Notes under the pieces: model-generated
Database searches by the model: none
Seen by the model: only the letters and a program-made list of their open reading frames with translations
What the model was told of the DNA's origin: nothing
From: Euzebyales bacterium
GTDB lineage: Bacteria; Actinomycetota; Nitriliruptoria; Euzebyales; JAHELV01
DNA: 62,238 nt
Assembly (NCBI GenBank): GCA_036374135.1
Contig: DASUUK010000067.1
Span: 1-62,238 of the forward strand
Direction: 5' to 3'
Position numbers and translations under genes: made by a program
Shown here: piece by piece, positions 1-62,238 of the stretch
Position numbering within the stretch: the stretch's first letter is position 1
Layout: each line of letters begins with the position of its first letter

Positions 1-143
1 GCCTCGAGACCGACCGCACCACGCCCTCGACCCTCGTAGGACGCCCGCCACCGTTGTAGGTCGGGTGGAAGCCAGTTCTCGCCGCGCTGCCACCGCGCGA
101 TCACTTCTTCCCATGTGCTGGGCATCTCGTTGAGCGTCGCCAT
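1..143 (-). CDS. Hypothetical protein, N-terminal fragment leaving the window
   Basis: An open frame starts with ATG at 143 and runs leftwards off the window (47 codons visible). The visible protein begins MATLNEMPSTWEEVIARWQR and is rich in Trp, Glu and Arg, with a hydrophilic, probably helical N-terminus. No SD is obvious upstream. Codon use has the strong third-position G/C typical of the neighbours, and no stop occurs in frame. I do not recognise the family, and the rest of the gene lies outside the window. Confidence 0.55.
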   Translation of the reverse strand, partial: MATLNEMPSTWEEVIARWQRGENWLPPDLQRWRASYEGRGRGAVGLE

Positions 144-367
144 GGCCGGAGGTCGCACATGGCCTGCGTTAGGTGGATCAGGCAACTCACCTGCCATAAG
201 ACCACCGACGTTCTGACTAGTTCCTCTTTCGCAGGCTCCTGCGGTCTGTTACACCTGATGCCGGAGCGTCGCGAAGGGCTCGCAGGGTGGGCGGCCAGCG
301 ATGCGGTCGACCCCCTCCGGCACCTGGCGCGACATTTAGGCGCATGACGGCAAGGGGGCGTGGTGTG

Positions 368-1513
368 ATGACGATCCGACGACGTACGTTCGTGCTCTGG
401 CTGTGCATCGCGGCGGTGCTGCTGGTCGCAGCACCGGTGGCCGCACAGGTACCCCAGAGCACGCCGAACGGTCCGTGGCCCACTGACGAACAGACGATCT
501 CGTTGGAGGGCCTGCGCAGCTACGAGCAGCTGTGGTCGACGCTCGAGCAGATCGAGGCGACGGCGAAGGGTGCCTTCGATCTGTCACCCGCGCCGCGCCA
601 GAGCAACCTCGGGCGCGACATCCCGGTCGTGACGATCGGCGACGGCGACAAGGACATCATGATCATCGCCCAGCAGCACGGCGACGAGTACGTCGTGAGT
701 GACGCGATGATCGACCTGGTGCGGACGCTGTCGAACAACTCGGCGGCCTCACGCGCCATCCGTGACGAGGTCACCCTGACCGTGGTTCCCAGGGTCAACG
801 TCGACGGCTTCGACGGCGACGTGACCGATGCCTTCGGCAACACGACGCCGTGGCGCCAGAACTACGACCCGTTCTGCGTCGAGGGCCCGTGTCCGCCCTT
901 CTACCAGCGCGGACGCGGCTACGACATCAACCGCTACCACTCGTACTTCCCCGAGGCGGACGTGGATCCGTACGACCCGAGCCAGCCGAACCCGGTGCCC
1001 GAGGCGCTGGCGATGCGGCTGCTGTTCGACGAGCGCGACCCGCTGGTCGTCATCGACTTCCACCACCAGGGCTCCTACGTCGACGACGACGGGGACCTGA
1101 TCACGGGTTCGACGCTGTGGCCGAACGCCACCGAGGCCGCTGCCGACCTGGGGGTCGAGGCGCAGTTCGCCGAAGCGGTCGAGCTGGCCAAGCGGGTCGT
1201 ATCCACCATGGTCACCGAGCTCGACCAGTACGGCTACGCGAACATCACCAAGTACCCGGGGACGACGACGCCCGGCATCGCCCGCAACGCGTACGGGCTG
1301 CTCGGCGCGGGGTCGGTCCTGTTCGAGATGCGGGGCGGCATCGGGCAGAAGTCCAACGGCTACATCACCCGCACGGCGTACAACGCGGCCCTGTCCGTGG
1401 TGAGCGCGCTGGCGGACGACTCGCTGTTCTCCGCCGACATCGGCGTCGCCGAGTCCCTGCCGGAGCGCGGCGACTTCATCAGTGCCCCGAACGACGAGGA
1501 GCACGCGGGCTGA
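368..1513 (+). CDS. Secreted M14-family zinc metallocarboxypeptidase-like protein
   Basis: Predicted extracytoplasmic peptidase of the carboxypeptidase A fold (M14), 381 aa. A signal peptide spans residues 1-26 (RRR, then a hydrophobic core ending PVAAQ). The zinc motif HGDE is at 104-107. It is followed by the family landmarks RVNVDG, DINRY (usual DLNR), the third zinc-ligand region DFHHQGSYVDDDG, and a late catalytic-Glu region FEMRGG. An ATG 81 bases upstream is in frame but adds a hydrophilic leader. The ATG at 368 follows a purine-rich AAGGGGG stretch and puts the signal peptide first. Substrate unknown. The gene stands alone, followed by decayed sequence. Confidence 0.85.
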   Translation: MTIRRRTFVLWLCIAAVLLVAAPVAAQVPQSTPNGPWPTDEQTISLEGLRSYEQLWSTLEQIEATAKGAFDLSPAPRQSNLGRDIPVVTIGDGDKDIMIIAQQHGDEYVVSDAMIDLVRTLSNNSAASRAIRDEVTLTVVPRVNVDGFDGDVTDAFGNTTPWRQNYDPFCVEGPCPPFYQRGRGYDINRYHSYFPEADVDPYDPSQPNPVPEALAMRLLFDERDPLVVIDFHHQGSYVDDDGDLITGSTLWPNATEAAADLGVEAQFAEAVELAKRVVSTMVTELDQYGYANITKYPGTTTPGIARNAYGLLGAGSVLFEMRGGIGQKSNGYITRTAYNAALSVVSALADDSLFSADIGVAESLPERGDFISAPNDEEHAG

Positions 1514-1579
1514 TCCATCGGCGCACCGGTCCCCGGCGGCAACCGCCGGGGACCGCGTGTGTGGGGGGGCGATCTCGGC

Positions 1580-2096
1580 AGGCGGGCGGTGGGGATGCGC
1601 CCCGACGACTGGACGTTCTGCACCTAACGCGGCCACAACCACACGTTGGGGCGGGGCGCGCGATGGCGGATCGTGGGCGCGCACCTGCCATCCGACCGTT
1701 CGGCGGCGTACGGGCTCGAGCCGATCCTGCTGGACGGCAACAACGTCGAGGTCACCGACGAGCGCATCGGCGGCGCGATCGCGAAGGCACGCCAGGGGCG
1801 GTGGCCCGACCCTGATCGAGGCCCGAGACCTACCGGCACAGCGGTCACTCGCGGGCCGATCCCGGCAAGCACCGCCGCAGGAGGAGGTCGACTCATGGCT
1901 GGCGCGACCCGATCGCGGCCAACCGCGAGCAGTTGCTGTCCGACGGCGTCGACGCCGCGGCGTTGGACCAGATCGACGTCGACGCGGCCGAGGAGGTCGA
2001 CGCCGCGGAGGCCGAGGCGTCGGCGGCGCCACCACCGGATCCCTCGGTGACCACCACGGAGTGTGGGCGGATGGAGGCTCGTCATGGCGGAACTGA
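1580..2096 (+). pseudogene. Decayed thiamine-diphosphate dehydrogenase E1 alpha subunit
   Basis: Pieces of a pyruvate/acetoin-dehydrogenase E1 alpha chain can be read in order but in different frames. GMRPDDWTFCT then a TAA stop at 1625-1627 (where TYRGH needs TAC) and RGHNHTLGRGA come first. Next is AAYGLEPILLDGNNVEV with IGGAIAKARQG, then GPTLIEA, TYRHSGHSRADPGKHR, and the C-terminus RDPIAANREQLLSDGVDAAA. The ThDP-binding GDG region expected between the first two blocks is absent. So there is at least one nonsense codon, several frameshifts and a large deletion. The old stop overlaps the start of the E1 beta relic, as in an intact operon. Naming rests on recalled family motifs. Confidence 0.75.
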
Positions 2097-2237
2097 GCTG
2101 CCGCGAGGCCCCTGGACCTCCGCACGTTGTCGGAGTCGGTCGTCAAGACGAGCCGGCTCGTCACCGCGGACGACCTGGAGGACCGGACGATCCCCACCGT
2201 CGACCGGGTCGTCGAGACGGTCCGCCGCCTGCGGTGA
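2084..2237 (+). pseudogene. Decayed E1 beta subunit: N- and C-terminal ends joined by a deletion
   Basis: ATG at 2084 starts MAELSCREA, the usual opening of E1 beta chains (MAEITYREA type). Only 28 bases later, in another frame, comes LDLRTLSESVVKTSRLVTAD and then IPTVDRVVETVRRLR ending at TGA 2235-2237. This matches the DLRTL...TGRL... and final DRIVEAVR segments of E1 beta. Nearly the whole middle of the protein (about 270 residues in relatives) is missing. The remnant sits directly behind the E1 alpha relic, so the pair decayed as one locus. Confidence 0.65.
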
Positions 2238-2308
2238 ACGCCCTGGGGCGATCGCTTGACTCGTCCCCTGGGGGAGACGGCACGTTAGGGTCGGCAAGGG
2301 AGGAACCC

Positions 2309-3133
2309 ATGGACCTGCTCGTCCCCATCGGCCGGTTCTCGGAGATGACCCGACTCACGGTCAAGGCGCTGCGGCTCTACGCCGAGTCCGGCCTGCTGCC
2401 GCCCGCGCACGTCGACCCGTTGTCCGGCTACCGCTACTATCGCCTCGGCCAGGCGAACCGCGCAGAGGCCATCAGGATCCTGCGCGGGGTCGACATGCCG
2501 CTGTCGGAGATCGCCGAGGTGCTGGCCACCGACGAGCCCGAGCTGATCCGCAAGCAGCTGGATCGCCATCGGGATCGTCTGGCCGCACGACTGGCCGATG
2601 ACGAGCGCAGGCTGCGGTTTCTCGAACGTCTCATCGAACGAGGAGAGGGAGTCATGCCGTACGACGTCGAGCTGAAGGAGACCCGACCCGAGACCGTCGC
2701 CACGGTGCGCCGCCACACCGACCTGGCGGGCATCGGCGCCGCGCTGGACGAGGGCTTCGCGACGGTCGTGCACGCGGTCGGCAGCGCCGGTGGCACGCCG
2801 GTCGGGACGCCGTTCGTCGTCTACCACGCCGTCATCGACGAGTTCACGGCCGGTGACATCGACATCTGTGTGCCCATCGCGGCTGACGTCGAGATCGAAG
2901 GGGACGTCGATCGTGTCGACGTGCCTGCCCAGCGCGTCGCGAGCACCGTGCACCGTGGCCCGTACGACGAGCTCTCGCCCGCCTACCACACGCTCACCGG
3001 GTGGATCGCCGAGCACGGCCACCAGATGGCGGGCCCTCCGCGGGAGCGCTACCTCAACGACCCGCGGGAGGTGCCGCCCGAGGACCTGCTGACCGAGGTG
3101 CAGTGGCCCGTCACGACGGACCCGTCGGCGTGA
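2309..3133 (+). CDS. MerR-family regulator with GyrI-like effector-binding domain
   Basis: DNA-binding regulator of the BmrR type, 274 aa. The N-terminal winged helix (residues 4-72) has IGRFSEMTRLTVKALRLYAE and SGYRYYR. A coiled-coil linker rich in Arg/Glu spans about 80-120. A GyrI-like ligand domain (about 125-270) ends in the conserved YLNDPREVPPEDLLTEVQWP. Such proteins usually sense amphipathic drugs and activate efflux genes; no target is visible next to it. The start at 2309 follows GGGAGG with 5 bases spacing. The open frame extends upstream to 2063, but that part is relic sequence. Confidence 0.85.
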   Translation: MDLLVPIGRFSEMTRLTVKALRLYAESGLLPPAHVDPLSGYRYYRLGQANRAEAIRILRGVDMPLSEIAEVLATDEPELIRKQLDRHRDRLAARLADDERRLRFLERLIERGEGVMPYDVELKETRPETVATVRRHTDLAGIGAALDEGFATVVHAVGSAGGTPVGTPFVVYHAVIDEFTAGDIDICVPIAADVEIEGDVDRVDVPAQRVASTVHRGPYDELSPAYHTLTGWIAEHGHQMAGPPRERYLNDPREVPPEDLLTEVQWPVTTDPSA

Positions 3134-3163
3134 GCAGTCCGCGGCCGCCGATCGCTACGGGAC

Positions 3164-4342
3164 TCAGCCGAGCGCCTTGTGGAGATCGGCGACCAGGTCG
3201 TCGGGGTCCTCGATCCCCACCGACAGGCGGATCAGGTCCCCGGCGACCTCCAGCGGCGACCCGGCGACGGACTGGTGGGTCATGCGGCCCGGATGCTCGA
3301 CGAGCGACTCGACGCCACCCAACGACTCGGCCAGCGTGAACACCTCGAAGCGCCGGCACGCCGCGAGCGCCGCCTGCTCGTCAGTGACGCGGAACGACAC
3401 CATCGCGCCATAGTCCCGCATCTGCCGCGTCGCGATGTCGTGACCCGGATGCGTCGGCAGGCCCGGCCACAGCACGGCGCGGACGGCATCCAGCTCCGAC
3501 AACGCCGCGGCGACGGCACGGGCGTTGTCGCAGTGTGCCCGCATGCGCACAGCGAGCGTCTTGAGCCCACGCAGCACCAGCCACGCGTCCCACGGTCCCG
3601 GCACGGCGCCAACCGCGTTCTGCAGGAAGCGCACGTGTTCGGCCAGGCGATCGTTGCTGGTCACCACCGCGCCGCCGACCACGTCGCTGTGGCCGCCCAG
3701 GTACTTGGTGGTCGAGTGCGTCACGACGTCGGCACCCAGTGCGAGCGGTTGCTGCAGGTAGGGCGTGGCGAACGTGTTGTCGACGACGACCAGCGCACCA
3801 CGGTCGTGGGCGAGCTCGGAGAGACGCGCGATGTCGAACACATTCATCAACGGGTTCGTCGGCGTCTCGATCCACACGAGGGTCGTCTCGTCGCGCCATG
3901 CCGTCGCGACCGCATCGGCGTCGGACAGGTCGACCGGATCGAAGGCCAGGCCCCACGGTTCGTGGACGCGTGAGAACTGCCGGTACGTGCCGCCGTAGAC
4001 GTCGTTGGCCATCAGCACGTGGTCACCCGGTTCGAGCGTCCGCAGCACGGCGTCGCCGGCGGCCAGGCCCGAGCTGAACGCGACGCCGTATCGTCCACGC
4101 TCGAGCGACGCCAGCGCGGTCTCGAGCGCGTCACGGGTCGGGTTGGCGCTGCGGGCGTAGTCCCAGCCGGCGTGCTCGCCCACCGCCGACTGGGCGAACG
4201 TGGACGTCTGGTACACGGGCACGGTGACTGCACCCGTGCGCGGTTCCGGATCCTGACCAGCGTGGATCGCGCGCGTCGCGAACCCCGCGCCGCTCCAGTC
4301 GGAGGCGGTGTGCGGCGTCCTGCCCTCGGTGCCTGCGGACAT
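3164..4342 (-). CDS. metB: Cystathionine gamma-synthase / gamma-lyase (PLP enzyme)
   Basis: Cys/Met-metabolism PLP enzyme of 392 aa, the normal length. The PLP lysine is K213 in HSTTKYLGGHSD. The family elements YARSANPTR, SSGLAAG, ETPTNPLMNVFDI and VDNTFATPYLQQP are all present. It makes cystathionine from an O-acyl-homoserine and cysteine, or cleaves it to cysteine. Sequence alone does not separate the two. It lies 17 bases downstream of the cystathionine beta-synthase gene on the same strand. That arrangement fits either a reversible transsulfuration unit or a lyase completing reverse transsulfuration. SD GAGGAG precedes the ATG by 7 bases. Confidence 0.9.
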   Translation of the reverse strand: MSAGTEGRTPHTASDWSGAGFATRAIHAGQDPEPRTGAVTVPVYQTSTFAQSAVGEHAGWDYARSANPTRDALETALASLERGRYGVAFSSGLAAGDAVLRTLEPGDHVLMANDVYGGTYRQFSRVHEPWGLAFDPVDLSDADAVATAWRDETTLVWIETPTNPLMNVFDIARLSELAHDRGALVVVDNTFATPYLQQPLALGADVVTHSTTKYLGGHSDVVGGAVVTSNDRLAEHVRFLQNAVGAVPGPWDAWLVLRGLKTLAVRMRAHCDNARAVAAALSELDAVRAVLWPGLPTHPGHDIATRQMRDYGAMVSFRVTDEQAALAACRRFEVFTLAESLGGVESLVEHPGRMTHQSVAGSPLEVAGDLIRLSVGIEDPDDLVADLHKALG

Positions 4343-4359
4343 GTGTCACTCCTCGCGGA

Positions 4360-5733
4360 TCAGTCGGGCCGGACCAGGTAGTCGAGGACGTCGGCGCGGG
4401 TCAGCACCGCCGAGGGCACCGGACCGTCACAGACGATCACGGCCTGCCACTCCGACGAGAACGACGACATGACCGCATCGACCGTCTCGCGCTGATCGAC
4501 CATCGGCAGCGGCTCGTCCATCACATCCGCGACCGTCGCGTCGAGCATCTCGGGCTGCCGGTACACGCGCTCGAGCAGGCCCCGCTCCCGGATGCTGCCG
4601 ATGACGTCGTCGCGTGACGCAAGTTCGTCGGTCTTGACGACCGGCATCTGGCTGACGTCGAACTCGTGCAGGATCGCGATCGCCTGACGCACCGACTCGT
4701 CGGGGTGCATGTGGACGATGGACGGCAGTCGCGACGCCTTCGCGGCCACGACGTCCGCGAGCCGGGTGCCCGCCCCGCGCCTGCTGAGGAACCCGTTGGA
4801 GATCATCCAGTCGTCGTTGTAGATCTTCGACAGGTAGTTGCGTCCCGAGTCCGGCAGCAGGACGACGATGACGGCATCGGCCGGATACTCGGCGGCCACC
4901 TCGCGAGCGGCGTAGGCGGCGGTGCCACACGAACCGCCGATCAGCATGCCTTCGGTGCGCGTGATCTCGCGCGCCGTGAGGAACGAGTCACGGTCGCTGA
5001 CCGTGACGTACCGGTCGACGACCGAGGGATCGAACGTCTCGGGCCAGAAGTCCTCGCCGACGCCCTCCGTCAGGTACGGGTGCACATCGTCGTCGGAGTA
5101 GATCGAACCCTTCGGATCGGCCCCCACGATCTGCACGCGGGGGTTGCGGCGCTTGAGGTAGCGCCCGGTGCCGGTGATGGTGCCACCCGTCCCGACGCCG
5201 GCGACGAAGACGTCGATGCGCCCATCCGTCTGGTCCCAGATCTCCGGCCCGGTGGTGGCCTCGTGCGCGTCCGGGTTGTGCCGGTTGAAGTACTGGTTGG
5301 GCTGGAACGCGCCAGGGATCTCACGCGCCAACCGGTCGGCGGTCCGGTAGTAGCTGCGCGGATCATCGGGTTCGACCGCCGTCGGGCAGACGACGACCTC
5401 GGCACCGTAGGCGCGCAGGAGGTCGACCTTCTCCTGGCTCATCTTGTCGGGCATGACGAACACGCACCGGTAGTCCCGTTGTGCGGCCACGATCGCGAGT
5501 CCAACGCCGGTGTTGCCGCTGGTCGGCTCGACGATCGTCCCGCCGGGACGCAGGTGGCCGTCGCGCTCGGCGGCCGCGACCATCGCCAGGCCGATGCGGT
5601 CCTTGACGCTCCCCCCGGGGTTCAGGAACTCGACCTTGGCGAGGATCGTCGGTGGGACCGACGCCGAGAAGCGTTCCATCCGCACCAGCGGCGTGTTGCC
5701 GACGAGGTCGACGAGGGAGTCCACGGTCTGCAC
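4360..5733 (-). CDS. cbs: Cystathionine beta-synthase with C-terminal CBS pair
   Basis: PLP enzyme condensing serine (or O-acetylserine) with homocysteine, 457 aa. The catalytic domain (about 1-325) has PLP lysine K44 in NPGGSVKDRIG, the TSGNTG phosphate loop and GTGGTI. Residues about 335-455 form a CBS-domain pair, normally an adenosyl-ligand regulatory module. I place the start at GTG 5733 because AAGGAGGT lies 7 bases upstream. The longer ATG start at 5757 would put that SD inside the gene. First gene of a two-gene unit with the gamma-synthase/lyase. Confidence 0.9.
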   Translation of the reverse strand: MQTVDSLVDLVGNTPLVRMERFSASVPPTILAKVEFLNPGGSVKDRIGLAMVAAAERDGHLRPGGTIVEPTSGNTGVGLAIVAAQRDYRCVFVMPDKMSQEKVDLLRAYGAEVVVCPTAVEPDDPRSYYRTADRLAREIPGAFQPNQYFNRHNPDAHEATTGPEIWDQTDGRIDVFVAGVGTGGTITGTGRYLKRRNPRVQIVGADPKGSIYSDDDVHPYLTEGVGEDFWPETFDPSVVDRYVTVSDRDSFLTAREITRTEGMLIGGSCGTAAYAAREVAAEYPADAVIVVLLPDSGRNYLSKIYNDDWMISNGFLSRRGAGTRLADVVAAKASRLPSIVHMHPDESVRQAIAILHEFDVSQMPVVKTDELASRDDVIGSIRERGLLERVYRQPEMLDATVADVMDEPLPMVDQRETVDAVMSSFSSEWQAVIVCDGPVPSAVLTRADVLDYLVRPD

Positions 5734-5814
5734 TGACCCCACCTCCTTGGGGCGCAAGCCTACTCGCGGTGCACGACGTCCCCATGCGCGACCGGACGGC
5801 GCCGGTACCTGCGT

Positions 5815-6540
5815 TCAGCGGGTGACCTGGGCCGCGGGCAGGTGCGCGACGTCACCGAAGCCGGTCATGCCGAAGGCCACGGCGTGGGCGACCTTCTTCG
5901 TGCGCAGCGTGGCGATCGACGTGTGCGCGGACTCGAACCGGTCCCACTCCCACGGCGTCGGCGACAGCCCCAGCAGGTGGCCGAGCGCCACGGCGTTGGT
6001 GCCACCGTGCGCGACGAACAGGATGGTCACGTCGTCGGGCTCGCTCCACAGATCCGGGTGGTCATCGTCGGTGACGATGGGCCGCGCGCCGTGCGCGGCG
6101 AGGGCACCGGTCAGCCCACTGGTCACCCGGTGGTGGAAGCGGTGGACCGACTCGCCGCCAGGCAGGCCGTCCCACAGGTCGTCGATCGCGCGGAGGTTGA
6201 ACTTCTCGAACATCGCCTCGAGGTGATCGACCGGGCTGCCGTCCCACTCGGGCGGGGACGTGATCTCGTGCATCCAGTCGTGCGTGACCGGTGCGAGACC
6301 CAGTCGGTCCACCAGCGGGGCCGCGGTCTGCTGGGCGCGCACCATCGGCGACACCCACAGTTCGTCGACCCGCCCCCAGTCGCGCTCGGCGAGCATCCGT
6401 GCCTGCTCGTGCCCGAGCGCCGTGAGCTCCGGGTCGTTGTACATCGCGCCCTCCACGACGTAGGCCGGCTGCGCATGACGGACGAGTCGGAGCAGCACGC
6501 GCACCCCCGGCGGATGTCGACGGACGTGACCGGTCGCCAC
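5815..6540 (-). CDS. Histidine phosphatase family protein
   Basis: Phosphoglycerate-mutase-like phosphohydrolase, 241 aa. The phosphohistidine motif is LVRHAQ with H22. The second catalytic His is in [17 protein letters not shown]. The acidic residue region [12 protein letters not shown] lies between them. It has an insert rich in charged residues around 100-160. Substrate cannot be read from sequence. A GTG at 6504 ([10 protein letters not shown]) is an equally plausible start and gives a 229-aa protein that begins closer to the first strand. No convincing SD for either. Confidence 0.85.
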
Positions 6541-6804
6541 GTCCGGTCACGACACGGTAGCGTCGCCGCCCCGCGTCAGCGGGCCACGACACCCCAGGAG
6601 CCAGTGGCGAGCTGGGTGGCGGTCACCGGGCCCGACCCGCGCCTGCGGCGAGCTGTGCGACGGCGCGGTCGTTCAGCCTGCCGCGACAACCGTACGGTTC
6701 GGCGTGTGCGGGCCGGGCGGGTGTCGTGCGTTGACGTCACGTGCGCCCACGATGGTTCACTGGGGCACGACCACCGTCGCAATCGTGTGAAGCGGGGCCA
6801 CCAG

Positions 6805-7845
6805 ATGAGCAACGACGCCTACGTCCAGGTCGGCACGTCGGGCCTGTTCGTCCATCGTGTCGGGCTCGGCACGATGCAGTTCGGCTGGTCGATCGACGCG
6901 GCGGCGGCGTTCGACGTCCTCGACGCGTACGTGGAGGCCGGCGGCAACTTCGTCGACACGGCCGACGTGTACAGCTCGTGGTCGGCCGACATGGGTGGAC
7001 CGCCGAACAACGGAGGGGTGTCGGAGGAGATCATCGGGCGGTGGATCGCGAGGCGCGGCAACCGCGACGACCTGGTGATCGCCACCAAGGTCCGCGGCGC
7101 GATGGGCGAGCGCTTCTCGCAGGGTCGCGACACCCGGCATCAGCGTGAGGGCCTGTCGCGCGGCTGGATCACCCGCGCGTGCGAGGACAGCCTCCGCCGA
7201 CTGGGCGTCGACCACATCGACCTCTACCAGGCGCACTGGATCGACCCGCTCGTGCCGATCGAGGAGACGCTGGCGGCGTTCACTGACCTGGTACGTGCCG
7301 GCAAGGTGCGCTACATCGGCTGCTCGAACTACAGCGCCTGGCGGATCGTCGAGTCGCTGTGGGCGGCCGATCACCACGGCTACGAGCGCTACGTCAGCCT
7401 GCAACCGGAGTACCACCTGCTCGACCCCACGCGCGGTGACGTCGAACGTGAGCTCGCACCCGTCTGCCAGCGCCATGGCATCGGGATCATCCCGTACAGC
7501 CCGTTGGCAGGCGGTCTGTTGACCGGCAAGTACCGTCGCGGCGAGCCACTGCCTGACAGCGTCCGCGCGGAAGAGAACCGGGACAAGTGGCTCACGGACA
7601 AGAACTGGGACGTCATCGAGACGTTGGTCGCTGTCGCCGAGCGCAACGGCATGTCGCCCGCGTCCGCGACGATCAACTGGCTGCGTTCCAAGCCGTGGGT
7701 CAGCGCGCCGGTCATCGGCGCGAACCACCCGGACCAGCTGCGCGACACGCTCTCGGACCTCGACAGCCCGCTGGCGCCCGAGGACATCGCCGCGCTCGAC
7801 GCGGTCAGCGACTTCCGTCGCCCCCGCGCATCCCGGGAGATCTGA
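6805..7845 (+). CDS. Aldo/keto reductase
   Basis: NADPH-dependent (beta/alpha)8 reductase, 346 aa. The tetrad is visible: D51 and Y56 ([12 protein letters not shown]), K95 (VIATKVRG) and H144 (LYQAHWID). The cofactor-binding part has [26 protein letters not shown] and a late GANHPDQL. It belongs to the YajO/YghZ-like group that often reduces aldehydes and sugars. The frame is open far upstream, but coding character starts at the ATG of [10 protein letters not shown]; only a weak GGGG precedes it. A second reductase of this family lies at 32664. Confidence 0.88.
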
Positions 7846-7975
7846 CGTACCCGGTCCGGCGCTTCGCCGCCGACGGCTCGAACCCTCGCGCGAGCACCAC
7901 GCCCGACTCGGATGGACCGGCGACCGCCATGGCATCATGACGGCGTTCCGGCCCACGAAGGACAGGCACCGCGGC

Positions 7976-8278
7976 ATGACCCTCGAGATCGCCATCATCG
8001 ATGTCACCGAGGGCGAGGAGGATGCGTTCGTCACGGCGTTCGGGCACGGCCGCGAGGTGATCGCCGCCTCGGAAGGCTGCCGGTCCGTCCGGATGACGCG
8101 CGGTGTCGAGTCCCCGTCGCGGTTCGTCCTGCTCGTCGAGTGGGACTCCGTCGAGGCGCACGAGGCGTTCCGCGCCAGTGACCGGTTCGGCGAGTGGCGC
8201 GGCCACGTGGGCCCGCACTTCGCTGCCGCGCCGGTCGTGGAGCACTTCGAGGACGTCGGCGGCGGAGGCGCCACGTGA
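7976..8278 (+). CDS. Antibiotic biosynthesis monooxygenase (ABM) domain protein
   Basis: Small ferredoxin-like protein of 100 aa, the standard length for this family. MTLEIAIIDVTEGEEDAFVT is the first beta-alpha unit, SEGCRSVRMTRGVESPSRFV the central strands, and VEWDSVEAHEAF the conserved second half. Members are cofactor-free oxygenases, heme-degrading enzymes or structural proteins, so the activity is open. An ATG 39 bases upstream is in frame but adds a basic non-family leader. It ends 7 bases before the NUDIX gene, so the two are probably cotranscribed. Confidence 0.8.
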   Translation: MTLEIAIIDVTEGEEDAFVTAFGHGREVIAASEGCRSVRMTRGVESPSRFVLLVEWDSVEAHEAFRASDRFGEWRGHVGPHFAAAPVVEHFEDVGGGGAT

Positions 8279-8285
8279 TGGCGGC

Positions 8286-9044
8286 GTGGTGACGCGCGGC
8301 GCCCGTCCGGCGTCGACCGTCCTCGTGGCGCGCGACGGCGACGACGGCATCGAGATCTACATGCAGCGTCGTCCGGCGAGCATGGCGTTCGTGGGCGGCC
8401 TGTGGGTGTTCCCGGGTGGCCGCGTCGACGACGCGGACGGCGACCCGGTGATCGACGCGTGGTGGGACGGCCCCTCGCCCGCTGTGTGGGCGGGTGTGAT
8501 GGACGTCGCGGTTCCGCTCGCCAGGGGGCACGTCGTGGCGGCGTACCGCGAGACGTTCGAGGAGTCGGGGATCCTGCTGGCTGCCAGCTCCCCGCCGTCC
8601 GACGACCTGGCCGAGGCGCGCCGGGCGCTGCTCGACGACGAGGCGACGTTCGCGGAGGTGGTCCACCGGCTCGGCGTCCGGCTCGACACCGCACTGCTGC
8701 GCTACTGGGACTGGTGGGTCACACCCGCATCCGAACCCCGCCGCTACGACACCCGGTTCTTCGTGGCCCGGCTGCCCGCGGACGCGACCGTCACGCCGCA
8801 TGACGACGAGGTGATCGAGGAGCGTTGGGCCGTCGTCGGCGACGCCGACGACCTCGCCATGATCGCGCCCACATTCCACACATTCCGGAGCGCCCAGGCG
8901 CACCCGTCCGTCGATGCGCTGCTGGCCGCGGCCGCCGCGCGGTCGATCGCCAAGGTCCAGCCGGTCATCACCGATGGCTGGGTCGTGTTGCCGTCCGGCG
9001 ATCGCTACCGGTTGCCGTCCGGACCATCTGACCACCCTGGCTGA
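8286..9044 (+). CDS. NUDIX hydrolase
   Basis: Nucleoside-diphosphate-linked hydrolase, 252 aa. FVGGLWVFPGGRVDDADGD opens the NUDIX segment, and after an insert of about 30 residues comes the metal-binding helix YRETFEESGILL (RExxEEsG). The insert between the glycine and the REx2EE half resembles the NUDT19/RppH-like long form that can hydrolyse CoA esters. Start: tandem GTG codons at 8286 and 8289. The ATG at 8278 is followed by an early stop. GGAGG lies inside the end of the ABM gene, which suggests translational linkage. Confidence 0.85.
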   Translation: MVTRGARPASTVLVARDGDDGIEIYMQRRPASMAFVGGLWVFPGGRVDDADGDPVIDAWWDGPSPAVWAGVMDVAVPLARGHVVAAYRETFEESGILLAASSPPSDDLAEARRALLDDEATFAEVVHRLGVRLDTALLRYWDWWVTPASEPRRYDTRFFVARLPADATVTPHDDEVIEERWAVVGDADDLAMIAPTFHTFRSAQAHPSVDALLAAAAARSIAKVQPVITDGWVVLPSGDRYRLPSGPSDHPG

Positions 9045-9253
9045 CCCGCCTGTGCGGCTCTGCGGTCTTGGCCTGCGCCCTCGTGGCCGTCCGCGCTCCG
9101 TTGCCGGTGCGAGCATCCTCATTGGTTCGGTCACCGGCGAATCGGTCAGCGGACGGGACGATGTTCGGCATCCCGTCACGTTCAACGAAGGAGGTCGGCG
9201 GTGAAGGCCCACTGCGCGCCGCGAGCGTGCGCAGCACTGGTCCGACGACCGGG

Positions 9254-9390
9254 ACCAGGCAAGCGCTGGGGTTCTGGGCCGCGCTGGCACAGGTGTTCCC
9301 CACGACTCGGATCCAGCGCTGCTGGGTGCTCGTTTCTTGGCCAAGGTCTTGCTCACCGCACTTCCATGGTGGATGCTTCCCGTCGGTGAG
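9254..9390 (+). mobile_element. IS256-family transposase remnant
   Basis: In the + frame around 9254-9328 one reads QALGFWAALAQVFPTTRIQRCWV. This corresponds to the LGFWKALREVFPTTREQRCWVHK block of mutator-type (IS256) transposases, just before the usual ANVLDALPK region. The next block is recognisable only weakly after a frame change (FLAKVLTALP). No full transposase, inverted repeats or target duplication is visible. The rest of 9045-9740 holds no gene I can support. The relic borders the lower-GC gene at 9.8 kb. Confidence 0.65.
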
Positions 9391-9740
9391 TGACGGCGCG
9401 GGGGCGCTCAACGTCGACATCACGGTCCTCCTCTTCTCACCGGCGCACCCTGGCCGGTACGTCGGCCTTCGCAGGCACGTCGACGCCTGCTCCTGCAGTC
9501 GGCCCGCGGCCGGAGCTCAGCATGACCGTGCCCGCCGGGTTCGCCACTGCGCGCGTCGGACCGCATTCCGGGTCGACGTCCGGTCGTGATCCGCCGACCG
9601 GGTCAGAACGCGAGGCGTCGTCGACCGGTGTGACGCCCGGAGACGTCGTCAGACGGCACGCGAACGCCGTCTTCCTAAACGAATCGCCCCCGTCCGCTCG
9701 AGCGACACACGGAACTGCCCGCACCCGGAAGGAGAGAGTC

Positions 9741-9831
9741 TTGAAGCGATCCGCCGTCTTGACCGCACTGTTGATCGCGTGCCTGCTCGTTCCCGCCACG
9801 CCCGCCAGGCCGCCACCTCCACACGAAGGAC
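9741..9831 (+). other. Signal-peptide segment cut off from the next gene by a frameshift
   Basis: AAGGAGAG followed 5 bases later by TTG (9741) starts LKRSAVLTALLIACLLVPAT, a textbook signal peptide with a basic N-region and a hydrophobic core. This frame then runs into nonsense (RPPPPHEGRALR). The secreted-looking protein at 9832 continues one base out of phase (reading HLHTKDVLYGPYT). A single indel near 9800 would restore one secreted protein of about 298 aa. The sequence cannot say whether this is a real mutation or a sequencing error. Confidence 0.65.
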
Positions 9832-10638
9832 GTGCTCTACGGGCCCTACACCATTCCGGCGGCCTCTGACCTGGGCCCCGGAAAGGTCGACAAGCTGAAG
9901 CTTGCGGTGCGACGGCCTTGCGTCGGCTGTTACATCACGTCGTTCACGCCGGATCTGGTCTATGCCGACGGAACGCCCGCGACGATGGACACAGGCGCCA
10001 TGCTGCACCACTTCGTGCTGACGAACCAGGCGCGAAGCGATGCGACCTGCCGCAACTCCTGGCTGGGACTGGCGGGTGAACGGTTTTTCGCATCCGGCGA
10101 CGAGCGCACCGCGATCACCTTCCCAGCCGGATATGGCTATCGCGTCCGCTGGTATGACTCCTGGCACCTGCTCGTCGATCTCATGAATCACTCGCCCGAA
10201 GCCAAGACCGTGTATATCAAGGTGACCTACACCTATCGCCAACCCTGGGAGTCGGTGAAGCCACTGAAGCCGGTGTGGCTCGACATAGACCAGTGTGGGG
10301 ACTCGGAATACTCGATACCGGCCGGACCATCGGACAAGCACTGGGATTGGAATGTCAACGTACCCGGCAAGGTCGTGGCAATGATCGGACACGTCCACGG
10401 CCATGGAGTCGCAGTCGAGGCCACGAACGAGAGTAGAGGCGGTAGGTCCATCTGCCTGTCCAAAGCCACGCTGGATTCAACTGACACCCATCGTGTCCTA
10501 GAGATGTCCACATGCACCGGTGACCCGCTCGCGGTGGTGAAATCGGGACAAGTCGTGCGCCTCCACAGCATGTACGACAGTCCTCAGCCCGCTGACGACG
10601 TCATGGGCATCATGCTCGCATACATCAACCCCAACTGA
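9832..10638 (+). CDS. Probable secreted protein with PHM-like copper-site pattern (5' frameshift)
   Basis: A 268-aa frame (nominal GTG start) that looks like the mature part of an exported protein. PGKVDKLKLAV and DLVYADGTPA...MLHHFVL resemble the N-terminal sandwich of SURNod19/peptidylglycine-monooxygenase-like proteins. Candidate copper ligands: H59-H60 (LHHFV), H112 or H120, an HVHGH cluster at 187-191, and M258/M261 near the end. That order (HH, H, HxH, M) is that of type II copper monooxygenases. Several cysteines could form disulfides. GC is visibly lower than in flanking genes, suggesting transfer. The domain assignment is an inference from motif order. Confidence 0.55.
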   Translation: MLYGPYTIPAASDLGPGKVDKLKLAVRRPCVGCYITSFTPDLVYADGTPATMDTGAMLHHFVLTNQARSDATCRNSWLGLAGERFFASGDERTAITFPAGYGYRVRWYDSWHLLVDLMNHSPEAKTVYIKVTYTYRQPWESVKPLKPVWLDIDQCGDSEYSIPAGPSDKHWDWNVNVPGKVVAMIGHVHGHGVAVEATNESRGGRSICLSKATLDSTDTHRVLEMSTCTGDPLAVVKSGQVVRLHSMYDSPQPADDVMGIMLAYINPN

Positions 10639-10660
10639 CCACGGCCCAGTGCGCTACCAG

Positions 10661-10695
10661 GTCCAGCCTTTGCTCTGATGGAGCAGAGGCTGGAC
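10661..10695 (+). terminator. Hairpin terminator after the secreted protein gene
   Basis: GTCCAGCCTTTGCTC (10661-10675) pairs with GAGCAGAGGCTGGAC (10681-10695) over 15 bp with one G-T pair and a 5-base loop. It starts 22 bases after the upstream stop codon. No T-run follows, as is common in high-GC actinobacteria. Confidence 0.65.
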
Positions 10696-10906
10696 CGGCG
10701 TCCAGGTCTGGACTGTGCTGGCCCCGCTGCGTCAGTACAAGGCCGAGTCAAGCTCGACCGCGAGATCCACCACAAGGCGGCCGACACTCCGCGCCAATCT
10801 GTGCGGTGCGGCGCTCCACAGGGCACAGCAATCAGTAGCTGGCCGATAGCATGCTGCAAGTCACCACGGCTCACCGACGATCACCGTACGTCCGGAGGAG
10901 CGCCCG

Positions 10907-12025
10907 ATGTCCAGCACCGTTCGGGCGACGAGCGCGCAGGGCGCGACCTTCGTCGAGCTGTTCTTCGACCTGGTCTTCGTGTTCGCCGTCACGCAGGTGG
11001 CGGGGGTCCTGCGCGAACACCTGACGGTGACGGGCCTCGTCGAGGCGACCTTCGTCTTCTGGCTGGTGTGGTGGGCGTGGACGCAGTTCACGTGGACGCT
11101 CAACGCCGCTGACACCGAGCACCCGCGCATCGAACTGCTCACGATGACCGCCGTCGGCGCGGCCTTCCTGATGGCGGTCACGGTGCCGGACGTCTTCGAG
11201 GCGAGCGGATGGTGGTTCGCCGGCTCCTACATCCTCGTGCGCGTGCTGGGCATCGCCGGCCAGTGGTGGGTGTCGGCCGGTGACGCCGAGTGGCGGGCCG
11301 CCATCCGCACCTGGACGATGCTGTCGACGGCGGGACTGGTGGCCATATCCGCCGCCGCGGTCGCACCACCGGAGAACCGCCTCGCCCTGCTGGCTGCTGC
11401 CGTCGCCATCGACGTGTTCTCGGCGACGCGCGCCGGCGGGGGCGAGTGGCGGCTGTTCACCGGGCACTTCGCGGAGCGGCACGGACTGTTCGTCATCATC
11501 GCGCTCGGCGAGTCACTGATCGCGGCGGGCGTCGGCGCGCGGGACCTGCCGCGCTCGGCGACGCTGGCCGCGGTGGTCGTCCCCGCGGTCATCGGCGTGT
11601 GCGCCCTGTGGTGGACGTACTTCGCGCACGCCAGGGACCGTCTCGAACAGGCGATGGAGGCGACGCCGGCGCCAAACCGGGCGCGGTACGCGCGAGACGT
11701 CTACTCCTTCCTGCACTTCCCGATCATCGGCGGTGTCGTCGGGTTCGCGGTGGCCATGGAGGAGGCCGTGGCGCATCCCGCCGACCACCTGGAACCCGGT
11801 GCGGCACTGGCGCTGTTGATCGGTGCGGCACTGTTCATCGGCGGGACCGGCCTGGCGCTGCTGCGCGCCGGTGCCGGGCGCCCGGTGGTGCGGGCCGGTG
11901 CGCTGGTCGCGCTCGCGGCCCTCTATCCACCGGTGGTCGCATGGCCACCGGCCGCCGCGTTGACAGCCGTCGCCGCCGTGGTGGTCACCGTCGCCGTCGC
12001 CGAGCAACGGGCGGGCCGCGCCTGA
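10907..12025 (+). CDS. ltrA: Low-temperature-requirement A (LtrA) family membrane protein
   Basis: Integral membrane protein of 372 aa with about ten hydrophobic segments. The LtrA opening is clear: ATFVELFFDLVFVFAVTQVA, then FWLVWWAWTQFTWTLNAADTE. The second half has FVIIALGESLIAAGVG, another family hallmark, and WWTYFAHA. Function is not established biochemically; the name comes from a cold-sensitive Listeria mutant. SD-like GGAGG lies upstream of the ATG (CGGAGGAGCGCCCG). Transcribed alone or with the peroxiredoxin 77 bases downstream. Confidence 0.88.
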   Translation: MSSTVRATSAQGATFVELFFDLVFVFAVTQVAGVLREHLTVTGLVEATFVFWLVWWAWTQFTWTLNAADTEHPRIELLTMTAVGAAFLMAVTVPDVFEASGWWFAGSYILVRVLGIAGQWWVSAGDAEWRAAIRTWTMLSTAGLVAISAAAVAPPENRLALLAAAVAIDVFSATRAGGGEWRLFTGHFAERHGLFVIIALGESLIAAGVGARDLPRSATLAAVVVPAVIGVCALWWTYFAHARDRLEQAMEATPAPNRARYARDVYSFLHFPIIGGVVGFAVAMEEAVAHPADHLEPGAALALLIGAALFIGGTGLALLRAGAGRPVVRAGALVALAALYPPVVAWPPAAALTAVAAVVVTVAVAEQRAGRA

Positions 12026-12102
12026 TCCCGCGGCGGCCGTATGCTCCATGCGCGCGGCCGACCGCCGGCCGGTTCCTGACGTCGCAGCGATCGGGCACGA
12101 CC

Positions 12103-12555
12103 ATGAGCGACCTGTCCTTCACTCTCGCCGACCACCGTGGAGTCCCCGTGTCCAGCGGTGACCTCGCCGGGCGGCACCTCCTCGTCTTCTTCTACCCGAA
12201 GGCGATGACGCCGGGATGCACCGGCGAGGCGTGCGACTTCCGCGACCGCTACGAGGTGTTCACCGAGGCCGGTTACGCCATCGTCGGCATCAGCCCCGAT
12301 CCGCCTGCGGACAACGCCGAGTTCGCGTCCACGTACGACCTGCCGTTCCCGCTGCTGTCGGATCCCGACCACGAGGTCGCATCACGCTACGGGGCATGGG
12401 GCACGAAGAAGAACTACGGGCGCGAGTACGAGGGGCTGATCCGCTCGACGTTCGTGCTGGGACCGGACGGAGCACTCGAGCACGAGTGGCGCAACGTCCG
12501 CGCGAAGGGGCACGTCGCGCGCGTGGCACGTGACCTGGGGCTGAGCGAGGAGTGA
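12103..12555 (+). CDS. bcp: Peroxiredoxin, Bcp/PrxQ type
   Basis: Thiol peroxidase of 150 aa that reduces hydroperoxides in the cytoplasm. The peroxidatic cysteine is in MTPGCTGEACDFRD, and the second Cys five residues later is the usual Bcp resolving position. FFYPKAMTPGC, VGISPDP and RSTFVLGPDG are family landmarks. The frame is open upstream, but the thioredoxin-fold N-terminus begins at this ATG (MSDLSFTLADHRG). It ends 4 bases before the acetoacetyl-CoA synthetase start, so the two genes are probably cotranscribed. Confidence 0.92.
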   Translation: MSDLSFTLADHRGVPVSSGDLAGRHLLVFFYPKAMTPGCTGEACDFRDRYEVFTEAGYAIVGISPDPPADNAEFASTYDLPFPLLSDPDHEVASRYGAWGTKKNYGREYEGLIRSTFVLGPDGALEHEWRNVRAKGHVARVARDLGLSEE

Positions 12556-12559
12556 CCCG

Positions 12560-14536
12560 ATGACGACGCCGACGGCCGGGAGTGATCCCGACGTGCTGTG
12601 GTCGCCGGCCGACGACGCGTGGGAGGCGACGCAGATCGGTGCGTTCGCCCGCACCGTGGGCGACCGCCACGGTGTCGGGCCGGGCGATTACGATGCCCTG
12701 TGGCGGTGGTCTGTCGACGACCCCGACGCGTTCTGGCGTGCGGTCATCGATCACTTCGCGGTGCGCTTCCACGACGAGCCGTCACAGATCCGTCGTGGTG
12801 AGCAGATGCCGGGTACGTCGTGGTGTCCGGGCGCGACGCTGAACTACGCCGAGCACGCACTGCGCCACGCCGACGGCGACCACACCGCGATCGTCGCGCG
12901 ATCGCAGACCCGGGATCCGGAGCGCTGGACGTACGCGGAACTGCGCGACGCCGTCGCGCGTGCCACAGCCGGTCTGCGGCGCCTCGGCGTCGGGCACGGC
13001 GACCGTGTCGCGGCGTACCTGCCGAACATCCCCGAGACGATCGTCGCGTTCCTGGCGACGGCGAGCATCGGCGCGATCTGGTCGTCGTGCGCGCCGGAGT
13101 TCGGCGTGACATCGGTGATCGACCGCCTCGAGCAGATCGCCCCGAAGGTGCTGCTCGTGGTCGACGGCTACCGCTACGGCGAACGCGCGGTCGACCGCGC
13201 CGCGGAGGTCGCGGCGATCCGTGACGCGCTGCCGACGCTCGAGCACACCGTCGTGCTCGGCTACCTCGACCGCGCGGCCAACGTCCCGGATGCCGTCAGC
13301 TGGGACGCCCTCGTGGCCGAGCCGGCAGAGCTGACCTTCTCGCCGGTGACGTTCGATCATCCGCTGTACATCCTGTTCTCCTCGGGTACGACCGGCATCC
13401 CCAAGGCGATCGTCCACGGGCACGGGGGCATCACCCTCGAGCACCTCAAGATCCTCGGTCTGCACCACGACCTCGGTCCCGACGACACGTTCTTCTGGTT
13501 CACCACCACCGGCTGGATGATGTGGAACTTCCTCGTCTCGGGGCTGTTGATGGGATCGACGCTGGTCCTGTTCGACGGCGACCCCGCACATCCGGACCTC
13601 ACCACGTTGTGGAGGCTGGCGGACGAGGCCGGCATCACCGTGTTCGGCGTGTCTGCGCCGTACCTGATGACCTGCCGGACGCAGGAGCTGACGCCGGGCG
13701 CGGACCATGACCTGTCGCGGCTGCGCCAGATCGGCTCCACCGGCGCACCGCTGCCGCCCGAGGGCTTCGATTGGTGCGTGGAGCACGTCGGCGCCGGGGT
13801 GCAGGTCGCGTCGGTATCGGGGGGGACCGACATGTGCACGGCGTTCGTGGGCGCGTCCCCGGTCACACCGGTCTGGGCGGGCGAGATCTCGTGCCGTTGC
13901 CTCGGGGCGCACGTGGAGGCGTACGACGCCGACGGTCGGCCGGTGATCGGCGAGCGCGGTGAGCTGGTCATCACCGCTCCCATGCCATCGATGCCGGTGG
14001 GGTTCTGGGGCGACGACGACGGGTCGCGGTACCGCGACGCGTACTTCGACGTCTATCCGGGCGTCTGGCGGCACGGCGACTGGATCCGGATCACCGAACG
14101 CGGCAGTTGCGTGATCACCGGCCGGTCCGATGCGACGCTGAACCGCGGGGGCGTGCGCATGGGGACCAGCGAGTTCTACCGCGTGGTCGAGGACCTGCCG
14201 GACGTGGCCGACGCGCTCGTGGTCCACCTCGAGGACCGGGCCGGTGGAGCGGGCACCCTGCTGCTGTTCGTGGTGCCGGCCGGGGATCGCCATCTGGACG
14301 CCGAGTTGCGCGACAGGATCCGCAGCCACATCCGATCGCGGCTGTCGCCCCGCCACGTGCCCGACGAGCTGCATGCGGTGCCGGCCGTCCCGCGGACGCT
14401 GTCGGGCAAGAAGCTCGAGGTGCCGGTCAAGCGGCTGTTCGCCGGCGCGTCCCTCGATGACGTCGCCAGCGAGGGCGCGCTGGCCAACCCCGAGTCACTC
14501 GACGCCTACGAGCGCCTCGCGCACGAGGGGCGCTGA
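12560..14536 (+). CDS. aacS: Acetoacetyl-CoA synthetase (acetoacetate-CoA ligase)
   Basis: AMP-forming acyl-CoA synthetase of 658 aa, full length for the acetoacetate subgroup. The ATP-binding loop FSSGTTGIPKAIVHG is near 273-287 and the catalytic Lys motif TLSGKKLEVPVK near 612-623. The subgroup-type N-terminus (VLWSPADDAWEATQIGAFAR) and TGWMMWNFLVSGLLMGSTLV support acetoacetate rather than acetate. It activates acetoacetate for sterol, polyhydroxyalkanoate or energy metabolism. It ends 7 bases before the convergent gene at 14544. Confidence 0.88.
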   Translation: MTTPTAGSDPDVLWSPADDAWEATQIGAFARTVGDRHGVGPGDYDALWRWSVDDPDAFWRAVIDHFAVRFHDEPSQIRRGEQMPGTSWCPGATLNYAEHALRHADGDHTAIVARSQTRDPERWTYAELRDAVARATAGLRRLGVGHGDRVAAYLPNIPETIVAFLATASIGAIWSSCAPEFGVTSVIDRLEQIAPKVLLVVDGYRYGERAVDRAAEVAAIRDALPTLEHTVVLGYLDRAANVPDAVSWDALVAEPAELTFSPVTFDHPLYILFSSGTTGIPKAIVHGHGGITLEHLKILGLHHDLGPDDTFFWFTTTGWMMWNFLVSGLLMGSTLVLFDGDPAHPDLTTLWRLADEAGITVFGVSAPYLMTCRTQELTPGADHDLSRLRQIGSTGAPLPPEGFDWCVEHVGAGVQVASVSGGTDMCTAFVGASPVTPVWAGEISCRCLGAHVEAYDADGRPVIGERGELVITAPMPSMPVGFWGDDDGSRYRDAYFDVYPGVWRHGDWIRITERGSCVITGRSDATLNRGGVRMGTSEFYRVVEDLPDVADALVVHLEDRAGGAGTLLLFVVPAGDRHLDAELRDRIRSHIRSRLSPRHVPDELHAVPAVPRTLSGKKLEVPVKRLFAGASLDDVASEGALANPESLDAYERLAHEGR

Positions 14537-14543
14537 ACCGGTC

Positions 14544-15077
14544 CTACGGCAACGCGCGGCAGGACGCCAGGGCGTGGCGGACGACCCGGTCGTGGCCCTG
14601 CGACATCTCGGACACCACCGCGCTGGACGTGACCTCCTTGACGGTCAGCCACGCGAAGTCGAGCGCGTCCTTGGCGGGACGGCACTCACCGTTGACAGGC
14701 ACGACATAGGCAAGGCTGACGGTGTGCTGGCGCGGGTCGTGGAACCCGCTCCGCTGCGGATCGGGGAAGTACTCGATCACGGTGAACGGGGTGATCGATG
14801 CCGGCAGCGACGGATCGCAATCCGGTCCGAGGTCCTTGGTCAGGTGGCGCCACAGCGCCTCCCGCACGGTCTCGCCACGCAGGATCCGTCCCGTGACGAT
14901 CGCGCGGCTGACGGTCGTGTCGGGCAGCGCGCGCAGCAGCAGCCCCACCTTCTCGATCTGCCCGAGGTGGTCCAGTCGCACGGGGACCGCGTCGATGCCA
15001 ACCATCGGCACCCGCTCTCGGACCCATGCCAGGTCCTCTTCGGCCAACCAACTCGGCGTGGTCGAGATGTCGTGCAC
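14544..15077 (-). CDS. DUF4916 / NUDIX-like protein
   Basis: A 177-aa protein starting at GTG 15077 (VHDISTTPSWLAEEDLAWVR). VPMVGIDAVPVRLDHLGQIEKVGLL and RGETVREALWRHLTKDLGPD fit the actinobacterial DUF4916 family, which has a NUDIX-type fold. Its NUDIX box is degenerate (RETVREALWRHLTKDLG), so hydrolase activity is doubtful. A much longer ORF in this frame runs to 16502, but the extra part is antisense to the acyl-CoA dehydrogenase. AAGGA lies 11 bases upstream of the GTG. Confidence 0.7.
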   Translation of the reverse strand: MHDISTTPSWLAEEDLAWVRERVPMVGIDAVPVRLDHLGQIEKVGLLLRALPDTTVSRAIVTGRILRGETVREALWRHLTKDLGPDCDPSLPASITPFTVIEYFPDPQRSGFHDPRQHTVSLAYVVPVNGECRPAKDALDFAWLTVKEVTSSAVVSEMSQGHDRVVRHALASCRALP

Positions 15078-15260
15078 CTTCGCGGTCCTTGGTCGTCCGG
15101 TGGGTGTCGGCAGACGTCGCGGTCGCCAACAACCTAACGGCGCGCGCCCCGGCGCTGCGCCCCGGTTGTGGACGACCAGCGCCGGCCGCTTCCGGGCGGC
15201 CGGCACGCGACCTATCGTAGTGTGCGCTGACCGGAGGTCCGAACGACCGGAGAGGGCGGC

Positions 15261-16406
15261 ATGCGCCGGACGATCTTCGAGCCCGAGCACGAGAGCCTGC
15301 GGGGCGTCGTGCGCGACTTCGTGGCCGACCGTGTCGTCGACCACTTCGACGACATGGACGCCAAGGGCATGATCGACCGCCGGTTGTTCACCGAGGCCGG
15401 CGCGCTCGGGCTGCTCGGGTTCGCCGTTCCCGAGGCGCACGGCGGCGCCGGCGGCGACGACTTCCGGTTCAACGCGGTCGTCATCGAGGAGTTCGCTCGA
15501 GCCGGCGCGAACAGCGTGGGGCTGTCGTTCAGCCTCATCAACGACATGGTGCTGCCCTACCTGCTGGATCTCGCGGACGACGAGCAGCAGGCGCGCTGGC
15601 TGCCCGGGGTGACGAGCGGCGACACCGTGCTGGCCGTGGCGATGACCGAGCCGGGCGCCGGCAGCGACCTGGCGGGGATAAGCACACGTGCCGAGCGTGA
15701 CGGCGACCACTACGTGGTCAACGGGTCGAAGACCTTCATCTCCAACGGCCAGCACGCCGACCTCGTGGTCACCGCGTGCCGGACCGGCGAGGACCGGCAC
15801 AAGGGGCTGACGCTGCTGGTCGTCGACGCCGGGACGCCGGGGTTCTCGCGGGGGCGCAACCTGCACAAGCTCGGGCTGCACGCGCAGGACACGAGCGAGC
15901 TGTCGTTCACCGACGCACGCGTGCCGGTGGCCGACCGGCTCGGTGCGGAGGGCGACGCGTTCGGCGCGCTCGTGTCGCACCTGCCCCAGGAGCGGCTGGC
16001 GATCGCGGTCAGCGCCGTTGCGGCGGCCGAGGGTGTCCTGGAGCGCACGCTGGACTACGTCAAGGAGCGCACGGCGTTCGGCGCACCGATCGGGTCCTTC
16101 CAGCACAACCGTTTCACCCTGGCGGAGCTCGACACCGAGATCGCCTTCGCCCGGGCGTTCATCGATGCGTGCATCGCCGCGCTCGTCGACGGCGAGCTGA
16201 CCCCGGAGGACGCCGCAAAGGCGAAGTGGTGGGCGACGGAGCTGCAGGTTCGGGTGGCGGACCGCTGCCTGCAGCTGCACGGCGGGTACGGCTACATGCG
16301 CGAGTACCAGATCAGCCGCGACTTCGCGGATGCGCGCGTGCAGACGATCTACGGGGGCACGACCGAGATCATGAAGGAGATCATCGGGCGCGGACTCGGG
16401 CTGTGA
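15261..16406 (+). CDS. Acyl-CoA dehydrogenase
   Basis: FAD flavoenzyme of 381 aa catalysing alpha,beta-desaturation of an acyl-CoA. FAD-binding VAMTEPGAGSDLAGI and YVVNGSKTFISNG are present, as is the C-terminal QLHGGYGYMREY and TIYGGTTEIMKEIIGR. The MCAD-type catalytic Glu (YEGT) is Gly here. The base is more likely E244 in LPQERLAIA, the position used by isovaleryl- and long-chain dehydrogenases. The stop overlaps the next start by 4 bases (GTGA), so it is coupled to the CoA transferase. Likely role: branched-chain or long-chain acyl-CoA breakdown. Confidence 0.9.
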   Translation: MRRTIFEPEHESLRGVVRDFVADRVVDHFDDMDAKGMIDRRLFTEAGALGLLGFAVPEAHGGAGGDDFRFNAVVIEEFARAGANSVGLSFSLINDMVLPYLLDLADDEQQARWLPGVTSGDTVLAVAMTEPGAGSDLAGISTRAERDGDHYVVNGSKTFISNGQHADLVVTACRTGEDRHKGLTLLVVDAGTPGFSRGRNLHKLGLHAQDTSELSFTDARVPVADRLGAEGDAFGALVSHLPQERLAIAVSAVAAAEGVLERTLDYVKERTAFGAPIGSFQHNRFTLAELDTEIAFARAFIDACIAALVDGELTPEDAAKAKWWATELQVRVADRCLQLHGGYGYMREYQISRDFADARVQTIYGGTTEIMKEIIGRGLGL

Positions 16407-17539
16407 GCGAATCCGACGCGCCGTCGCAGGCGCGCCGGTCGGGCAGAGGACCGCTCGACGGGATTCGCGTGCTGGAGCTGGCGGGGCTGGGGCCCGCGCC
16501 ATTCGGCTGCATGCTGCTGGCAGACCTCGGTGCGCACGTGCTCCGCGTCGAACGGCCGGGCGGCGGCACCGCGCTGCTGCCCGCCCGTCACGAGGTGACC
16601 AACCGTGGTCGCGCCTCGGTCACCATCGACCTGCGTGACGACGACGGAACCGCACAGGTGCTGGATCTCGTCGACCGCGCCGACGCGCTGGTCGAGCCGT
16701 TCCGACCGGGCGTCGCGGAACGCCTCGGCGTGGGCCCCGACGTCTGCGCACGACGCAACCCGCGGTTGATCTACGCACGCATGACCGGGTGGGGGCAGCG
16801 CGGCCCGCTCGCGGACCGCGCCGGCCACGATCTGACATATCTCGCGATCTCCGGCGCGCTGTCGCTCATTGGCCCGCCCGGTGGCCGGCCGGCCATCCCA
16901 CTGAACCTGGTGGCCGACTACGGCGGCGGGGGCATGTTGCTGGTCGCGGGCGTGCTGGCTGCCCTGCTCGAACGCTGCCGGTCAGGTCGGGGTCAGGTGC
17001 TCGACGTGGCCATGGTCGACGGCGTGGCCCTGCTGCTCGCGCAGACGTGGAGCTTCCGCAACGCCGGGATGCACACCGATGCCCGTGGGGCCAACCTGCT
17101 GGACGGCGGGGCGCCGTTCTACGACACCTACCTGTGCGCGGACGGCGACCACGTCGCGCTCGCGGCGCTCGAACCGCAGTTCTACGCCACGTTCGTCGAC
17201 GGTGTGGCCGACGTCGCCGACACCTCGGCCTGGCCCGACCGCGACGACACATCGCAGTGGCCACGACTGCGCGCGTGCATCGCGGCCGCGTTCCTGCAGC
17301 ACCCACGGGACGTCTGGGCGGAGCGATTCGCCGGGACCGACGCGTGCGTGGCACCGGTCCTCAGCCTGGACGAGGCGGTCGCACACCCGCATCTGCAGCA
17401 ACGGGGAAGCCACGTGCCATGGGCCGCCGGTGGGCGCCAGCCCGCCGCGGCACCGCGGTTCTCGCGTACTCCCGCGCACGCGGCTGATCGCGTCGACGAC
17501 GATCCCGAGGTGCGCACCGCGTGGGGGCTGGACCCCTGA
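16403..17539 (+). CDS. CaiB/BaiF CoA-transferase family, alpha-methylacyl-CoA racemase-like
   Basis: Family III CoA-transferase fold, 378 aa, GTG start inside the previous stop. The sequence tracks the racemase subgroup: RVLELAGLGPAPFGCMLLADLGA, NRGRASVTIDL, EPFRPGVAERLGVGPD, GWGQRGPLADRAGHDLTYLA and GGGGMLLVAGVLAAL. Racemases of this group invert 2-methyl-branched acyl-CoAs so that they can enter beta-oxidation. Pairing with the acyl-CoA dehydrogenase fits that role. A transferase role cannot be excluded without the CoA acceptor. Confidence 0.85.
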   Translation: MSESDAPSQARRSGRGPLDGIRVLELAGLGPAPFGCMLLADLGAHVLRVERPGGGTALLPARHEVTNRGRASVTIDLRDDDGTAQVLDLVDRADALVEPFRPGVAERLGVGPDVCARRNPRLIYARMTGWGQRGPLADRAGHDLTYLAISGALSLIGPPGGRPAIPLNLVADYGGGGMLLVAGVLAALLERCRSGRGQVLDVAMVDGVALLLAQTWSFRNAGMHTDARGANLLDGGAPFYDTYLCADGDHVALAALEPQFYATFVDGVADVADTSAWPDRDDTSQWPRLRACIAAAFLQHPRDVWAERFAGTDACVAPVLSLDEAVAHPHLQQRGSHVPWAAGGRQPAAAPRFSRTPAHAADRVDDDPEVRTAWGLDP

Positions 17540-17550
17540 CCGGGCCGCGC

Positions 17551-18249
17551 TCAACCCGTCGCACGTCGATCCTGATCGCGGTCCGGCGCGGAGCGCCACA
17601 CCAGGTAGCTGTAGCCGAAGACGCCGACGGTGAACACCGCCGCCGCGATCGCCAGCGCCGGTGCGCCCACACCACCCGTCACGAGCGCGGACACGACCAG
17701 CAGCAGGCCCAGCACCACCATGGCACGACCCGCGGCACGGTGCGTCCTGCGCCAGGTGTAGTCGCTGGCGAGCGTCCAGGGGGTGCGCACACCGAACAGG
17801 AAGTTGCTGCGGACCTTGGGCAGCCAGTTGCCGATGACGATCAGCAGCACGCCCGCGCCCGCGGCGATGACGCGTGTCGGATCGACGCCGTGACCCAACG
17901 CCGCGGCCACGACCGATGCGTGCACCACCACCAGCAGGCCCAGTGTCGCGTAGTACGCCATCCGGTACGCGCCGGCCGACCGTTGCAGGTTGCGCCGCCG
18001 CGGTTCGATGTGGGGGATCACCATGAGCAACGCGGCCGCGGCGGCCGCGACCGCGACCGTCGTGAACAGGCCGGCCAACCGGCCCGCGTAGCGGTCGACA
18101 TCGCCGGCGGCGTTCCAGTGGATCGGCACGGCGGCGTCAGGGGGCAGTTGTCCGTAGGCCCACAGCGACGCGAGCGCCATGCCGGCCACCAGCGCCCCGC
18201 CGATCGCGACCATCCTCGAGGTGACCACCGGTGGTTCGTCAGCGGACAT
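17551..18249 (-). CDS. SdpI family membrane protein
   Basis: Predicted 232-aa membrane protein with about six hydrophobic segments. It has the SdpI signatures IPIHWNAAGDVDRYAG-like (here VPIHWNAAGDVDRYAG), GNWLPKVRSNFLFGVRTPWTL and WRRTHRAAG. In Bacillus, SdpI is the immunity and signalling partner of the SDP killing peptide; actinobacterial homologues are of unknown role. ATG 18249 has GAGGAG 7 bases upstream and lies inside the end of the ArsR gene (11-base overlap). The two therefore form a translationally coupled sdpR-sdpI-like pair. No toxin precursor is visible nearby. Confidence 0.85.
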   Translation of the reverse strand: MSADEPPVVTSRMVAIGGALVAGMALASLWAYGQLPPDAAVPIHWNAAGDVDRYAGRLAGLFTTVAVAAAAAALLMVIPHIEPRRRNLQRSAGAYRMAYYATLGLLVVVHASVVAAALGHGVDPTRVIAAGAGVLLIVIGNWLPKVRSNFLFGVRTPWTLASDYTWRRTHRAAGRAMVVLGLLLVVSALVTGGVGAPALAIAAAVFTVGVFGYSYLVWRSAPDRDQDRRATG

Positions 18250-18532
18250 GGTCAGGCTCCTCGAGGTCGTCGACCCGACGGGCACCGAGCCGACCGAGCA
18301 GTCCCATCAGCGCGTCCTCGACGACCGACAGGTTCAGCGAGTAGATGATCGATGTGCCGTCGCGCTCCGCGAGCACGAGGTGAGCACGCCGCAACTTGTC
18401 GAAGTGACCCGACAAGGTCGGCTTCGACACGTCGAAGTGCTCGGCGATCTCGCCGGCGGACATGTCACGGTCGCGCAGCAGTTCGAGGATCCGCCGTCTC
18501 GTCGGATGCGCCAGTGCCTCGAACACGTTCAT
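18239..18532 (-). CDS. ArsR/SdpR-type winged-helix repressor
   Basis: A 97-aa autorepressor. MNVFEALAHPTRRRILELLR is the ArsR opening, DVSKPTLSGHFDKLRRAHLV the recognition-helix region, and SIIYSLNLSVVEDALMGLL the SdpR-like tail. It has no cysteine metal site, so it is not a metal sensor. It overlaps the SdpI gene and is preceded by an inverted-repeat operator (18537-18570). This matches the Bacillus logic in which SdpR represses its own operon until SdpI sequesters it at the membrane. That mechanism is inferred by homology only. Confidence 0.88.
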   Translation of the reverse strand: MNVFEALAHPTRRRILELLRDRDMSAGEIAEHFDVSKPTLSGHFDKLRRAHLVLAERDGTSIIYSLNLSVVEDALMGLLGRLGARRVDDLEEPDHVR

Positions 18533-18536
18533 CGTA

Positions 18537-18570
18537 GTTAGCCTATCACCTTATTAGCCGGAAGGCTAAC
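18537..18570 (-). promoter_or_regulatory. Operator of the sdpR-sdpI-like pair
   Basis: A 16-bp palindrome TTAGCC-GGAA-GGCTAA (18554-18569) lies 21 bases upstream of the repressor start. A third half-site GTTAGCC at 18537-18543 forms an outer inverted repeat with GGCTAAC at 18564-18570. It is a local AT-richer stretch in an otherwise GC-rich region. The position suits autorepression. Confidence 0.7.
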
Positions 18571-18656
18571 CACACGTCCCCGCGGGGCCGTGCGGTCGAT
18601 TCGGAGCACGCCCGCGGGCCTGTCGCATCCGCCTGCGGGACTGACCGGGTTCGGTG

Positions 18657-19448
18657 TCAGCCGGACGCCACCGGCTGCAGGATCATGAAGCTGCCGCCCA
18701 TCGGGTCGTGCAGCGTCGCGATGCGCCCGACGCCCGGCGCGTCGTCGGGGCCCTGGACCGTCTGGCCACCGAGCTCGGTGGCACGCGCGATCGTGGCGTC
18801 GGCGTCGTCGACCATGAAGAACACCGACCAGTGGTTGGGAACCATCTCCGGCACACCGGGTGGCATGGGCATCAGCCCACCGAGGCCGCCGAAGTCGCCG
18901 CCCTGGATCACCCGGTAGATCCCGAACGGCATCTCCATGTCCTGGTACGTCCAGCCGAAGACGTCGGTGTAGAAGGCGGCGGCCGCATCGACGTCACGGG
19001 TCATCAGCTCGTTCCACGACCAGGTGCGCGCTTCGTTGCAGATGCCCGCGCCGGTGTGCTCGCCCGCCTCCCAGACCGACACGACGGCACCGGTGGGATC
19101 CGAGTAGATCGCCATGCGACCGGCGTCCATCACGTCCAGCGCCGGCATCATCACCTGCCCGCCGGCGGCCTCGACCTTCTGGCTCGTCTCATCGACGTCG
19201 CTGGTTGCGATGTAGGTCGACCACACCGGCGGGGCGCCCTCCATCTCGGGCGTCTGCCCACCGAGGCCGGCGACGTCTCGATCACCGAGGCGGAAGTTCG
19301 TGTAGATGCGTCGGCCCTCGTCGTCGAACTGGTCCTCGCCGTCCCAACCGAACAACCCGGTGTAGAAGGCCTTGGAGGCGTCGACGTCGGGGGACATCAG
19401 GTCGATCCAGCACGGGGTGCCAGGGTCGTAGCCGTCACGTGTCGGCAT
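18657..19448 (-). CDS. VOC family protein with two glyoxalase-fold domains
   Basis: A 263-aa duplicated vicinal-oxygen-chelate protein. Domain 1 (about 8-125) has PCWIDLMSPDVDASKAFYTG and ends in a DPTGAVVSVWEAG strand. Domain 2 (about 140-260) repeats it with WNELMTRDVDAAAAFYTDVF and HDPMGGSFMILQP. Such tandem proteins (YDR533-unrelated, CFP30B-like) are common in actinobacteria; substrates are unknown. Metal-ligand positions are only partly kept, so enzymatic activity is uncertain. No strong SD. Transcribed alone. Confidence 0.85.
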   Translation of the reverse strand: MPTRDGYDPGTPCWIDLMSPDVDASKAFYTGLFGWDGEDQFDDEGRRIYTNFRLGDRDVAGLGGQTPEMEGAPPVWSTYIATSDVDETSQKVEAAGGQVMMPALDVMDAGRMAIYSDPTGAVVSVWEAGEHTGAGICNEARTWSWNELMTRDVDAAAAFYTDVFGWTYQDMEMPFGIYRVIQGGDFGGLGGLMPMPPGVPEMVPNHWSVFFMVDDADATIARATELGGQTVQGPDDAPGVGRIATLHDPMGGSFMILQPVASG

Positions 19449-19514
19449 TGATCATCACCAGCTCTCGCAGGCTGTCAGCGGTGGAAGCAGCCTAGGCGAT
19501 CGGATCGCCGCGGC

Positions 19515-19949
19515 CTACCGGAGGACCAGCCAGCCACCGACCAGCAGCAGCACGATGCCGGCCGCCTTGCCAACCGTCATGGACTGCACCCGGGCGCCGA
19601 GCCACCCGAACTGGTCGATCAGCGCAGAGACGAGGAACTGGGCGACCGTCACGAGCAGCAGGCCGCGCACGACGCCGAGCCGGCCGACGCTGTAGGCGAT
19701 CGTGCCGACGATGACCAGACCGAACACCCCCGACAGCCACACGTAGCCGGGAAGGCTGCGCACGGCCGCGACGTCGCTACCCCGTGCGACGAGCACGAGC
19801 AGGGCGCTCAGCACGCCCCCCAGGCCGTAGGTGACGAACACCGCCTCGAGCGTGCCGACCCGCTCGCTGATGACGCCGGTGGTCTGCGCCTGCAGCGATA
19901 TCGCCGCGCCACCGGCGACGGCTACCACCATGATCACCCAGAGCGCCAT
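19515..19949 (-). CDS. DMT-superfamily small transporter (YdcZ/DUF606 type)
   Basis: A 144-aa protein with four to five hydrophobic helices: MALWVIMVVAVAGGAAISLQ, VFVTYGLGGVLSALLVLVA, YVWLSGVFGLVIVGTIAYSV and a last GIVLLLVGGWLVLR. This is the five-helix half-unit typical of DUF606, which pairs as dimers. The substrate is not known. GGAGGTGACGG directly precedes the ATG. The GNAT relic lies upstream on the same strand, so the transporter may once have followed it in an operon. Confidence 0.8.
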   Translation of the reverse strand: MALWVIMVVAVAGGAAISLQAQTTGVISERVGTLEAVFVTYGLGGVLSALLVLVARGSDVAAVRSLPGYVWLSGVFGLVIVGTIAYSVGRLGVVRGLLLVTVAQFLVSALIDQFGWLGARVQSMTVGKAAGIVLLLVGGWLVLR

Positions 19950-19964
19950 CCGTCACCTCCACCG

Positions 19965-20283
19965 CGGGAGCGTAGACGACGAAGCCATGCGGCACCCGCG
20001 CCGTCAGCGTGCGTCGGTAACCCGCCCACTCGTACAACCCAGGTTGCGCGTGCTGCGGTGGCCGGTGAACAGCTCGAACGGGCGACGGGCCCGACAGCGT
20101 GCTCGATGGCCACGAGGAGTCGCCGCCCGATGCCGCACCCGTGGAGGTCGTCGAGCGTCTCGCTCAGCGGCGGAGCGCGCGGTCGTCATAGCGCTCGGCC
20201 TCGATCAGATGGGCGCTGCGTTGCAGGTCGAGGATCTGCAACGCGTCGGTCGGACGGGCCGGCCCGATCTCGATCGAGTCCAC
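19965..20283 (-). pseudogene. GNAT acetyltransferase pseudogene
   Basis: From GTG at 20283, the minus strand reads SIEIGPARPTDALQILDLQR, then AHLIEAERYDDRALRR and a TGA. One frame over it continues as PLSETLDDL. About 60 residues expected next are missing. Then come HGCGIGRRLLVAIEHAV (the acetyl-CoA loop), FELFTGHRSTRNLG in a second frame and LYEWAGYRRTLTARVPHGF in a third. The order matches a GNAT acetyltransferase from its first strand to its C-terminus. An internal deletion and at least three frame changes make it nonfunctional. No other gene lies in 19950-20289. Confidence 0.75.
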
Positions 20284-20289
20284 GGACGG

Positions 20290-21015
20290 TCAATCGGCTC
20301 CACGGAGGTGGCGGTCGAGGAACGCGTCGATCCGACGCCAGGCGTCGGCTGCGGTGTCCTGGTCGTAGCCGACGCCCGGCACGCGGTCCACGACCCGAGC
20401 CCAGCCGTCGTGGCGGTTCATAAAGCTGTGTCCGACCCCCGCGTAGGTCTTGACGTCGTGCGGCACGTCGGCCAGGCGCAGCGCCGCCGCCAGGCGGTCG
20501 CCGGCACCGGCCAGGCCGAGGTCGTCGGCGCCGTAGCTGGCGACGACCGGGCACGCGTCCCGCAGCGCGCCCGGTAGGCCACGGGGCAGATGTCCGTAGT
20601 TCGGCGCGGCGACGTCGTAGCCGCGACGGGCGGCCAGCAGGGCGAACCCCCCGCCCAGGCAGAACCCGACGACGCCGACGCGGCCGTTGCAGTCGGGGCG
20701 TGCGAGCAGATGGCGTCGGCAGGCGTCGACGTCAGCGACCGCGCGACCATGCCCACGCCACAGGCTCCGGAACGCGGCCACGAGGCACCGCACGGTCGGA
20801 CCCCAGGAGAACAGGTCGGGTGCGAGCGCCAGGTAGCCGCGGTCCGCCATGCGGTCGGCGATCCTGACGATGTCATCGGTCAGTCCGAAGGCCTCGTGGA
20901 TGACGACGATCCCCGGCACGGCGGTCTCGTCGTCCACCGCGGACGGGACGGCCAGATGGCCCGCGATCCGCGTGGGCCCGTCGATCATCACTCTCACCGG
21001 TGGCCACCACCGCAT
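20290..21015 (-). CDS. Dienelactone hydrolase family protein
   Basis: Alpha/beta hydrolase of 241 aa. The DLH nucleophile is a cysteine in VGVVGFCLGGGFALL (GxCxGG). The catalytic Asp lies near SYGADDLGLAG and the His in YAGVGHSFMNR. The conserved early GIVVIHEAFGLTDDIVRIADRMADRGYLALAPDLF is intact. Relatives hydrolyse dienelactones in aromatic degradation or other esters; no aromatic-pathway genes are nearby. An internal ATG at residue 10 is a possible alternative start. It is the last intact gene before the GNAT relic on this strand. Confidence 0.88.
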   Translation of the reverse strand: MRWWPPVRVMIDGPTRIAGHLAVPSAVDDETAVPGIVVIHEAFGLTDDIVRIADRMADRGYLALAPDLFSWGPTVRCLVAAFRSLWRGHGRAVADVDACRRHLLARPDCNGRVGVVGFCLGGGFALLAARRGYDVAAPNYGHLPRGLPGALRDACPVVASYGADDLGLAGAGDRLAAALRLADVPHDVKTYAGVGHSFMNRHDGWARVVDRVPGVGYDQDTAADAWRRIDAFLDRHLRGAD

Positions 21016-21215
21016 GTGAGATCCCTGGAGTGGGGCGGTCGTGATCCGTCGGCGTCGGTGACCGCCAGCAGCGCGTCACCGATCCGACTCATGTCGACCA
21101 GGAACGGCGCGCGCCAGCTCCACCCGTTCGTGGATGAGCGTCCGGCGGTCGTTCACGCGGGACGCAGCCGCAGACGCACGACGTTGACCTGCGCCGGGTG
21201 CACGGTGGGGACCGG

Positions 21216-22253
21216 TCAGGCGTCGGCCATCGTGGTGCCCGACGACCGCAGCGCCTCGCAGGCCTCGACCACACGGGCGGCCATGTTCTCCTCCGCCTTC
21301 TTGCCCCACGTCCGCGGGTCGTAGGTCTTCTTGACGCCGACCTCACCGTCGACGCGCAGCACGCCGTCGTAGTTCTTGAACATGTGGTCGACGATCGGCC
21401 GTGTGAACGCGTACTGAGTGTCGGTGTCGATGTTCATCTTGACGACGCCGTAGTCGAGCGACTCGCGGATGTCATCCAACGACGACCCGGAACCGCCGTG
21501 GAAGACGAGGTCGAACGGCTTGCTGCCGGGCTCGAGGCTCAGCTCTTCGGAGACCCGGTCCTGGCCACGCTTCAGGATGTCCGGCCGCAGCGTGACGTTG
21601 CCCGGCTTGTACACGCCGTGGACGTTGCCGAAGGTGGCCGCCAGGATGTAGCGGCCGTTCTCGCCGGTGCCGAGCACCTCCGCCGTGCGCACGAAGTCGC
21701 TGTCGGCGGTGTAGAGCTTCTCGTTGATCTCAGCGACGACGCCGTCCTCCTCGCCGCCGACGACGCCGATCTCCATCTCCATGATCACGTTGGCCTTGGC
21801 ACACTCGGCCAGCAGGTCCTGCGCGATCTCGAGGTTCTCGTCCAGCGGCACGGCCGACCCGTCCCACATGTGTGACTGGAACAGCGGCAGGTCGCCGTTG
21901 GCGACGCGGTCCTGGCTGATCTTGACCAGCGGGCGCATGAACCCGTCCAGCTTGTCCTTGGGGCAGTGGTCGGTGTGCAGCGCGATCGTGACGTCGTAGT
22001 GGTCGGCGACGACGTGGGCGAACGTCGCCATCGCCACGCCACCGGTCGTCATGTCGTTGATCGTCGGACCCGAGAAGTACTGCGCACCGCCGGTGGACAC
22101 CTGGATGATGCCGTCGCTGCGCGCTTCGGCGAAGCCGCGGATCGCAGCGTTCAGCGTCTGCGACGACGTGACGTTGATGGCGGGGTACGCGAAGGCGCCG
22201 TCCTTGGCGCGGTCGAGCATCTCGGCGTACGTCTCTGGTGTGGCGATCGGCAT
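21216..22253 (-). CDS. fba: Fructose-bisphosphate aldolase, class II
   Basis: Zinc-dependent glycolytic/gluconeogenic aldolase, 345 aa. Zinc-ligand and active-site segments are intact: LHTDHCPKDKLDGFM, IGVVGGEEDGV, ATFGNVHGVYKPGNV, FHGGSGSS and MNIDTDTQ. The length and the long C-terminal KKTYDPRTWGKKAEENM fit the actinobacterial FbaA type. The frame stays open to 22352, but the protein starts at the ATG of MPIATPETYAEML, with GGACGGAG upstream. About 200 bases between its stop and the next gene hold only unclear coding-like fragments. Confidence 0.94.
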   Translation of the reverse strand: MPIATPETYAEMLDRAKDGAFAYPAINVTSSQTLNAAIRGFAEARSDGIIQVSTGGAQYFSGPTINDMTTGGVAMATFAHVVADHYDVTIALHTDHCPKDKLDGFMRPLVKISQDRVANGDLPLFQSHMWDGSAVPLDENLEIAQDLLAECAKANVIMEMEIGVVGGEEDGVVAEINEKLYTADSDFVRTAEVLGTGENGRYILAATFGNVHGVYKPGNVTLRPDILKRGQDRVSEELSLEPGSKPFDLVFHGGSGSSLDDIRESLDYGVVKMNIDTDTQYAFTRPIVDHMFKNYDGVLRVDGEVGVKKTYDPRTWGKKAEENMAARVVEACEALRSSGTTMADA

Positions 22254-22455
22254 GGCTGCTCCGTCCCTGAGTGACTGCGTGGATCGTATCCCCAGACCCC
22301 CGCCCTCCATCACCCCCTCTCCGTGGTGAACATCCGCGAGCCGCCGCATCACCGGCGCCCGAGCGGCCGGCGCGGAGTCGGCCGGCCACCGGCCGGGCGA
22401 TGAGTTCGGGCACGGCCGGACGTCAGCATCACCGCGACGACGAGAGGATCAGGCG

Positions 22456-22700
22456 ATGACATCGGACGGCAGTGCCGGCACACTCCTCGACCTCGCGCCG
22501 GCGGCGGACGAGCTGCGCCGTGTGGCCGCTGGCGTGGGGTCGGAGGACATGGAGGGTCGGACGCCATGCTCGGACTGGACGGTCCGGATGCTGGTCGGCC
22601 ACATCCTGGAGCTGGCGGCCGCATTCCGGGCCGCCGCCGACAAGCAGCCGCTCGACCCGGACGAGGCCGCCGCCGAGATCGACGATCGAGGCGCCTGGAC
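22456..22700 (+). pseudogene. Truncated MDMPI/DinB-like (TIGR03086-type) N-terminal fragment
   Basis: ATG at 22456 opens about 80 good residues. LDLAPAADELRRVAAGV is followed by GRTPCSDWTVRMLVGHILELAAAFRAA, which matches the N-terminal helix bundle of mycothiol-dependent maleylpyruvate isomerase-like proteins (TPCPGWTVRDLVAHV). Coding character ends near 22700, and the remaining two thirds of such a protein are absent. The frame stays open by chance and runs into the thrS gene, giving a spurious 563-aa fusion. The breakpoint abuts the thrS leader. Confidence 0.55.
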
Positions 22701-22738
22701 ACCTTCCCACTGCCCGTCGTGGTGGGTACGATGTGCAC

Positions 22739-22792
22739 ATGCAGCACCTGCGCGCGCTGACGACGACCACGGGAGCCGTCCCGGAGGTCTGA
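22739..22792 (+). CDS. Candidate thrS leader peptide with four consecutive Thr codons
   Basis: A 17-codon ORF, MQHLRALTTTTGAVPEV, lies 92 bases upstream of the short threonyl-tRNA synthetase start. Codons 8-11 are ACG ACG ACC ACG. The run is followed immediately by mutually exclusive hairpins (see the attenuator entry). A tract of cognate codons before an aminoacyl-tRNA synthetase is the standard signal for ribosome-mediated attenuation. An alternative overlapping ORF (MCTCSTCAR, start 22731) has a GGTGGG at better SD spacing; the SD for the Thr ORF is weak and 12 bases away. Confidence 0.6.
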   Translation: MQHLRALTTTTGAVPEV

Positions 22793-22839
22793 AATCGCGT
22801 TCGCGCACCGCACACCGCCCCGGGACCGGTCCCGGGGCG
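22770..22839 (+). promoter_or_regulatory. Attenuator: pause hairpin, antiterminator and terminator upstream of thrS
   Basis: Region 1:2 is CGGGA (22770-22774) with TCCCG (22779-22783), starting at the last Thr codon. Region 2, GTCCCGG (22778-22784), can instead pair with CCGGGAC (22820-22826). That breaks the 3:4 terminator, a perfect 24-base palindrome of CGCCCCGGGACC (22816-22827) and GGTCCCGGGGCG (22828-22839) followed by CTTCT. A ribosome stalled at the Thr codons would cover region 1 and favour 2:3, permitting transcription. This is read from sequence; no folding energy was computed. Confidence 0.6.
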
Positions 22840-22884
22840 CTTCTGCGTCCGGCACCGGTCCCGCCGCACACAAGGAGGAGACCG

Positions 22885-24147
22885 ATGTCCGTCGCAGACC
22901 CCGTCCGCCCGACAGATCCACCCGATCACCGTCGGCTGGGCCGCCAACTCGATCTGTTCGAATCGCACGAGTTGGTCGGCGCCGGACTGCCGCTGTGGTT
23001 GCCCGACGGCGCCGTCATCCGCTTCGAGCTCGAGCGGTTCGTCGTCGAGCTCGAACGCGTCGCCGGCTACCAGCGTGTGTTCAGCCCTGTGCTGGGCAAG
23101 CGCGAGCTGTTCGAGCGCTCCGGCCACTGGCAGCATTTCCGCGACGACATGTTCCCGCCGATGGACACCGGCGAGGAGCAGCTCGTCCTACGACCCAGCA
23201 ACTGCCCACACCACCTGCTGATGTACGGCGCGCGCCACCACAGCTTCCGCGAGCTGCCGGTGCGGTACGCCGAGCTGGGCACCATGTTCCGCTACGAGCG
23301 GTCCGGAGTGGTCGGTGGGCTCAGCCGCGTGCGGGCGATGACCCTCAGCGATGCCCACGTCTTCGTCGCCGCCGAGCAGGTCGGTGCCGAGGTGGCCCGG
23401 ATGCTGGAGCTGATCGACCACGCGTACGGCGTGCTCGGCATCGATCCGCATCGACTGCGCCTGTCGCTGCGCGGACCCGGTGGCAGCTACGTCGACGCGC
23501 CGCAGATGTGGGAGCGCGCCGAGGACGCCCTGCGGTCGGCACTGGCGTCGGCCGGCGCCCGGTGGGACGAGGCCGCGGACGAGGCCGCCTTCTACGGACC
23601 CAAGGTCGACATCCAGGTGGTCGACCCGCAGGGTCGTGAGGAGACCCTGTCCACCGTGCAGATCGACTTCCATCAGCCGGAGGCGTTCGACCTGTGGTTC
23701 CAGGCGTCGGACGGCAGCCGGCAACGCCCCGTCGTGATCCATCGCGCGTTGGTCTCGACCATGGAGCGGCTCGTCGCCCACCTGATCGAGCAGTACGCGG
23801 GGCGCTTCCCGGTGTGGCTCGCGCCGGTGCAGCTCGCGGTCGCGCCGGTCGACGCCGACCACGACGCCGCCGCGCAGTCCCTGGTCGACAGCGCGACCGG
23901 GGCGGGCCTGCGCGCGCGCATGGTCGACGCCCGCCACTCGCTCGGGGCGCGCGTGCGCGCGGCGCACGAGCAGGGTGTCCCGTTCGTCGGGATCATCGGC
24001 GACCGTGAGGTCGCCGACGGCAGCGTCAGCCTCCGTCGCCGCGACGGCGGTCAGCTGCCCGCGATGCCGGTGGCCGGGGCGGTCGGCTTGATCGCCGGGC
24101 TCGCGGCTGACCGGGCGCTGGGGCTCGACGCCGACACGCCGGGATGA
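22885..24147 (+). CDS. thrS: Short threonyl-tRNA synthetase without TGS and editing domains
   Basis: A class II aminoacyl-tRNA synthetase of 420 aa that should charge tRNA-Thr. It contains the catalytic core (about 15-310) and the anticodon-binding domain (about 312-415). The zinc ligands C107 (SNCPHH), H158 (SDAHVF) and H286 (IHRAL) are kept. So are motif 2 (GTMFRYERSG), the FYGPKVDI segment and motif 3 (HRALVSTMERL). Ordinary bacterial ThrRS is about 640-690 aa; the N-terminal TGS and editing domains are absent. AAGGAGGAG lies 5 bases before the ATG. It may be a second, stress-inducible copy, as short paralogues occur elsewhere. Confidence 0.88.
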   Translation: MSVADPVRPTDPPDHRRLGRQLDLFESHELVGAGLPLWLPDGAVIRFELERFVVELERVAGYQRVFSPVLGKRELFERSGHWQHFRDDMFPPMDTGEEQLVLRPSNCPHHLLMYGARHHSFRELPVRYAELGTMFRYERSGVVGGLSRVRAMTLSDAHVFVAAEQVGAEVARMLELIDHAYGVLGIDPHRLRLSLRGPGGSYVDAPQMWERAEDALRSALASAGARWDEAADEAAFYGPKVDIQVVDPQGREETLSTVQIDFHQPEAFDLWFQASDGSRQRPVVIHRALVSTMERLVAHLIEQYAGRFPVWLAPVQLAVAPVDADHDAAAQSLVDSATGAGLRARMVDARHSLGARVRAAHEQGVPFVGIIGDREVADGSVSLRRRDGGQLPAMPVAGAVGLIAGLAADRALGLDADTPG

Positions 24148-24326
24148 GCGAGCACGAAGGTTGTCGACGTGGTTGCCCGATCGCGGACGAACGAGGTACT
24201 TCGACAACCACCTCGTGATTGCCGCGCAACGCTGGTTGCCCCTTCGCAGGGTGGTTGCGGAATGTCGCGGTGGGTTCAGCGGGACAGGGTGGAAACGCGG
24301 CGCGACGTGGGCGTCAGCCGGGTGGA

Positions 24327-25799
24327 TCAGGGCTGAGCCGTGTCGAGGAACTCGTAGACCTCCGGCATGTCGACGCCCGGGAACGCCCCGACGGGCAGCG
24401 CGGCGAGCACGTGGCTGTGCGAGCTGGCCAGCGGGCGGGCGTGGCCGTCCCAGCGGTTGGCGAGCTCGGGCTGAGGTTCGCGGCAGCAGGGCTGCTCCGG
24501 GCACCCGGACGTCGTGCGCTGACGTGTCTCGCGACCCCGGAAGTGTTTCGCGTCGGCGAACCCGACCCCCACCGTGACGGCGTGCTGTGGCTGGCGGTCG
24601 GCCTCGCGGACGGTCACGCACCAGAACGTGCCGGCGGGCGTGTCGGTGTACTGGTGCCGCACGGTGCGCAGCTGCTCCGACTCGAAGACACGGCGGGTGC
24701 CCCACCGGCGGCACACCCGCTGCCCCTCGATCGCCCCGTCGGGGTCGGCCGGGAACGGTACGCCGTTGTTCTCGTACGCCTTCCAGATGACGCCCTCCTC
24801 ATCGGACCGCAGGAAGTGCGTCGCGATGTCCAGGTGACGGGTCGCCAGGTTCGTGAAGCGGTGGGCGGCCATCTCGTAGGACACGAAGAAGTGCTCGGCC
24901 AGGTCCTCGATGCACAGGTCGTGGGCGTCCTGGGCGCGCTGCAGGTACGGCACGGCGGACGACTCGGGCACCAGCAGCGCCCCGGCGAAGTAGTTCGCCT
25001 CGACACGCTGCTGCAGGAACTCGCCGAAGCTCGCGGGGTCGCCGTGACCGAGTGCGAAGTGCCCGAGGGACTGGGCGACGATGGAACGCGACAGGAGGGT
25101 CCCGACGCGTTCCCGCTCGTGGACGAACAGGCGGCCGTTGCGCAGGTCAGCCAACGACCGCAGCCCGCTCGGAAGTCGTGGCACGGTGATCACGCGGAAG
25201 CCGAAGTGCCCTGCGAGGTCGTCGATCACACGCGCGGTCAGGTGGCCGTCACCGGCGTAGTCGACGGCCAGCAGCGCGGCACGCGCCGAGTCCTCGATGT
25301 CGGCGAAGTAGTTGTCGCGTTCCCGCATCATCGCGCGGAGCTGCGCGTTGTGCTTGCGCGCCTCCTCGGGTGTCTGGGCGCGCACCGAACTGACCCGGCG
25401 CAGCTCGGAGAACAGCGCGACGACGTGCTCCAGGACGTCGTCGGTCAGCCTGCGTGAGATCGGGAAGGGTTCGAGGCCCAGCCGCTGGTACAGCGGGTCG
25501 TCCTGGGCCCGCTGCAGCGCGACCTCGAGCTCGGCGCGTCGCGACGGCGGGGCTGGATCCAGCAGATCACCGGGCGGGACGTCCAACGCGTCGGCGAGCG
25601 CCCCGATCAGCGACAGGTTGGGCTCGCGCTTGCCGTTCTCAACTCGCGACAGGTACGGCGCCCGCCTGCCGACCCGGTCCCCGAGCTCGCTCAGCGTCAA
25701 CCCGTGCTGCTGACGCAGGTGGCGCAGCCGTTGCCCGAACACCAGCGGGTCGAGTTGCGAACTTCCGACATACTCTGCGGTAGCCGCAAGATCTGCCAT
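24327..25799 (-). CDS. ramB: RamB-like regulator: XRE helix-turn-helix plus ScfR domains
   Basis: A 490-aa transcriptional regulator. The XRE domain is at 21-80 (LRHLRQQHGLTLSELGDRVG). The middle resembles the IrrE/M78 fold, but its HExxH motif is degenerate (QSLGHFALGH at 243-252), so it is not a protease. The C-terminal part is the short-chain fatty acyl-CoA regulator (ScfR) domain with CPEQPCC. In corynebacteria and mycobacteria RamB controls isocitrate lyase and other acetate genes. Here it is divergent from aceA across 109 bases, which strongly supports that role. Confidence 0.88.
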   Translation of the reverse strand: MADLAATAEYVGSSQLDPLVFGQRLRHLRQQHGLTLSELGDRVGRRAPYLSRVENGKREPNLSLIGALADALDVPPGDLLDPAPPSRRAELEVALQRAQDDPLYQRLGLEPFPISRRLTDDVLEHVVALFSELRRVSSVRAQTPEEARKHNAQLRAMMRERDNYFADIEDSARAALLAVDYAGDGHLTARVIDDLAGHFGFRVITVPRLPSGLRSLADLRNGRLFVHERERVGTLLSRSIVAQSLGHFALGHGDPASFGEFLQQRVEANYFAGALLVPESSAVPYLQRAQDAHDLCIEDLAEHFFVSYEMAAHRFTNLATRHLDIATHFLRSDEEGVIWKAYENNGVPFPADPDGAIEGQRVCRRWGTRRVFESEQLRTVRHQYTDTPAGTFWCVTVREADRQPQHAVTVGVGFADAKHFRGRETRQRTTSGCPEQPCCREPQPELANRWDGHARPLASSHSHVLAALPVGAFPGVDMPEVYEFLDTAQP

Positions 25800-25908
25800 A
25801 GTTGTTCCACTCCCGGCTTGGTATGTCAAGCATGACACAACAACACTATAGGTTGCCATGAACCCATGGGTCGCGTTCGCACGTGGCCCCTCAGCCGAGG
25901 AGCACTGC
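25800..25908. promoter_or_regulatory. ramB-aceA divergent control region
   Basis: This 109-base intergenic stretch is clearly AT-richer than its surroundings. It contains a 14-base palindrome TGTCA-AGCA-TGACA (25824-25837). Outer arms ATAGTTGTT (from about 25797) and AACAACACTATAG (25840-25852) form an imperfect inverted repeat around it. Either could be a RamB or other acetate-responsive operator. It does not match the corynebacterial RamB consensus in an obvious way. Promoter elements could not be fixed with confidence. Confidence 0.55.
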
Positions 25909-27201
25909 ATGGACGACATCGCACACTCCAGCGACGCCGACGCGCTGCGCGCGGAGTGGGAGACGGACCCGCGCTGGGCCGGCATCCACCGCGACTACGG
26001 GGCCACCGATGTCGTCGCGCTGCGTGGTTCGGTCCACGTCGAGCACAGTTTGGCCAGGGCCGGTGCGGAGCGGCTGCACGAGCTCCTCGCGGGCGACGAG
26101 CCGGTGCGCGCGCTCGGCGCAATGACCGGCGGCCAGGCCGTGCAGATGGTCAAGGCCGGCCTGCAGGCGATCTACCTGTCGGGCTGGCAGGTGGCAGGGG
26201 ACGCCAACCTGTCGGGCAACACCTACCCTGACCAGAGCCTGTATCCGGTCAACAGCGCACCCACGCTGGTGCGCCGCATCAACTCGGCGCTGCGTCGGGC
26301 CGACCAGATCGCCTCGCTCGAGGGAGGCGACGAGCGCCACTGGATGGCCCCGATCGTGGCTGACTGCGAGGCAGGGTTCGGCGGCGCGCTCAACGCCTAC
26401 GAGCTCACGCTGGGCATGATCGAAGCCGGCGCAGCGGGCGTGCACTTCGAGGACCAGCTCGCCAGCGAGAAGAAGTGCGGGCACATGGGCGGCAAGGTGC
26501 TCGTGCCGACCAGCCAGCATGTGCGCACACTGGCGGCCGCGCGACTGGCCGCCGACGTCGCGGGCGTGCCCACCTTCCTCCTGGCGCGGACCGACGCGGA
26601 GGCCGCGACCCTGCTGACCAGCGACGTCGACCCGCGCGACCGCGAGTTCACCACCGGTGTCCGGTCGCCGGAGGGCTTCTACGAGGTCCGCAACGGCATC
26701 GACGCCTGCATCGCCCGCGGCCTGGCCTACGCGCCCTACGCGGATCTGCTGTGGATGGAGACCGCCAAGCCCAACCTGGAGGAGGCGCGCAAGTTCGCCG
26801 ACGCCATCCACGCCGAGTTCCCCGACAAGCTGCTCGCGTACAACTGCTCACCGTCCTTCAACTGGTCCGCCCACCTGGACGCCGACGAGATCGCCACCTT
26901 CCAGGGCGACATCGCCGAGTTGGGCTTCCGGTTCCAGTTCGTGACGTTGGCCGGCTTCCACGCGCTCAACGCCTCGATGTTCGACCTCGCCCGCGGCTAC
27001 GCCACGGACCACATGTCGGCCTACGTGGCACTGCAGCAGCACGAGTTCGACCTCGAGCAGCACGGCTATACGGCGACGCGCCACCAGCGCGAGGTCGGCG
27101 CGAGCTACTTCGACCGCATCGCGCAGACCGTCAGCGGCGGCACCGCCTCGACGCTGGCCATGCACGGCTCGACCGAAGAGGACCAGTTCAGCGCGGCGTA
27201 G
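25909..27201 (+). CDS. aceA: Isocitrate lyase
   Basis: Glyoxylate-shunt enzyme that splits isocitrate to succinate and glyoxylate, letting cells grow on acetate and fatty acids. 430 aa, the usual short bacterial form. The active-site motif KKCGH has C190 ([11 protein letters not shown]). [37 protein letters not shown] and NCSPSFNW are all conserved. The ATG at 25909 has GAGGAG 7 bases upstream; the longer start at 25858 does not. No malate synthase gene is in the window. Divergent from ramB. Confidence 0.95.
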
Positions 27202-27309
27202 CCCCCCCGCGTCGTGGAACCAGGCTCCGCGAACTCAGCGCGGCGTGGTCGCAGGCCCAACGCGGCCGGGGCGCGCGGGGCCATGGCGGAGTCCGGGCGG
27301 GTGACCAGC

Positions 27310-27343
27310 GGCGGGTCGGGACGTCCAAGCGTCCCGGCCCGCC
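27310..27343. terminator. Terminator between convergent aceA and the CAP lipoprotein gene
   Basis: GGCGGGTCGGGACG (27310-27323) pairs with CGTCCCGGCCCGCC (27330-27343): a 14-bp stem with one T-G pair and a 6-base loop. It lies between two convergent genes and can serve both directions. There is no T-tract. Confidence 0.7.
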
Positions 27344-27401
27344 GGCCGCGTTGCCTCGGCCGCGCGCGACGGCTGCGAGCGCAACCGTCCAGGAGCGCGG
27401 C

Positions 27402-28094
27402 CTAGCGGAACCGCTCGGTGAAGTACAGGCGACCGCTGTCGTCGCTGCAGACACCGACGCCGTACTCGGTCCAGCGGTCGCTCATGCGGTTGTCGCGGTG
27501 GTCGGGCGAGTTCATCCATCCCTGGTGGACCTCGCTCGCGGAGCGCTGTCCCCAGGCGATGTTCTCGCCGTTGACGCCGGCCGACCGCAGATCGGCGTGG
27601 CGGAAGTTGCCGCTGGTGGCCATGTCGCACGACCACGACCGCGCACCACGCGAGACGTCGGCACTCACGGTCAGCGCAGCCTTGCCGTCGCTGGCACGGG
27701 CGGCGTTGAGCAGATCGAGGATCTCACGCTCGATCGCCGATTGACCTGTCGTCGAGCCGCCACCGGAGCCGGACGCCTCGGGCTTCTGCTGCGCCTTCGG
27801 CCTTGGTGCGGGCGTGTCCGCGTCCTGCGCGGTGGCCTGCGGCGCGCTCCCGCCGCTGTCACCCGACGGCGCGTCGGACGCTGGCGCGCCATCACCGTCG
27901 TCCGCGGACGCGTCCTCGGACGCGGAGGAACCGTCCCCGTCATCGGCATCGGTCGCCGTGGCCGCGGCCGGCGCGGCGGGGTCCGGACCACGCAGGAGCA
28001 GCATGACGTCGTCGGCGTCGCAGGCCGTCAACAGCAGGCTCAAGGCGAAGAGCAACGCGACCATGCGACCGGCGCGTGCACGTGTGCCAGTCAT
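27402..28094 (-). CDS. CAP-domain (SCP/PR-1) lipoprotein
   Basis: A 230-aa exported protein. The lipobox is LLTAC with C25 after a hydrophobic segment, so it is probably anchored on the outer membrane face. Residues about 35-118 are a low-complexity Asp/Ala/Ser/Pro linker. The C-terminal 110 residues form a CAP domain: IEREILDLLNAARA, then FRHADLRSAGVNGENIAWGQ, MNSPDHRDNRMSDRWTEYGV (the HRxN motif). The role of bacterial CAP proteins is unsettled. The ATG at 28094 follows GGGAG at 9 bases; the ORF start at 28151 would precede the signal peptide. Confidence 0.87.
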   Translation of the reverse strand: MTGTRARAGRMVALLFALSLLLTACDADDVMLLLRGPDPAAPAAATATDADDGDGSSASEDASADDGDGAPASDAPSGDSGGSAPQATAQDADTPAPRPKAQQKPEASGSGGGSTTGQSAIEREILDLLNAARASDGKAALTVSADVSRGARSWSCDMATSGNFRHADLRSAGVNGENIAWGQRSASEVHQGWMNSPDHRDNRMSDRWTEYGVGVCSDDSGRLYFTERFR

Positions 28095-28294
28095 GCCGGG
28101 CGACTCCCGCACGCGCGTCTCTCGTTGCACCGCATCTGTTGCCTCATGCACCTGACGCTAGGACACCGCCGGCCGACGCGCGTTGTCCGATGGGGCTGCT
28201 CGGACAGGGACGGTGTCGTGCATCCGCTCAGGGCAGTGGCCCGATGGCCAGACCCGGCCCTCGCCACGGCTCCGCGGCCCGCACCGCGCCCACG

Positions 28295-28312
28295 CCCGGA
28301 CGGCCGTCCGGG
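28295..28312 (-). terminator. Terminator of the dnaK-hspR operon
   Basis: CCCGGACGG-CCGTCCGGG is a perfect 18-base palindrome beginning 10 bases after the hspR stop on the minus strand, within very GC-rich DNA. Confidence 0.55.
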
Positions 28313-28321
28313 GCCCGGGCG

Positions 28322-28726
28322 TCAGCGCCGCGACCGGCGGTCCGCGTGCCGCTCGATCTGGGCCCGGCGGTACAGCACGAGTTCGGTCGAAGCACGGCGC
28401 TGCGCGTCGCGCAGCGCCTCCTGCGACGCGGCGTGCACCCGCTCGACCTCCTGGCGAGACCGCTCGAGCTGGCGCTCGAGGCGTTCGATCTCGTCCTCGA
28501 GCTCGAGGATGCGCAGCACACCTGCCAGGTTGATCCCTTCGCGCTGGGTCAGCTGCTGGATCAGCTGGACGCGTAAGACGTCGCGCTGGGAGTAGCGGCG
28601 CGTCCCGCCCGCCGTGCGTTTGGGAGCAAGCAGCCCCTTGCGCTCGTAGGTGCGGAGCGTCTGCGGGTGCACACCGGCGAGCTCGGCAGCGACCGAGATG
28701 ATGTAGACGCCTGCATCAGTGGTCAT
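28322..28726 (-). CDS. hspR: HspR heat-shock repressor (MerR family)
   Basis: A 134-aa repressor of the DnaK regulon. VYIISVAAELAGVHPQTLRT is the diagnostic HspR opening, followed by YERKGLLAPKRTAGGTRRYS. A coiled coil fills about 70-125. In Streptomyces and mycobacteria HspR binds HAIR sites with DnaK as corepressor. This gene ends the dnaK-grpE-dnaJ-hspR series, so it closes a feedback loop. The ATG at 28726 has GAGGTG 8 bases upstream; a GTG three codons earlier is possible. It is 45 bases downstream of dnaJ. Confidence 0.93.
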   Translation of the reverse strand: MTTDAGVYIISVAAELAGVHPQTLRTYERKGLLAPKRTAGGTRRYSQRDVLRVQLIQQLTQREGINLAGVLRILELEDEIERLERQLERSRQEVERVHAASQEALRDAQRRASTELVLYRRAQIERHADRRSRR

Positions 28727-28771
28727 GACCTGCACACCTCGCGAGCCGCGGCCACGGGCGTCGGCCTACGC

Positions 28772-29950
28772 TCATCGTACGTCGCCCCCGGGGGCGACGT
28801 ACGTGTCCAGGTGCGCCCTGACGTCGCTGTCGTCGGTGGCGGCGAACTCCTCGAGCATCTTGCGCTGGGTGCGGGTCAACCGACGCGGGACCACGAGATC
28901 GACGGTCACCAGCAGGTCGCCGGTGCCACCCTTGCGCCGGGGAAGGCCACGCCCACGAACCCGCAGCGTGCGACCGGGCTCGGTGCCGGCCGGCACCTTC
29001 AGCGTGACCGAGCCGTCGAGGGTCGGCACGGTGACCTTCGTCCCGAGGGTCGCTTCTGCGAACGTCACCGGCACCCGCAGCAACAGGTCGTCTCCACGGC
29101 GGTCGAAGATCTCGTGCGGCGTCACGTGGACCTTCACGAACAGGTCCCCGGGCTCGCCGCCCATCGGCGCGGGTTCGCCCTTGCCCTTGAGGCGGATCCG
29201 GGCGCCATCCTTCACACCGGCCGGGATGCGTGCGCGGATCTCGCGTGCGCGGCGCTCGACACCGGTGCCACCACATGTCGCGCACGGATCAGGGATGACC
29301 CGCCCCGAGCCGCCACAGGTGTCGCACGGCTCCGAGAAGCTGAACATGCCCTGATCGCGGGCGACGGCGCCCGTGCCCTGACAGGTCGGGCAGGTCTGCG
29401 GCGTCGTGCCGGGCCGGGCGCCCGAGCCGCCACACGTGGAGCATGCGGCGTTGCCGGTGATGCGCAGCGTGGTCGTGACGCCGGCGACCGCGTCGGCGAA
29501 CGACAGCGTCAGATCGGTCTCGAGGTCGCGGCCACGAGGGCCCTGACGACGCGGGCGGGTCCGACCGAACGTCGTTCCGCCCGGCTGCGGCTGACCCTCG
29601 CCGAACAGCCCTCCGAGCAGGTCGGACAGATCGAACTGCTGACCACCGCCGAACCCGCCGCCGCCCGGTGGCGGGTACCCGCCACCGGGGAAGCCGCCGG
29701 CGAACGCGCCGCTGCCGACCAGTTGGCGGACCTTGTCGTACTCGGCCCGCTTCTCGGAGTTCGACAGCACCGAGTAGGCCTCGCTGACCTCCTTGAACCG
29801 GATCTCCGCCTTGGGGTCGTCCGGGTTGGCGTCCGGATGCAGTTCGCGCGCGAGCTTGCGGTAGGCCTTGGCGATCTCTGCCTGCTCGGCCTTCTCGTCG
29901 ACGCCGAGAGCAGCGTAGTAGTCCTTCTCGACGTAGTCGCGCTGACTCAC
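28772..29950 (-). CDS. dnaJ: Chaperone DnaJ
   Basis: Type I Hsp40 co-chaperone, 392 aa. The J domain (about 9-75) has the HPD motif in RELHPDANPDD. A Gly/Phe/Pro-rich linker (about 80-135) follows. The zinc-binding region has four CxxCxGxG repeats (CSTCGGSG, CPTCQGTG, CDTCGGSG, CATCGGTG). The C-terminal substrate-binding domains are complete. The GTG start is preceded by AGGAGG at 4 bases. It follows grpE by 8 bases. It stimulates DnaK ATPase and delivers unfolded clients. Confidence 0.96.
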   Translation of the reverse strand: MSQRDYVEKDYYAALGVDEKAEQAEIAKAYRKLARELHPDANPDDPKAEIRFKEVSEAYSVLSNSEKRAEYDKVRQLVGSGAFAGGFPGGGYPPPGGGGFGGGQQFDLSDLLGGLFGEGQPQPGGTTFGRTRPRRQGPRGRDLETDLTLSFADAVAGVTTTLRITGNAACSTCGGSGARPGTTPQTCPTCQGTGAVARDQGMFSFSEPCDTCGGSGRVIPDPCATCGGTGVERRAREIRARIPAGVKDGARIRLKGKGEPAPMGGEPGDLFVKVHVTPHEIFDRRGDDLLLRVPVTFAEATLGTKVTVPTLDGSVTLKVPAGTEPGRTLRVRGRGLPRRKGGTGDLLVTVDLVVPRRLTRTQRKMLEEFAATDDSDVRAHLDTYVAPGGDVR

Positions 29951-29958
29951 CTGGCCTC

Positions 29959-30591
29959 CTACTGGGTCACGGCGACCGACGCCGGCCGCAGGACCCGTCC
30001 CTTGAAGCGGTATCCGCTGCGGAGCACCTGGGCCACCTTTGGCTCACCGTCGTCGGTCGTCTCGCCCTCGACCTGCATGACCGCGTCGTGCCAGGTCGGG
30101 TCGAACGGCGCGTCGACGCCTGGCACGTCCTCGAGCCCGGCGCGCTCGAGGATCTCCCGCAGCTCGCCGTGGACCATCCGGACTCCCTTGGCGACGGCGT
30201 CGTCGGAGTCCTTGGCGGCCTCGAGCACGTACCCGAAGTTGTCCAGCACGCCCAGCAGTTGGGAGATCAACGCCTCGGCACCGCGGTCACGTGCCTGCGT
30301 GCGCTCCCGCTGGCTGCGGCGCCGGAAGTTCTCGAACTCGGCGCGCTCGCGGCGCAGGTGGTCGAGATAGGTGTCGCGCTGCTGCGTCACCTCGGCGAGC
30401 GCCGCGGCCGCCGGATCGGCGTCTGCTGGCACGTCACCCGATCCGTCCTGCTGCGGCGTCTCGGATCCGGCGGACGGCTGCTTCTCCAGCTCGGTCGCCG
30501 GCCCCGGCCCCGCAGCGGGCACCTCGTCGGGGTGGGCGTCCTCGTCGGTCGAGGGCGCGCCGGGCTGACGTTCCTCGGGTGCGTCGGTCAC
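29959..30591 (-). CDS. grpE: Nucleotide exchange factor GrpE
   Basis: A 210-aa DnaK exchange factor. The first 60 residues are an acidic, disordered tail. The long helix [21 protein letters not shown] is the GrpE dimerisation helix. The C-terminal beta domain ends [10 protein letters not shown]...[19 protein letters not shown], the family signature. The start is GTG, sharing 4 bases with the dnaK stop (GTGA), so it is translationally coupled to dnaK. Confidence 0.96.
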
Positions 30592-32444
30592 GCAGCCCCC
30601 TCGTCGTCCGGATCGTCGACCACCTCGGCATCGACGATGTCGTCATCGCCGGCGGAGTCGCCGCCGTCGGCGAACCCACTCGCGGTCTGCTGTCCGGCCT
30701 GGTCCGCGGCGCCTGCCGCGTAGAGGGCCTGACCGACCTCCTGGCTGACCCGCATCAGCTCGTCGCTGGCATTGCGGACCGACTGGATGTCGTCGCTCTT
30801 CAGCGCCTCGCGCAGCTGACCCTGCGTCTGCTCGAGCTTCGCCTTGTGGTCGTCGGAGATCTTGTCAGCGTTGTCCTTGACCAGCTTCTCGGTCTGGTAC
30901 AGCAGGTTGTCAGCCGTGTTGCGCGCCTCGGCCTCGTCACGACGCCGCTTGTCCTCGTCGGCGTGCTGTTCGGCCTCGCGGACCATGCGGTCGATGTCGT
31001 TCTTCGGGAGAGCCGACTGACCGGTGATGGTCATCGACTGCTCCTTGCCGGTGCCGCGGTCCTTGGCGGACACGTTGACGATGCCGTTCGCGTCGATGTC
31101 GAACGTGACCTCGATCTGCGGCACGCCGCGCGGCGCCGGGGGGATGTCGACCAGCTGGAACTTGCCCAGCGTGTTGTTGTAGGCCGCCATCTGGCGCTCG
31201 CCCTGCAGCACGTGGATCTCGACCTGCGGTTGGTTGTCCTCCGCCGTGGTGAAGACCTCGGACTTCCGTGTGGGAATCGTCGTGTTGCGCTCGATCAGTG
31301 TCGTCATGACGCCGCCCTTGGTCTCGATGCCCAGCGACAGCGGGGTCACGTCGAGCAGCAGCACGTCCTTGACGTCGCCCTTGAGCACGCCGGCCTGCAG
31401 CGCCGCACCGACCGCGACGACCTCGTCCGGGTTGACGCCCTTGTGCGGCTCCTTGCCGCCGGTGAGCTCCTTGACCAGGTCGACGACCGCCGGCATGCGG
31501 GTCGAACCACCGACGAGGATGACCTGGTCGATGTCGCCCGGCTTGACGCCGGCGTCGCGGATCGCCGCGTGGAACGGCTCGCGCGTGCGGTCGAGCAGGT
31601 CGGACGTCATCTGCTGGAACTGCGAGCGCGACAGCGTCTCTTCGAGGTGCAGCGGACCGTCCGCCGTCGCCGTGATGAACGGCAGGTTGATCGACGCTTC
31701 GGTGGTGGTCGACAGCTCCCGCTTGGCCTTCTCCGCGGCCTCCTTCAGCCGCTGCAGCGCCATGCGGTCCTTGCCGAGGTCGACGCCGTGGTTGTCCTTG
31801 AACCGCGCGACCATCCACTCGATGACCGCCTGGTCCCAGTCGTCACCGCCCAGATTGGTGTCACCCGATGTCGCCTTGACATCGAACACGCCCTCGGCGA
31901 TCTCGAGGACCGACACGTCGAACGTGCCTCCACCGAGGTCGTAGACGAGTATCGTCTGCTCGCCCTCCTTGTCGAGCCCGTAGGCCAGCGACGCGGCGGT
32001 CGGCTCGTTGATGATGCGCAGGACCTCGAGACCGGCGATCTGTCCGGCCTCCTTGGTTGCCTGGCGCTGCGCGTCACCGAAGTAGGCTGGCACGGTGATG
32101 ACCGCCTGGGTCACCTCGTCGCCCAGATAGGCCTCGGCGTCGCGCTTGAGCTTCTGCAGGATGCGTGCGCTGATCTCCTGCGGGGTGTAGGTCTTGCCGT
32201 CGACCTCCATGCTCCAGTCGGTGCCCATGTGGCGCTTGACCGACTGGATCGTGCGGTCCGGGTTGGTGACCGCCTGGCGCTTGGCCACCTCGCCCGTCAG
32301 GATCTCACCGGACTTGGAGAACCCCACCACCGACGGGGTCGTGCGCGAGCCCTCGGCGTTGGGGATGACCGCCGACTCACCGCCCTCCATCGCGGCGACG
32401 ACCGAGTTCGTCGTGCCGAGGTCAATGCCAACTGCTCGTGCCAT
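30588..32444 (-). CDS. dnaK: Chaperone DnaK (Hsp70)
   Basis: Hsp70 ATPase chaperone, 618 aa, full length. The ATPase domain starts [20 protein letters not shown] and carries [15 protein letters not shown] and [15 protein letters not shown]. The substrate-binding domain ([17 protein letters not shown]) and a Gly/Ala/Asp-rich C-terminal tail ending DPDDEGAA are intact. The ATG at 32444 has AAGGAAG 7 bases upstream; the ORF extends a further 24 codons without family sequence. It heads the operon and is preceded by a HAIR-like site and a TTGCAC/TAGCCT promoter-like pair. Confidence 0.97.
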
Positions 32445-32520
32445 GGATGCACTTCCTTGTCGTCGTGAACGTTGTAGAGCCTGGCCCAAGGCTAGCAGGG
32501 CGACGCTGAAGTGCAAGAAG

Positions 32521-32541
32521 TCTTAGCGTGCAGCGCTCAAG
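32521..32541 (-). promoter_or_regulatory. HAIR-like HspR-binding site upstream of dnaK
   Basis: On the minus strand CTTGAGC is followed by a 7-base spacer and GCTAAGA. The HspR consensus is CTTGAGT-N7-ACTCAAG. The first half fits at six of seven positions with matching dyad base C/G; the second half lacks one C. It sits 76 bases upstream of dnaK, just before a TTGCAC (-35-like) and TAGCCT (-10-like) pair. HspR itself is encoded in the operon. Confidence 0.65.
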
Positions 32542-32663
32542 TTTCCTGTCTCTACCGGTCGGGTGAACACACTTCCAGGGGACGCAAGATTGGCGCGACC
32601 CCAGCGTAGGTGTCAGCGTGTCGTCGGCGTGTGTCCACCCGGCGACCCGGGTAGTCCGTCGGC

Positions 32664-33719
32664 ATGGAGTACAGGCAGCTGGGAGCGTCGGGCCTGCGGG
32701 TGTCGGCGTTGACGATGGGCACCATGACCTTCGGCGGCGAGGACGACTTCAGCGCCGTCGGCGACACCGGCGTCAACGGCGCCACCCGCCAGATCGACAT
32801 GTGCCTCGAGGCGGGCGTCAACCTGATCGACACCGCGAACATGTACAGCACCGGCGCCTCGGAGGAGATCATCGGGCAGGCCATCAAGGGCCGTCGCGAT
32901 GACCTGTTCCTCGCGACGAAGGTGCGCTTCCCGATGGGCGACGGGCCCAACGAGGCGGGGCTGTCGCGCACCCACATCATGGAGCAGTGCGACGCGAGCC
33001 TGCGGCGGCTGCAGACCGACCACATCGACCTGTACCAGGTGCACGCCTGGGACGGTCAGACTCCGCTCGAGGAGACGCTCGAGACGCTCGAGTACCTGGT
33101 CGACCACGGCAAGGTCCGGTACGTCGGCTGCTCGAACTACTCGGCCTGGCACATGATGAAGGCGCTGGGCATCGCGGAGATGCGGGTGCTGCCGCGGTTC
33201 GTCAGCACACAGAACTTCTACGCGCCGGCCTTCCGCGATCTCGAGTACGAGATCGTCCCCGCCGCGATCGACCAGGGGCTCGGGATCCTCGTGTGGAGCC
33301 CGCTGGCCGGGGGGCTGATGTCGGGCAAGTACCGTCGCGGGCAGGACGGGCCGGAGGGATCCCGGCACGTGGGCGAGTGGGACGAACCGCCCGTGCGCGA
33401 CACCGAGGCGCTCTACGACGTGATCGACGCTCTCGTCGACGTGGGCGAGGAGCACGGGGTGTCGGCCGCACAGGTCTCGCTCGCGTGGTTGCTGACGCGG
33501 CCGGGTGTCACGTCGCTCATCATCGGGGCGCGGACCGACGAGCAGTTGGCCGACAACCTCGCGGCCGCCGATCTCGAGCTCAGCGACGAGCAGACCGACC
33601 GCATCGAGCAGGTGTCACGCCCACCGCTGCTATACCCGTACTGGCATCAGCACAAGACCGCCGCCGACCGGTTCTCCGAGGCCGACCTCACCCTGCACGG
33701 CGCCCGTCTGCACGACTGA
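32664..33719 (+). CDS. Aldo/keto reductase
   Basis: A 351-aa NADPH-dependent reductase. Catalytic residues: D56 and Y61 (NLIDTANMYST), K86 (FLATKVRFP) and H127 (YQVHAWD). [29 protein letters not shown] and IIGARTDEQLADNL complete the cofactor site. It shares many motifs with the reductase at 6805, so the two are paralogues. The substrate is unknown. No strong SD. It is divergent from dnaK with 219 bases between them, which include the HAIR-like site. Confidence 0.9.
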   Translation: MEYRQLGASGLRVSALTMGTMTFGGEDDFSAVGDTGVNGATRQIDMCLEAGVNLIDTANMYSTGASEEIIGQAIKGRRDDLFLATKVRFPMGDGPNEAGLSRTHIMEQCDASLRRLQTDHIDLYQVHAWDGQTPLEETLETLEYLVDHGKVRYVGCSNYSAWHMMKALGIAEMRVLPRFVSTQNFYAPAFRDLEYEIVPAAIDQGLGILVWSPLAGGLMSGKYRRGQDGPEGSRHVGEWDEPPVRDTEALYDVIDALVDVGEEHGVSAAQVSLAWLLTRPGVTSLIIGARTDEQLADNLAAADLELSDEQTDRIEQVSRPPLLYPYWHQHKTAADRFSEADLTLHGARLHD

Positions 33720-33729
33720 CAGCCGCCGG

Positions 33730-34986
33730 TCACACGGCGCGATCGACGCGGATCTCGAACCCCGCCGCCCGCAGGCGGTCGACGAGGACCCGCCCGATCC
33801 CCGTGGCCGGCGTGAGCACCCCGCCGCCGCTGGGCACCGCGGCCTGATCGGTCGCGAGCGCCAGCGCGCTCTCGCCGATCATCACCGACGTCGCCGCGTA
33901 CCCGGGATCGCCCTGTGCACCGAACGCCACGCCGTAGCGCGCACCGGTCACCGTGTGGGCGTACAGGTCGAAGCGGAAGTGCCCATCGGCGCGGGTCCGT
34001 GCGTCGGGACCCGCCCCGGGCGCGGGCAGCACACGGTCGAGCAGCGCACGCGTGGGCGCGAACCGCATGCCACCGAACAGGACGGCGATGCCCGTTGTCA
34101 TACCGAGCGCCAGCAGTGGGCGCGTCGGTCCACGGCCGAACCCGACCACCTCGCGATACCTCAGCCGCCGACCGTACGCCCATCCCTGCAGCGCGTTGCT
34201 GCGGCGCACGACGCGCGTGTTGTACGCCGCCATGACGAACGGACCGGTCCACGTCCCCAGGTCCCGATCGAAGCGTGGGCCGGTGACGTCGGGCTGTGGA
34301 CCAAGGTCCGGCTCCGCGGACCGGTCCGGACTGAGCGCGTACGGATCGTCGACCACGCGCCGACGCGCCGGATCGTCAGCCAGGTGCTCCAGTTGGGTGC
34401 GCAGCGTCTCGATCGTCCCGCCGCTCACACCGCCTGAGGCCGACCGCAGCACCAGCGTCGCCCGGTCGAGCTCGCCGGTGGCGTCGTCTGCCGCCGCCCG
34501 TGCGGCCATCAGCACGCTCAGGTCGGACGGCACCGAGTCGAAACCGCACGAGTGGACGATGCGGGCGCCCGTCGCGGCCGCGCGCTCGTGGTGGCGGTCC
34601 GCGCTGTCGCGAACGAACAGGACCTCGCCGGTGAGATCGACGTAGTCGGTGCCGTGGCCTGCACATGCGGCGACAACAGCCATCCCGTACCTGGCGTACG
34701 GACCGACTGTCGTGGCCACGACCCGTGTGGCCGCGGCCATGGCCCCGACCGCGGCCTGATCGGCGGCGTTCACGACCAGCAACGGCCAGTCGGCGGATGG
34801 CGGCCCGAGGGCGTCGCGGACGGCCGCCAGCCGCTGCGCGGACCGGCCCGCCAGTGCGACCCGCACACCGGCCGGTGCACGCGCGGCCAGGTGTTCGGCG
34901 ACCAGTCGACCGACGAAACCGGTCGCGCCGAACACCACGATGTCGTGGTCGCGTCCGTTGGTCTGGTCACGCACGATCGCGAGCAT
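33730..34986 (-). CDS. Saccharopine dehydrogenase-like trans-acting reductase
   Basis: A 418-aa Rossmann protein of the saccharopine-dehydrogenase NADP-binding family, related to mycobacterial Rv2953-type trans-acting enoyl reductases. IVVFGATGFVGRLVAEHLA is the NADP site and GPYARYGMAVVAACAGHGTDYVDLTGE the family core. HSCGFDSVPSDLSV follows. Rv2953 helps make phthiocerol lipids, but no lipid cluster is present here, so a similar reaction is only possible. A longer ORF reaches 35466 but overlaps the divergent VOC gene. No SD; a GTG at about residue 6 is an alternative start. Confidence 0.8.
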   Translation of the reverse strand: MLAIVRDQTNGRDHDIVVFGATGFVGRLVAEHLAARAPAGVRVALAGRSAQRLAAVRDALGPPSADWPLLVVNAADQAAVGAMAAATRVVATTVGPYARYGMAVVAACAGHGTDYVDLTGEVLFVRDSADRHHERAAATGARIVHSCGFDSVPSDLSVLMAARAAADDATGELDRATLVLRSASGGVSGGTIETLRTQLEHLADDPARRRVVDDPYALSPDRSAEPDLGPQPDVTGPRFDRDLGTWTGPFVMAAYNTRVVRRSNALQGWAYGRRLRYREVVGFGRGPTRPLLALGMTTGIAVLFGGMRFAPTRALLDRVLPAPGAGPDARTRADGHFRFDLYAHTVTGARYGVAFGAQGDPGYAATSVMIGESALALATDQAAVPSGGGVLTPATGIGRVLVDRLRAAGFEIRVDRAV

Positions 34987-35037
34987 ACGCGTCGCACAGC
35001 CGGGCACATCGACGCCCGGCCGGGGTATCGTTCGCCC

Positions 35038-35406
35038 ATGGAGCCGATCGCCCGCCTGCAGCTGACCGCGCTCGACTGTGCCGATCCGGACGGTCTCGCC
35101 GCCTTCTACGGGCGCGTCACCGGCTGGCCGGTCGACTCCCGCAGCGACGGCTGGGTGCAGCTGGACAGCGGTGGCGGACACACGTTGGCGTTCCAGCACG
35201 TGCCGGACCATCAACCGCCCACGTGGCCGGAGCCCGCCGGTGCCCAGCAACTGCACCTGGACTTCCTCGTGGACGATCTCGATGTCGGCGAGTCGGCGGT
35301 GCTCGACGCCGGCGCGCGCAGGACGGACGTGCAGCCCGCGCCCGACAGCTTCCGGGTCTACCTCGATCCGGCCGGGCACCCGTTCTGCCTCGTGCTCGAC
35401 GACTGA
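35038..35406 (+). CDS. VOC family protein (single glyoxalase-like domain)
   Basis: A 122-aa single-domain vicinal-oxygen-chelate protein. ARLQLTALDCADPDGLAAFY is the first beta-alpha unit. QLHLDFLVDDLDVGESAVLD and RVYLDPAGHPFCLVL make the second half. This matches the actinobacterial Glyoxalase_6 group. The active metal site cannot be confirmed. It starts 51 bases from the divergent reductase at 34986, so both probably share a promoter region. Confidence 0.82.
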   Translation: MEPIARLQLTALDCADPDGLAAFYGRVTGWPVDSRSDGWVQLDSGGGHTLAFQHVPDHQPPTWPEPAGAQQLHLDFLVDDLDVGESAVLDAGARRTDVQPAPDSFRVYLDPAGHPFCLVLDD

Positions 35407-35467
35407 CCGACCACTGCGCAGTGCGCGACCCGTGACGGATGACCCGTGACGGTCCTCCGCTCGCACG

Positions 35468-36232
35468 TCAGGTGCGCAGGTACGACGCGCCGTTGGCGTC
35501 GACGATCGCGCCGGTCGCGATGACGGCGCGGTCCGAGGCGAGGAACGCGACGAGGTCGGCGATCTCGTCGGCGGTGGCGACCCGCCCGAGCGGGCTCTGG
35601 GCGCGGATGGACGCCCCGTCGGGGCCGGCGAGCAGATCGGCGGTCATGTCCGTCTCGACGAAGCCGGGCGCGACCGCGGTGACCGTGATGCCGTGCGGCG
35701 CGAGGTGCTGCGCCAGCGACTGCCCCATGCTGTTGAGCGCGGCCTTGCTGGCACCGTAGGCCGGATGGTCCGGTTCGCCGCGGAACGCACCGCGGGACGA
35801 CACGTTGACCACGCGGCCGCGACGACCGGTGTCGATCATGTGCCTGGCGACGGCCCAGGTGACGTTGGCAGCGCCGAGCAGGTTGACGGCGAGCGTCCGC
35901 TGCCATGCCGCGCACCAGTCGTCGTAGGACGTCGCGTCCAGGGGATGGGTGCGGTAGATGCCCGCATTGTTGACGAGCACGTCGATGCCGCCAGCCGCGG
36001 ACACGACCCACTCGACCATCCGGCGGACCGCCGCGGGGTCGGCGACATCGGCCGCGACGGTCACATGTCCGGAGCCGCGAAGCGACGCGACGGCGGATGC
36101 GGCGGCATCGGCGTCCTCGCGGAACCCGAGCGCGACGGTCGCGCCGAGCTCCGCGAGTCGTCGTGCGACGGCCGCGCCGATCCCACGTGAGCCGCCGGTG
36201 ACGAGCGCGACCCGGCCAGCCAGACCGGTCAC
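35468..36232 (-). CDS. SDR family oxidoreductase (FabG-like)
   Basis: Short-chain dehydrogenase of 254 aa. NAD(P) motif TGGSRGIGAAVAR, NNAGIY, catalytic Ser in VNVSSRGAF, and YGASKAALN with the Tyr and Lys. The LGRVATADEIADLVAFLAS and TGAIVDANGA tail is typical of 3-oxoacyl-ACP reductase-like SDRs. The GTG start is the only one before the Rossmann strand. It lies 43 bases after the small membrane gene, so a DUF192 / small protein / SDR series is likely. Confidence 0.88.
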   Translation of the reverse strand: MTGLAGRVALVTGGSRGIGAAVARRLAELGATVALGFREDADAAASAVASLRGSGHVTVAADVADPAAVRRMVEWVVSAAGGIDVLVNNAGIYRTHPLDATSYDDWCAAWQRTLAVNLLGAANVTWAVARHMIDTGRRGRVVNVSSRGAFRGEPDHPAYGASKAALNSMGQSLAQHLAPHGITVTAVAPGFVETDMTADLLAGPDGASIRAQSPLGRVATADEIADLVAFLASDRAVIATGAIVDANGASYLRT

Positions 36233-36275
36233 ACCCGCACGCCCTGGGACGTCGTGTCCGCGGTGCGCACGCCGG

Positions 36276-36422
36276 TCATCGACGATCGCGCCGCCGGCGC
36301 CAGCGGCTGCTCACACGACGGCCCCTGCTGTCGGCCACATCGGACCCGTGGAAGATCACCATCAGCGCCACGGGCAGCAGCAGCACGACCACGGCCACGA
36401 GCCACATCACCCAGACCGTCAC
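36276..36422 (-). CDS. Small single-pass membrane protein (48 aa)
   Basis: A GTG-started ORF too short for ordinary ORF calling. The first 24 residues are a membrane helix (VTVWVMWLVAVVVLLLPVAL), and the rest is strongly basic, ending RWRRRRDRR. By the positive-inside rule the tail faces the cytoplasm. Its GTG overlaps the DUF192 stop by 4 bases (GTGA), the coupling seen elsewhere in this window (grpE, the CoA transferase), which is the best evidence that it is real. Function unknown. Confidence 0.6.
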   Translation of the reverse strand: MTVWVMWLVAVVVLLLPVALMVIFHGSDVADSRGRRVSSRWRRRRDRR

Positions 36423-36961
36423 CCGCCATCACCACCCCGTGGACCGACCTCCATCGTCCAGCCCGGCGCGATGCCGCGTGTCGCGAAGTAGCCCTGGTTG
36501 GCCTCGACCGCGTGGACGTACGGTGCGTCCGGAGCGTACGACGGACACGGTTCCGCGTCACACGGTTCCATGTCGACGAGCTGCTGCACCGTGCCATCCT
36601 GCCCCACGAACGCGATCGTCAGCGGCAGCAGCGTGTTCTTCATCCAGAAGCCGCCCTCGACGGGTTCCTCGTAGACGAACAGCATGCCCGCCTCTGCGGG
36701 CAGGTCGGTGCGGAACATCAGCCCCGTCGCCCGCAGACTCCGGTTGTCGGCGACCAGCACCGGCATGACCACGCGGCGCTCACCGTCACTGAACGTGACC
36801 TCGGACACGTCGAAGCCCTCCGACGGCTGCAACGGTCCACCAGTGCCGGTCGTGGCGCTCGGACGAGCGGTCCGCTCCGCGTCCGAGGTGGTGACGTCGG
36901 CGGCTCCGGCGCACGCGGCGAGCACGAGTGCGCACAGCGGGAGGAGCAGACGGATCGTCAC
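36419..36961 (-). CDS. DUF192 lipoprotein
   Basis: A 180-aa exported protein. The signal peptide ends in a lipobox LVLAAC (C17). After a Thr/Ala-rich linker comes the DUF192 domain: RATGLMFRTDLPAEAGMLFV, FWMKNTLLPLTIAFVGQDG and VHAVEANQGYFATRGI. DUF192 proteins are small extracytoplasmic beta-domains of unknown function, sometimes near chaperones or periplasmic enzymes. GTG start. First gene of a run with the 48-aa membrane protein and probably the SDR. Confidence 0.87.
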   Translation of the reverse strand: MTIRLLLPLCALVLAACAGAADVTTSDAERTARPSATTGTGGPLQPSEGFDVSEVTFSDGERRVVMPVLVADNRSLRATGLMFRTDLPAEAGMLFVYEEPVEGGFWMKNTLLPLTIAFVGQDGTVQQLVDMEPCDAEPCPSYAPDAPYVHAVEANQGYFATRGIAPGWTMEVGPRGGDGG

Positions 36962-37041
36962 GCGGCCACCCTAGACCCTGGACCTGCGCGGAAGCCGCCC
37001 GGACACACGTCCCGCCAGCATGTTCTAGGCTCGCACATGCG

Positions 37042-37260
37042 ATGATCCGAAAGCAGCTGTACCTCGACGATGACCTCGACCACGAGCTCAAACTGCTCGC
37101 TGGGCGCACCGGGCTGTCGGAGGCCGAGCACGTGCGCCGTGCACTACGCCGCTACCTCGAGCAGGAGAACGCCGGTGGCGGGTTCGCGCCGCTCGTCGAG
37201 CTGGCTCAGAACGGATCGACGCCGCTGCGCAGGAACCGATCGCGGACCGCGGGAACCTGA
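37042..37260 (+). CDS. Ribbon-helix-helix antitoxin (VapB-like)
   Basis: A 72-aa protein. MIRKQLYLDDDLDHELKLLA gives the N-terminal DNA-binding strand and first helix, and TGLSEAEHVRRALRRYLEQE the second. The C-terminal 25 residues, ending PLRRNRSRTAGT, would be the toxin-wrapping tail. It stops 2 bases before the PIN-domain gene, the layout of a type II toxin-antitoxin operon in which the antitoxin comes first and autoregulates. No SD is obvious before the ATG. Confidence 0.8.
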   Translation: MIRKQLYLDDDLDHELKLLAGRTGLSEAEHVRRALRRYLEQENAGGGFAPLVELAQNGSTPLRRNRSRTAGT

Positions 37261-37262
37261 CG

Positions 37263-37685
37263 ATGCGCCAGGTCTACGTCGACAGCGAGGCGCTCGTCGC
37301 ACTGCTGCGTCCCGCCCATCGTTCACACAGGCGGATGCTCGGGCACTTCCAGCACCTGCTCGAGCAACGGGACATGCTGGTCACGACCGACATCGCCGTG
37401 GCAGAGGCCGCGACCGCGCTGCGGCGTGATCCGGGCCTCCACCGCGTGGTCGCGTTCCGCGACGCGCTCGCCAGGTCGGTCCGCGGCGGGGGCATCCGCA
37501 TCGTCGGCAGCGACGATCAGCTGCGGCAGCGCGCGTTCGCGATCATGGCCGCCAACCCCGACGTGACGCTCAGCTACGGCGACTGCGTGGCGGCCGCGAT
37601 GGCGAGCGGCAAGCGGGTCCAGGCGATCGTCGGCGTCAACACGGCACTGCGCAAGATGGGCTACGCGCTGGAGCCCGACGGCTGA
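37263..37685 (+). CDS. PIN-domain protein (VapC-like toxin)
   Basis: A 140-aa predicted RNase. Acidic residues of the PIN site: D7 (VYVDSEALVALL), D43/E48 (TTDIAVAEAATAL) and D107 (SYGDCVAAAM). The fourth, usually Asp in a TxDxxF context, is replaced by the stretch IVGVNTALR with N126. PIN domains need three to four carboxylates, so activity may be altered or the ligand shifted. It is directly downstream of the RHH antitoxin, which supports a VapBC-type module. Confidence 0.82.
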   Translation: MRQVYVDSEALVALLRPAHRSHRRMLGHFQHLLEQRDMLVTTDIAVAEAATALRRDPGLHRVVAFRDALARSVRGGGIRIVGSDDQLRQRAFAIMAANPDVTLSYGDCVAAAMASGKRVQAIVGVNTALRKMGYALEPDG

Positions 37686-37899
37686 TCCGGCACGGTGGGG
37701 CGCGTGAAGGCGCGGAGCACGCCGATCACGACGACCAATCCGTCGCCTCGCTGCAGTCCTCCAGCGTCGCGTGGACGATGTCGAACTGCCGAGAGGCCAT
37801 GGGCGGCACTGTGGACGTCCGTTGCACGGCGCGGCCGGACGCGTCTCAAGTACCATCGCGTCCCGCCGCGAGGTTGGAAGAGCGGCCGTAGGGAGCAAC

Positions 37900-40014
37900 A
37901 TGGACATGCTGGACATCCTGCGCCTGGTCGGAGGCCTGGCCATCCTGGGTGGCGGTGGTGCGCTGATCGTGCGCCGCATCGTCTACCTCGTCCGCCTCCT
38001 CGGCGTGGCCCAGCCGATGCCGGAGCGCGTGGCCGCGGTGCGGCAGCGGTGGACATCGCTCGTCGACGAGGTGCTGGGACAGCGCAAGATCCTCGCGTGG
38101 TCGGGCGTCGGCGTGCTCCACGCGTTCATCTTCTGGGGCTTCATCGTCCTGCAGAGCCAGACGGTCGAGGCCGTCGGCGAGGTCTTCGACCCCGAGTTCG
38201 CGATCCCGTTGCTCGGCGACAGCGAATGGCTGGGGTTCCTCCAGGACCTGTTCACCCTGCTCGTGCTGGTGGCCGTGGTCGGGTTCGTGCTCGTGCGGCT
38301 GGCCCAGGCGCCTGGTCGGGTGGGACGCCGGTCACGCTTCGCCGGTTCCAACCTCGATCAGGGCTGGTACGTGCTGCTGTTCGAGTTCGCGCTGCTGTAC
38401 TCGGTGCTCATCCTGCGCGGTGTGCGCGGTGCCGAAGGCACGCTGCCATACCCGGACGGCGCGTTCGTGTCGTCGTGGCTGGGCGATCAGTTCGTGTCGC
38501 TCGGCCCAGAGACGCTGCACCTGGTCGGCACGCTGGCGCTGCTGGCGCACCTGCTGGTGTTCGTCGCGTTCGCGTTGTTCACCCTCCACTCCAAGCACCT
38601 GCACATCTTCACGATCCCCTTCACGATCCCGCTGGCGCGGAAGCCGAAGGCGCTGGGCAAGCTCGAGACCAAGCGCATCGACATCGAGGAGATGGGCGAG
38701 GACGAGGTCCTCGGCGTGGGCGCGATCGAGCAGTTCGGCGTCAAGCGGTTCCTCGACTTCTACTCGTGCACCGAGTGCGGGCGCTGCCAGAGCCAGTGCC
38801 CCGCGTGGAACACCGGCAAGCCGCTGTCACCGAAGCTGCTGATCATGGACCTGCGCGACCACCTGTGGGAGCGTGGGCCGTCGCTGCTGTCGGGCGTGGC
38901 CACCAACGGCGAGGTGCCTCCGCTGGTCGGCGACGCCCCGGGGGCCCCGGCCGTCATCGACTACGACGTGCTGTGGTCGTGCACCACCTGCGGCGCCTGC
39001 GTGGAGGAGTGCCCGGTCGACATCGAGCACGTCGATCACATCATGGACCTGCGCCAGTACCAGTCGCAGATGGAGTCGGCGTTCCCGTCGGAGGCGGGCG
39101 GGATGCTGCGCAACCTCGAGAACTCCGGCGACCCGTGGGGGCTGGGCGCGTCGAAGCGGCTGGAGTGGGCCGGCGACCGCGACGTCAAGGTGCTCGGCGA
39201 GGACGTGGACCCCGACGAGGTCGACTACCTGTTCTGGGTCGGCTGTGCCGGCGCGTTGGAGGACCGCTCGAAGAAGACCACGCGGACGGTCGCGGACCTC
39301 CTCGACGCGGCCGGGCTGCGCTGGGCGGTGCTCGGGCAGGCCGAGACGTGCACGGGCGATCCGGCGCGCCGGCTGGGGGTCGAGTACCTGTTCCAGATGC
39401 TGGCCGAGCAGACGATCGAGACGCTGACCGAGGCGGGGGCGGACAAGCTGAAGATCGTCGCCACGTGCCCGCACTGCTTCAACACGCTGGCCAACGAGTA
39501 CCCGGACCTCGACGGCCGGTTCGACGTCGTGCACCACACGCAACTGCTGGCGCACCTGATCGCCGAGGGCCGGTTGTCGCCGCAGTCCCCCGTCGCCAAA
39601 CGGGTCACCTACCACGACCCCTGCTACCTCGGCCGCCACAACTCGGTGTACGACGAACCGCGCTCGGTCGTCGACGCCGTCGAGGGCCTCGAGCCGGTCG
39701 AGATGCCACGCTGCCGCAACCGCGGATTCTGCTGTGGTGCCGGTGGGGCGCGGTTCTACATGGAGGAGACCATCGGCAAGCGGGTCAACACCGAGCGGAT
39801 CGACGAGGCGCTCGCGCTCGAGCCCGACGTCGTGTCGACGGCCTGCCCGTTCTGTCTCGTCATGCTGGACGATGCCGTCCAGGACCGCACCGGCCCCGAT
39901 GGCCTGGCCGAGGGCCAGGTCAGGGTGGTCGACGTCGCGTCCCTGCTGGCCGACTCGCTGCTGCCGGTCGCCGCCGTGAACGGCGACGACATGCATCCGT
40001 CGACCACCGCCTGA
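37900..40014 (+). CDS. Membrane-bound Fe-S oxidoreductase, FadF / heterodisulfide-reductase-like
   Basis: A 704-aa fusion. Residues about 5-260 hold five to six membrane helices of the nitrate-reductase-gamma type. Two 4Fe-4S motifs follow: CTECGRCQSQCP from C291 and CTTCGACVEECP from C361. Two cysteine-rich CCG domains end the protein (CPHCFNTL near 523; CCGAGGARFYME near 610). Such proteins pass electrons from electron-transfer flavoprotein, for example after acyl-CoA dehydrogenases, to membrane quinone. No etfAB is in the window. The ATG at 37900 follows GGGAG; the longer ORF start is non-family. Confidence 0.88.
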   Translation: MDMLDILRLVGGLAILGGGGALIVRRIVYLVRLLGVAQPMPERVAAVRQRWTSLVDEVLGQRKILAWSGVGVLHAFIFWGFIVLQSQTVEAVGEVFDPEFAIPLLGDSEWLGFLQDLFTLLVLVAVVGFVLVRLAQAPGRVGRRSRFAGSNLDQGWYVLLFEFALLYSVLILRGVRGAEGTLPYPDGAFVSSWLGDQFVSLGPETLHLVGTLALLAHLLVFVAFALFTLHSKHLHIFTIPFTIPLARKPKALGKLETKRIDIEEMGEDEVLGVGAIEQFGVKRFLDFYSCTECGRCQSQCPAWNTGKPLSPKLLIMDLRDHLWERGPSLLSGVATNGEVPPLVGDAPGAPAVIDYDVLWSCTTCGACVEECPVDIEHVDHIMDLRQYQSQMESAFPSEAGGMLRNLENSGDPWGLGASKRLEWAGDRDVKVLGEDVDPDEVDYLFWVGCAGALEDRSKKTTRTVADLLDAAGLRWAVLGQAETCTGDPARRLGVEYLFQMLAEQTIETLTEAGADKLKIVATCPHCFNTLANEYPDLDGRFDVVHHTQLLAHLIAEGRLSPQSPVAKRVTYHDPCYLGRHNSVYDEPRSVVDAVEGLEPVEMPRCRNRGFCCGAGGARFYMEETIGKRVNTERIDEALALEPDVVSTACPFCLVMLDDAVQDRTGPDGLAEGQVRVVDVASLLADSLLPVAAVNGDDMHPSTTA

Positions 40015-40061
40015 CACGGACCGCCGGCGCGTCGACCGGCCTCGCCACCCCCTTCCCGCCC

Positions 40062-40245
40062 CTGGGGAGACTTGTCAACACATGACGCCCGGAATTTCCC
40101 CACAGGCGGGCGCCCGCCGCCCCCCTGGGGAGACCTGTCAACACACTGCGCCCGAACTCTCCCCACAGGCGGACGCCCGCCACCCCCTGGGGAGACCTGT
40201 CAACACATGACGCCCGGAACTTCCCCACAGGCGGGCGCGCCCCGT
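40062..40245. repeat. Three tandem copies of a 62-63 bp repeat
   Basis: Units start at 40062, 40125 and 40187 with CTGGGGAGACYTGTCAACAC. They continue through CGCCCGGAAYTTCCCCACAG to GGCGGGCGCCCGCC. The third unit is cut after GGCGGGCGCG. Each unit carries TGTCAACAC and TTCCCCACA, both close to the high-GC DnaA box TTGTCCACA, and an imperfect inverted pair CTGGGGA / TCCCCACAG. Copies differ at only a few positions. The rest of 40015-40347 holds no gene. Confidence 0.85.
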
Positions 40246-40347
40246 CGGCAACGGCACATGCGGGCGGATTCACCAATGCTGATGACGACAGGGCCGCGTT
40301 GATCGGCCATCGTGGTCGCTGCAGGAACGAACGCGGGAGACACGACG

Positions 40348-40518
40348 ATGGCGCTGACGGTCGCACACGATGTGGCACGGCTCACTGCGGCGGGACACTC
40401 GCTGCGCGACGCGGTCCGGCAGCTGGCGCGGCGGGCGCTGGCCGATGCGGAACGCGGCGTGGCGCACTCCTCGGCTTACCTTCAGGAGGTCCACCGGCTG
40501 ATGGTGGCAACGGCCTGA
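40348..40518 (+). CDS. Small hypothetical protein (56 aa)
   Basis: MALTVAHDVARLTAAGHSLR opens a short, all-helical, Ala/Arg/Leu-rich protein. GGGAGA lies 8 bases before the ATG, and a strong terminator starts 33 bases after the stop. That makes it a self-contained transcription unit. I do not recognise the family. It lies just behind the tandem repeats, which may contain its control region. Confidence 0.5.
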   Translation: MALTVAHDVARLTAAGHSLRDAVRQLARRALADAERGVAHSSAYLQEVHRLMVATA

Positions 40519-40550
40519 CGGTACGCGAGGCGGGAGCCGGGGCGGCGGGA

Positions 40551-40595
40551 GACGAGGCCCGGGGGCGGTTGGCGGGAACCGGCCCGGGCCTCGTC
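40551..40595 (+). terminator. Strong hairpin terminator
   Basis: GACGAGGCCCGGG (40551-40563) and CCCGGGCCTCGTC (40583-40595) pair perfectly over 13 bp. An inner stem CGGTT-GGCGGG-AACCG sits on top. It lies between the 56-aa gene and the convergent gene at 40672, so it can serve both. Confidence 0.75.
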
Positions 40596-40671
40596 GCGTC
40601 CGCGTGCCGTCGACCAGCCCCGGTCCGCGTTGTTCCTCCAGCGGTGGCGCGATCCCGGCCAGGCTCCCACA

Positions 40672-41124
40672 TCAACTGGTGCGCGTGAGCACGTCGCGCA
40701 GCGCGCGTCCCACCACGTCCTCGGTGGCGGCGTCACTCGCGCTGAGGATCCGGGCGCCGGCCTGGTACAGGTAGCCGAGGATGAACCGGCTCACCCGCTC
40801 GTCGGGACGGTGCAGTGCCAGGACCGGCGTGTCCGCGTTGCACGCGAGCACCAGTTCGGCACCCACGCCGAGCGAGGGCGCGCCGATGTACGCGAGCACC
40901 AGCCGGGCTGAAGCGAGCGCGGCCGTGTCCTGCTCGAAGACGGCCTGCGGCGACAGTTCACTGTGGTGTTCGGGGTCCGTACGCAGGTGCGGCACATAGG
41001 GGTCGAGACCACAGGACGCGCAGACCGCCGCCAGCCGCTCGTAGTAGCGCCGCGCCGAAGCGAGGTCGTCGACACGCGTCAGTGCACCGCTGATGTAGGC
41101 CGTTCCGGCGTTGCCGTCTCCCAT
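40672..41124 (-). CDS. Nucleoside 2-deoxyribosyltransferase-like protein
   Basis: A 150-aa protein. TAYISGALTRVDDLASARRY, the DTAALASARLVLAYIGAPSLGVGAEL segment and LACNADTPVLALHRP resemble the nucleoside deoxyribosyltransferase/LOG-like fold. The catalytic Glu would be the one in GVGAEL. It could act on nucleotides or a nucleotide-derived signal; nothing in the surroundings decides. The ATG at 41124 (MGDGNAGTAYISG) has GGAG 5 bases upstream; the ORF extends 13 codons further. Confidence 0.65.
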   Translation of the reverse strand: MGDGNAGTAYISGALTRVDDLASARRYYERLAAVCASCGLDPYVPHLRTDPEHHSELSPQAVFEQDTAALASARLVLAYIGAPSLGVGAELVLACNADTPVLALHRPDERVSRFILGYLYQAGARILSASDAATEDVVGRALRDVLTRTS

Positions 41125-41195
41125 GTCACTCCGCTGATGCACGTGGCCCGATGGATGCGCCATGATGCATCACGTGCGAGCGACGCAGACGACAG

Positions 41196-42089
41196 ATGGG
41201 TGCGTGGATGTACGTCGGGATCGAGGCCGGGGGAACGAAGTTCGTCTGTGCGGTCGGGACGGGCCCCAGCGACCTCGGGGACGTCACCACGTTCCCGACC
41301 ACGACGCCCGAAGAGACGCTGGGACGCACCTGCGAGTTCGTCGAGCGCCACGCTGACGGCCTCCGCGGCATCGGGGTGGCCTCTTTCGGACCGGTCGACC
41401 TCCGCGACGGATCGGACACCTACGGCTACATCACGTCCACACCCAAGCCCGGCTGGCAGAACGCCGACGTGCTGTCACCGCTGCGTCGGGTCGCCGACGT
41501 GCCGATCGGGTTCGACACCGACGTCAACGGCGCCGCGCTGGGTGAGGCACGGTGGGGTGCGGCATCCGACGTGCCGTCGTGCGTGTACGTGACCGTCGGC
41601 ACAGGGATCGGTGGGGGTGGCCTGCAGGAGGGGATGCCGATCCACGGTCTGCTGCACCCGGAGATGGGGCACCTGCCGATCGCCCGCCACCCCGACGATG
41701 ACTACGCCGGCCGCTGCCCCTTCCACGGCGACTGCCTGGAGGGCATGGCGGCGGGTCCGGCGATCGCCGAGCGCTGGGGCAGCCCTGCGCAGGACCTGCG
41801 GGGCGACGAGCTGCACCGGGCGATCGACATCGAGGCCGACTACTTGTCACAGATGGCCGCCGCGATGAGCTACATCCTGTCGCCACACCGGCTGATCTTC
41901 GGCGGCGGCGTGCTGCACCTCGAGGGGCTCGTCGACCGGCTGCGCGCGCGGCTGGTCGAACGGCTCAACGGCTACCTGGACGTGCCGGACATCACCGAGC
42001 ACGTCGATCGTTACGTGGTGCGTCCGGCGCTGGGCGACCACGCCGGCGTGCTCGGCGCCATCGCACTGGCCGATCGCGCCGCGGGCTGA
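41196..42089 (+). CDS. ROK-family sugar kinase, fructokinase-like
   Basis: A 297-aa kinase. YVGIEAGGTKFVCAVG is the phosphate loop, TVGTGIGGGG the second phosphate motif. The zinc site HPEMGHLPIARHPDDDYAGR with CPFHGDCLEGMAAGPA is that of ROK fructokinases. It phosphorylates fructose or a related hexose at C6. The internal ATG at 41208 (MYVGIEAGG) matches relatives better as a start, but neither ATG has a clear SD. No sugar transporter is adjacent. Confidence 0.87.
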   Translation: MGAWMYVGIEAGGTKFVCAVGTGPSDLGDVTTFPTTTPEETLGRTCEFVERHADGLRGIGVASFGPVDLRDGSDTYGYITSTPKPGWQNADVLSPLRRVADVPIGFDTDVNGAALGEARWGAASDVPSCVYVTVGTGIGGGGLQEGMPIHGLLHPEMGHLPIARHPDDDYAGRCPFHGDCLEGMAAGPAIAERWGSPAQDLRGDELHRAIDIEADYLSQMAAAMSYILSPHRLIFGGGVLHLEGLVDRLRARLVERLNGYLDVPDITEHVDRYVVRPALGDHAGVLGAIALADRAAG

Positions 42090-42136
42090 TCACGCCACTG
42101 GCGCGCAATGCACGTCGCGACGGCCGCCGACCGCGC

Positions 42137-44812
42137 TCAGACGCCCGACGGTGTGGTCTCCCTCGCCGACGCCGGCGTCGGCGCGTCACCGCGGCGTCGG
42201 TGCCAGCGGTCCCACAGCACCAGCAGGCTCGGCAGCACCAGCACCGCAGCGACGAGCGAGCAGCCGACCGCGATCGCCACGACCGTGCCCAGTTGCTGGA
42301 ACGGTGGCAGCGACGAGAACCGCAGCACGAAGAACCCGGCCATGGTCGTGAAGGCCGAGCCCGCCAGCGCGCCACCCGTGAAGCGGGTGGTCGACCGGAT
42401 GGCGTCCTCGGGATTGTCGAACCGGACGCGGTCCTCCTGGAAGCGGATCGCGACGTGGATCGTGAACGGCACGCCGATGCCGATGGCGAGCGCCGAGATG
42501 GTGGCCGTCACCGGGCTGAACGCGATGTCCAGCGCCGCCATGATCCCGAACGTCCAGAGCAGCACCAGTCCGACGGGCAGGACGGTCAGCACGCCGAGGA
42601 ACGGCCGGCGCACGCGGATCCAGAACACGATGATCAACAGGACCATCGCGGCGAGCACGGTGATCACCAGTGACTGCACCTGCGCGTCCCGAATCTCGGT
42701 CACGACCACGTCGCTGACGATCGCATCTGACGTCACGGTGACGTCGACGCCGGCGTCGGCGACCGGCCCGAACGCCTCGCTGAGGCTGTCGGCGAGCTCA
42801 CCGGCGCCGGTCTCTCCGGCGGACGTCTGGATCTGCGCCTGAGCGACGAGGCCGTCATCGGTCACAGCCAACACGTTGGCGGCGCGGTCGGGTGCCGCGT
42901 CGATCATCGCCTGGTAGAGCGCGGGGACGTCGGCGTCCTCCGCGACGCGCAGGTCCTCGCCAAGCTCCGTGTCCGCCACTGCCTGCAGCAACTCCGGTGG
43001 CGCCGCCGGCACCTGTGCCGCCTGTCCACCGGCGGAAGCCTCACCCTGCTGCGCGCCCTGGGCGTCCCCGGGCGCCTGCTCGGCGTCCGGCGCCTGACCA
43101 CCATCGCCTGATCCTGCCCCCGGCGGCGGTCCGCCGGTTGGGGCCGGCGCGAGCAGCTCTCCGAGGAGCGTCGGCGGCATGCTCACGAGCGGGGTACCGC
43201 CCGCCGCGCGCACGTCGTCGACATCGCTCAGGTTGTCGAGGGCGTCGACCATCGCGTTGTGGGACTCCGGCGTGGCGATGTCGCCGTCGAACATCACCGT
43301 CGTGGTCTCACCGAAGCCTCCACCGAAGTCGGACTGCAGCGTCTCGTAGGTCTCGAGGATCGGCTCGTCCTCGGCGATGAAGTCGGTGAAGCTGAACTCG
43401 GTCGACAGCTGCGTCAAGCCGTAGGCGCCAAGCCCGGCCAACAGCAGGGTCACGCCGAGCGTCACGAACGGGATCCGTTCGGCGAGCACCGCGGTCCGCG
43501 ACATCGCGGCGGGCAGCGCCTTGCTCTGTGTCGATGCCAGTGACCGCCGCGGCAGCCGCTCCCGGCGTTCGGCTCCGCGGTCCAGCAGGAACCGCGCCGC
43601 CAGCACGAACGTCATCAACACCAGGAACGCCGCCACGATGCCTACCGAAGCGAGGATCCCGAAGTCGCGCAGCGCCGGCAACGGGTTCGTGAGGTTGGTC
43701 ATGAAGCCGACGAACGTCGTTACCGTCGCGAGCACCAGCGCGACGCCCACGGTGGTCAGCGCCGTGCGGATGCCCTCGCCGACGCCCTTGCCCGAACTGA
43801 CCTCCTCGCGGTAGCGCGAGTTGAGGTGGATGGCGTAGTCGACCCCCAGACCTATGAGCAGGATCGGGATGATCTGCGTGATCGGGTTGAAGTAGCCGAT
43901 GACGTCCAGGTAGTCGGGCCCGAGCAGCACCCCGATCCCGTTGGTCCACGTGATCGCGATGACGATCGCACCCAGGGTGAGCGCGACGTCCGCGACGGTC
44001 CGGCGCGCCGCGCCCAACCACGAGCCGTCCCCCCGCGGACGGATCGAGTAGACGAACATGAGGACGACGAGGATGATCAGCGCGGCGATGCCGAACAACC
44101 GCGCGATCTCGGCGGCGACGTCCTGCTCCTCGAACAGCAGGCCGAACGCGAACGCGTCGGCGCTGAGGTCGTCGGGCAGCTCCGCCTGATCGACCGCCTC
44201 GACGATGGTGGTCTGCAGCTCGGTGATCGCGGCGAAGTCGTCGCCGAAGTCTGCGGTGTCGAGGAACAGCAGCAGCAGCGCCTTGCCGCCCTCCGCCTCC
44301 GCGATGTCACCGCCCTCGGCGACCAGTGGGTCGACGAAGCCCGTCTGCTCGTCAGGCAGCGACGCATAGGCCTGCCGGTAGAGGTCCTTGAGCTGCTCGT
44401 CGTCGAGCGCCAACAGGTCGCTGCCCTGCGCGGCCGCCACCTGCTCGACCGGCGCGAACCAGGTGATGACGCTGTCTCGACCCGGCTGCTCGGCGAGCCG
44501 GTCCGCCGCCTCGCTGTCCTGGATCGCCTCGCGCAGCGTCGTGGCCGCCCGGTAGGCATCGGCGGTGAACACGTCGCCCGACTCGGACTCGACGATCACC
44601 TGCATCACGGTGTCGGTGCTGCCGAACAGCTCGCCGGAGCGCTCGAGGGCCGTCAGTTCCTCGTTGTCCGGTGAGAACCCCTCGTTGCCGGTGACCTGCT
44701 GCTGCTCGCTGTTGAAGTAGCCGAGGCCCAGGGTCACCAACAGGACGACGCCGATCACCACCCACGGCGCCCGCATGACCATGCCCGCGATGGCTCTGAC
44801 GATCTGGTTCAT
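42137..44812 (-). CDS. MMPL/RND-family membrane exporter
   Basis: An 891-aa transporter with two RND halves. Each half has one helix (12-35 and about 455-475), a large extracytoplasmic domain and a bundle of five helices. LIGLGVDYAIHLNSRYREE and IGIGVPFTIHVAIRFQED are the two paired RND motifs with acidic or polar residues in the proton path. The second loop has an Ala/Gly/Gln/Pro-rich insert (about 570-625). Substrate unknown: lipids, hopanoids or drugs in relatives. The ATG at 44812 has GAGGAG about 6 bases upstream. Confidence 0.9.
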   Translation of the reverse strand: MNQIVRAIAGMVMRAPWVVIGVVLLVTLGLGYFNSEQQQVTGNEGFSPDNEELTALERSGELFGSTDTVMQVIVESESGDVFTADAYRAATTLREAIQDSEAADRLAEQPGRDSVITWFAPVEQVAAAQGSDLLALDDEQLKDLYRQAYASLPDEQTGFVDPLVAEGGDIAEAEGGKALLLLFLDTADFGDDFAAITELQTTIVEAVDQAELPDDLSADAFAFGLLFEEQDVAAEIARLFGIAALIILVVLMFVYSIRPRGDGSWLGAARRTVADVALTLGAIVIAITWTNGIGVLLGPDYLDVIGYFNPITQIIPILLIGLGVDYAIHLNSRYREEVSSGKGVGEGIRTALTTVGVALVLATVTTFVGFMTNLTNPLPALRDFGILASVGIVAAFLVLMTFVLAARFLLDRGAERRERLPRRSLASTQSKALPAAMSRTAVLAERIPFVTLGVTLLLAGLGAYGLTQLSTEFSFTDFIAEDEPILETYETLQSDFGGGFGETTTVMFDGDIATPESHNAMVDALDNLSDVDDVRAAGGTPLVSMPPTLLGELLAPAPTGGPPPGAGSGDGGQAPDAEQAPGDAQGAQQGEASAGGQAAQVPAAPPELLQAVADTELGEDLRVAEDADVPALYQAMIDAAPDRAANVLAVTDDGLVAQAQIQTSAGETGAGELADSLSEAFGPVADAGVDVTVTSDAIVSDVVVTEIRDAQVQSLVITVLAAMVLLIIVFWIRVRRPFLGVLTVLPVGLVLLWTFGIMAALDIAFSPVTATISALAIGIGVPFTIHVAIRFQEDRVRFDNPEDAIRSTTRFTGGALAGSAFTTMAGFFVLRFSSLPPFQQLGTVVAIAVGCSLVAAVLVLPSLLVLWDRWHRRRGDAPTPASARETTPSGV

Positions 44813-45001
44813 CGACCGCTCCTCGGCGGTGACCGGAAAGGGTGGTGCGGCGGCAGAGCTTGTGCACGCCTTCACAGTGGTGAAGGCGTTCCACAGAGTC
44901 TAGGTGCGATCCGTGGCGGTGGCGCGAGCGCGGGGGCGGAGGGTGTGGACGTGCGCCGCGTTGCAGCACACGCGGCGCGGCCGCTACGATTCGGCCTCCA
45001 T

Positions 45002-45072
45002 GCGGGTGTAGTTCAATGGCAGAACACGAGCTTCCCAAGCTCGCAATGGGGGTTCGATTCCCCTCACCCGCT
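45002..45072 (+). tRNA. tRNA-Gly, anticodon CCC
   Basis: GCGGGTG (45002-45008) pairs with CACCCGC (45065-45071). The D-arm is GTTCAATGGCAGAAC. The anticodon stem CGAGC/GCTCG closes the loop TTCCCAA, so the anticodon is CCC. The T-arm is GGGGG-TTCGATT-CCCCT. Base 73 is T and CCA is not encoded. It reads GGG codons, which are frequent in this high-GC DNA. Confidence 0.95.
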
Positions 45073-45143
45073 CCGCAAGACCGTAGGTCACACGCCTACC
45101 GCAGCCACGATCCACACGACGCCCGCGCGGCGCTGGAGGACTT

Positions 45144-45245
45144 CTACAGCCGACCGGTGTCAGCGCGGGGGGCCTCTCCGGTGAGCCCGTCGACCGACTC
45201 GCGGATGAGATCGGCGTGACCGACGTGCCACGCGAGGTCCCGGGG
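45144..45245 (-). pseudogene. C-terminal remnant of a DinB/DUF664-like protein
   Basis: The minus strand reads RPRDLAWHVGHADLIRESVD then GLTGEAPRADTGRL and TAG (45144-45146). This matches the end of DUF664/DinB-type mycothiol-transferase proteins (HxGHADLIREAIDG), with the metal-ligand His. The preceding helices are not readable in any one frame. 45246-45358 has coding-like fragments only. It lies between tRNA-Gly and azlD. Confidence 0.5.
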
Positions 45246-45358
45246 CCGGCGGTGAAGGTGACGCTCGCCTCGTCGAGATGGTCGGACCGTCGCGCAGGAC
45301 GGTCATGTCGACTGCGATGTCGTAGCGGCCGATCCGGATGGCGCGCGCCCGTCGCGCA

Positions 45359-45679
45359 TCAACCGAGCTGGTACTGCAGCGTCATGAGCGTCGCGAACCC
45401 CACGACCAGGCTCGCGACGATCGAGCGGAACCGGAATGCCACGACGGCCGCGGCGAGCCCGGCGATCGCGGTCGGTCCGAGCAGGTCCCACTGGCCGTCC
45501 GGTCGCAGCAGGGCCGGCGCGGTGAGCGCCGCGAGGGCGGCAGCGGGGATCATCCGCAGCACGGTGCGCACCTGATCGGGGACGGTGGACATGCGGTGCG
45601 CGAACGCCAGGAACGACGCACGGATCAGCAGGGTGCCGAGCCCGGCCACGATGACGACGGCGACGGCGTCCGGCGTCAT
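45359..45679 (-). CDS. azlD: AzlD family protein (branched-chain amino acid exporter subunit)
   Basis: A 106-aa protein with three to four hydrophobic helices: MTPDAVAVVIVAGLGTLLIR and MIPAAALAALTAPALL are typical AzlD segments. AzlD is the small partner of AzlC; together they export branched-chain amino acids (BrnFE in corynebacteria). Its ATG shares 4 bases with the azlC stop (ATGA). The annotated open frame extends to 45973 but overlaps azlC. Confidence 0.88.
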   Translation of the reverse strand: MTPDAVAVVIVAGLGTLLIRASFLAFAHRMSTVPDQVRTVLRMIPAAALAALTAPALLRPDGQWDLLGPTAIAGLAAAVVAFRFRSIVASLVVGFATLMTLQYQLG

Positions 45680-46425
45680 GACGGCATCCCCGCACCCGCG
45701 ACCTCCCGCGCAGGCAATCGCAGAGCGATCACCGAGCCCGCGACGATGCCGCACACCGCGCCGGTCAACATGCCCAGGTTCGCGGGCCACGCGGCACCGA
45801 CCGTGGCCACTGCGGCACCCACGATGGCCGCGACGACCGTCGGGCGGTCGCTCACCGCCGGCGGCAGGAGCGTGAGGAAGACCAGGGGGATCACAAAGCC
45901 CAACGGCACGCCGTCGGGAATGCCGCCGCCAGCGACCGCGCCGGTGATCGTGCACACCTGCCAGGTGAACCACAACGTCGCGCCCGCGCCGAGGTAGAAG
46001 GGCAGACGGTCAGCGGCCCGCAGTTCCTCGTCGTCGGGATCGGTGTAGCGGGCCAACGACACGGCGTACGCCTGGTCGGTCAGCACGTACGCGGCGATGC
46101 CCCGGCGTGCGACCGGCTCATGGGCCAGCCACGGCGACAACGACGCGCTGTACATCATCATCCGCAGATTGACCACCAGCGCGGTGAAGACGGCGACCAG
46201 GATCGAGCCGCCGGTGCCCAGGACTTCGATCACCGCCAGCTGTGCGGCACCGGCGAAGATCCCCACCGAGAGCGCCATGGCGTCGGCGGCGGTCAACCCC
46301 CGCTCGACGGCGGCGGCGCCGGCGATGAGACCGAACGGGACGACGCCGACGACGATCGGCGACACCGCCACGGCACCGGCGCGGGCGGCCGGAACCCAGG
46401 AACGTCTCGCGCCCCGAGCGCTCAT
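45676..46425 (-). CDS. azlC: AzlC family protein (branched-chain amino acid exporter)
   Basis: A 249-aa membrane protein. VVGVVPFGLIAGAAAVERGL and FAGAAQLAVIEVLGTGGS, then VVNLRMMMYSASLSPWL, are the AzlC hallmarks. There are seven to eight helices. It probably exports valine, leucine, isoleucine or similar amino acids. Its start overlaps the stop of the small gene upstream (46422), and its stop overlaps azlD, so the three are translationally coupled. A MocR regulator is divergent, which suggests control by a PLP-linked signal. Confidence 0.9.
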   Translation of the reverse strand: MSARGARRSWVPAARAGAVAVSPIVVGVVPFGLIAGAAAVERGLTAADAMALSVGIFAGAAQLAVIEVLGTGGSILVAVFTALVVNLRMMMYSASLSPWLAHEPVARRGIAAYVLTDQAYAVSLARYTDPDDEELRAADRLPFYLGAGATLWFTWQVCTITGAVAGGGIPDGVPLGFVIPLVFLTLLPPAVSDRPTVVAAIVGAAVATVGAAWPANLGMLTGAVCGIVAGSVIALRLPAREVAGAGMPS

Positions 46426-46661
46426 CCATGCGCCTGCGTGACCCGACCAGCACGTGCGTGGAGGGCAGCGTCAGCGTCGACCCCGTGCACGGTCTCCTCC
46501 ATGCCCGCGCGACGGCGGCCCGTACGCAGGAGCACGAGGTCGTCGCACGCACACCGGATGAGCACGTCGATCTCACCCCGGCGCGGGTTGGCGACGGACA
46601 CGACGTCACTCGACCAGCGCAACACCGCACTGCCGATGACGGGACACCACAGATCGAACAT
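46422..46661 (-). CDS. Small zinc-ribbon-like protein ahead of azlC
   Basis: A 79-aa ORF beginning MFDLWCPVIGSAVLRWSSDV, with CPV near the start and a CAC pair (IRCACDDLVLLRTGR). That resembles short actinobacterial proteins with a HxCxCG zinc-ribbon-like core. Three cysteines remain, with His later. Its TGA overlaps the azlC ATG by 4 bases. AGGGCGG lies 3 bases before its ATG. Function unknown; it may be a coupling ORF for azlCD. Confidence 0.55.
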   Translation of the reverse strand: MFDLWCPVIGSAVLRWSSDVVSVANPRRGEIDVLIRCACDDLVLLRTGRRRAGMEETVHGVDADAALHARAGRVTQAHG

Positions 46662-46698
46662 CTGCCGCCCTCTCTGAAGACTCAACACCAATGCACAG

Positions 46699-46736
46699 AT
46701 TGGACTGAAATCTTTGCGCTCTGGCCTATTGGACTG
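46699..46736. promoter_or_regulatory. Direct repeats in the azlCD-MocR divergent promoter region
   Basis: ATTGGACTG occurs at 46699-46707 and again at 46728-46736, 29 bases apart. GGTCCATT at about 46758 adds a related half-site in reverse. The surroundings (46662-46784) are much AT-richer than the genes. Spaced direct repeats next to the regulator gene are the usual MocR binding layout. Confidence 0.6.
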
Positions 46737-46784
46737 CAGACTAGGACATACAGTTCGGTCCATTCAACGCAGAATGGCTGGTCA

Positions 46785-48254
46785 ATGGATGTCCCTATTC
46801 CGCAGCTGCTGGATGCAATCAACGGTTGGGCGATCGGTGACGGGGCCCTCTACACACGGCTCGCGACCGCCCTGGGTGATGCCATCGAGGACGGTCGCCT
46901 GGCGCCCGGCCACCGCCTCCCAGCGGAGCGTCAGCTGAGCGTGGATCTCGCGGTCAGCCGAAGTACCGTCGCGTCGGCACTCGAGGAGCTGGAGCGTCGC
47001 GAGCTCGTGGCTCGCCGCCAGGGCTCGGGAACCTATGTCCGCAGCATCACCCGTCCACCGGCTGATGGGCGGCGCGAGCTCGTGCACGAACTCGACGAGC
47101 ATGCGCTGCTGCGGGACCTGTCAGGTGGCCCGGTGGCGAGCATCGAGCTGCTCGCGGCAGCCGTCGACTGCGCGCCCGAGGTGCGTACCGCGATGGCTGA
47201 CCTCGACGAGCACGAGATCCGACGGTGGACGGCCGGGCACGGCTACGTCCCCCTCGGGCTGCCACCGTTGCGCGAGGAGATCGCCAGGCATCTGTCAGAT
47301 CACGGGCTGGCGACCGCACCCGACCAGGTGATGGTGACGACCGGTGCCGTCGAAGCGGTCCTGCTGGCCGGTCGGCTGTTCGTCGAACCGGGCGATCCTG
47401 TCGCCGTGGAGGCGCCGTCGTACATCGGCGCACTCGACGTCCTGCGATCGATCGGCGGCCGGCTGCTCGGGGTCGACGTCGACGGGCATGGAGCGCGCAC
47501 CGACCAGCTGGCCGCCCTGATGACGCGATCGCTGCCACGCATCGTGTACCTGATCCCCGACTTCCAGAACCCGACGGGTGCGGTGCTGTCGGCCGCTCGC
47601 CGGCGGGAGGTCGCCCGCCTGGCGGCGGAGTTCCGCGTCCCCGTCATCGAGGATCTCGTCCAGCACGACCTGTGGTTCGAGCGCGAACCGCCCCCACCGA
47701 TCGCCGCCGTGGATCCTGAGGCGCCAGTGCTGACGCTCGGCTCGATGAGCAAGGTCTTCTGGGGTGGCCTGCGCATCGGTTGGGTGCGCGCGGATCCCGC
47801 GACGATCGAGCGGTTGGGACGGATCAAGACGGTGACCAACTACGGCACGCCGGCGATCGACCAGCTGGTCTCCACACGGCTGCTGCCACGCACCGACGAG
47901 GTCGCGGCTCGCCGTCGGGAGCAGCTGGCGCGACGGCTGGCCCGGTTGCAGGACGCCATGCGCACCCACCTGCCGGACTGGACCTGGCGATCGCCCGCCG
48001 GTGGACTGTCGCTGTGGATACGACTTCCCGCACCGGACGCGCCGGCGCTCGTGCGCGCGGCCGAGCGGCACGGAGTGGCGCTCGCGACCGGCGCGAGCTT
48101 CGGGCTCGCTGCGGGCGACCACCGCGACCACGTCCGGCTTCCGTTCGTGGCCGCCCCCGATGCGATCGCCGAGGGCGTTCGCCGCCTCGCAGCGGCCTGG
48201 AACGACGTCGCCCGCGGCCGGGATCGCGGCAGCCCGCGCGCGGTCGTCGTGTGA
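46785..48254 (+). CDS. MocR-type regulator (GntR DNA-binding domain fused to aminotransferase)
   Basis: A 489-aa protein. The GntR winged helix (about 15-85) has LYTRLATALGDAIEDGRLAP and SRSTVASALEELERRELVAR. The fold-I aminotransferase-like domain (about 120-475) keeps a PLP lysine, K323 in GSMSKVFWGGLRIGW, and NPTGA. MocR proteins sense an amino acid or vitamin through PLP and control a neighbouring gene, here most likely the divergent azlCD. A longer ORF starts at 46428 but would overlap azlC's promoter side. No strong SD. Confidence 0.87.
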   Translation: MDVPIPQLLDAINGWAIGDGALYTRLATALGDAIEDGRLAPGHRLPAERQLSVDLAVSRSTVASALEELERRELVARRQGSGTYVRSITRPPADGRRELVHELDEHALLRDLSGGPVASIELLAAAVDCAPEVRTAMADLDEHEIRRWTAGHGYVPLGLPPLREEIARHLSDHGLATAPDQVMVTTGAVEAVLLAGRLFVEPGDPVAVEAPSYIGALDVLRSIGGRLLGVDVDGHGARTDQLAALMTRSLPRIVYLIPDFQNPTGAVLSAARRREVARLAAEFRVPVIEDLVQHDLWFEREPPPPIAAVDPEAPVLTLGSMSKVFWGGLRIGWVRADPATIERLGRIKTVTNYGTPAIDQLVSTRLLPRTDEVAARRREQLARRLARLQDAMRTHLPDWTWRSPAGGLSLWIRLPAPDAPALVRAAERHGVALATGASFGLAAGDHRDHVRLPFVAAPDAIAEGVRRLAAAWNDVARGRDRGSPRAVVV

Positions 48255-48260
48255 GCCAGG

Positions 48261-49472
48261 TTACGCGTCCAGTGCGGTGCGGAACCCCGCGCCGTCGTTC
48301 GCCCGCAGCCATCGCCGCGCGTCGCGTCGACCCAGCGCGACGAGCTCGGCGTGGAAGACCTCGTCGAACAGCACGAAGCTCAGGACCTCGCCCTGCAGCG
48401 GGCTGTCACCACCCAGGAGGCGATGCATCACCTCGATGTCGGGATCCCGCAGTGCCCGCCACCCGCCGTAGCGGTCGTGGAACACCGCTCGTGCCAGATC
48501 GCCGATCTCGTACGGATCGCCCGGTGCGATGGCGATGAACGGCACGTCGCGGTACGGGGGCCGGCCGGACACACCGCGCAGAAGCGCAACGGTCGCGGGA
48601 TCCGTCTCCGTGGCGGCCAGCCACGTGTTGATCCGCGCGAGACGGCGGACATCGCGACGCAGCGAATCCTCGACCATCGCGTGCAGCAGCGTCACCGCGG
48701 TGTCGCCGAGGTCGACCGCACGGTGATCGGTCGCGCGGCGCTCCCGCTGCCGCAGGCTGGTCGTGCCGATCACGACCAGACGGTCCGCACCCAGGTCGAG
48801 CGCGGGCCGCAGCGGCGTGTGCAGCCGGGTGGACCCGTCGACGTACCACGCCGCCGCCTCGCTGGGCTCGTCGATCCACGACGGCGGGAAGAGCATCGGA
48901 ATGGCAGCGGAGCCGATGACGTGGTCCGTACCGAGCGTCGCGGCATGGTAGTCGAGGTCCTCCTCGTCGGGCAGCGGGCGGGCACCCGCGCGCTCGACGA
49001 AAGTCACGCTGCGGCCGGACACCACGGCCGTCGCGGTGACACCGATGGCGTCGAGCACGCCGTCGGCCACGTTGCGGTGCATTCGATCCCAGCCGATGCG
49101 GTCGTCCAGCATCCGGCGTAGGGGCGTGACCGACAGCAGCCCGCGCAACGCGAGGCCCGGCACGCCGAGCGTCTCACCGGCGTACTGCAGCGCGATCGCC
49201 GGAAGCTGCCGCCACAACGGCGCCAGCACCTCCGATCGCGCCGACGACAGCCAGTGGTCGACCAGCGCCTCGGCCTGCACCTGTGCCCGCTCGTGGGCGT
49301 GGGCCCCCAGCACGGTGCTGTTCAGGGCACCCACGCTCTCGCCGATCAGCAGCGTCGGAGTCGCCCCTCGCTGCGCGAGCGCCGGGAGCAGTTCCGCCAG
49401 CGCACCGGCCTGGTACGCGCCGCGCGCGCCGCCGGCCGCCAGCACCAGACCGGTCGTGTCGGAGGTGGACAT
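48261..49472 (-). CDS. Patatin-like phospholipase
   Basis: A 403-aa lipolytic acyl hydrolase. The oxyanion loop is AAGGARGAYQAG (12-23), the nucleophile S46 in GESVG, and the dyad Asp D212 in YVDGS. The product is cytoplasmic, since no signal peptide is seen. The ATG at 49472 follows GAAGG; the preceding 72 codons of the open frame are non-family. Substrate unknown; relatives cleave phospholipids or storage lipids. Convergent with the MocR gene, 6 bases apart. Confidence 0.88.
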   Translation of the reverse strand: MSTSDTTGLVLAAGGARGAYQAGALAELLPALAQRGATPTLLIGESVGALNSTVLGAHAHERAQVQAEALVDHWLSSARSEVLAPLWRQLPAIALQYAGETLGVPGLALRGLLSVTPLRRMLDDRIGWDRMHRNVADGVLDAIGVTATAVVSGRSVTFVERAGARPLPDEEDLDYHAATLGTDHVIGSAAIPMLFPPSWIDEPSEAAAWYVDGSTRLHTPLRPALDLGADRLVVIGTTSLRQRERRATDHRAVDLGDTAVTLLHAMVEDSLRRDVRRLARINTWLAATETDPATVALLRGVSGRPPYRDVPFIAIAPGDPYEIGDLARAVFHDRYGGWRALRDPDIEVMHRLLGGDSPLQGEVLSFVLFDEVFHAELVALGRRDARRWLRANDGAGFRTALDA

Positions 49473-49614
49473 CAGTTGCCTTCGTCGCGCGCCCTTGCCG
49501 CGTGGCCCGTTACGGTAGCCCACGTGCCCTGCGACGGACCCGCACGACGCCTGGGGGATCGCGGCGCCATAGCGTACGGTGAACCGACTACCGCATCGAG
49601 CGGAGGAACCGCCC

Positions 49615-50565
49615 ATGGCCAGCTCGACCAAGGTCGCGATCGTCGGCGCTGGCAGCGTCGGCGCCAACCTGGCATACGCATGCCTCATCCGCGGCGTCGC
49701 GGCGACCGTGGCGCTCTATGACCTCAATGCCGCCAAGACCAGCGCCGAGGTGCTCGACCTGAACCACGGGCTGCCGTTCGTGCCGCCGGCGCGGATGATC
49801 GGTTCGGACGACATCGACGTGTGCCGTGACGCCAACGTCGTAGTGATCACGGCGGGAGCCAAGCAGAAGCCCGGTCAGAGCCGACTCGACCTGGCGGGCG
49901 CCAACGTCGCCATCTGTCGCGACCTCGTGCCGGACGTGCTCGCGGTGGCGCCCGATGCGACCCTGCTGCTGGTGTCCAACCCGGTGGACGTGCTGACCTA
50001 CGCGAGCCTGCGGTTCTCCGGGCTGCCGACCGGGCGTGTGCTGGGGTCGGGCACGCTGCTCGACACGTCGCGACTGCGCCTGCACATCGCCCAGCACTGC
50101 GATGTCGCGGTGCACAACGTCCACGCCTACATCGCCGGTGAGCACGGCGATTCCGAGCTGCCGCTGTGGACCAGCGCGACCATCGGTGCGGTGCCGCTGC
50201 TGAAATGGGACGTGCCCGGACGCTCAGCGCTCGACGCCACGGCGCGCGCGGACATCTTCCAGCGCACGGTCACCGCCGCGGAGACGATCATCCGTGGCAA
50301 GGGCGCCACGAACTACGCGATCGGACTCGCAGGAGCCCGCATCGTCGAGGCGATCCTGAACGACGAGCAGGCGGTCCTGTCGGTCAGCTCACTGCTGGAC
50401 GAGGTCTACCCGGATCTCGCCGGCGTCTGCCTGTCCATGCCGTCGCTCGTGGGCCGCGATGGCGTCGCCGCCGTGCTCGATGTCCCGTTGTCCGACGACG
50501 AGGCACGCGCGCTCAGCCGGTCGGCAGCCACGGTGCGGGAGGTCGTCGCCGCCGTCGGCCTGTGA
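49615..50565 (+). CDS. ldh: L-lactate dehydrogenase
   Basis: NAD-dependent 2-hydroxyacid dehydrogenase, 316 aa. KVAIVGAGSVGANLAY is the NAD site; Q85 in GAKQKPGQSR marks lactate rather than malate specificity; R153 (LDTSRLR) binds the carboxylate; H177 (GEHGDSELPLW) is the proton acceptor. Interconverts pyruvate and L-lactate. The ATG at 49615 has GGAGGAACC 3-8 bases upstream. The start lies 142 bases from the divergent patatin start. Confidence 0.93.
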   Translation: MASSTKVAIVGAGSVGANLAYACLIRGVAATVALYDLNAAKTSAEVLDLNHGLPFVPPARMIGSDDIDVCRDANVVVITAGAKQKPGQSRLDLAGANVAICRDLVPDVLAVAPDATLLLVSNPVDVLTYASLRFSGLPTGRVLGSGTLLDTSRLRLHIAQHCDVAVHNVHAYIAGEHGDSELPLWTSATIGAVPLLKWDVPGRSALDATARADIFQRTVTAAETIIRGKGATNYAIGLAGARIVEAILNDEQAVLSVSSLLDEVYPDLAGVCLSMPSLVGRDGVAAVLDVPLSDDEARALSRSAATVREVVAAVGL

Positions 50566-50610
50566 CCCGGGGACCGGGCGGTTGCGCGACGGCCCGCCGC
50601 GCCGCCGGGC

Positions 50611-50838
50611 ATGATGGGCTACATGGACTCGGACGGCCTCTCGCGTCTGCTGATCGTCGTCGGCGTGGTCGCGATCGCGCTGGGACTGCTCGTGCGCACG
50701 GGCGCGCTCGGGTGGTTCGGGAACCTGCCCGGGGACATCCGCATCGAGTCGGGCAGGACCCGCGTGTTCATCCCGGTCACGTCGATGCTGATCGTGTCGG
50801 TCGGCCTCAGCCTGCTGTTGTCGCTGCTGCGCAGGTGA
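50611..50838 (+). CDS. DUF2905 small membrane protein
   Basis: A 75-aa protein with two helices: RLLIVVGVVAIALGLLVRTG and FIPVTSMLIVSVGLSLLLSL. LGWFGNLPGDIRIE between them is the DUF2905 hallmark. Function unknown. Three ATGs compete (50611, 50614 and 50623); none has a good SD, so the start may be 50623 (MDSDGLSRLLI). It follows ldh by 45 bases and may be cotranscribed. Confidence 0.8.
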   Translation: MMGYMDSDGLSRLLIVVGVVAIALGLLVRTGALGWFGNLPGDIRIESGRTRVFIPVTSMLIVSVGLSLLLSLLRR

Positions 50839-50871
50839 CCGGCGGCGCGCGGCGGCTCTGGCCGTGGTGGC

Positions 50872-51222
50872 TCACCCGCCAGGGATGCGCAGCCGCTGGC
50901 CGATGTCGATGACATCGGGATCGCTGATGTCGTTGGCGCGCACGATCGCCTGGACCGTCGTGTCGAACCGCTGCGCGATCGTCGACAGCGTGTCGCCGGA
51001 CCTGACCACGTAGATCTGTCCTTCCTCACCCGCATCGTCGCCGCCCTCATCGCCCGCGGGCCCGGGCGCCTGCGACGGTGTGCTCGACGGCTCCTCCTGC
51101 CCCGTCGTGGGAGCCGCGCTCGCCTGTCCGGCGTCGGATTCCTCGTCGCCGCCACCGCATGCGCCGAGGAGCAGCGTGGACAGGAGCACCGCAGCCGCGC
51201 AGCGAACGACACGTGCGGCCAT
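50872..51222 (-). CDS. LysM-domain lipoprotein
   Basis: A 116-aa exported protein. The lipobox LLLGAC (C22) follows a short hydrophobic segment. A Glu/Ser/Gly-rich linker (25-70) leads to one LysM domain: YVVRSGDTLSTIAQRFDTTV, then ANDISDPDVIDIGQRLRIPGG. LysM binds peptidoglycan, so the protein should bridge membrane and wall. The ATG at 51222 has AGGGGGG upstream. Transcribed alone. The next 230 bases to the divergent EamA gene hold nothing I can support. Confidence 0.88.
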   Translation of the reverse strand: MAARVVRCAAAVLLSTLLLGACGGGDEESDAGQASAAPTTGQEEPSSTPSQAPGPAGDEGGDDAGEEGQIYVVRSGDTLSTIAQRFDTTVQAIVRANDISDPDVIDIGQRLRIPGG

Positions 51223-51470
51223 GACGGCCCCCCTTTCCACCCGGGCGTGTGCGCCGGGCCGTAGCTCGGTCGTGTAGTCGAGTGTGCCCGATGGAGCTCA
51301 CGACCACCCATAAGCCGGACTGATGACGAGGCGCAGAAGTCATCGCGACCATTGATCGCGCCGCCGGAGTAGCGTGGGCACGACCGCCTGAGCGACCCCG
51401 GCTCCATCCGGAGGGGGAGGCGGCGGCACGCGCCGGCGTCGGACGGCGCCCGACCCGAGGATGTGTTGCC

Positions 51471-52415
51471 ATGCGTGACCCCGCCGCGCCCGCACACTCC
51501 CAGGGGCCGACTCCCATCCGGCGTCGACTCGTCGAGACCAGCACCGGCACCATCACCGACGCGTTCGGCATGACCGAGTGGGGCCTGCTTACCGGGATCG
51601 CCGCGATCTGGGGCTCGTCGTTCCTGTTCATCGCGGTCGGCCTGGAGGCGTTCGCCCCCGGGGTCGTCACGATGGCCCGCGTCGCGCTCGGCGCCCTCGC
51701 GCTGGCGCTCGCCCCGCGGGCGCGGGCGGCGGTCGATCGCGAGGACTGGCCCCGGATCGCCCTGCTCGGCATGACGTGGGTTGCCATTCCGTTGAGCCTG
51801 TTCCCGATCGCCCAGCAGTGGATCGACTCGTCGGTCGCGGGCATGATCAACGGCGCGGTCCCGATCACCACGGCCATCTGGTCGACGGTGCTCCTACGGC
51901 GGCTTCCGGGCCGCGTGCAACTGCTCGGCATCGCGCTGGGGTTCGTCGGTGTCGTCGCGATCTTCCTGCCCGAGCTCCGCGGATCGAGCGCGACCGCGCT
52001 GGGCGCCGGCCTCGTCGTGCTTGCGATCGTGCTGTACGGCCTGTCGGCGAATATGGTGGTGCCGCTCCAGCAACGGTACGGGGCGCTACCGGTGCTGCTG
52101 CGCGCGCAACTGGTCGCGCTGGTCGTCGTCGTGCCGATCGGCCTGTGGCAGTTGCCCGCGTCGACATTCACGTGGCGCGCCGCCATCGCGATGGTGCCGT
52201 TGGGCACGCTGAGCACCGGTCTCGCGTTCGTGTTCATGGCGACGCTCGTCGGCCGCGTCGGGGGTCCCCGCGGTGCGGTCGCGATCTACTTCGTGCCCGT
52301 CGTCGCGATCGTGCTCGGCGTGCTGCTGCTGGGCGAGCGGGTGGCCGCCATGGCGGTCGCCGGGACCGCGCTGGTGCTGGTGGGCGCCTGGTTCGCGTCC
52401 CGGCGCGAGTCCTGA
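51471..52415 (+). CDS. EamA/DMT family transporter
   Basis: A 314-aa, ten-helix drug/metabolite transporter with two EamA repeats (about 37-165 and 180-305). LTGIAAIWGSSFLFIAVGLE and TMARVALGALALAL begin the first; MINGAVPITTAIWSTVLL and GPRGAVAIYFVPVVAIVLGVLLL are typical ends. Substrate unknown. The N-terminal 33 residues are hydrophilic; an ATG at 51570 (MTEWGLL) is an alternative start, but GAGGATG precedes the first. Confidence 0.85.
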   Translation: MRDPAAPAHSQGPTPIRRRLVETSTGTITDAFGMTEWGLLTGIAAIWGSSFLFIAVGLEAFAPGVVTMARVALGALALALAPRARAAVDREDWPRIALLGMTWVAIPLSLFPIAQQWIDSSVAGMINGAVPITTAIWSTVLLRRLPGRVQLLGIALGFVGVVAIFLPELRGSSATALGAGLVVLAIVLYGLSANMVVPLQQRYGALPVLLRAQLVALVVVVPIGLWQLPASTFTWRAAIAMVPLGTLSTGLAFVFMATLVGRVGGPRGAVAIYFVPVVAIVLGVLLLGERVAAMAVAGTALVLVGAWFASRRES

Positions 52416-52503
52416 GCACGGCCGGTCGCCCACCCGCTGGTGCCCCCGAGCCAGCGGCACCAGCCGGTCGCGTCCCCCCGTCCGGCGTCGGTCACGACGA
52501 CGA

Positions 52504-53544
52504 TCAGGGCAGCAGCAGGCACGCGTCACCGAACTCGTGCCACAAGTAGGGGCCGTCGAGGGCCGCGGCATAGGCACGGTCGACCAGCGCCGCGCCGGCG
52601 ACCGCCTCCAGGAGCAACAGGTGCGACGCCGCGGCCTCGTGCCAACCTGTTAGGAGTCCGTCGACGACACGCGCGGGCCGGTCCGGGCCCAGCACGAGGT
52701 CGGTCCATCCGGCGCCCGGCGCCACGCCACCGTCAGCTGCGGCGACCGTCTCGAGTGCACGTGTGACCGTCGTGCCGACCGCCACGACCCGCCGGCCCGC
52801 ACGGCGCGTCTGTCTGACCTGCGCGGCCGTCGCCGCCGGAACCTCATACCACTCGGGTGAGGGATCCTCGTGCAGCTCCGGCGATGACACCCCGGCGTGC
52901 AACGTGACAGGTGCGACAGCGATGCCGGCCCGCACGAGGTCGACGACCGTCCGGTCGCTGAACGGACGGCCCGCCGAGGCCATCTCGGCGCTGCCCGGAC
53001 GCGCGGCGAAGATCGTCTGGTACGCGGTCAACGGCCATCGTTCCACCGGGCGTCCATACGTGATCGGCCGGCCGTGCACGGCCATGTGGTCGTCGACGAC
53101 GGCGCCCGGCACGGCGACGCAGGCCCACCACAGACGTGTGGCCCCGGGCGTCGCCGGGGCCAGCAGCGTCACGCATCCGGCTCCCGGCAGCTGGATGCGG
53201 TCGCCGGGCGATCGATCCAGCACGGGGCCCGTGCCGTCGGCGCGCCGCACCTCGACGATCCACGTGTCGTGGGCGTGCCTGGTGGACAGGTGCACCACGA
53301 CGTCGCGACCACCCAGGTCGCCGTCGATCGCCGCCGGCCGCGTCGCGGAGACGTTGACGACCACCAGGTCGCCGGGAGCGAGGAACCGGGGCAGGTCAGC
53401 GAACCGCGCGTGATCTATCCGGGACGGCCCGGCGACCAGCAGGCCGATGGCGTCCCGCGCGATTCCCCGGTGCTCCGGCGGTGCGGTCGCGACGCGGTCC
53501 GCCGGCACGACGAAGTCACGCCGCGACGCCACGACGGTGCTCAC
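52504..53544 (-). CDS. queA: S-adenosylmethionine:tRNA ribosyltransferase-isomerase family (QueA)
   Basis: A 346-aa QueA-type protein. LPRFLAPGDLVVVNVSATRP, then YQTIFAARPGSAEMASAGRPF, and LTLHAGVSSPE-like and GTTVTRALETVA segments match QueA. QueA makes epoxyqueuosine in tRNA. No other queuosine gene is visible nearby, and several motifs are loosened (the usual NDTRVxPAR is NVSATRPAA), so a divergent role is possible. The start is the second of two GTGs; GGAGGT lies 6 bases upstream and it overlaps the SDR stop (GTGA). Confidence 0.82.
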   Translation of the reverse strand: MSTVVASRRDFVVPADRVATAPPEHRGIARDAIGLLVAGPSRIDHARFADLPRFLAPGDLVVVNVSATRPAAIDGDLGGRDVVVHLSTRHAHDTWIVEVRRADGTGPVLDRSPGDRIQLPGAGCVTLLAPATPGATRLWWACVAVPGAVVDDHMAVHGRPITYGRPVERWPLTAYQTIFAARPGSAEMASAGRPFSDRTVVDLVRAGIAVAPVTLHAGVSSPELHEDPSPEWYEVPAATAAQVRQTRRAGRRVVAVGTTVTRALETVAAADGGVAPGAGWTDLVLGPDRPARVVDGLLTGWHEAAASHLLLLEAVAGAALVDRAYAAALDGPYLWHEFGDACLLLP

Positions 53545-54281
53545 CACGCCACCTCCGCGGCCTCGGTGTCAGCGGCCAAATCGGGTGCCCGATACCGACC
53601 GCTGGCCGCGCGTCGATCCAGCAGCGACAGGATGGCGGGAACGACCGTTGACGGCGCTGGGCGGTCGGAGATGTCCTCGCCGAAGAACGCGGCCTGGTGC
53701 ATGTCGGTCCGCAGATCGCCGGGATCGACCGCGTAGACGGCCAGATCGGGATGCTCGGCGGCCAGGACGCGGGTGAACTGCTCCAGCGCCGCCTTCGATG
53801 CGCCGTAGATGCCCCACCCCGGCCACGGGCCTGTGGCGGCATCGGAGGTGATGTTCATGACCGCGCCGGCGGCGGCCGTCAGCGCAGGTCGCACGGCCTG
53901 GAAGAGCATGAGCGGCGCGACCGCATTCGTGCGGTGCACCGCCACGAGCGTGTCCTCATCAACGTCGACGAGTGCCGGCAGCGGGCTCGGACCGAGCGCG
54001 CTGGCGTTGTTGACGAGCAGATCAAGGCGGCCGCGCGCGTCCACCGCCGCGCGCAGCCGAGCACGGTGTGCGGGATCGGCGACGTCGCCCGGCACTGCGG
54101 CGACCTGCGTCCGCGTCGCGAGCGCGTCGGCCGCCCGGGTGAGCGCACCGCGGTCACGACCGTCGATGATCAGCGTCCAGCCACGGTCGGCGAGTCCATC
54201 GGCGAGCGCGCGTCCGAGGCCGCGCGAGGCGCCGGTGATGAGCGCGGTGGGGTGGTCCTGGGAGGTGGTTGTGTGATCCAT
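53541..54281 (-). CDS. SDR family oxidoreductase
   Basis: A 246-aa short-chain dehydrogenase. TALITGASRGLGRALADGLA binds NAD(P), NNASALG follows, Ser is in NITSDAATG, and YGASKAALEQF carries Tyr/Lys. The PG motif is VDPGDLRTDMHQAA. Substrate unknown. The stop overlaps the QueA start, so both form one unit. It is divergent from soxR across a 20-base dyad, and a SoxR-type sensor may control it. Confidence 0.88.
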   Translation of the reverse strand: MDHTTTSQDHPTALITGASRGLGRALADGLADRGWTLIIDGRDRGALTRAADALATRTQVAAVPGDVADPAHRARLRAAVDARGRLDLLVNNASALGPSPLPALVDVDEDTLVAVHRTNAVAPLMLFQAVRPALTAAAGAVMNITSDAATGPWPGWGIYGASKAALEQFTRVLAAEHPDLAVYAVDPGDLRTDMHQAAFFGEDISDRPAPSTVVPAILSLLDRRAASGRYRAPDLAADTEAAEVAW

Positions 54282-54296
54282 GACGCGTACGGTAGA

Positions 54297-54316
54297 ACTT
54301 GAAGTTGACTTCAAGT
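54297..54316. promoter_or_regulatory. Perfect dyad between the SDR gene and soxR
   Basis: ACTTGAAGT-TG-ACTTCAAGT is a perfect 9-2-9 palindrome, 15 bases from the SDR start and 89 bases from the soxR start. SoxR sites are typically CCTCAAGTTAACTTGAGG; the inner CAAGT/ACTTG core is present here in the same arrangement of half-sites. It is the natural candidate for the SoxR operator. Confidence 0.7.
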
Positions 54317-54405
54317 CAAGACGCTACGCAGAATGCACGACAGTAGCGACGCCCGTGGGGCACCCCTTGGGCCCGTCGCGGCCCGAGCGACGTGAGGAGC
54401 GGACG

Positions 54406-54921
54406 ATGAGCGACCGTCTGACGGTGAGCCAGGTGGCGCGGCGCAGCGGGTACGCCGAGTCGGCACTTCGCTTCTACGAACGCAAGGGCCTGCTCACCGC
54501 GGAGCGCACCGCCGGCAACCAGCGTCGGTACCAGCGGGAGGTGCTGCGGCGTCTGGCCTTCATCGCGGCGGCCCGCCATGTCGGCCTGTCACTCGACGAG
54601 ATCGCCGCCGCGCTCGACACGCTGCCCGCCGGACGAACGCCGACGCGGGCGGACTGGACGCGCATCTCCCAGGGTTGGCGCGCACGGCTCGATGACGAGA
54701 TCGCCGCGCTCGTCGCGCTCCGCGACGGCCTGGACAGCTGCATCGGGTGCGGGTGCCTGTCGTTGGACCGGTGCACGATGTCCAACCCCGGCGACATCGT
54801 CCGCGACCGCGGTCCCGGTGCGGTCTTTCTGCCCTCTCCGCTGCACCCGCCCACCGAGGCGACGACAGGGTCCGGCCAGGCCGACACCACCCCCGGACCG
54901 CGGCCGACCGACGGGTCGTAG
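54406..54921 (+). CDS. soxR: SoxR redox-sensing regulator
   Basis: A 171-aa MerR-family regulator. The DNA-binding part has LTVSQVARRSGYAESALRFY and ERKGLLTAERTAGNQRRYQ. A long dimerisation helix leads to the [2Fe-2S] cluster loop CIGCGCLSLDRC (C112, C115, C117, C123). The cluster senses redox-active compounds or oxidative stress. The C-terminal 45 residues are longer than in enteric SoxR. GGAG lies 7 bases before the ATG. A likely target is the divergent SDR-queA unit. Confidence 0.92.
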   Translation: MSDRLTVSQVARRSGYAESALRFYERKGLLTAERTAGNQRRYQREVLRRLAFIAAARHVGLSLDEIAAALDTLPAGRTPTRADWTRISQGWRARLDDEIAALVALRDGLDSCIGCGCLSLDRCTMSNPGDIVRDRGPGAVFLPSPLHPPTEATTGSGQADTTPGPRPTDGS

Positions 54922-54989
54922 CCAACGGCTTCCCGGTCAGACCCGACCGTCGCCTCGTGCGCGACCGACGTCGCGACGCAGCGAGACGG

Positions 54990-55412
54990 TCAGCTGAACC
55001 CGGGCTCGGGCTGCAGTGACGCGAGCAGGCAGTCCACGGCGGTGATGATGCCCACGAGGCCGTCGTCGGCGTCGACCACGGGGAGGGCGCCCACCCGCCG
55101 GGACACCAGCAGGCGCGCCGCATCATCCACCGCGGCGTCCGGCGCGATGACGTGTGGCGACGACGACATGACAGCCTCCACCGGTCGGGCGTCGTCGAGC
55201 AGGTCCTCGACCGCGCGATCGCGCATCGCGGCACGCAGCGCGCGCGGGCGGATCATCACGTCCCGGTCACTCACGATCCCCACCAGGGAACCCCGCTCCA
55301 CGACCGGCAGGTGTCGGAACCCGTGGTCGGACAGCAGTTCCCGCGCCTGTCGTACCGTCTCATCGATCTCGATGGTGACGGGGTCGGGGCTCATCCACTC
55401 CCGGACGCGCAC
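54990..55412 (-). CDS. Two-CBS-domain protein
   Basis: A 140-aa protein made of two CBS domains (about 5-60 and 75-135). VREWMSPDPVTIEIDETVRQ, FRHLPVVERGSLVGIVSDRD and VGALPVVDADDGLVGIITAVD show both repeats. Such Hrp1-like pairs bind adenosyl nucleotides and probably sense energy or hypoxia. The GTG at 55412 has AGGAAAGG 7 bases upstream. Paralogous in layout to the CBS pair in cbs. No partner gene is adjacent. Confidence 0.85.
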   Translation of the reverse strand: MRVREWMSPDPVTIEIDETVRQARELLSDHGFRHLPVVERGSLVGIVSDRDVMIRPRALRAAMRDRAVEDLLDDARPVEAVMSSSPHVIAPDAAVDDAARLLVSRRVGALPVVDADDGLVGIITAVDCLLASLQPEPGFS

Positions 55413-55834
55413 GTCGTCGCCTTTCCTGTCGCGCCGCGCTGACCTGCCCTGCCGCGGCTGCTCACCTGCAGCATCGCCGCACTGCCTGAGATCGGTCACG
55501 ACGAACGACCCCGCGGAGCGGGGCGAACGTCCCGCACCGCGCGGACGTGGGCGTGCAAGTTGGTCAATTGTGCGTATGACCTGCAGCACCAAGTGCCGTG
55601 ACCATGAAGCTGCGCCCCGATGACAGCAGGGACCCTGATGGACGGCGACCGGCACCGGAAGCGATTCTCCGCCGCCTTCATCACGTCAGGGAAGCGGGCC
55701 CGGCCACGCGTCGCGTCATCGGGACGCCGGACGAGAGGTGGACCGCCGATCGCACGGACTGTTCAACGTCGACCAGTCCGTGCAGCTCACGGCAGCGAAC
55801 CTCCGTACGTACACGATCCGGCGGAGGCGATGTG
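55413..55834. other. Non-coding region between the CBS protein and the response regulator
   Basis: 422 bases with no gene I can support. It contains CCCCG-CGGA-GCGGGG (about 55510), and an inverted repeat GGTCA-N10-TGACC (55562-55581) that could be an operator. Small ORFs here have no family features. The region probably holds the divergent promoters of both neighbours. Confidence 0.5.
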
Positions 55835-56572
55835 ATGGCAGCAGCAGAAGCAGAGGCGTTCGAAGACCGGTCAGCGTCGGACGTGCACCTGAGGCACGCA
55901 TTGGTGTGGGACGACGATCCCGCCACGGTGGCGCGCATCAGTGACACACTGCGCCGCCGCGGCCACCACGTGCACCCGGTGGACGACGGTGACGAGATCA
56001 CCGCATGCCTCGCCGACCACGACCCGGACATGCTCGTGATCGGAGTCGACGAGCCGCAGCGGCTCGCGCACGTGCGGGACCTGCGGCGACGCTTCTCCGG
56101 TCTCGTCGTGTGCTACAGCGACACCGCAGGCGCCCGCGACCGAATCGCGCTGCTCGCCAGCGGCGTCGACGACGTGGTTCCCAGTCCGCTGTCGTTCGAG
56201 GAGCTCGTGCTGCGGGTCCAGGCCGTGGCGCGGCGCGCCGACGGAGCGGACGTGGGCGACGACGCGCGGGTGCTCACCTGCGGAGCCGTCACCGCCGACC
56301 GCGGCACCCATCAGATCCACCTGCGGGACGAGTCGGTCCAGCTGACGGCGATCGAGTTCGGACTGCTCGCGTTCCTGATGCGCAACCCACGCGTGGCGTT
56401 CACACGCCGTGAGCTGCTGCGTCGCGTATGGGGGTACGAGATCGGTGACACCTCGACCGTCTCGGTGCACGTGCGGCGACTCCGCCAGAAGCTCGAACAG
56501 GACGCGACCCACCCGGAGATGATCCGCACGTTGTGGGGCTCCGGCTACTACTTCGACCCCTCGGCGGACTGA
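55835..56572 (+). CDS. Atypical OmpR/PhoB-type response regulator
   Basis: A 245-aa protein. Residues 20-135 form a receiver-like domain. The Asp normally phosphorylated is Gly70 (DMLVIGVDE), and the conserved Lys is Ser117 (DDVVPSPLSFEEL). The winged helix (145-240) is normal: LTAIEFGLLAFLMRNPRVAF, GYEIGDTSTVSVHVRRLRQK and LWGSGYYF. So it probably works without phosphorylation, as other atypical actinobacterial regulators do. No histidine kinase is near. GGAGG lies 8 bases before the ATG. Confidence 0.85.
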   Translation: MAAAEAEAFEDRSASDVHLRHALVWDDDPATVARISDTLRRRGHHVHPVDDGDEITACLADHDPDMLVIGVDEPQRLAHVRDLRRRFSGLVVCYSDTAGARDRIALLASGVDDVVPSPLSFEELVLRVQAVARRADGADVGDDARVLTCGAVTADRGTHQIHLRDESVQLTAIEFGLLAFLMRNPRVAFTRRELLRRVWGYEIGDTSTVSVHVRRLRQKLEQDATHPEMIRTLWGSGYYFDPSAD

Positions 56573-56667
56573 CCGCTGTGCCGTGGCCCGGCCCACGGGT
56601 CGCACCACCCCGTGTGGCACTCTTGTCGCACCCTGGCCCGGCGTGCCGGGGCTGACAGGAGGTGGTC

Positions 56668-58131
56668 ATGCCGGACGGTGTGCAGTTCCCGTTGGTCGAC
56701 GGCCGGCGCAGCACCCAGCGGACGGGACGCGACATCGTCGCCAGCGCCGCCGCGGCGGTCGATCCGGGTCTCGCCGCGCAGATCCGCGACGAGCCGTCGT
56801 GGCGGACCGCCTATCCGCGCCACCTGCGCGACCTGACCGAGACCGGGGCGACATCGCCGGACGCCGGATTGGCGATCGCACGAGCGGGGCTGGCGCGGCT
56901 GCACTCCACCTTCACCCACCACGACGGCCACGACGTCGCAACGGCCGCGGATGCCGTCCGCGCGACGCCGGCGGACCGGCTGCGCACCCGTGTCGTCGAG
57001 GGCACGGGACGGCCGCCGGAGCATCTCTCGGTCCCGTACCGCGGGCGCGAGCTGGCCGGCGACGACCTGCTGGCCGCCGCCGACGACTGGGTGGCACGAG
57101 GCATCGTCGAACCGGCCCTGCGGACCGCGCTCCGCGACATCGTCGACCACCCCGAGTGGCTGCAGCTGAAGGGCAGGTCGTTCGGCCTGCTGGGCGCCGG
57201 CGCCGAGATGGCGCCGACGGAGCACCTGCTGCGATGGGGCGCCGACGTCGCGGCCGTCGACATCCCGCGCGATGACGTGTGGCGCCGGCTCGAGGCGATG
57301 GCGACCGCGGGATCCGGCACTCTGCACGCGCCCGCCGTCGATGGGGCGACCGTACCGGGTGCCGACCTGACGACCGATGCACCACGCGTGCGGGCATGGC
57401 TGGCGGATCTGGACCACCCGCTGGTGCTCGGCAACTATGCGTACGCTGACGGCGAGACCTTCGCTCGCCTGAGCGTCGCGGCGGACGCGATCATGGCGGC
57501 GCTGCGTGACGCGGACCATACCCACGGCGTCGCGTGCCTGGCGACACCCACCGATGTGTTCGCGGTGCCCATCGAGGTCGTCGTGGCGGCCCGTGCCCGC
57601 GCGCGCCGGCTGCCCGCGCGGACGCTCGCACCGCTGGTGCGCACAGCCACGCTCGGTCGACTCCTGGTTCCCAACCATCGGACCACCATGCGCACCGACG
57701 ACGGCGTCGAGCTCGGCATCGCCGACAGCCTGGTGCTGCAGCAGGGCCCGAACTACGCGCTGGCGAAGCGCCTGCAGCGGTGGCGCGCACTGGTGACGCA
57801 CGCCGACGGCGCCTTCGGCGCCGTGCACGTCGCCCCGCCCACCCGCACGCGGTCTGTCATGAAGAACCGCGTCCTGGCGGCGGCGTACGAGGGCGCCTCG
57901 CTGTTCGGCGTGGAGATCTTCGCGCCCGGGACCAGCCGGGCACTCATGGCAGCGCTGCTCGTGCACGCGCTGCAGAACCATCGGCATGCCGGTCCGCCTG
58001 CGACACCGCGACCCGAGCACGAGCTGACGGCCCCCGCCGCACACGGCGGGCTGTGGCACGTGACCTGGGAGACGCGCACGGCGTTCCCGCTGGCCATCGC
58101 ACGCGGGGCGCGGGCGCTGCTGCCGCGCTGA
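56668..58131 (+). CDS. Unrecognised 487-aa protein with Rossmann-like segment
   Basis: A long, cleanly coding protein; AGGAGG lies 5 bases before the ATG. The centre has GRSFGLLGAGAEMAPTEHLL followed by RWGADVAAVDIPRDDVWRRL, a Gly-rich nucleotide-binding pattern (GxGAE) with an acidic residue at the end of the second strand (VDIP). Other distinct parts: WLQLKGRSF, LGNYAYADGETFARLSVAAD and HAPPTRTRSVMKN. I recall similar hypothetical proteins in actinobacteria and algae, but no function. It has no signal peptide or membrane segment. Confidence 0.75.
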   Translation: MPDGVQFPLVDGRRSTQRTGRDIVASAAAAVDPGLAAQIRDEPSWRTAYPRHLRDLTETGATSPDAGLAIARAGLARLHSTFTHHDGHDVATAADAVRATPADRLRTRVVEGTGRPPEHLSVPYRGRELAGDDLLAAADDWVARGIVEPALRTALRDIVDHPEWLQLKGRSFGLLGAGAEMAPTEHLLRWGADVAAVDIPRDDVWRRLEAMATAGSGTLHAPAVDGATVPGADLTTDAPRVRAWLADLDHPLVLGNYAYADGETFARLSVAADAIMAALRDADHTHGVACLATPTDVFAVPIEVVVAARARARRLPARTLAPLVRTATLGRLLVPNHRTTMRTDDGVELGIADSLVLQQGPNYALAKRLQRWRALVTHADGAFGAVHVAPPTRTRSVMKNRVLAAAYEGASLFGVEIFAPGTSRALMAALLVHALQNHRHAGPPATPRPEHELTAPAAHGGLWHVTWETRTAFPLAIARGARALLPR

Positions 58132-58193
58132 GACGGTACGCGGACGTCCCCGCCCACCGGCTCGCTGACGCTCGCCCTCACCCGCAGATCCTG

Positions 58194-58982
58194 TCAGGCA
58201 GGCTCCAGGCCGTCCCGCCACTGCACCATGTGGCGCACGGCCCGCTCGTCGAAGTCGCTCGGCTGCACGCCGAGGCTGAAGTGGCGCAACCCCGCGGCGT
58301 GCAGCTCGTCGAGCTGGTCGAGCCGGCTGGCGTCGTTCATCGCGATCGAGCGGGTGATCTCGGCCGGATCACGTCCGACATCGGCGCACCAGCGGTCGAG
58401 CACGGCGTTCTTGGCGGTGAAGGCCGCCGCGTCGTCGAAGAACGAGTTCCAGATGTGGGCGTACTGAGCCGTGAGCCGCAGCGTCGTCCGCTCCCCGCCA
58501 CCCCCGATCATGATCGGCAGCGGTGTCGAGACGGGCGGCGGCACCAACTTGTCCAGCCGGGAGACGATGCGCGGCACCGCCTCGACGAACCACCGCGCGC
58601 GTGTCGACACGTCCCCGTACCCGTAGCCGTACTCGGTGTAGTCGCGTTCGTTCCAGCCAGCGCCGATGCCGAGGATCGCGCGGCCGTCGGAGATGTGGTC
58701 GACGGTCGCCGCCATGTCCGCCAGCAGATCCGGGTTCCGGTAGCCCACGGAGCTCACCAGCGTGCCCACGCGCACCCGTCCGGTGGCCTCGGCCATCGCC
58801 GCGAGCAGCGTCCAGCCCTCGTAGTGAGGTCCGTCGGGGTCCCCGGAGAGCGGGAAGAAGTGGTCCCACGTGAACACGTCGTCGACGCCCAGTTCCTCGC
58901 AGCGCAACCACGTCGCCCGTTGCTCGGCGAACGTGCTGTGCTGGGGCCAGACCTGCACGGCCACCCGCACCCGGTCCGTCAT
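58194..58982 (-). CDS. LLM-class, probably F420-dependent oxidoreductase
   Basis: A 262-aa luciferase-like flavoenzyme. RVRVAVQVWPQHSTFAEQRA, VDDVFTWDHFFPLSGDP, VGTLVSSVGYRNPDLLADMA, and GIGAGWNERDYTEYGY are the family blocks. F420 rather than FMN is typical in actinobacteria. Substrate unknown. The second ATG (58982) is preferred: AGGAG then lies 6 bases upstream, whereas it would touch the first ATG. Confidence 0.88.
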   Translation of the reverse strand: MTDRVRVAVQVWPQHSTFAEQRATWLRCEELGVDDVFTWDHFFPLSGDPDGPHYEGWTLLAAMAEATGRVRVGTLVSSVGYRNPDLLADMAATVDHISDGRAILGIGAGWNERDYTEYGYGYGDVSTRARWFVEAVPRIVSRLDKLVPPPVSTPLPIMIGGGGERTTLRLTAQYAHIWNSFFDDAAAFTAKNAVLDRWCADVGRDPAEITRSIAMNDASRLDQLDELHAAGLRHFSLGVQPSDFDERAVRHMVQWRDGLEPA

Positions 58983-59133
58983 CGTCATCTCCTGTCTGAG
59001 GACTGCGGTCGGGGATGGCACGCGCCGCGTGTCGAGCGACCGGCTCCGGGTCATGGTGTACCCGACGCGCGGCAACGGTAGTGCCAGCGCGACACGGGCG
59101 GGACGTGCCCGTCGACGACGAAGCGGGGCGACG

Positions 59134-59601
59134 ATGATGTGGCGAGCGCTGGCACTCGGCGTGGTGACCGGCATGCGGTCCCAACTCGCCGCCGCACTGC
59201 TGGCCTGGCGCCAGACGCGGGGCGACCTGCCAGAGCCCGTGGAGGGCCCGGCCGGCCTGTTCAGGCGGCGACCCGCGGTGGGCATGCTGATGCTCGCAGC
59301 CGGGGAGATCGTCGCCGACAAGCTGCCACGGACACCGAGCCGGCTGGACACCGGCCCGTTCCTGGGCCGCCTCGGGCTGGGTGCGACGGCAGGTGCCGGC
59401 ATCGCGGCGGCCTACGACCGGTCCCGGCTGGCGGGCGGCGCACTCGGCGTTGCCGGCGCCGCGCTGGGGAGCTGGGCGGGCGCCCGCTACCGTGCAGCGC
59501 TGGCGGAGCGGTCGCAGGTACCCGACGCCGTGTGGGCCGCGCTGGAGGACGCGACGGCGATCGCCCTGGGCATCGCCGCGACACGACCTCCATCTGAATG
59601 A
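59134..59601 (+). CDS. DUF4126 family protein
   Basis: A 155-aa hydrophobic protein. WRALALGVVTGMRSQLAAAL, then a ML-rich helix (GMLMLAAGEIVADKLPRTPSR) and a Gly/Ala-rich LGATAGAGIAAAY, LGVAGAALGSWAGARYRAAL match DUF4126 membrane proteins. Four helices are expected. Function unknown. It precedes the DUF2254 gene by 134 bases. Confidence 0.75.
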   Translation: MMWRALALGVVTGMRSQLAAALLAWRQTRGDLPEPVEGPAGLFRRRPAVGMLMLAAGEIVADKLPRTPSRLDTGPFLGRLGLGATAGAGIAAAYDRSRLAGGALGVAGAALGSWAGARYRAALAERSQVPDAVWAALEDATAIALGIAATRPPSE

Positions 59602-59735
59602 TCCTGGCCCGTTCCGGGCATTACTGCCTCTGATCGCGTCGCCTCACCGCCAGCGGGACCGCGGTCGCGCGCAGGCCCTACGGGACGCGGCTCTGCGATG
59701 CTGTCATGTCGCCGTGAACGACCGGAGGTCAGGCC

Positions 59736-61034
59736 GTGGCCCGCCAGTCGCTCGCATTGCCGTCGCAGCAGTGGTATCGGCGGGGACGGCTGTGGGTCGC
59801 ACCCACGACCGGCGCGACGATCGCCGTGCTGGCGGGCGTGGCGCTCCTGCTGATCGACAACTACTTCATCACCGCCGACACCCTGGTACCTCCCAAGTAC
59901 CTGGGCAGTCCGGAGACCGCACGCGCGTTGTTGTCGGTCACCGCGACGTCGATCGCCACGCTCACCGCGCTCGTGTTGACGATCGTCACGGTGATGGTGC
60001 AGCTCGCCAGCGACAAGTACTCGCACCGCGCGTTGCGCACGTTCCTACAGGACCGCCACTCCCACCTGACGCTGGGCGTGTTCGTCGGCACGTTCACGTT
60101 CGCCGTGCTGGCACTGCTCGGCCTCGACGCGACGATCGAGGACGGCGTCGTCGTGGGCCTGACGATCCCCGCAGCGTTCGGGCTGGCCGTCGTGACCATC
60201 GGCATCTTCGTCAGCTACATCGATCACATCGTGCACGCCGTCCGCGGGACGTCGATCATCACGCGGATCGGGTCGGACACCCGCGGCGAGATAGACCGGC
60301 TCCACCCTGATCCCATCGACGCCGACGTGTCCGACGTCAGCGGCGAACTGACCGACGAACCGCAGGTCGTCATCTCGGCGCCACGCCCCGGTGTCGTCTA
60401 CGAGTTGGACATCACGGGGCTGGTCGAGTGGGCGGCCGCCGCGGACGCGTCGATCGTCATCCGCCCTGCGGTCGGGGACTTCCTCCCCGGTGGCTCACCG
60501 ATGATCGATGTCTACGACGACGGCGACGAGCACGACGCCATCGTGGGATTCGTCCGGCTCGATCCCGAGCGCACGATCACCGACGACGTCGGCTTCGGGT
60601 TCCGGCTGCTGATCGACATCGCGGAGAACGCCCTGTCGCCAGGGGTCAACGATCCGACGACCGCCGTGCAGTGCCTCGACCAGATCCACGATCTGCTCCG
60701 TCGGCTGGCGACCCGGCACATCCCGAGCGGATGGCACGCGGACGGCGACGGCACGCCGCGGGTCTACGTGCAGCCACGTACCTGGGAGGGCTACGTCGAC
60801 CTGGCATGCAACGAGATCCGGATCTTCGGCGAAGGTGACATGCAGATCGCCCGCCGCATGCGGCACATGCTGCTCGACCTGCGGGCCGTCTGCCCACCGT
60901 GTCGACGCGAACCGATCGATCGGGCGCTCGAACTGCTCGACGAATCGGTCGAGCGCGGGTTCGCGTCCGCCGAGGACCGGGCCATGGCGTGCCGGCCTGA
61001 CGCCCAGGGCCTCGGGGGCGGGCCGAACAGCTGA
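59736..61034 (+). CDS. DUF2254 family membrane protein
   Basis: A 432-aa protein. Four N-terminal helices (about 25-180): TIAVLAGVALLLIDNYFIT, ALVLTIVTVMVQLASDKYSH, LGVFVGTFTFAVLALLGL and AFGLAVVTIGIFVSYIDHIV. SDKYSHRALRTFLQD is the DUF2254 hallmark. The remaining 250 residues form a cytoplasmic domain with FRLLIDIAENALSPGVNDPTTAVQCLD. Function unknown, sometimes compared to channels. The GTG start has GGAGGTC 7 bases upstream. Confidence 0.87.
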   Translation: MARQSLALPSQQWYRRGRLWVAPTTGATIAVLAGVALLLIDNYFITADTLVPPKYLGSPETARALLSVTATSIATLTALVLTIVTVMVQLASDKYSHRALRTFLQDRHSHLTLGVFVGTFTFAVLALLGLDATIEDGVVVGLTIPAAFGLAVVTIGIFVSYIDHIVHAVRGTSIITRIGSDTRGEIDRLHPDPIDADVSDVSGELTDEPQVVISAPRPGVVYELDITGLVEWAAAADASIVIRPAVGDFLPGGSPMIDVYDDGDEHDAIVGFVRLDPERTITDDVGFGFRLLIDIAENALSPGVNDPTTAVQCLDQIHDLLRRLATRHIPSGWHADGDGTPRVYVQPRTWEGYVDLACNEIRIFGEGDMQIARRMRHMLLDLRAVCPPCRREPIDRALELLDESVERGFASAEDRAMACRPDAQGLGGGPNS

Positions 61035-61117
61035 CGACCCGGTAGCAGACGCCCGTCGCTGCTCGCGTCCCCGTGCGCGACACTTGGCGGACGCTGCCCA
61101 TGGGGAGGAGCGTCCGG

Positions 61118-61933
61118 GTGGACAACTGGCGGGTACGCGCGCGTAGGGTGATCTTCGAAGCCGACACGCCCGGCGGCCGGGCGTTCGACGTCGTGCTGCT
61201 GGTCCTGATCGTGTGCAGCGTGCTGCTGGTCATGGTCGAGAGCATCACGACGTTCCGCCGCGAGCACGCTACGACGCTGCTGGCGCTCGAGTGGGTCGTG
61301 ACGATCCTGTTCACCCTCGAGTACGTCGCGCGCCTGGTCACCGCCGAGCGCCCCGGCCGGTACGCCCGCAGCTTCTTCGGCATCATCGATCTGCTGGCGA
61401 TCCTGCCCGTCTACATCAGCCTCGTGATCCCGGGCGCCCAGTCGCTGCTGGTCGTCCGGTCGCTGCGGCTGCTGCGGGTGTTCCGCGTGTTCAAGATGGC
61501 GCAATGGCTGCAGGAGGCGAACTACCTGCTGCGCGCGGTGCAGAACAGCACGCAGAAGATCCTCGTGTTCCTCCTGACGGTGCTGCTGATCAACGTCATC
61601 GTCGGCTCGACGATGTACACCGTGGAGGGTCCGGCGAACGGCTTCGACAGCATGTTCACCGGCGTCTACTGGTCGATCGTCACCATGAGCACCGTGGGGT
61701 TCGGCGACATCGCACCGAACACCGGCCTCGGCCAGGTGCTCGCCGCCTGCCTCATGATCTTGGGCTACAGCGTCATCGCCGTGCCCACCGGCATCGTCTC
61801 GGCGGAGGTCACGACGGCGCGCAACGCCGAGCGCCGGCGGGCCTGCCCGTCCTGCGGCCACACCGACCACCGCGGGGGCGCCCGCTTCTGCGAGCGTTGC
61901 GGCAAGGAGCTCGACGCGGGCGCGCCGACGTAA
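61118..61933 (+). CDS. Voltage-gated potassium channel with C-terminal zinc ribbon
   Basis: A 271-aa six-helix channel subunit. S4 is VRSLRLLRVFRVFKM with Arg at every third position; the pore has the selectivity filter TVGFGD (192-197). After S6 the tail carries CPSCG...CERCG (C243, C246, C258, C261), a zinc ribbon not part of the channel fold. GTG at 61118 has GGGGAGGAG 7 bases upstream; the longer start at 61073 would leave that SD inside the gene. Substrate K+ follows from GFG; tetramer expected. Confidence 0.87.
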   Translation: MDNWRVRARRVIFEADTPGGRAFDVVLLVLIVCSVLLVMVESITTFRREHATTLLALEWVVTILFTLEYVARLVTAERPGRYARSFFGIIDLLAILPVYISLVIPGAQSLLVVRSLRLLRVFRVFKMAQWLQEANYLLRAVQNSTQKILVFLLTVLLINVIVGSTMYTVEGPANGFDSMFTGVYWSIVTMSTVGFGDIAPNTGLGQVLAACLMILGYSVIAVPTGIVSAEVTTARNAERRRACPSCGHTDHRGGARFCERCGKELDAGAPT

Positions 61934-62030
61934 CGGCGGGCTCTCCGCGAAGCCCCCGGGTGCTGTCCAGCTAGTGGCACGGTCGCTGAAGTTCCTTCAG
62001 TGATCGGTGGTGGTCTGCGAGACTGCTGGC

Positions 62031-62238
62031 ATGGCCAATCATGTGAAGCGGTTGTCGGTGTCGGCGGCGGATCGCGCCGAGTTGGAACGCCGCGTGCGAT
62101 CACAGAACGGGTCGGCACGGGATGCGCGGCGGGCGCGGATCGTGCTGCTGGCCGCCGAGGGCCGCTCGGGTGTGGAGATCGCCGAGCGGGTCGGGGTGTC
62201 CGAACCGACGGTGATCAAGTGGCGCCGCGCCTACGCCG
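62031..62238 (+). mobile_element. IS630-family transposase, N-terminal part (cut by window end)
   Basis: ATG at 62031 starts MANHVKRLSVSAADRAELER, followed by the helix-turn-helix SGVEIAERVGVSEPTVIKWR typical of IS630 transposases. Sixty-nine codons are visible. The element's left end probably lies near 61972 (CTAG, the TA target type of IS630). CTGAAG-TTC-CTTCAG at 61986-62000 is an inverted repeat within the end region. The catalytic DDE part is outside the window. Confidence 0.85.

Follow-up and report, generated by a model that had tools for sequence, protein, structure and literature searches.

We find that the short threonyl-tRNA synthetase (ThrRS) gene, thrS, of a Euzebyales bacterium is preceded by a conserved leader element, which probably (roughly 0.8 by our own estimate) acts as a ribosome-mediated transcription attenuator, coupling the level of charged tRNA-Thr to the expression of a backup ThrRS devoid of editing. 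The case is built on the anatomy of the leader, its conservation, the covariation of its helices, and their folding under simulated ribosome positions, from which we infer ribosome stalling, termination, and a response to threonine. The whole stretch of DNA that was analyzed, referred to here as the window, comprises 62,238 nucleotides (contig DASUUK010000067.1, forward strand) and belongs to a genome of 3.98 Mb in 115 contigs. An earlier note, made from the letters alone, had proposed leader-peptide attenuation of a short ThrRS. Comparison with relatives supports that proposal well, whereas two accompanying statements, namely that the Shine-Dalgarno (SD) sequence of the leader is a weak point and that no described case was known to the note, are corrected below.

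Anatomy of the thrS leader

The product of thrS contains only the Pfam domains tRNA-synt_2b and HGTP_anticodon, with neither a TGS domain nor an SAD editing domain, and the same genome encodes another ThrRS, which is of full length and carries the tRNA_SAD editing domain. The short form is patchily distributed in the class to which the window belongs, being found in nine of 66 genomes at E ≤ 1e-105. In a tree, the short forms stand apart from the correctly read long forms (rows L096 and L109, labeled "long", were translated in the wrong frame), and the branching order among the short forms is not resolved. In two genomes of the same order (L084 in G002 and L085 in G015), the short thrS has an in-frame stop, reflecting either decay or an assembly error. 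Borrelidin resistance of the short enzyme was also considered, but the motifs at the site (SGHW.H, FYGPK, and QIDF; site residues according to PMC4389257) are much as in other ThrRSs, and we therefore claim no resistance signature. A divergent gene for a class II fructose-bisphosphate aldolase (21216-22352, − strand) lies on the other side of the leader. Downstream of thrS, the gene for a regulator with a helix-turn-helix and an IrrE-like peptidase (24327-25985, − strand) overlaps an isocitrate lyase gene (25858-27201, + strand).

The leader and thrS comprise the following features:

22727-22732, + strand: -10 box TACGAT of a predicted leaderless promoter, with the transcription start site (TSS) at about 22739 (from the sequence)
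22739-22792, + strand: leader peptide ORF of 17 codons, MQHLRALTTTTGAVPEV followed by a stop (from the sequence and homologous leaders)
22760-22771, + strand: regulatory codons ACG ACG ACC ACG, i.e., Thr 8-11 (from the sequence)
22770-22774, + strand: segment 1, CGGGA, with its partner TCCCG at 22779-22783 (from the sequence and covariation)
22778-22784, + strand: segment 2, GTCCCGG, with segment 1 or CCGGGAC at 22820-22826 as its partner (from the sequence and covariation)
22816-22826, + strand: segment 3, left arm of the predicted terminator hairpin; its 22820-22826 part together with segment 2 makes up the antiterminator
22830-22839, + strand: segment 4, right arm of the predicted terminator hairpin (10 bp, -21.6 kcal/mol)
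22872-22880, + strand: strong SD of thrS, AAGGAGGAG, with the thrS ATG at 22885 (from the sequence)
22885-24147, + strand: thrS, short ThrRS of 420 codons (TIGR00418, 448.6 bits)

The Thr-codon ORF, the three pairings, the palindrome, and the thrS SD that the earlier note had described were all found base for base on the + strand of the window, the perfect 3:4 palindrome spanning 22816-22839. The distance from the leader start to thrS is 146 nt, and that from the leader stop to the hairpin is 23 nt. A U-run is absent 3' of the terminator hairpin in the window, where the tail reads CTTCTGCG. A direct repeat, ACCGGTCCCG, at 22825-22834 and 22854-22863 presents the terminator loop and right arm again 29 nt downstream, and segment 3 could therefore pair there too. 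An Rfam scan of the window returned one tRNA only, with no T-box and no match in the leader, and the leader element is without a matching Rfam family. Furthermore, positions 22456-22790 (+ strand) hold an in-frame remnant that resembles the N-terminus of the mycothiol-dependent maleylpyruvate isomerase family (TIGR03083, MDMPI_N); this remnant stays open into thrS, and the leader promoter lies inside it.

The weak SD of the Thr leader, which had been counted as a flaw, ceases to be one, because the position of the -10 box predicts a leaderless mRNA that is read from its 5' end. In the window, TACGAT ends 6 nt before the ATG at 22739. In 86 of 86 leaders, the distance from the end of a TAnnnT box to the ATG or GTG is 6-8 nt (7 nt in 61, 6 nt in 24, and 8 nt in one). 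This spacing is not fully independent, since the script that selected the starts favored those with a -10 box, but the starts so selected match the conserved M[KQ]R with which the peptides begin. Promoters of Streptomyces lividans have the form TAnnnT at a mean of 6.3 nt from the TSS, and the start of the S. lividans thrL leader has been mapped by RNA-seq as leaderless (PMC8079986). A rival reading is that the overlapping ORF MCTCSTCAR, which begins at 22731 and has the better SD spacing according to the earlier note, is the translated leader and senses Cys. We give this reading practically no chance: the ATG of this ORF (22731-22733) is part of the -10 box and precedes the expected TSS, so that it would not be included in the RNA, and the leaders of relatives have their Thr runs in the other frame, not in that of MCTCSTCAR.

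Taken by itself, a 17-codon ORF that includes four Thr codons is only mildly unusual. Comparable short ORFs with four Thr codons arose in five of 20 random first-order sequences with the length and dinucleotide make-up of the window, and the window itself has a second one on the opposite strand. Chance, in an intergenic region that is rich in GC, would thus have to be reckoned with for the ORF by itself, but for the element as a whole it is refuted almost to certainty, because the leaders and the pairings are conserved, in 86 leaders and with compensatory changes.

Conservation and covariation of the element

Conservation of the Thr codons and the pairing segments in relatives had been set beforehand as the test of the proposal, and both were found among these 86 leaders. 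The main comparison set consisted of the best 80 short-ThrRS loci from other actinobacteria (GTDB species genomes), and 77 of them have a small ORF with a Thr run upstream of the short ThrRS, the typical peptide being M[KQ]RA...TTTPESVPAR. As for the remaining three, L011 and L014 are at a contig edge, and L018 (Streptomyces sp. ms191) has lost the leader. The last of these keeps the terminator hairpin before its short thrS with the Thr leader gone, and provides a natural test case. Same-class relatives have a Thr leader (TTT or TTAT) in eight of eight cases, with a different peptide but an identical layout. The window's own peptide is divergent, being without the motif M[KQ]R..TTTPESVPAR, and shares its RNA architecture with Actinomycetes; the peptide motif is not needed for the RNA switch. 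The near invariance of the C-terminal TTTPESVPAR in Actinomycetes could suggest that the ORF encodes a small functional peptide and that the hairpins are merely a terminator. This is very improbable, however, as the residues that follow the Thr run differ outside Actinomycetes (TGAVPEV, TGLPPAVCRVR, and PERSGVLV), where the hairpin is kept by compensatory changes.

The Thr run consists of three codons in 82 of the 86 leaders, and ACG accounts for 251 of the 259 leader Thr codons. This bias arises in part because the last Thr codon overlaps the 1:2 hairpin. An argument based on rare codons was dropped, as the genes of the window use ACG as freely as ACC (46% and 47% of Thr codons, respectively).

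Pairing statistics were obtained from a MAFFT alignment. For the 1:2 and 3:4 helices, scored on 35 leaders, 87% of the cells are paired, and two-sided changes occur in 11 pairs, whereas shuffles give 5.5 and none of 500 reaches the observed count. Such counts are lowered because MAFFT set the terminator off by one column in some rows. Pairing falls to 35-55% when these helices are slid out of register. For the 2:3 helix, pairing amounts to 90% in register and to 27-69% after a slide of 1-3 positions. Its inner pair, 22779-22825, appears across relatives as UA, UG, CG, and AU in the tool alignment, and also as GC in L086, where the register was set by hand. The covariation score of 2:3 was reached by 21 of 500 shuffles, which is a weaker control than for 1:2 and 3:4, since the self-complementary CCGG core of 2:3 restricts covariation there. 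A first test of cognate versus swapped 2:3 arms, which were chosen automatically with one hairpin misassigned, gave a p value of 0.057. When the register was instead fixed manually at the CCGG core, the two letters of the inner pair matched in nine of nine same-class leaders, window included (shuffle p of 0.0002, or 0.002 with near relatives merged).

Two covariance models were used for searches. The model R2, which included the window in its training set, gave a single match to the element in the genome of the window (E 8e-9). The model R3 was made from other actinobacterial classes (Actinomycetes) only, with no same-class sequence, and gave its top match in the window at 22760-22847 (E 4.5e-5, 27 bits versus 13 for the runner-up). 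The window site was not listed in the whole-genome search with R3, and was probably lost in the fast first look. In a phylum survey of 396 genomes, a model match lies right upstream of the short ThrRS in 11 of the 12 genomes having one, and the leader of the twelfth, G008, was recognized by eye. Weak matches in seven other genomes were rejected as ordinary terminators with no Thr leader; the six of these that were read are gene ends or a simple hairpin, none of them with a Thr leader. Convincing matches elsewhere in the phylum were found only upstream of the editing-less short ThrRS among these 396 genomes, and the element was never matched at a full-length ThrRS in these model searches.

Proposed mechanism and alternatives

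The earlier note had suggested folding the leader with and without a ribosome on the Thr codons, and the outcome agrees with the switch that it envisaged. The free window RNA folds into 1:2 plus 3:4. When a ribosome occupies codon 8, 9, or 10 and the transcript extends to 22828, the best fold is instead 2:3, at -17.7 to -20.9 kcal/mol, and when the ribosome is at the leader stop, segment 2 is covered and 3:4 forms. These calculations assume a ribosome footprint of ~15 nt from the P site. At equilibrium, the 3:4 hairpin (-21.6 kcal/mol) is slightly stronger than 2:3 (-19.8 kcal/mol), and antitermination must therefore be kinetic. The leader has an antiterminator and a terminator that exclude each other, and its protector hairpin overlaps the Thr codons.

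In the mechanism that we propose, transcription would start at or beside the leader ATG, as suggested by the -10 box, and a ribosome would load onto the leaderless 5' end. With ample Thr-tRNA, the ribosome would reach the stop codon and cover segment 2, whereupon 3:4 would form and transcription would end. With scarce Thr-tRNA, it would stall at Thr codons 8-10, covering segment 1 and leaving segment 2 free to capture the emerging segment 3, so that the terminator would be blocked and thrS transcribed. If the leader were not translated at all, 1:2 and 3:4 would form and thrS would stay off. Intrinsic termination is an assumption here, because no U-run follows the hairpin, as it typically, though not universally, does in attenuators of this kind. 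Other actinobacterial leader attenuators reported in PMC8079986 are likewise without a U-run, and our claim is therefore that the element works like an attenuator, with termination inferred. Nor is a leader in an actinobacterium proof of attenuation, given that altering the candidate regulatory codons of S. coelicolor ilvB had no effect (cited in PMC1262725).

With no U-run present, translational or Rho-linked variants are also conceivable, in which the leader ORF and hairpins would act on thrS translation or via Rho rather than through intrinsic termination: a Thr-stalled ribosome would remodel the RNA, thereby opening the ribosome-binding site of thrS or masking Rho sites. Actinobacterial ileS T-boxes do act at translation initiation, and Rho has been proposed for cys leaders (PMC1262725). 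A possible hairpin bracketing the SD, seen in many members, also points in this direction. In the window, this secondary hairpin would pair CGGTC (22856-22860) with GACCG (22880-22884, + strand), and the arms at the same place in relatives include GTGGTC/GACCAC, GGGACC/GGTCCC, and GCGGTC/GACCGC. Cognate arms score 13.9 versus 12.3 for swapped ones, relatedness not being controlled in this comparison, and the hairpin varies in position; it could constitute a second, translational layer. However, the best-conserved piece of the element is the GC hairpin of 9-18 bp. Segment 2 pairs precisely with the left arm of this hairpin, and in the window more than 30 nt separate the end of its right arm from the SD. 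On balance, we consider it unlikely that control is exerted at translation or through Rho, and transcription attenuation remains the preferred reading.

A broader proposal, which we offer as tentative and somewhat doubtful, is that the attenuator forms part of a phylum-wide stress switch, in which Thr starvation or inhibition of the main ThrRS would bring in a proofreading-less ThrRS via the leaderless leader, perhaps with an additional layer at the thrS ribosome-binding site. If so, translation would be kept up at the cost of Ser-for-Thr errors, or the full-length ThrRS would edit in trans.

Relation to known attenuators

A textbook example of ribosome-mediated attenuation of an aminoacyl-tRNA synthetase operon is E. 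coli pheST with its pheM leader, which differs from the window in having Phe codons, an SD-led leader, a U-run terminator, and a single essential synthetase. The E. coli thrABC leader (Rfam RF00506) senses charged tRNA-Thr, as proposed for the window element, but it controls biosynthesis genes and senses both Thr and Ile. Other forms of ThrRS control are the E. coli thrS operator, which mediates translational repression by ThrRS, and the T-boxes of Gram-positive bacteria, which bind tRNA directly.

The earlier note knew of no described case for a short ThrRS, but one was reported in 2021, when thrL-thrS of S. lividans TK24 (SLIV_19412/19410), with the leader peptide MKRVRPFLETTPGFVPAR, was listed as an attenuator (PMC8079986). 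The S. lividans element resembles that of the window in its Thr leader, its hairpin without a U-run, and its leaderless start (mapped in S. lividans, predicted in the window), whereas its peptide sequence is different and has two Thr codons rather than four. We found the S. lividans peptide in two Streptomyces genomes that share the architecture, and the ORF downstream of it in L159 is a short ThrRS. The window fits the thrL layout of S. lividans type, comprising a Thr leader, a -10 box before the start, a GC hairpin, and ~100-230 nt to the short ThrRS. The 2021 paper concerns one species and calls termination unclear for lack of a U-run, and no alternative pairing is described in the text consulted (PMC8079986). 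The Streptomyces trpS and leuS attenuators are also comparable, as in them, too, a leader peptide controls the gene of an aminoacyl-tRNA synthetase by means of a terminator and an antiterminator (PMC1262725; PMC8079986), but the amino acid and the gene are others. The survey of 2005 that reported trpS and leuS found no conserved structure for threonine, and names the E. coli pheST attenuator (PMC1262725).

The window element is of the same kind as S. lividans thrL-thrS and hence not unprecedented, and the trpS, leuS, and pheST attenuators are older. Judging from the sequence comparisons, what appears to be new is the breadth, the covariation support, the strict tie to one paralogue, and the divergent member in another class. 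The evidence is broader and better than in the literature searched; a survey from 2010 on attenuators of aminoacyl-tRNA genes, by the group behind the 2005 survey (Lopatovskaya et al., doi 10.1134/S0026893310010164), may hold an earlier prediction. A single regulatory RNA, absent from Rfam, is tied to one synthetase paralogue across several actinobacterial classes. The duplicate editing-less ThrRS is predicted to be used when tRNA-Thr charging falls, including upon exposure to ThrRS-inhibiting antibiotics such as borrelidin. The element is found in 100 of 199 sampled Streptomyces species, nearly always in a single copy, and with about half of the species carrying it, common laboratory strains are suited to testing this prediction.
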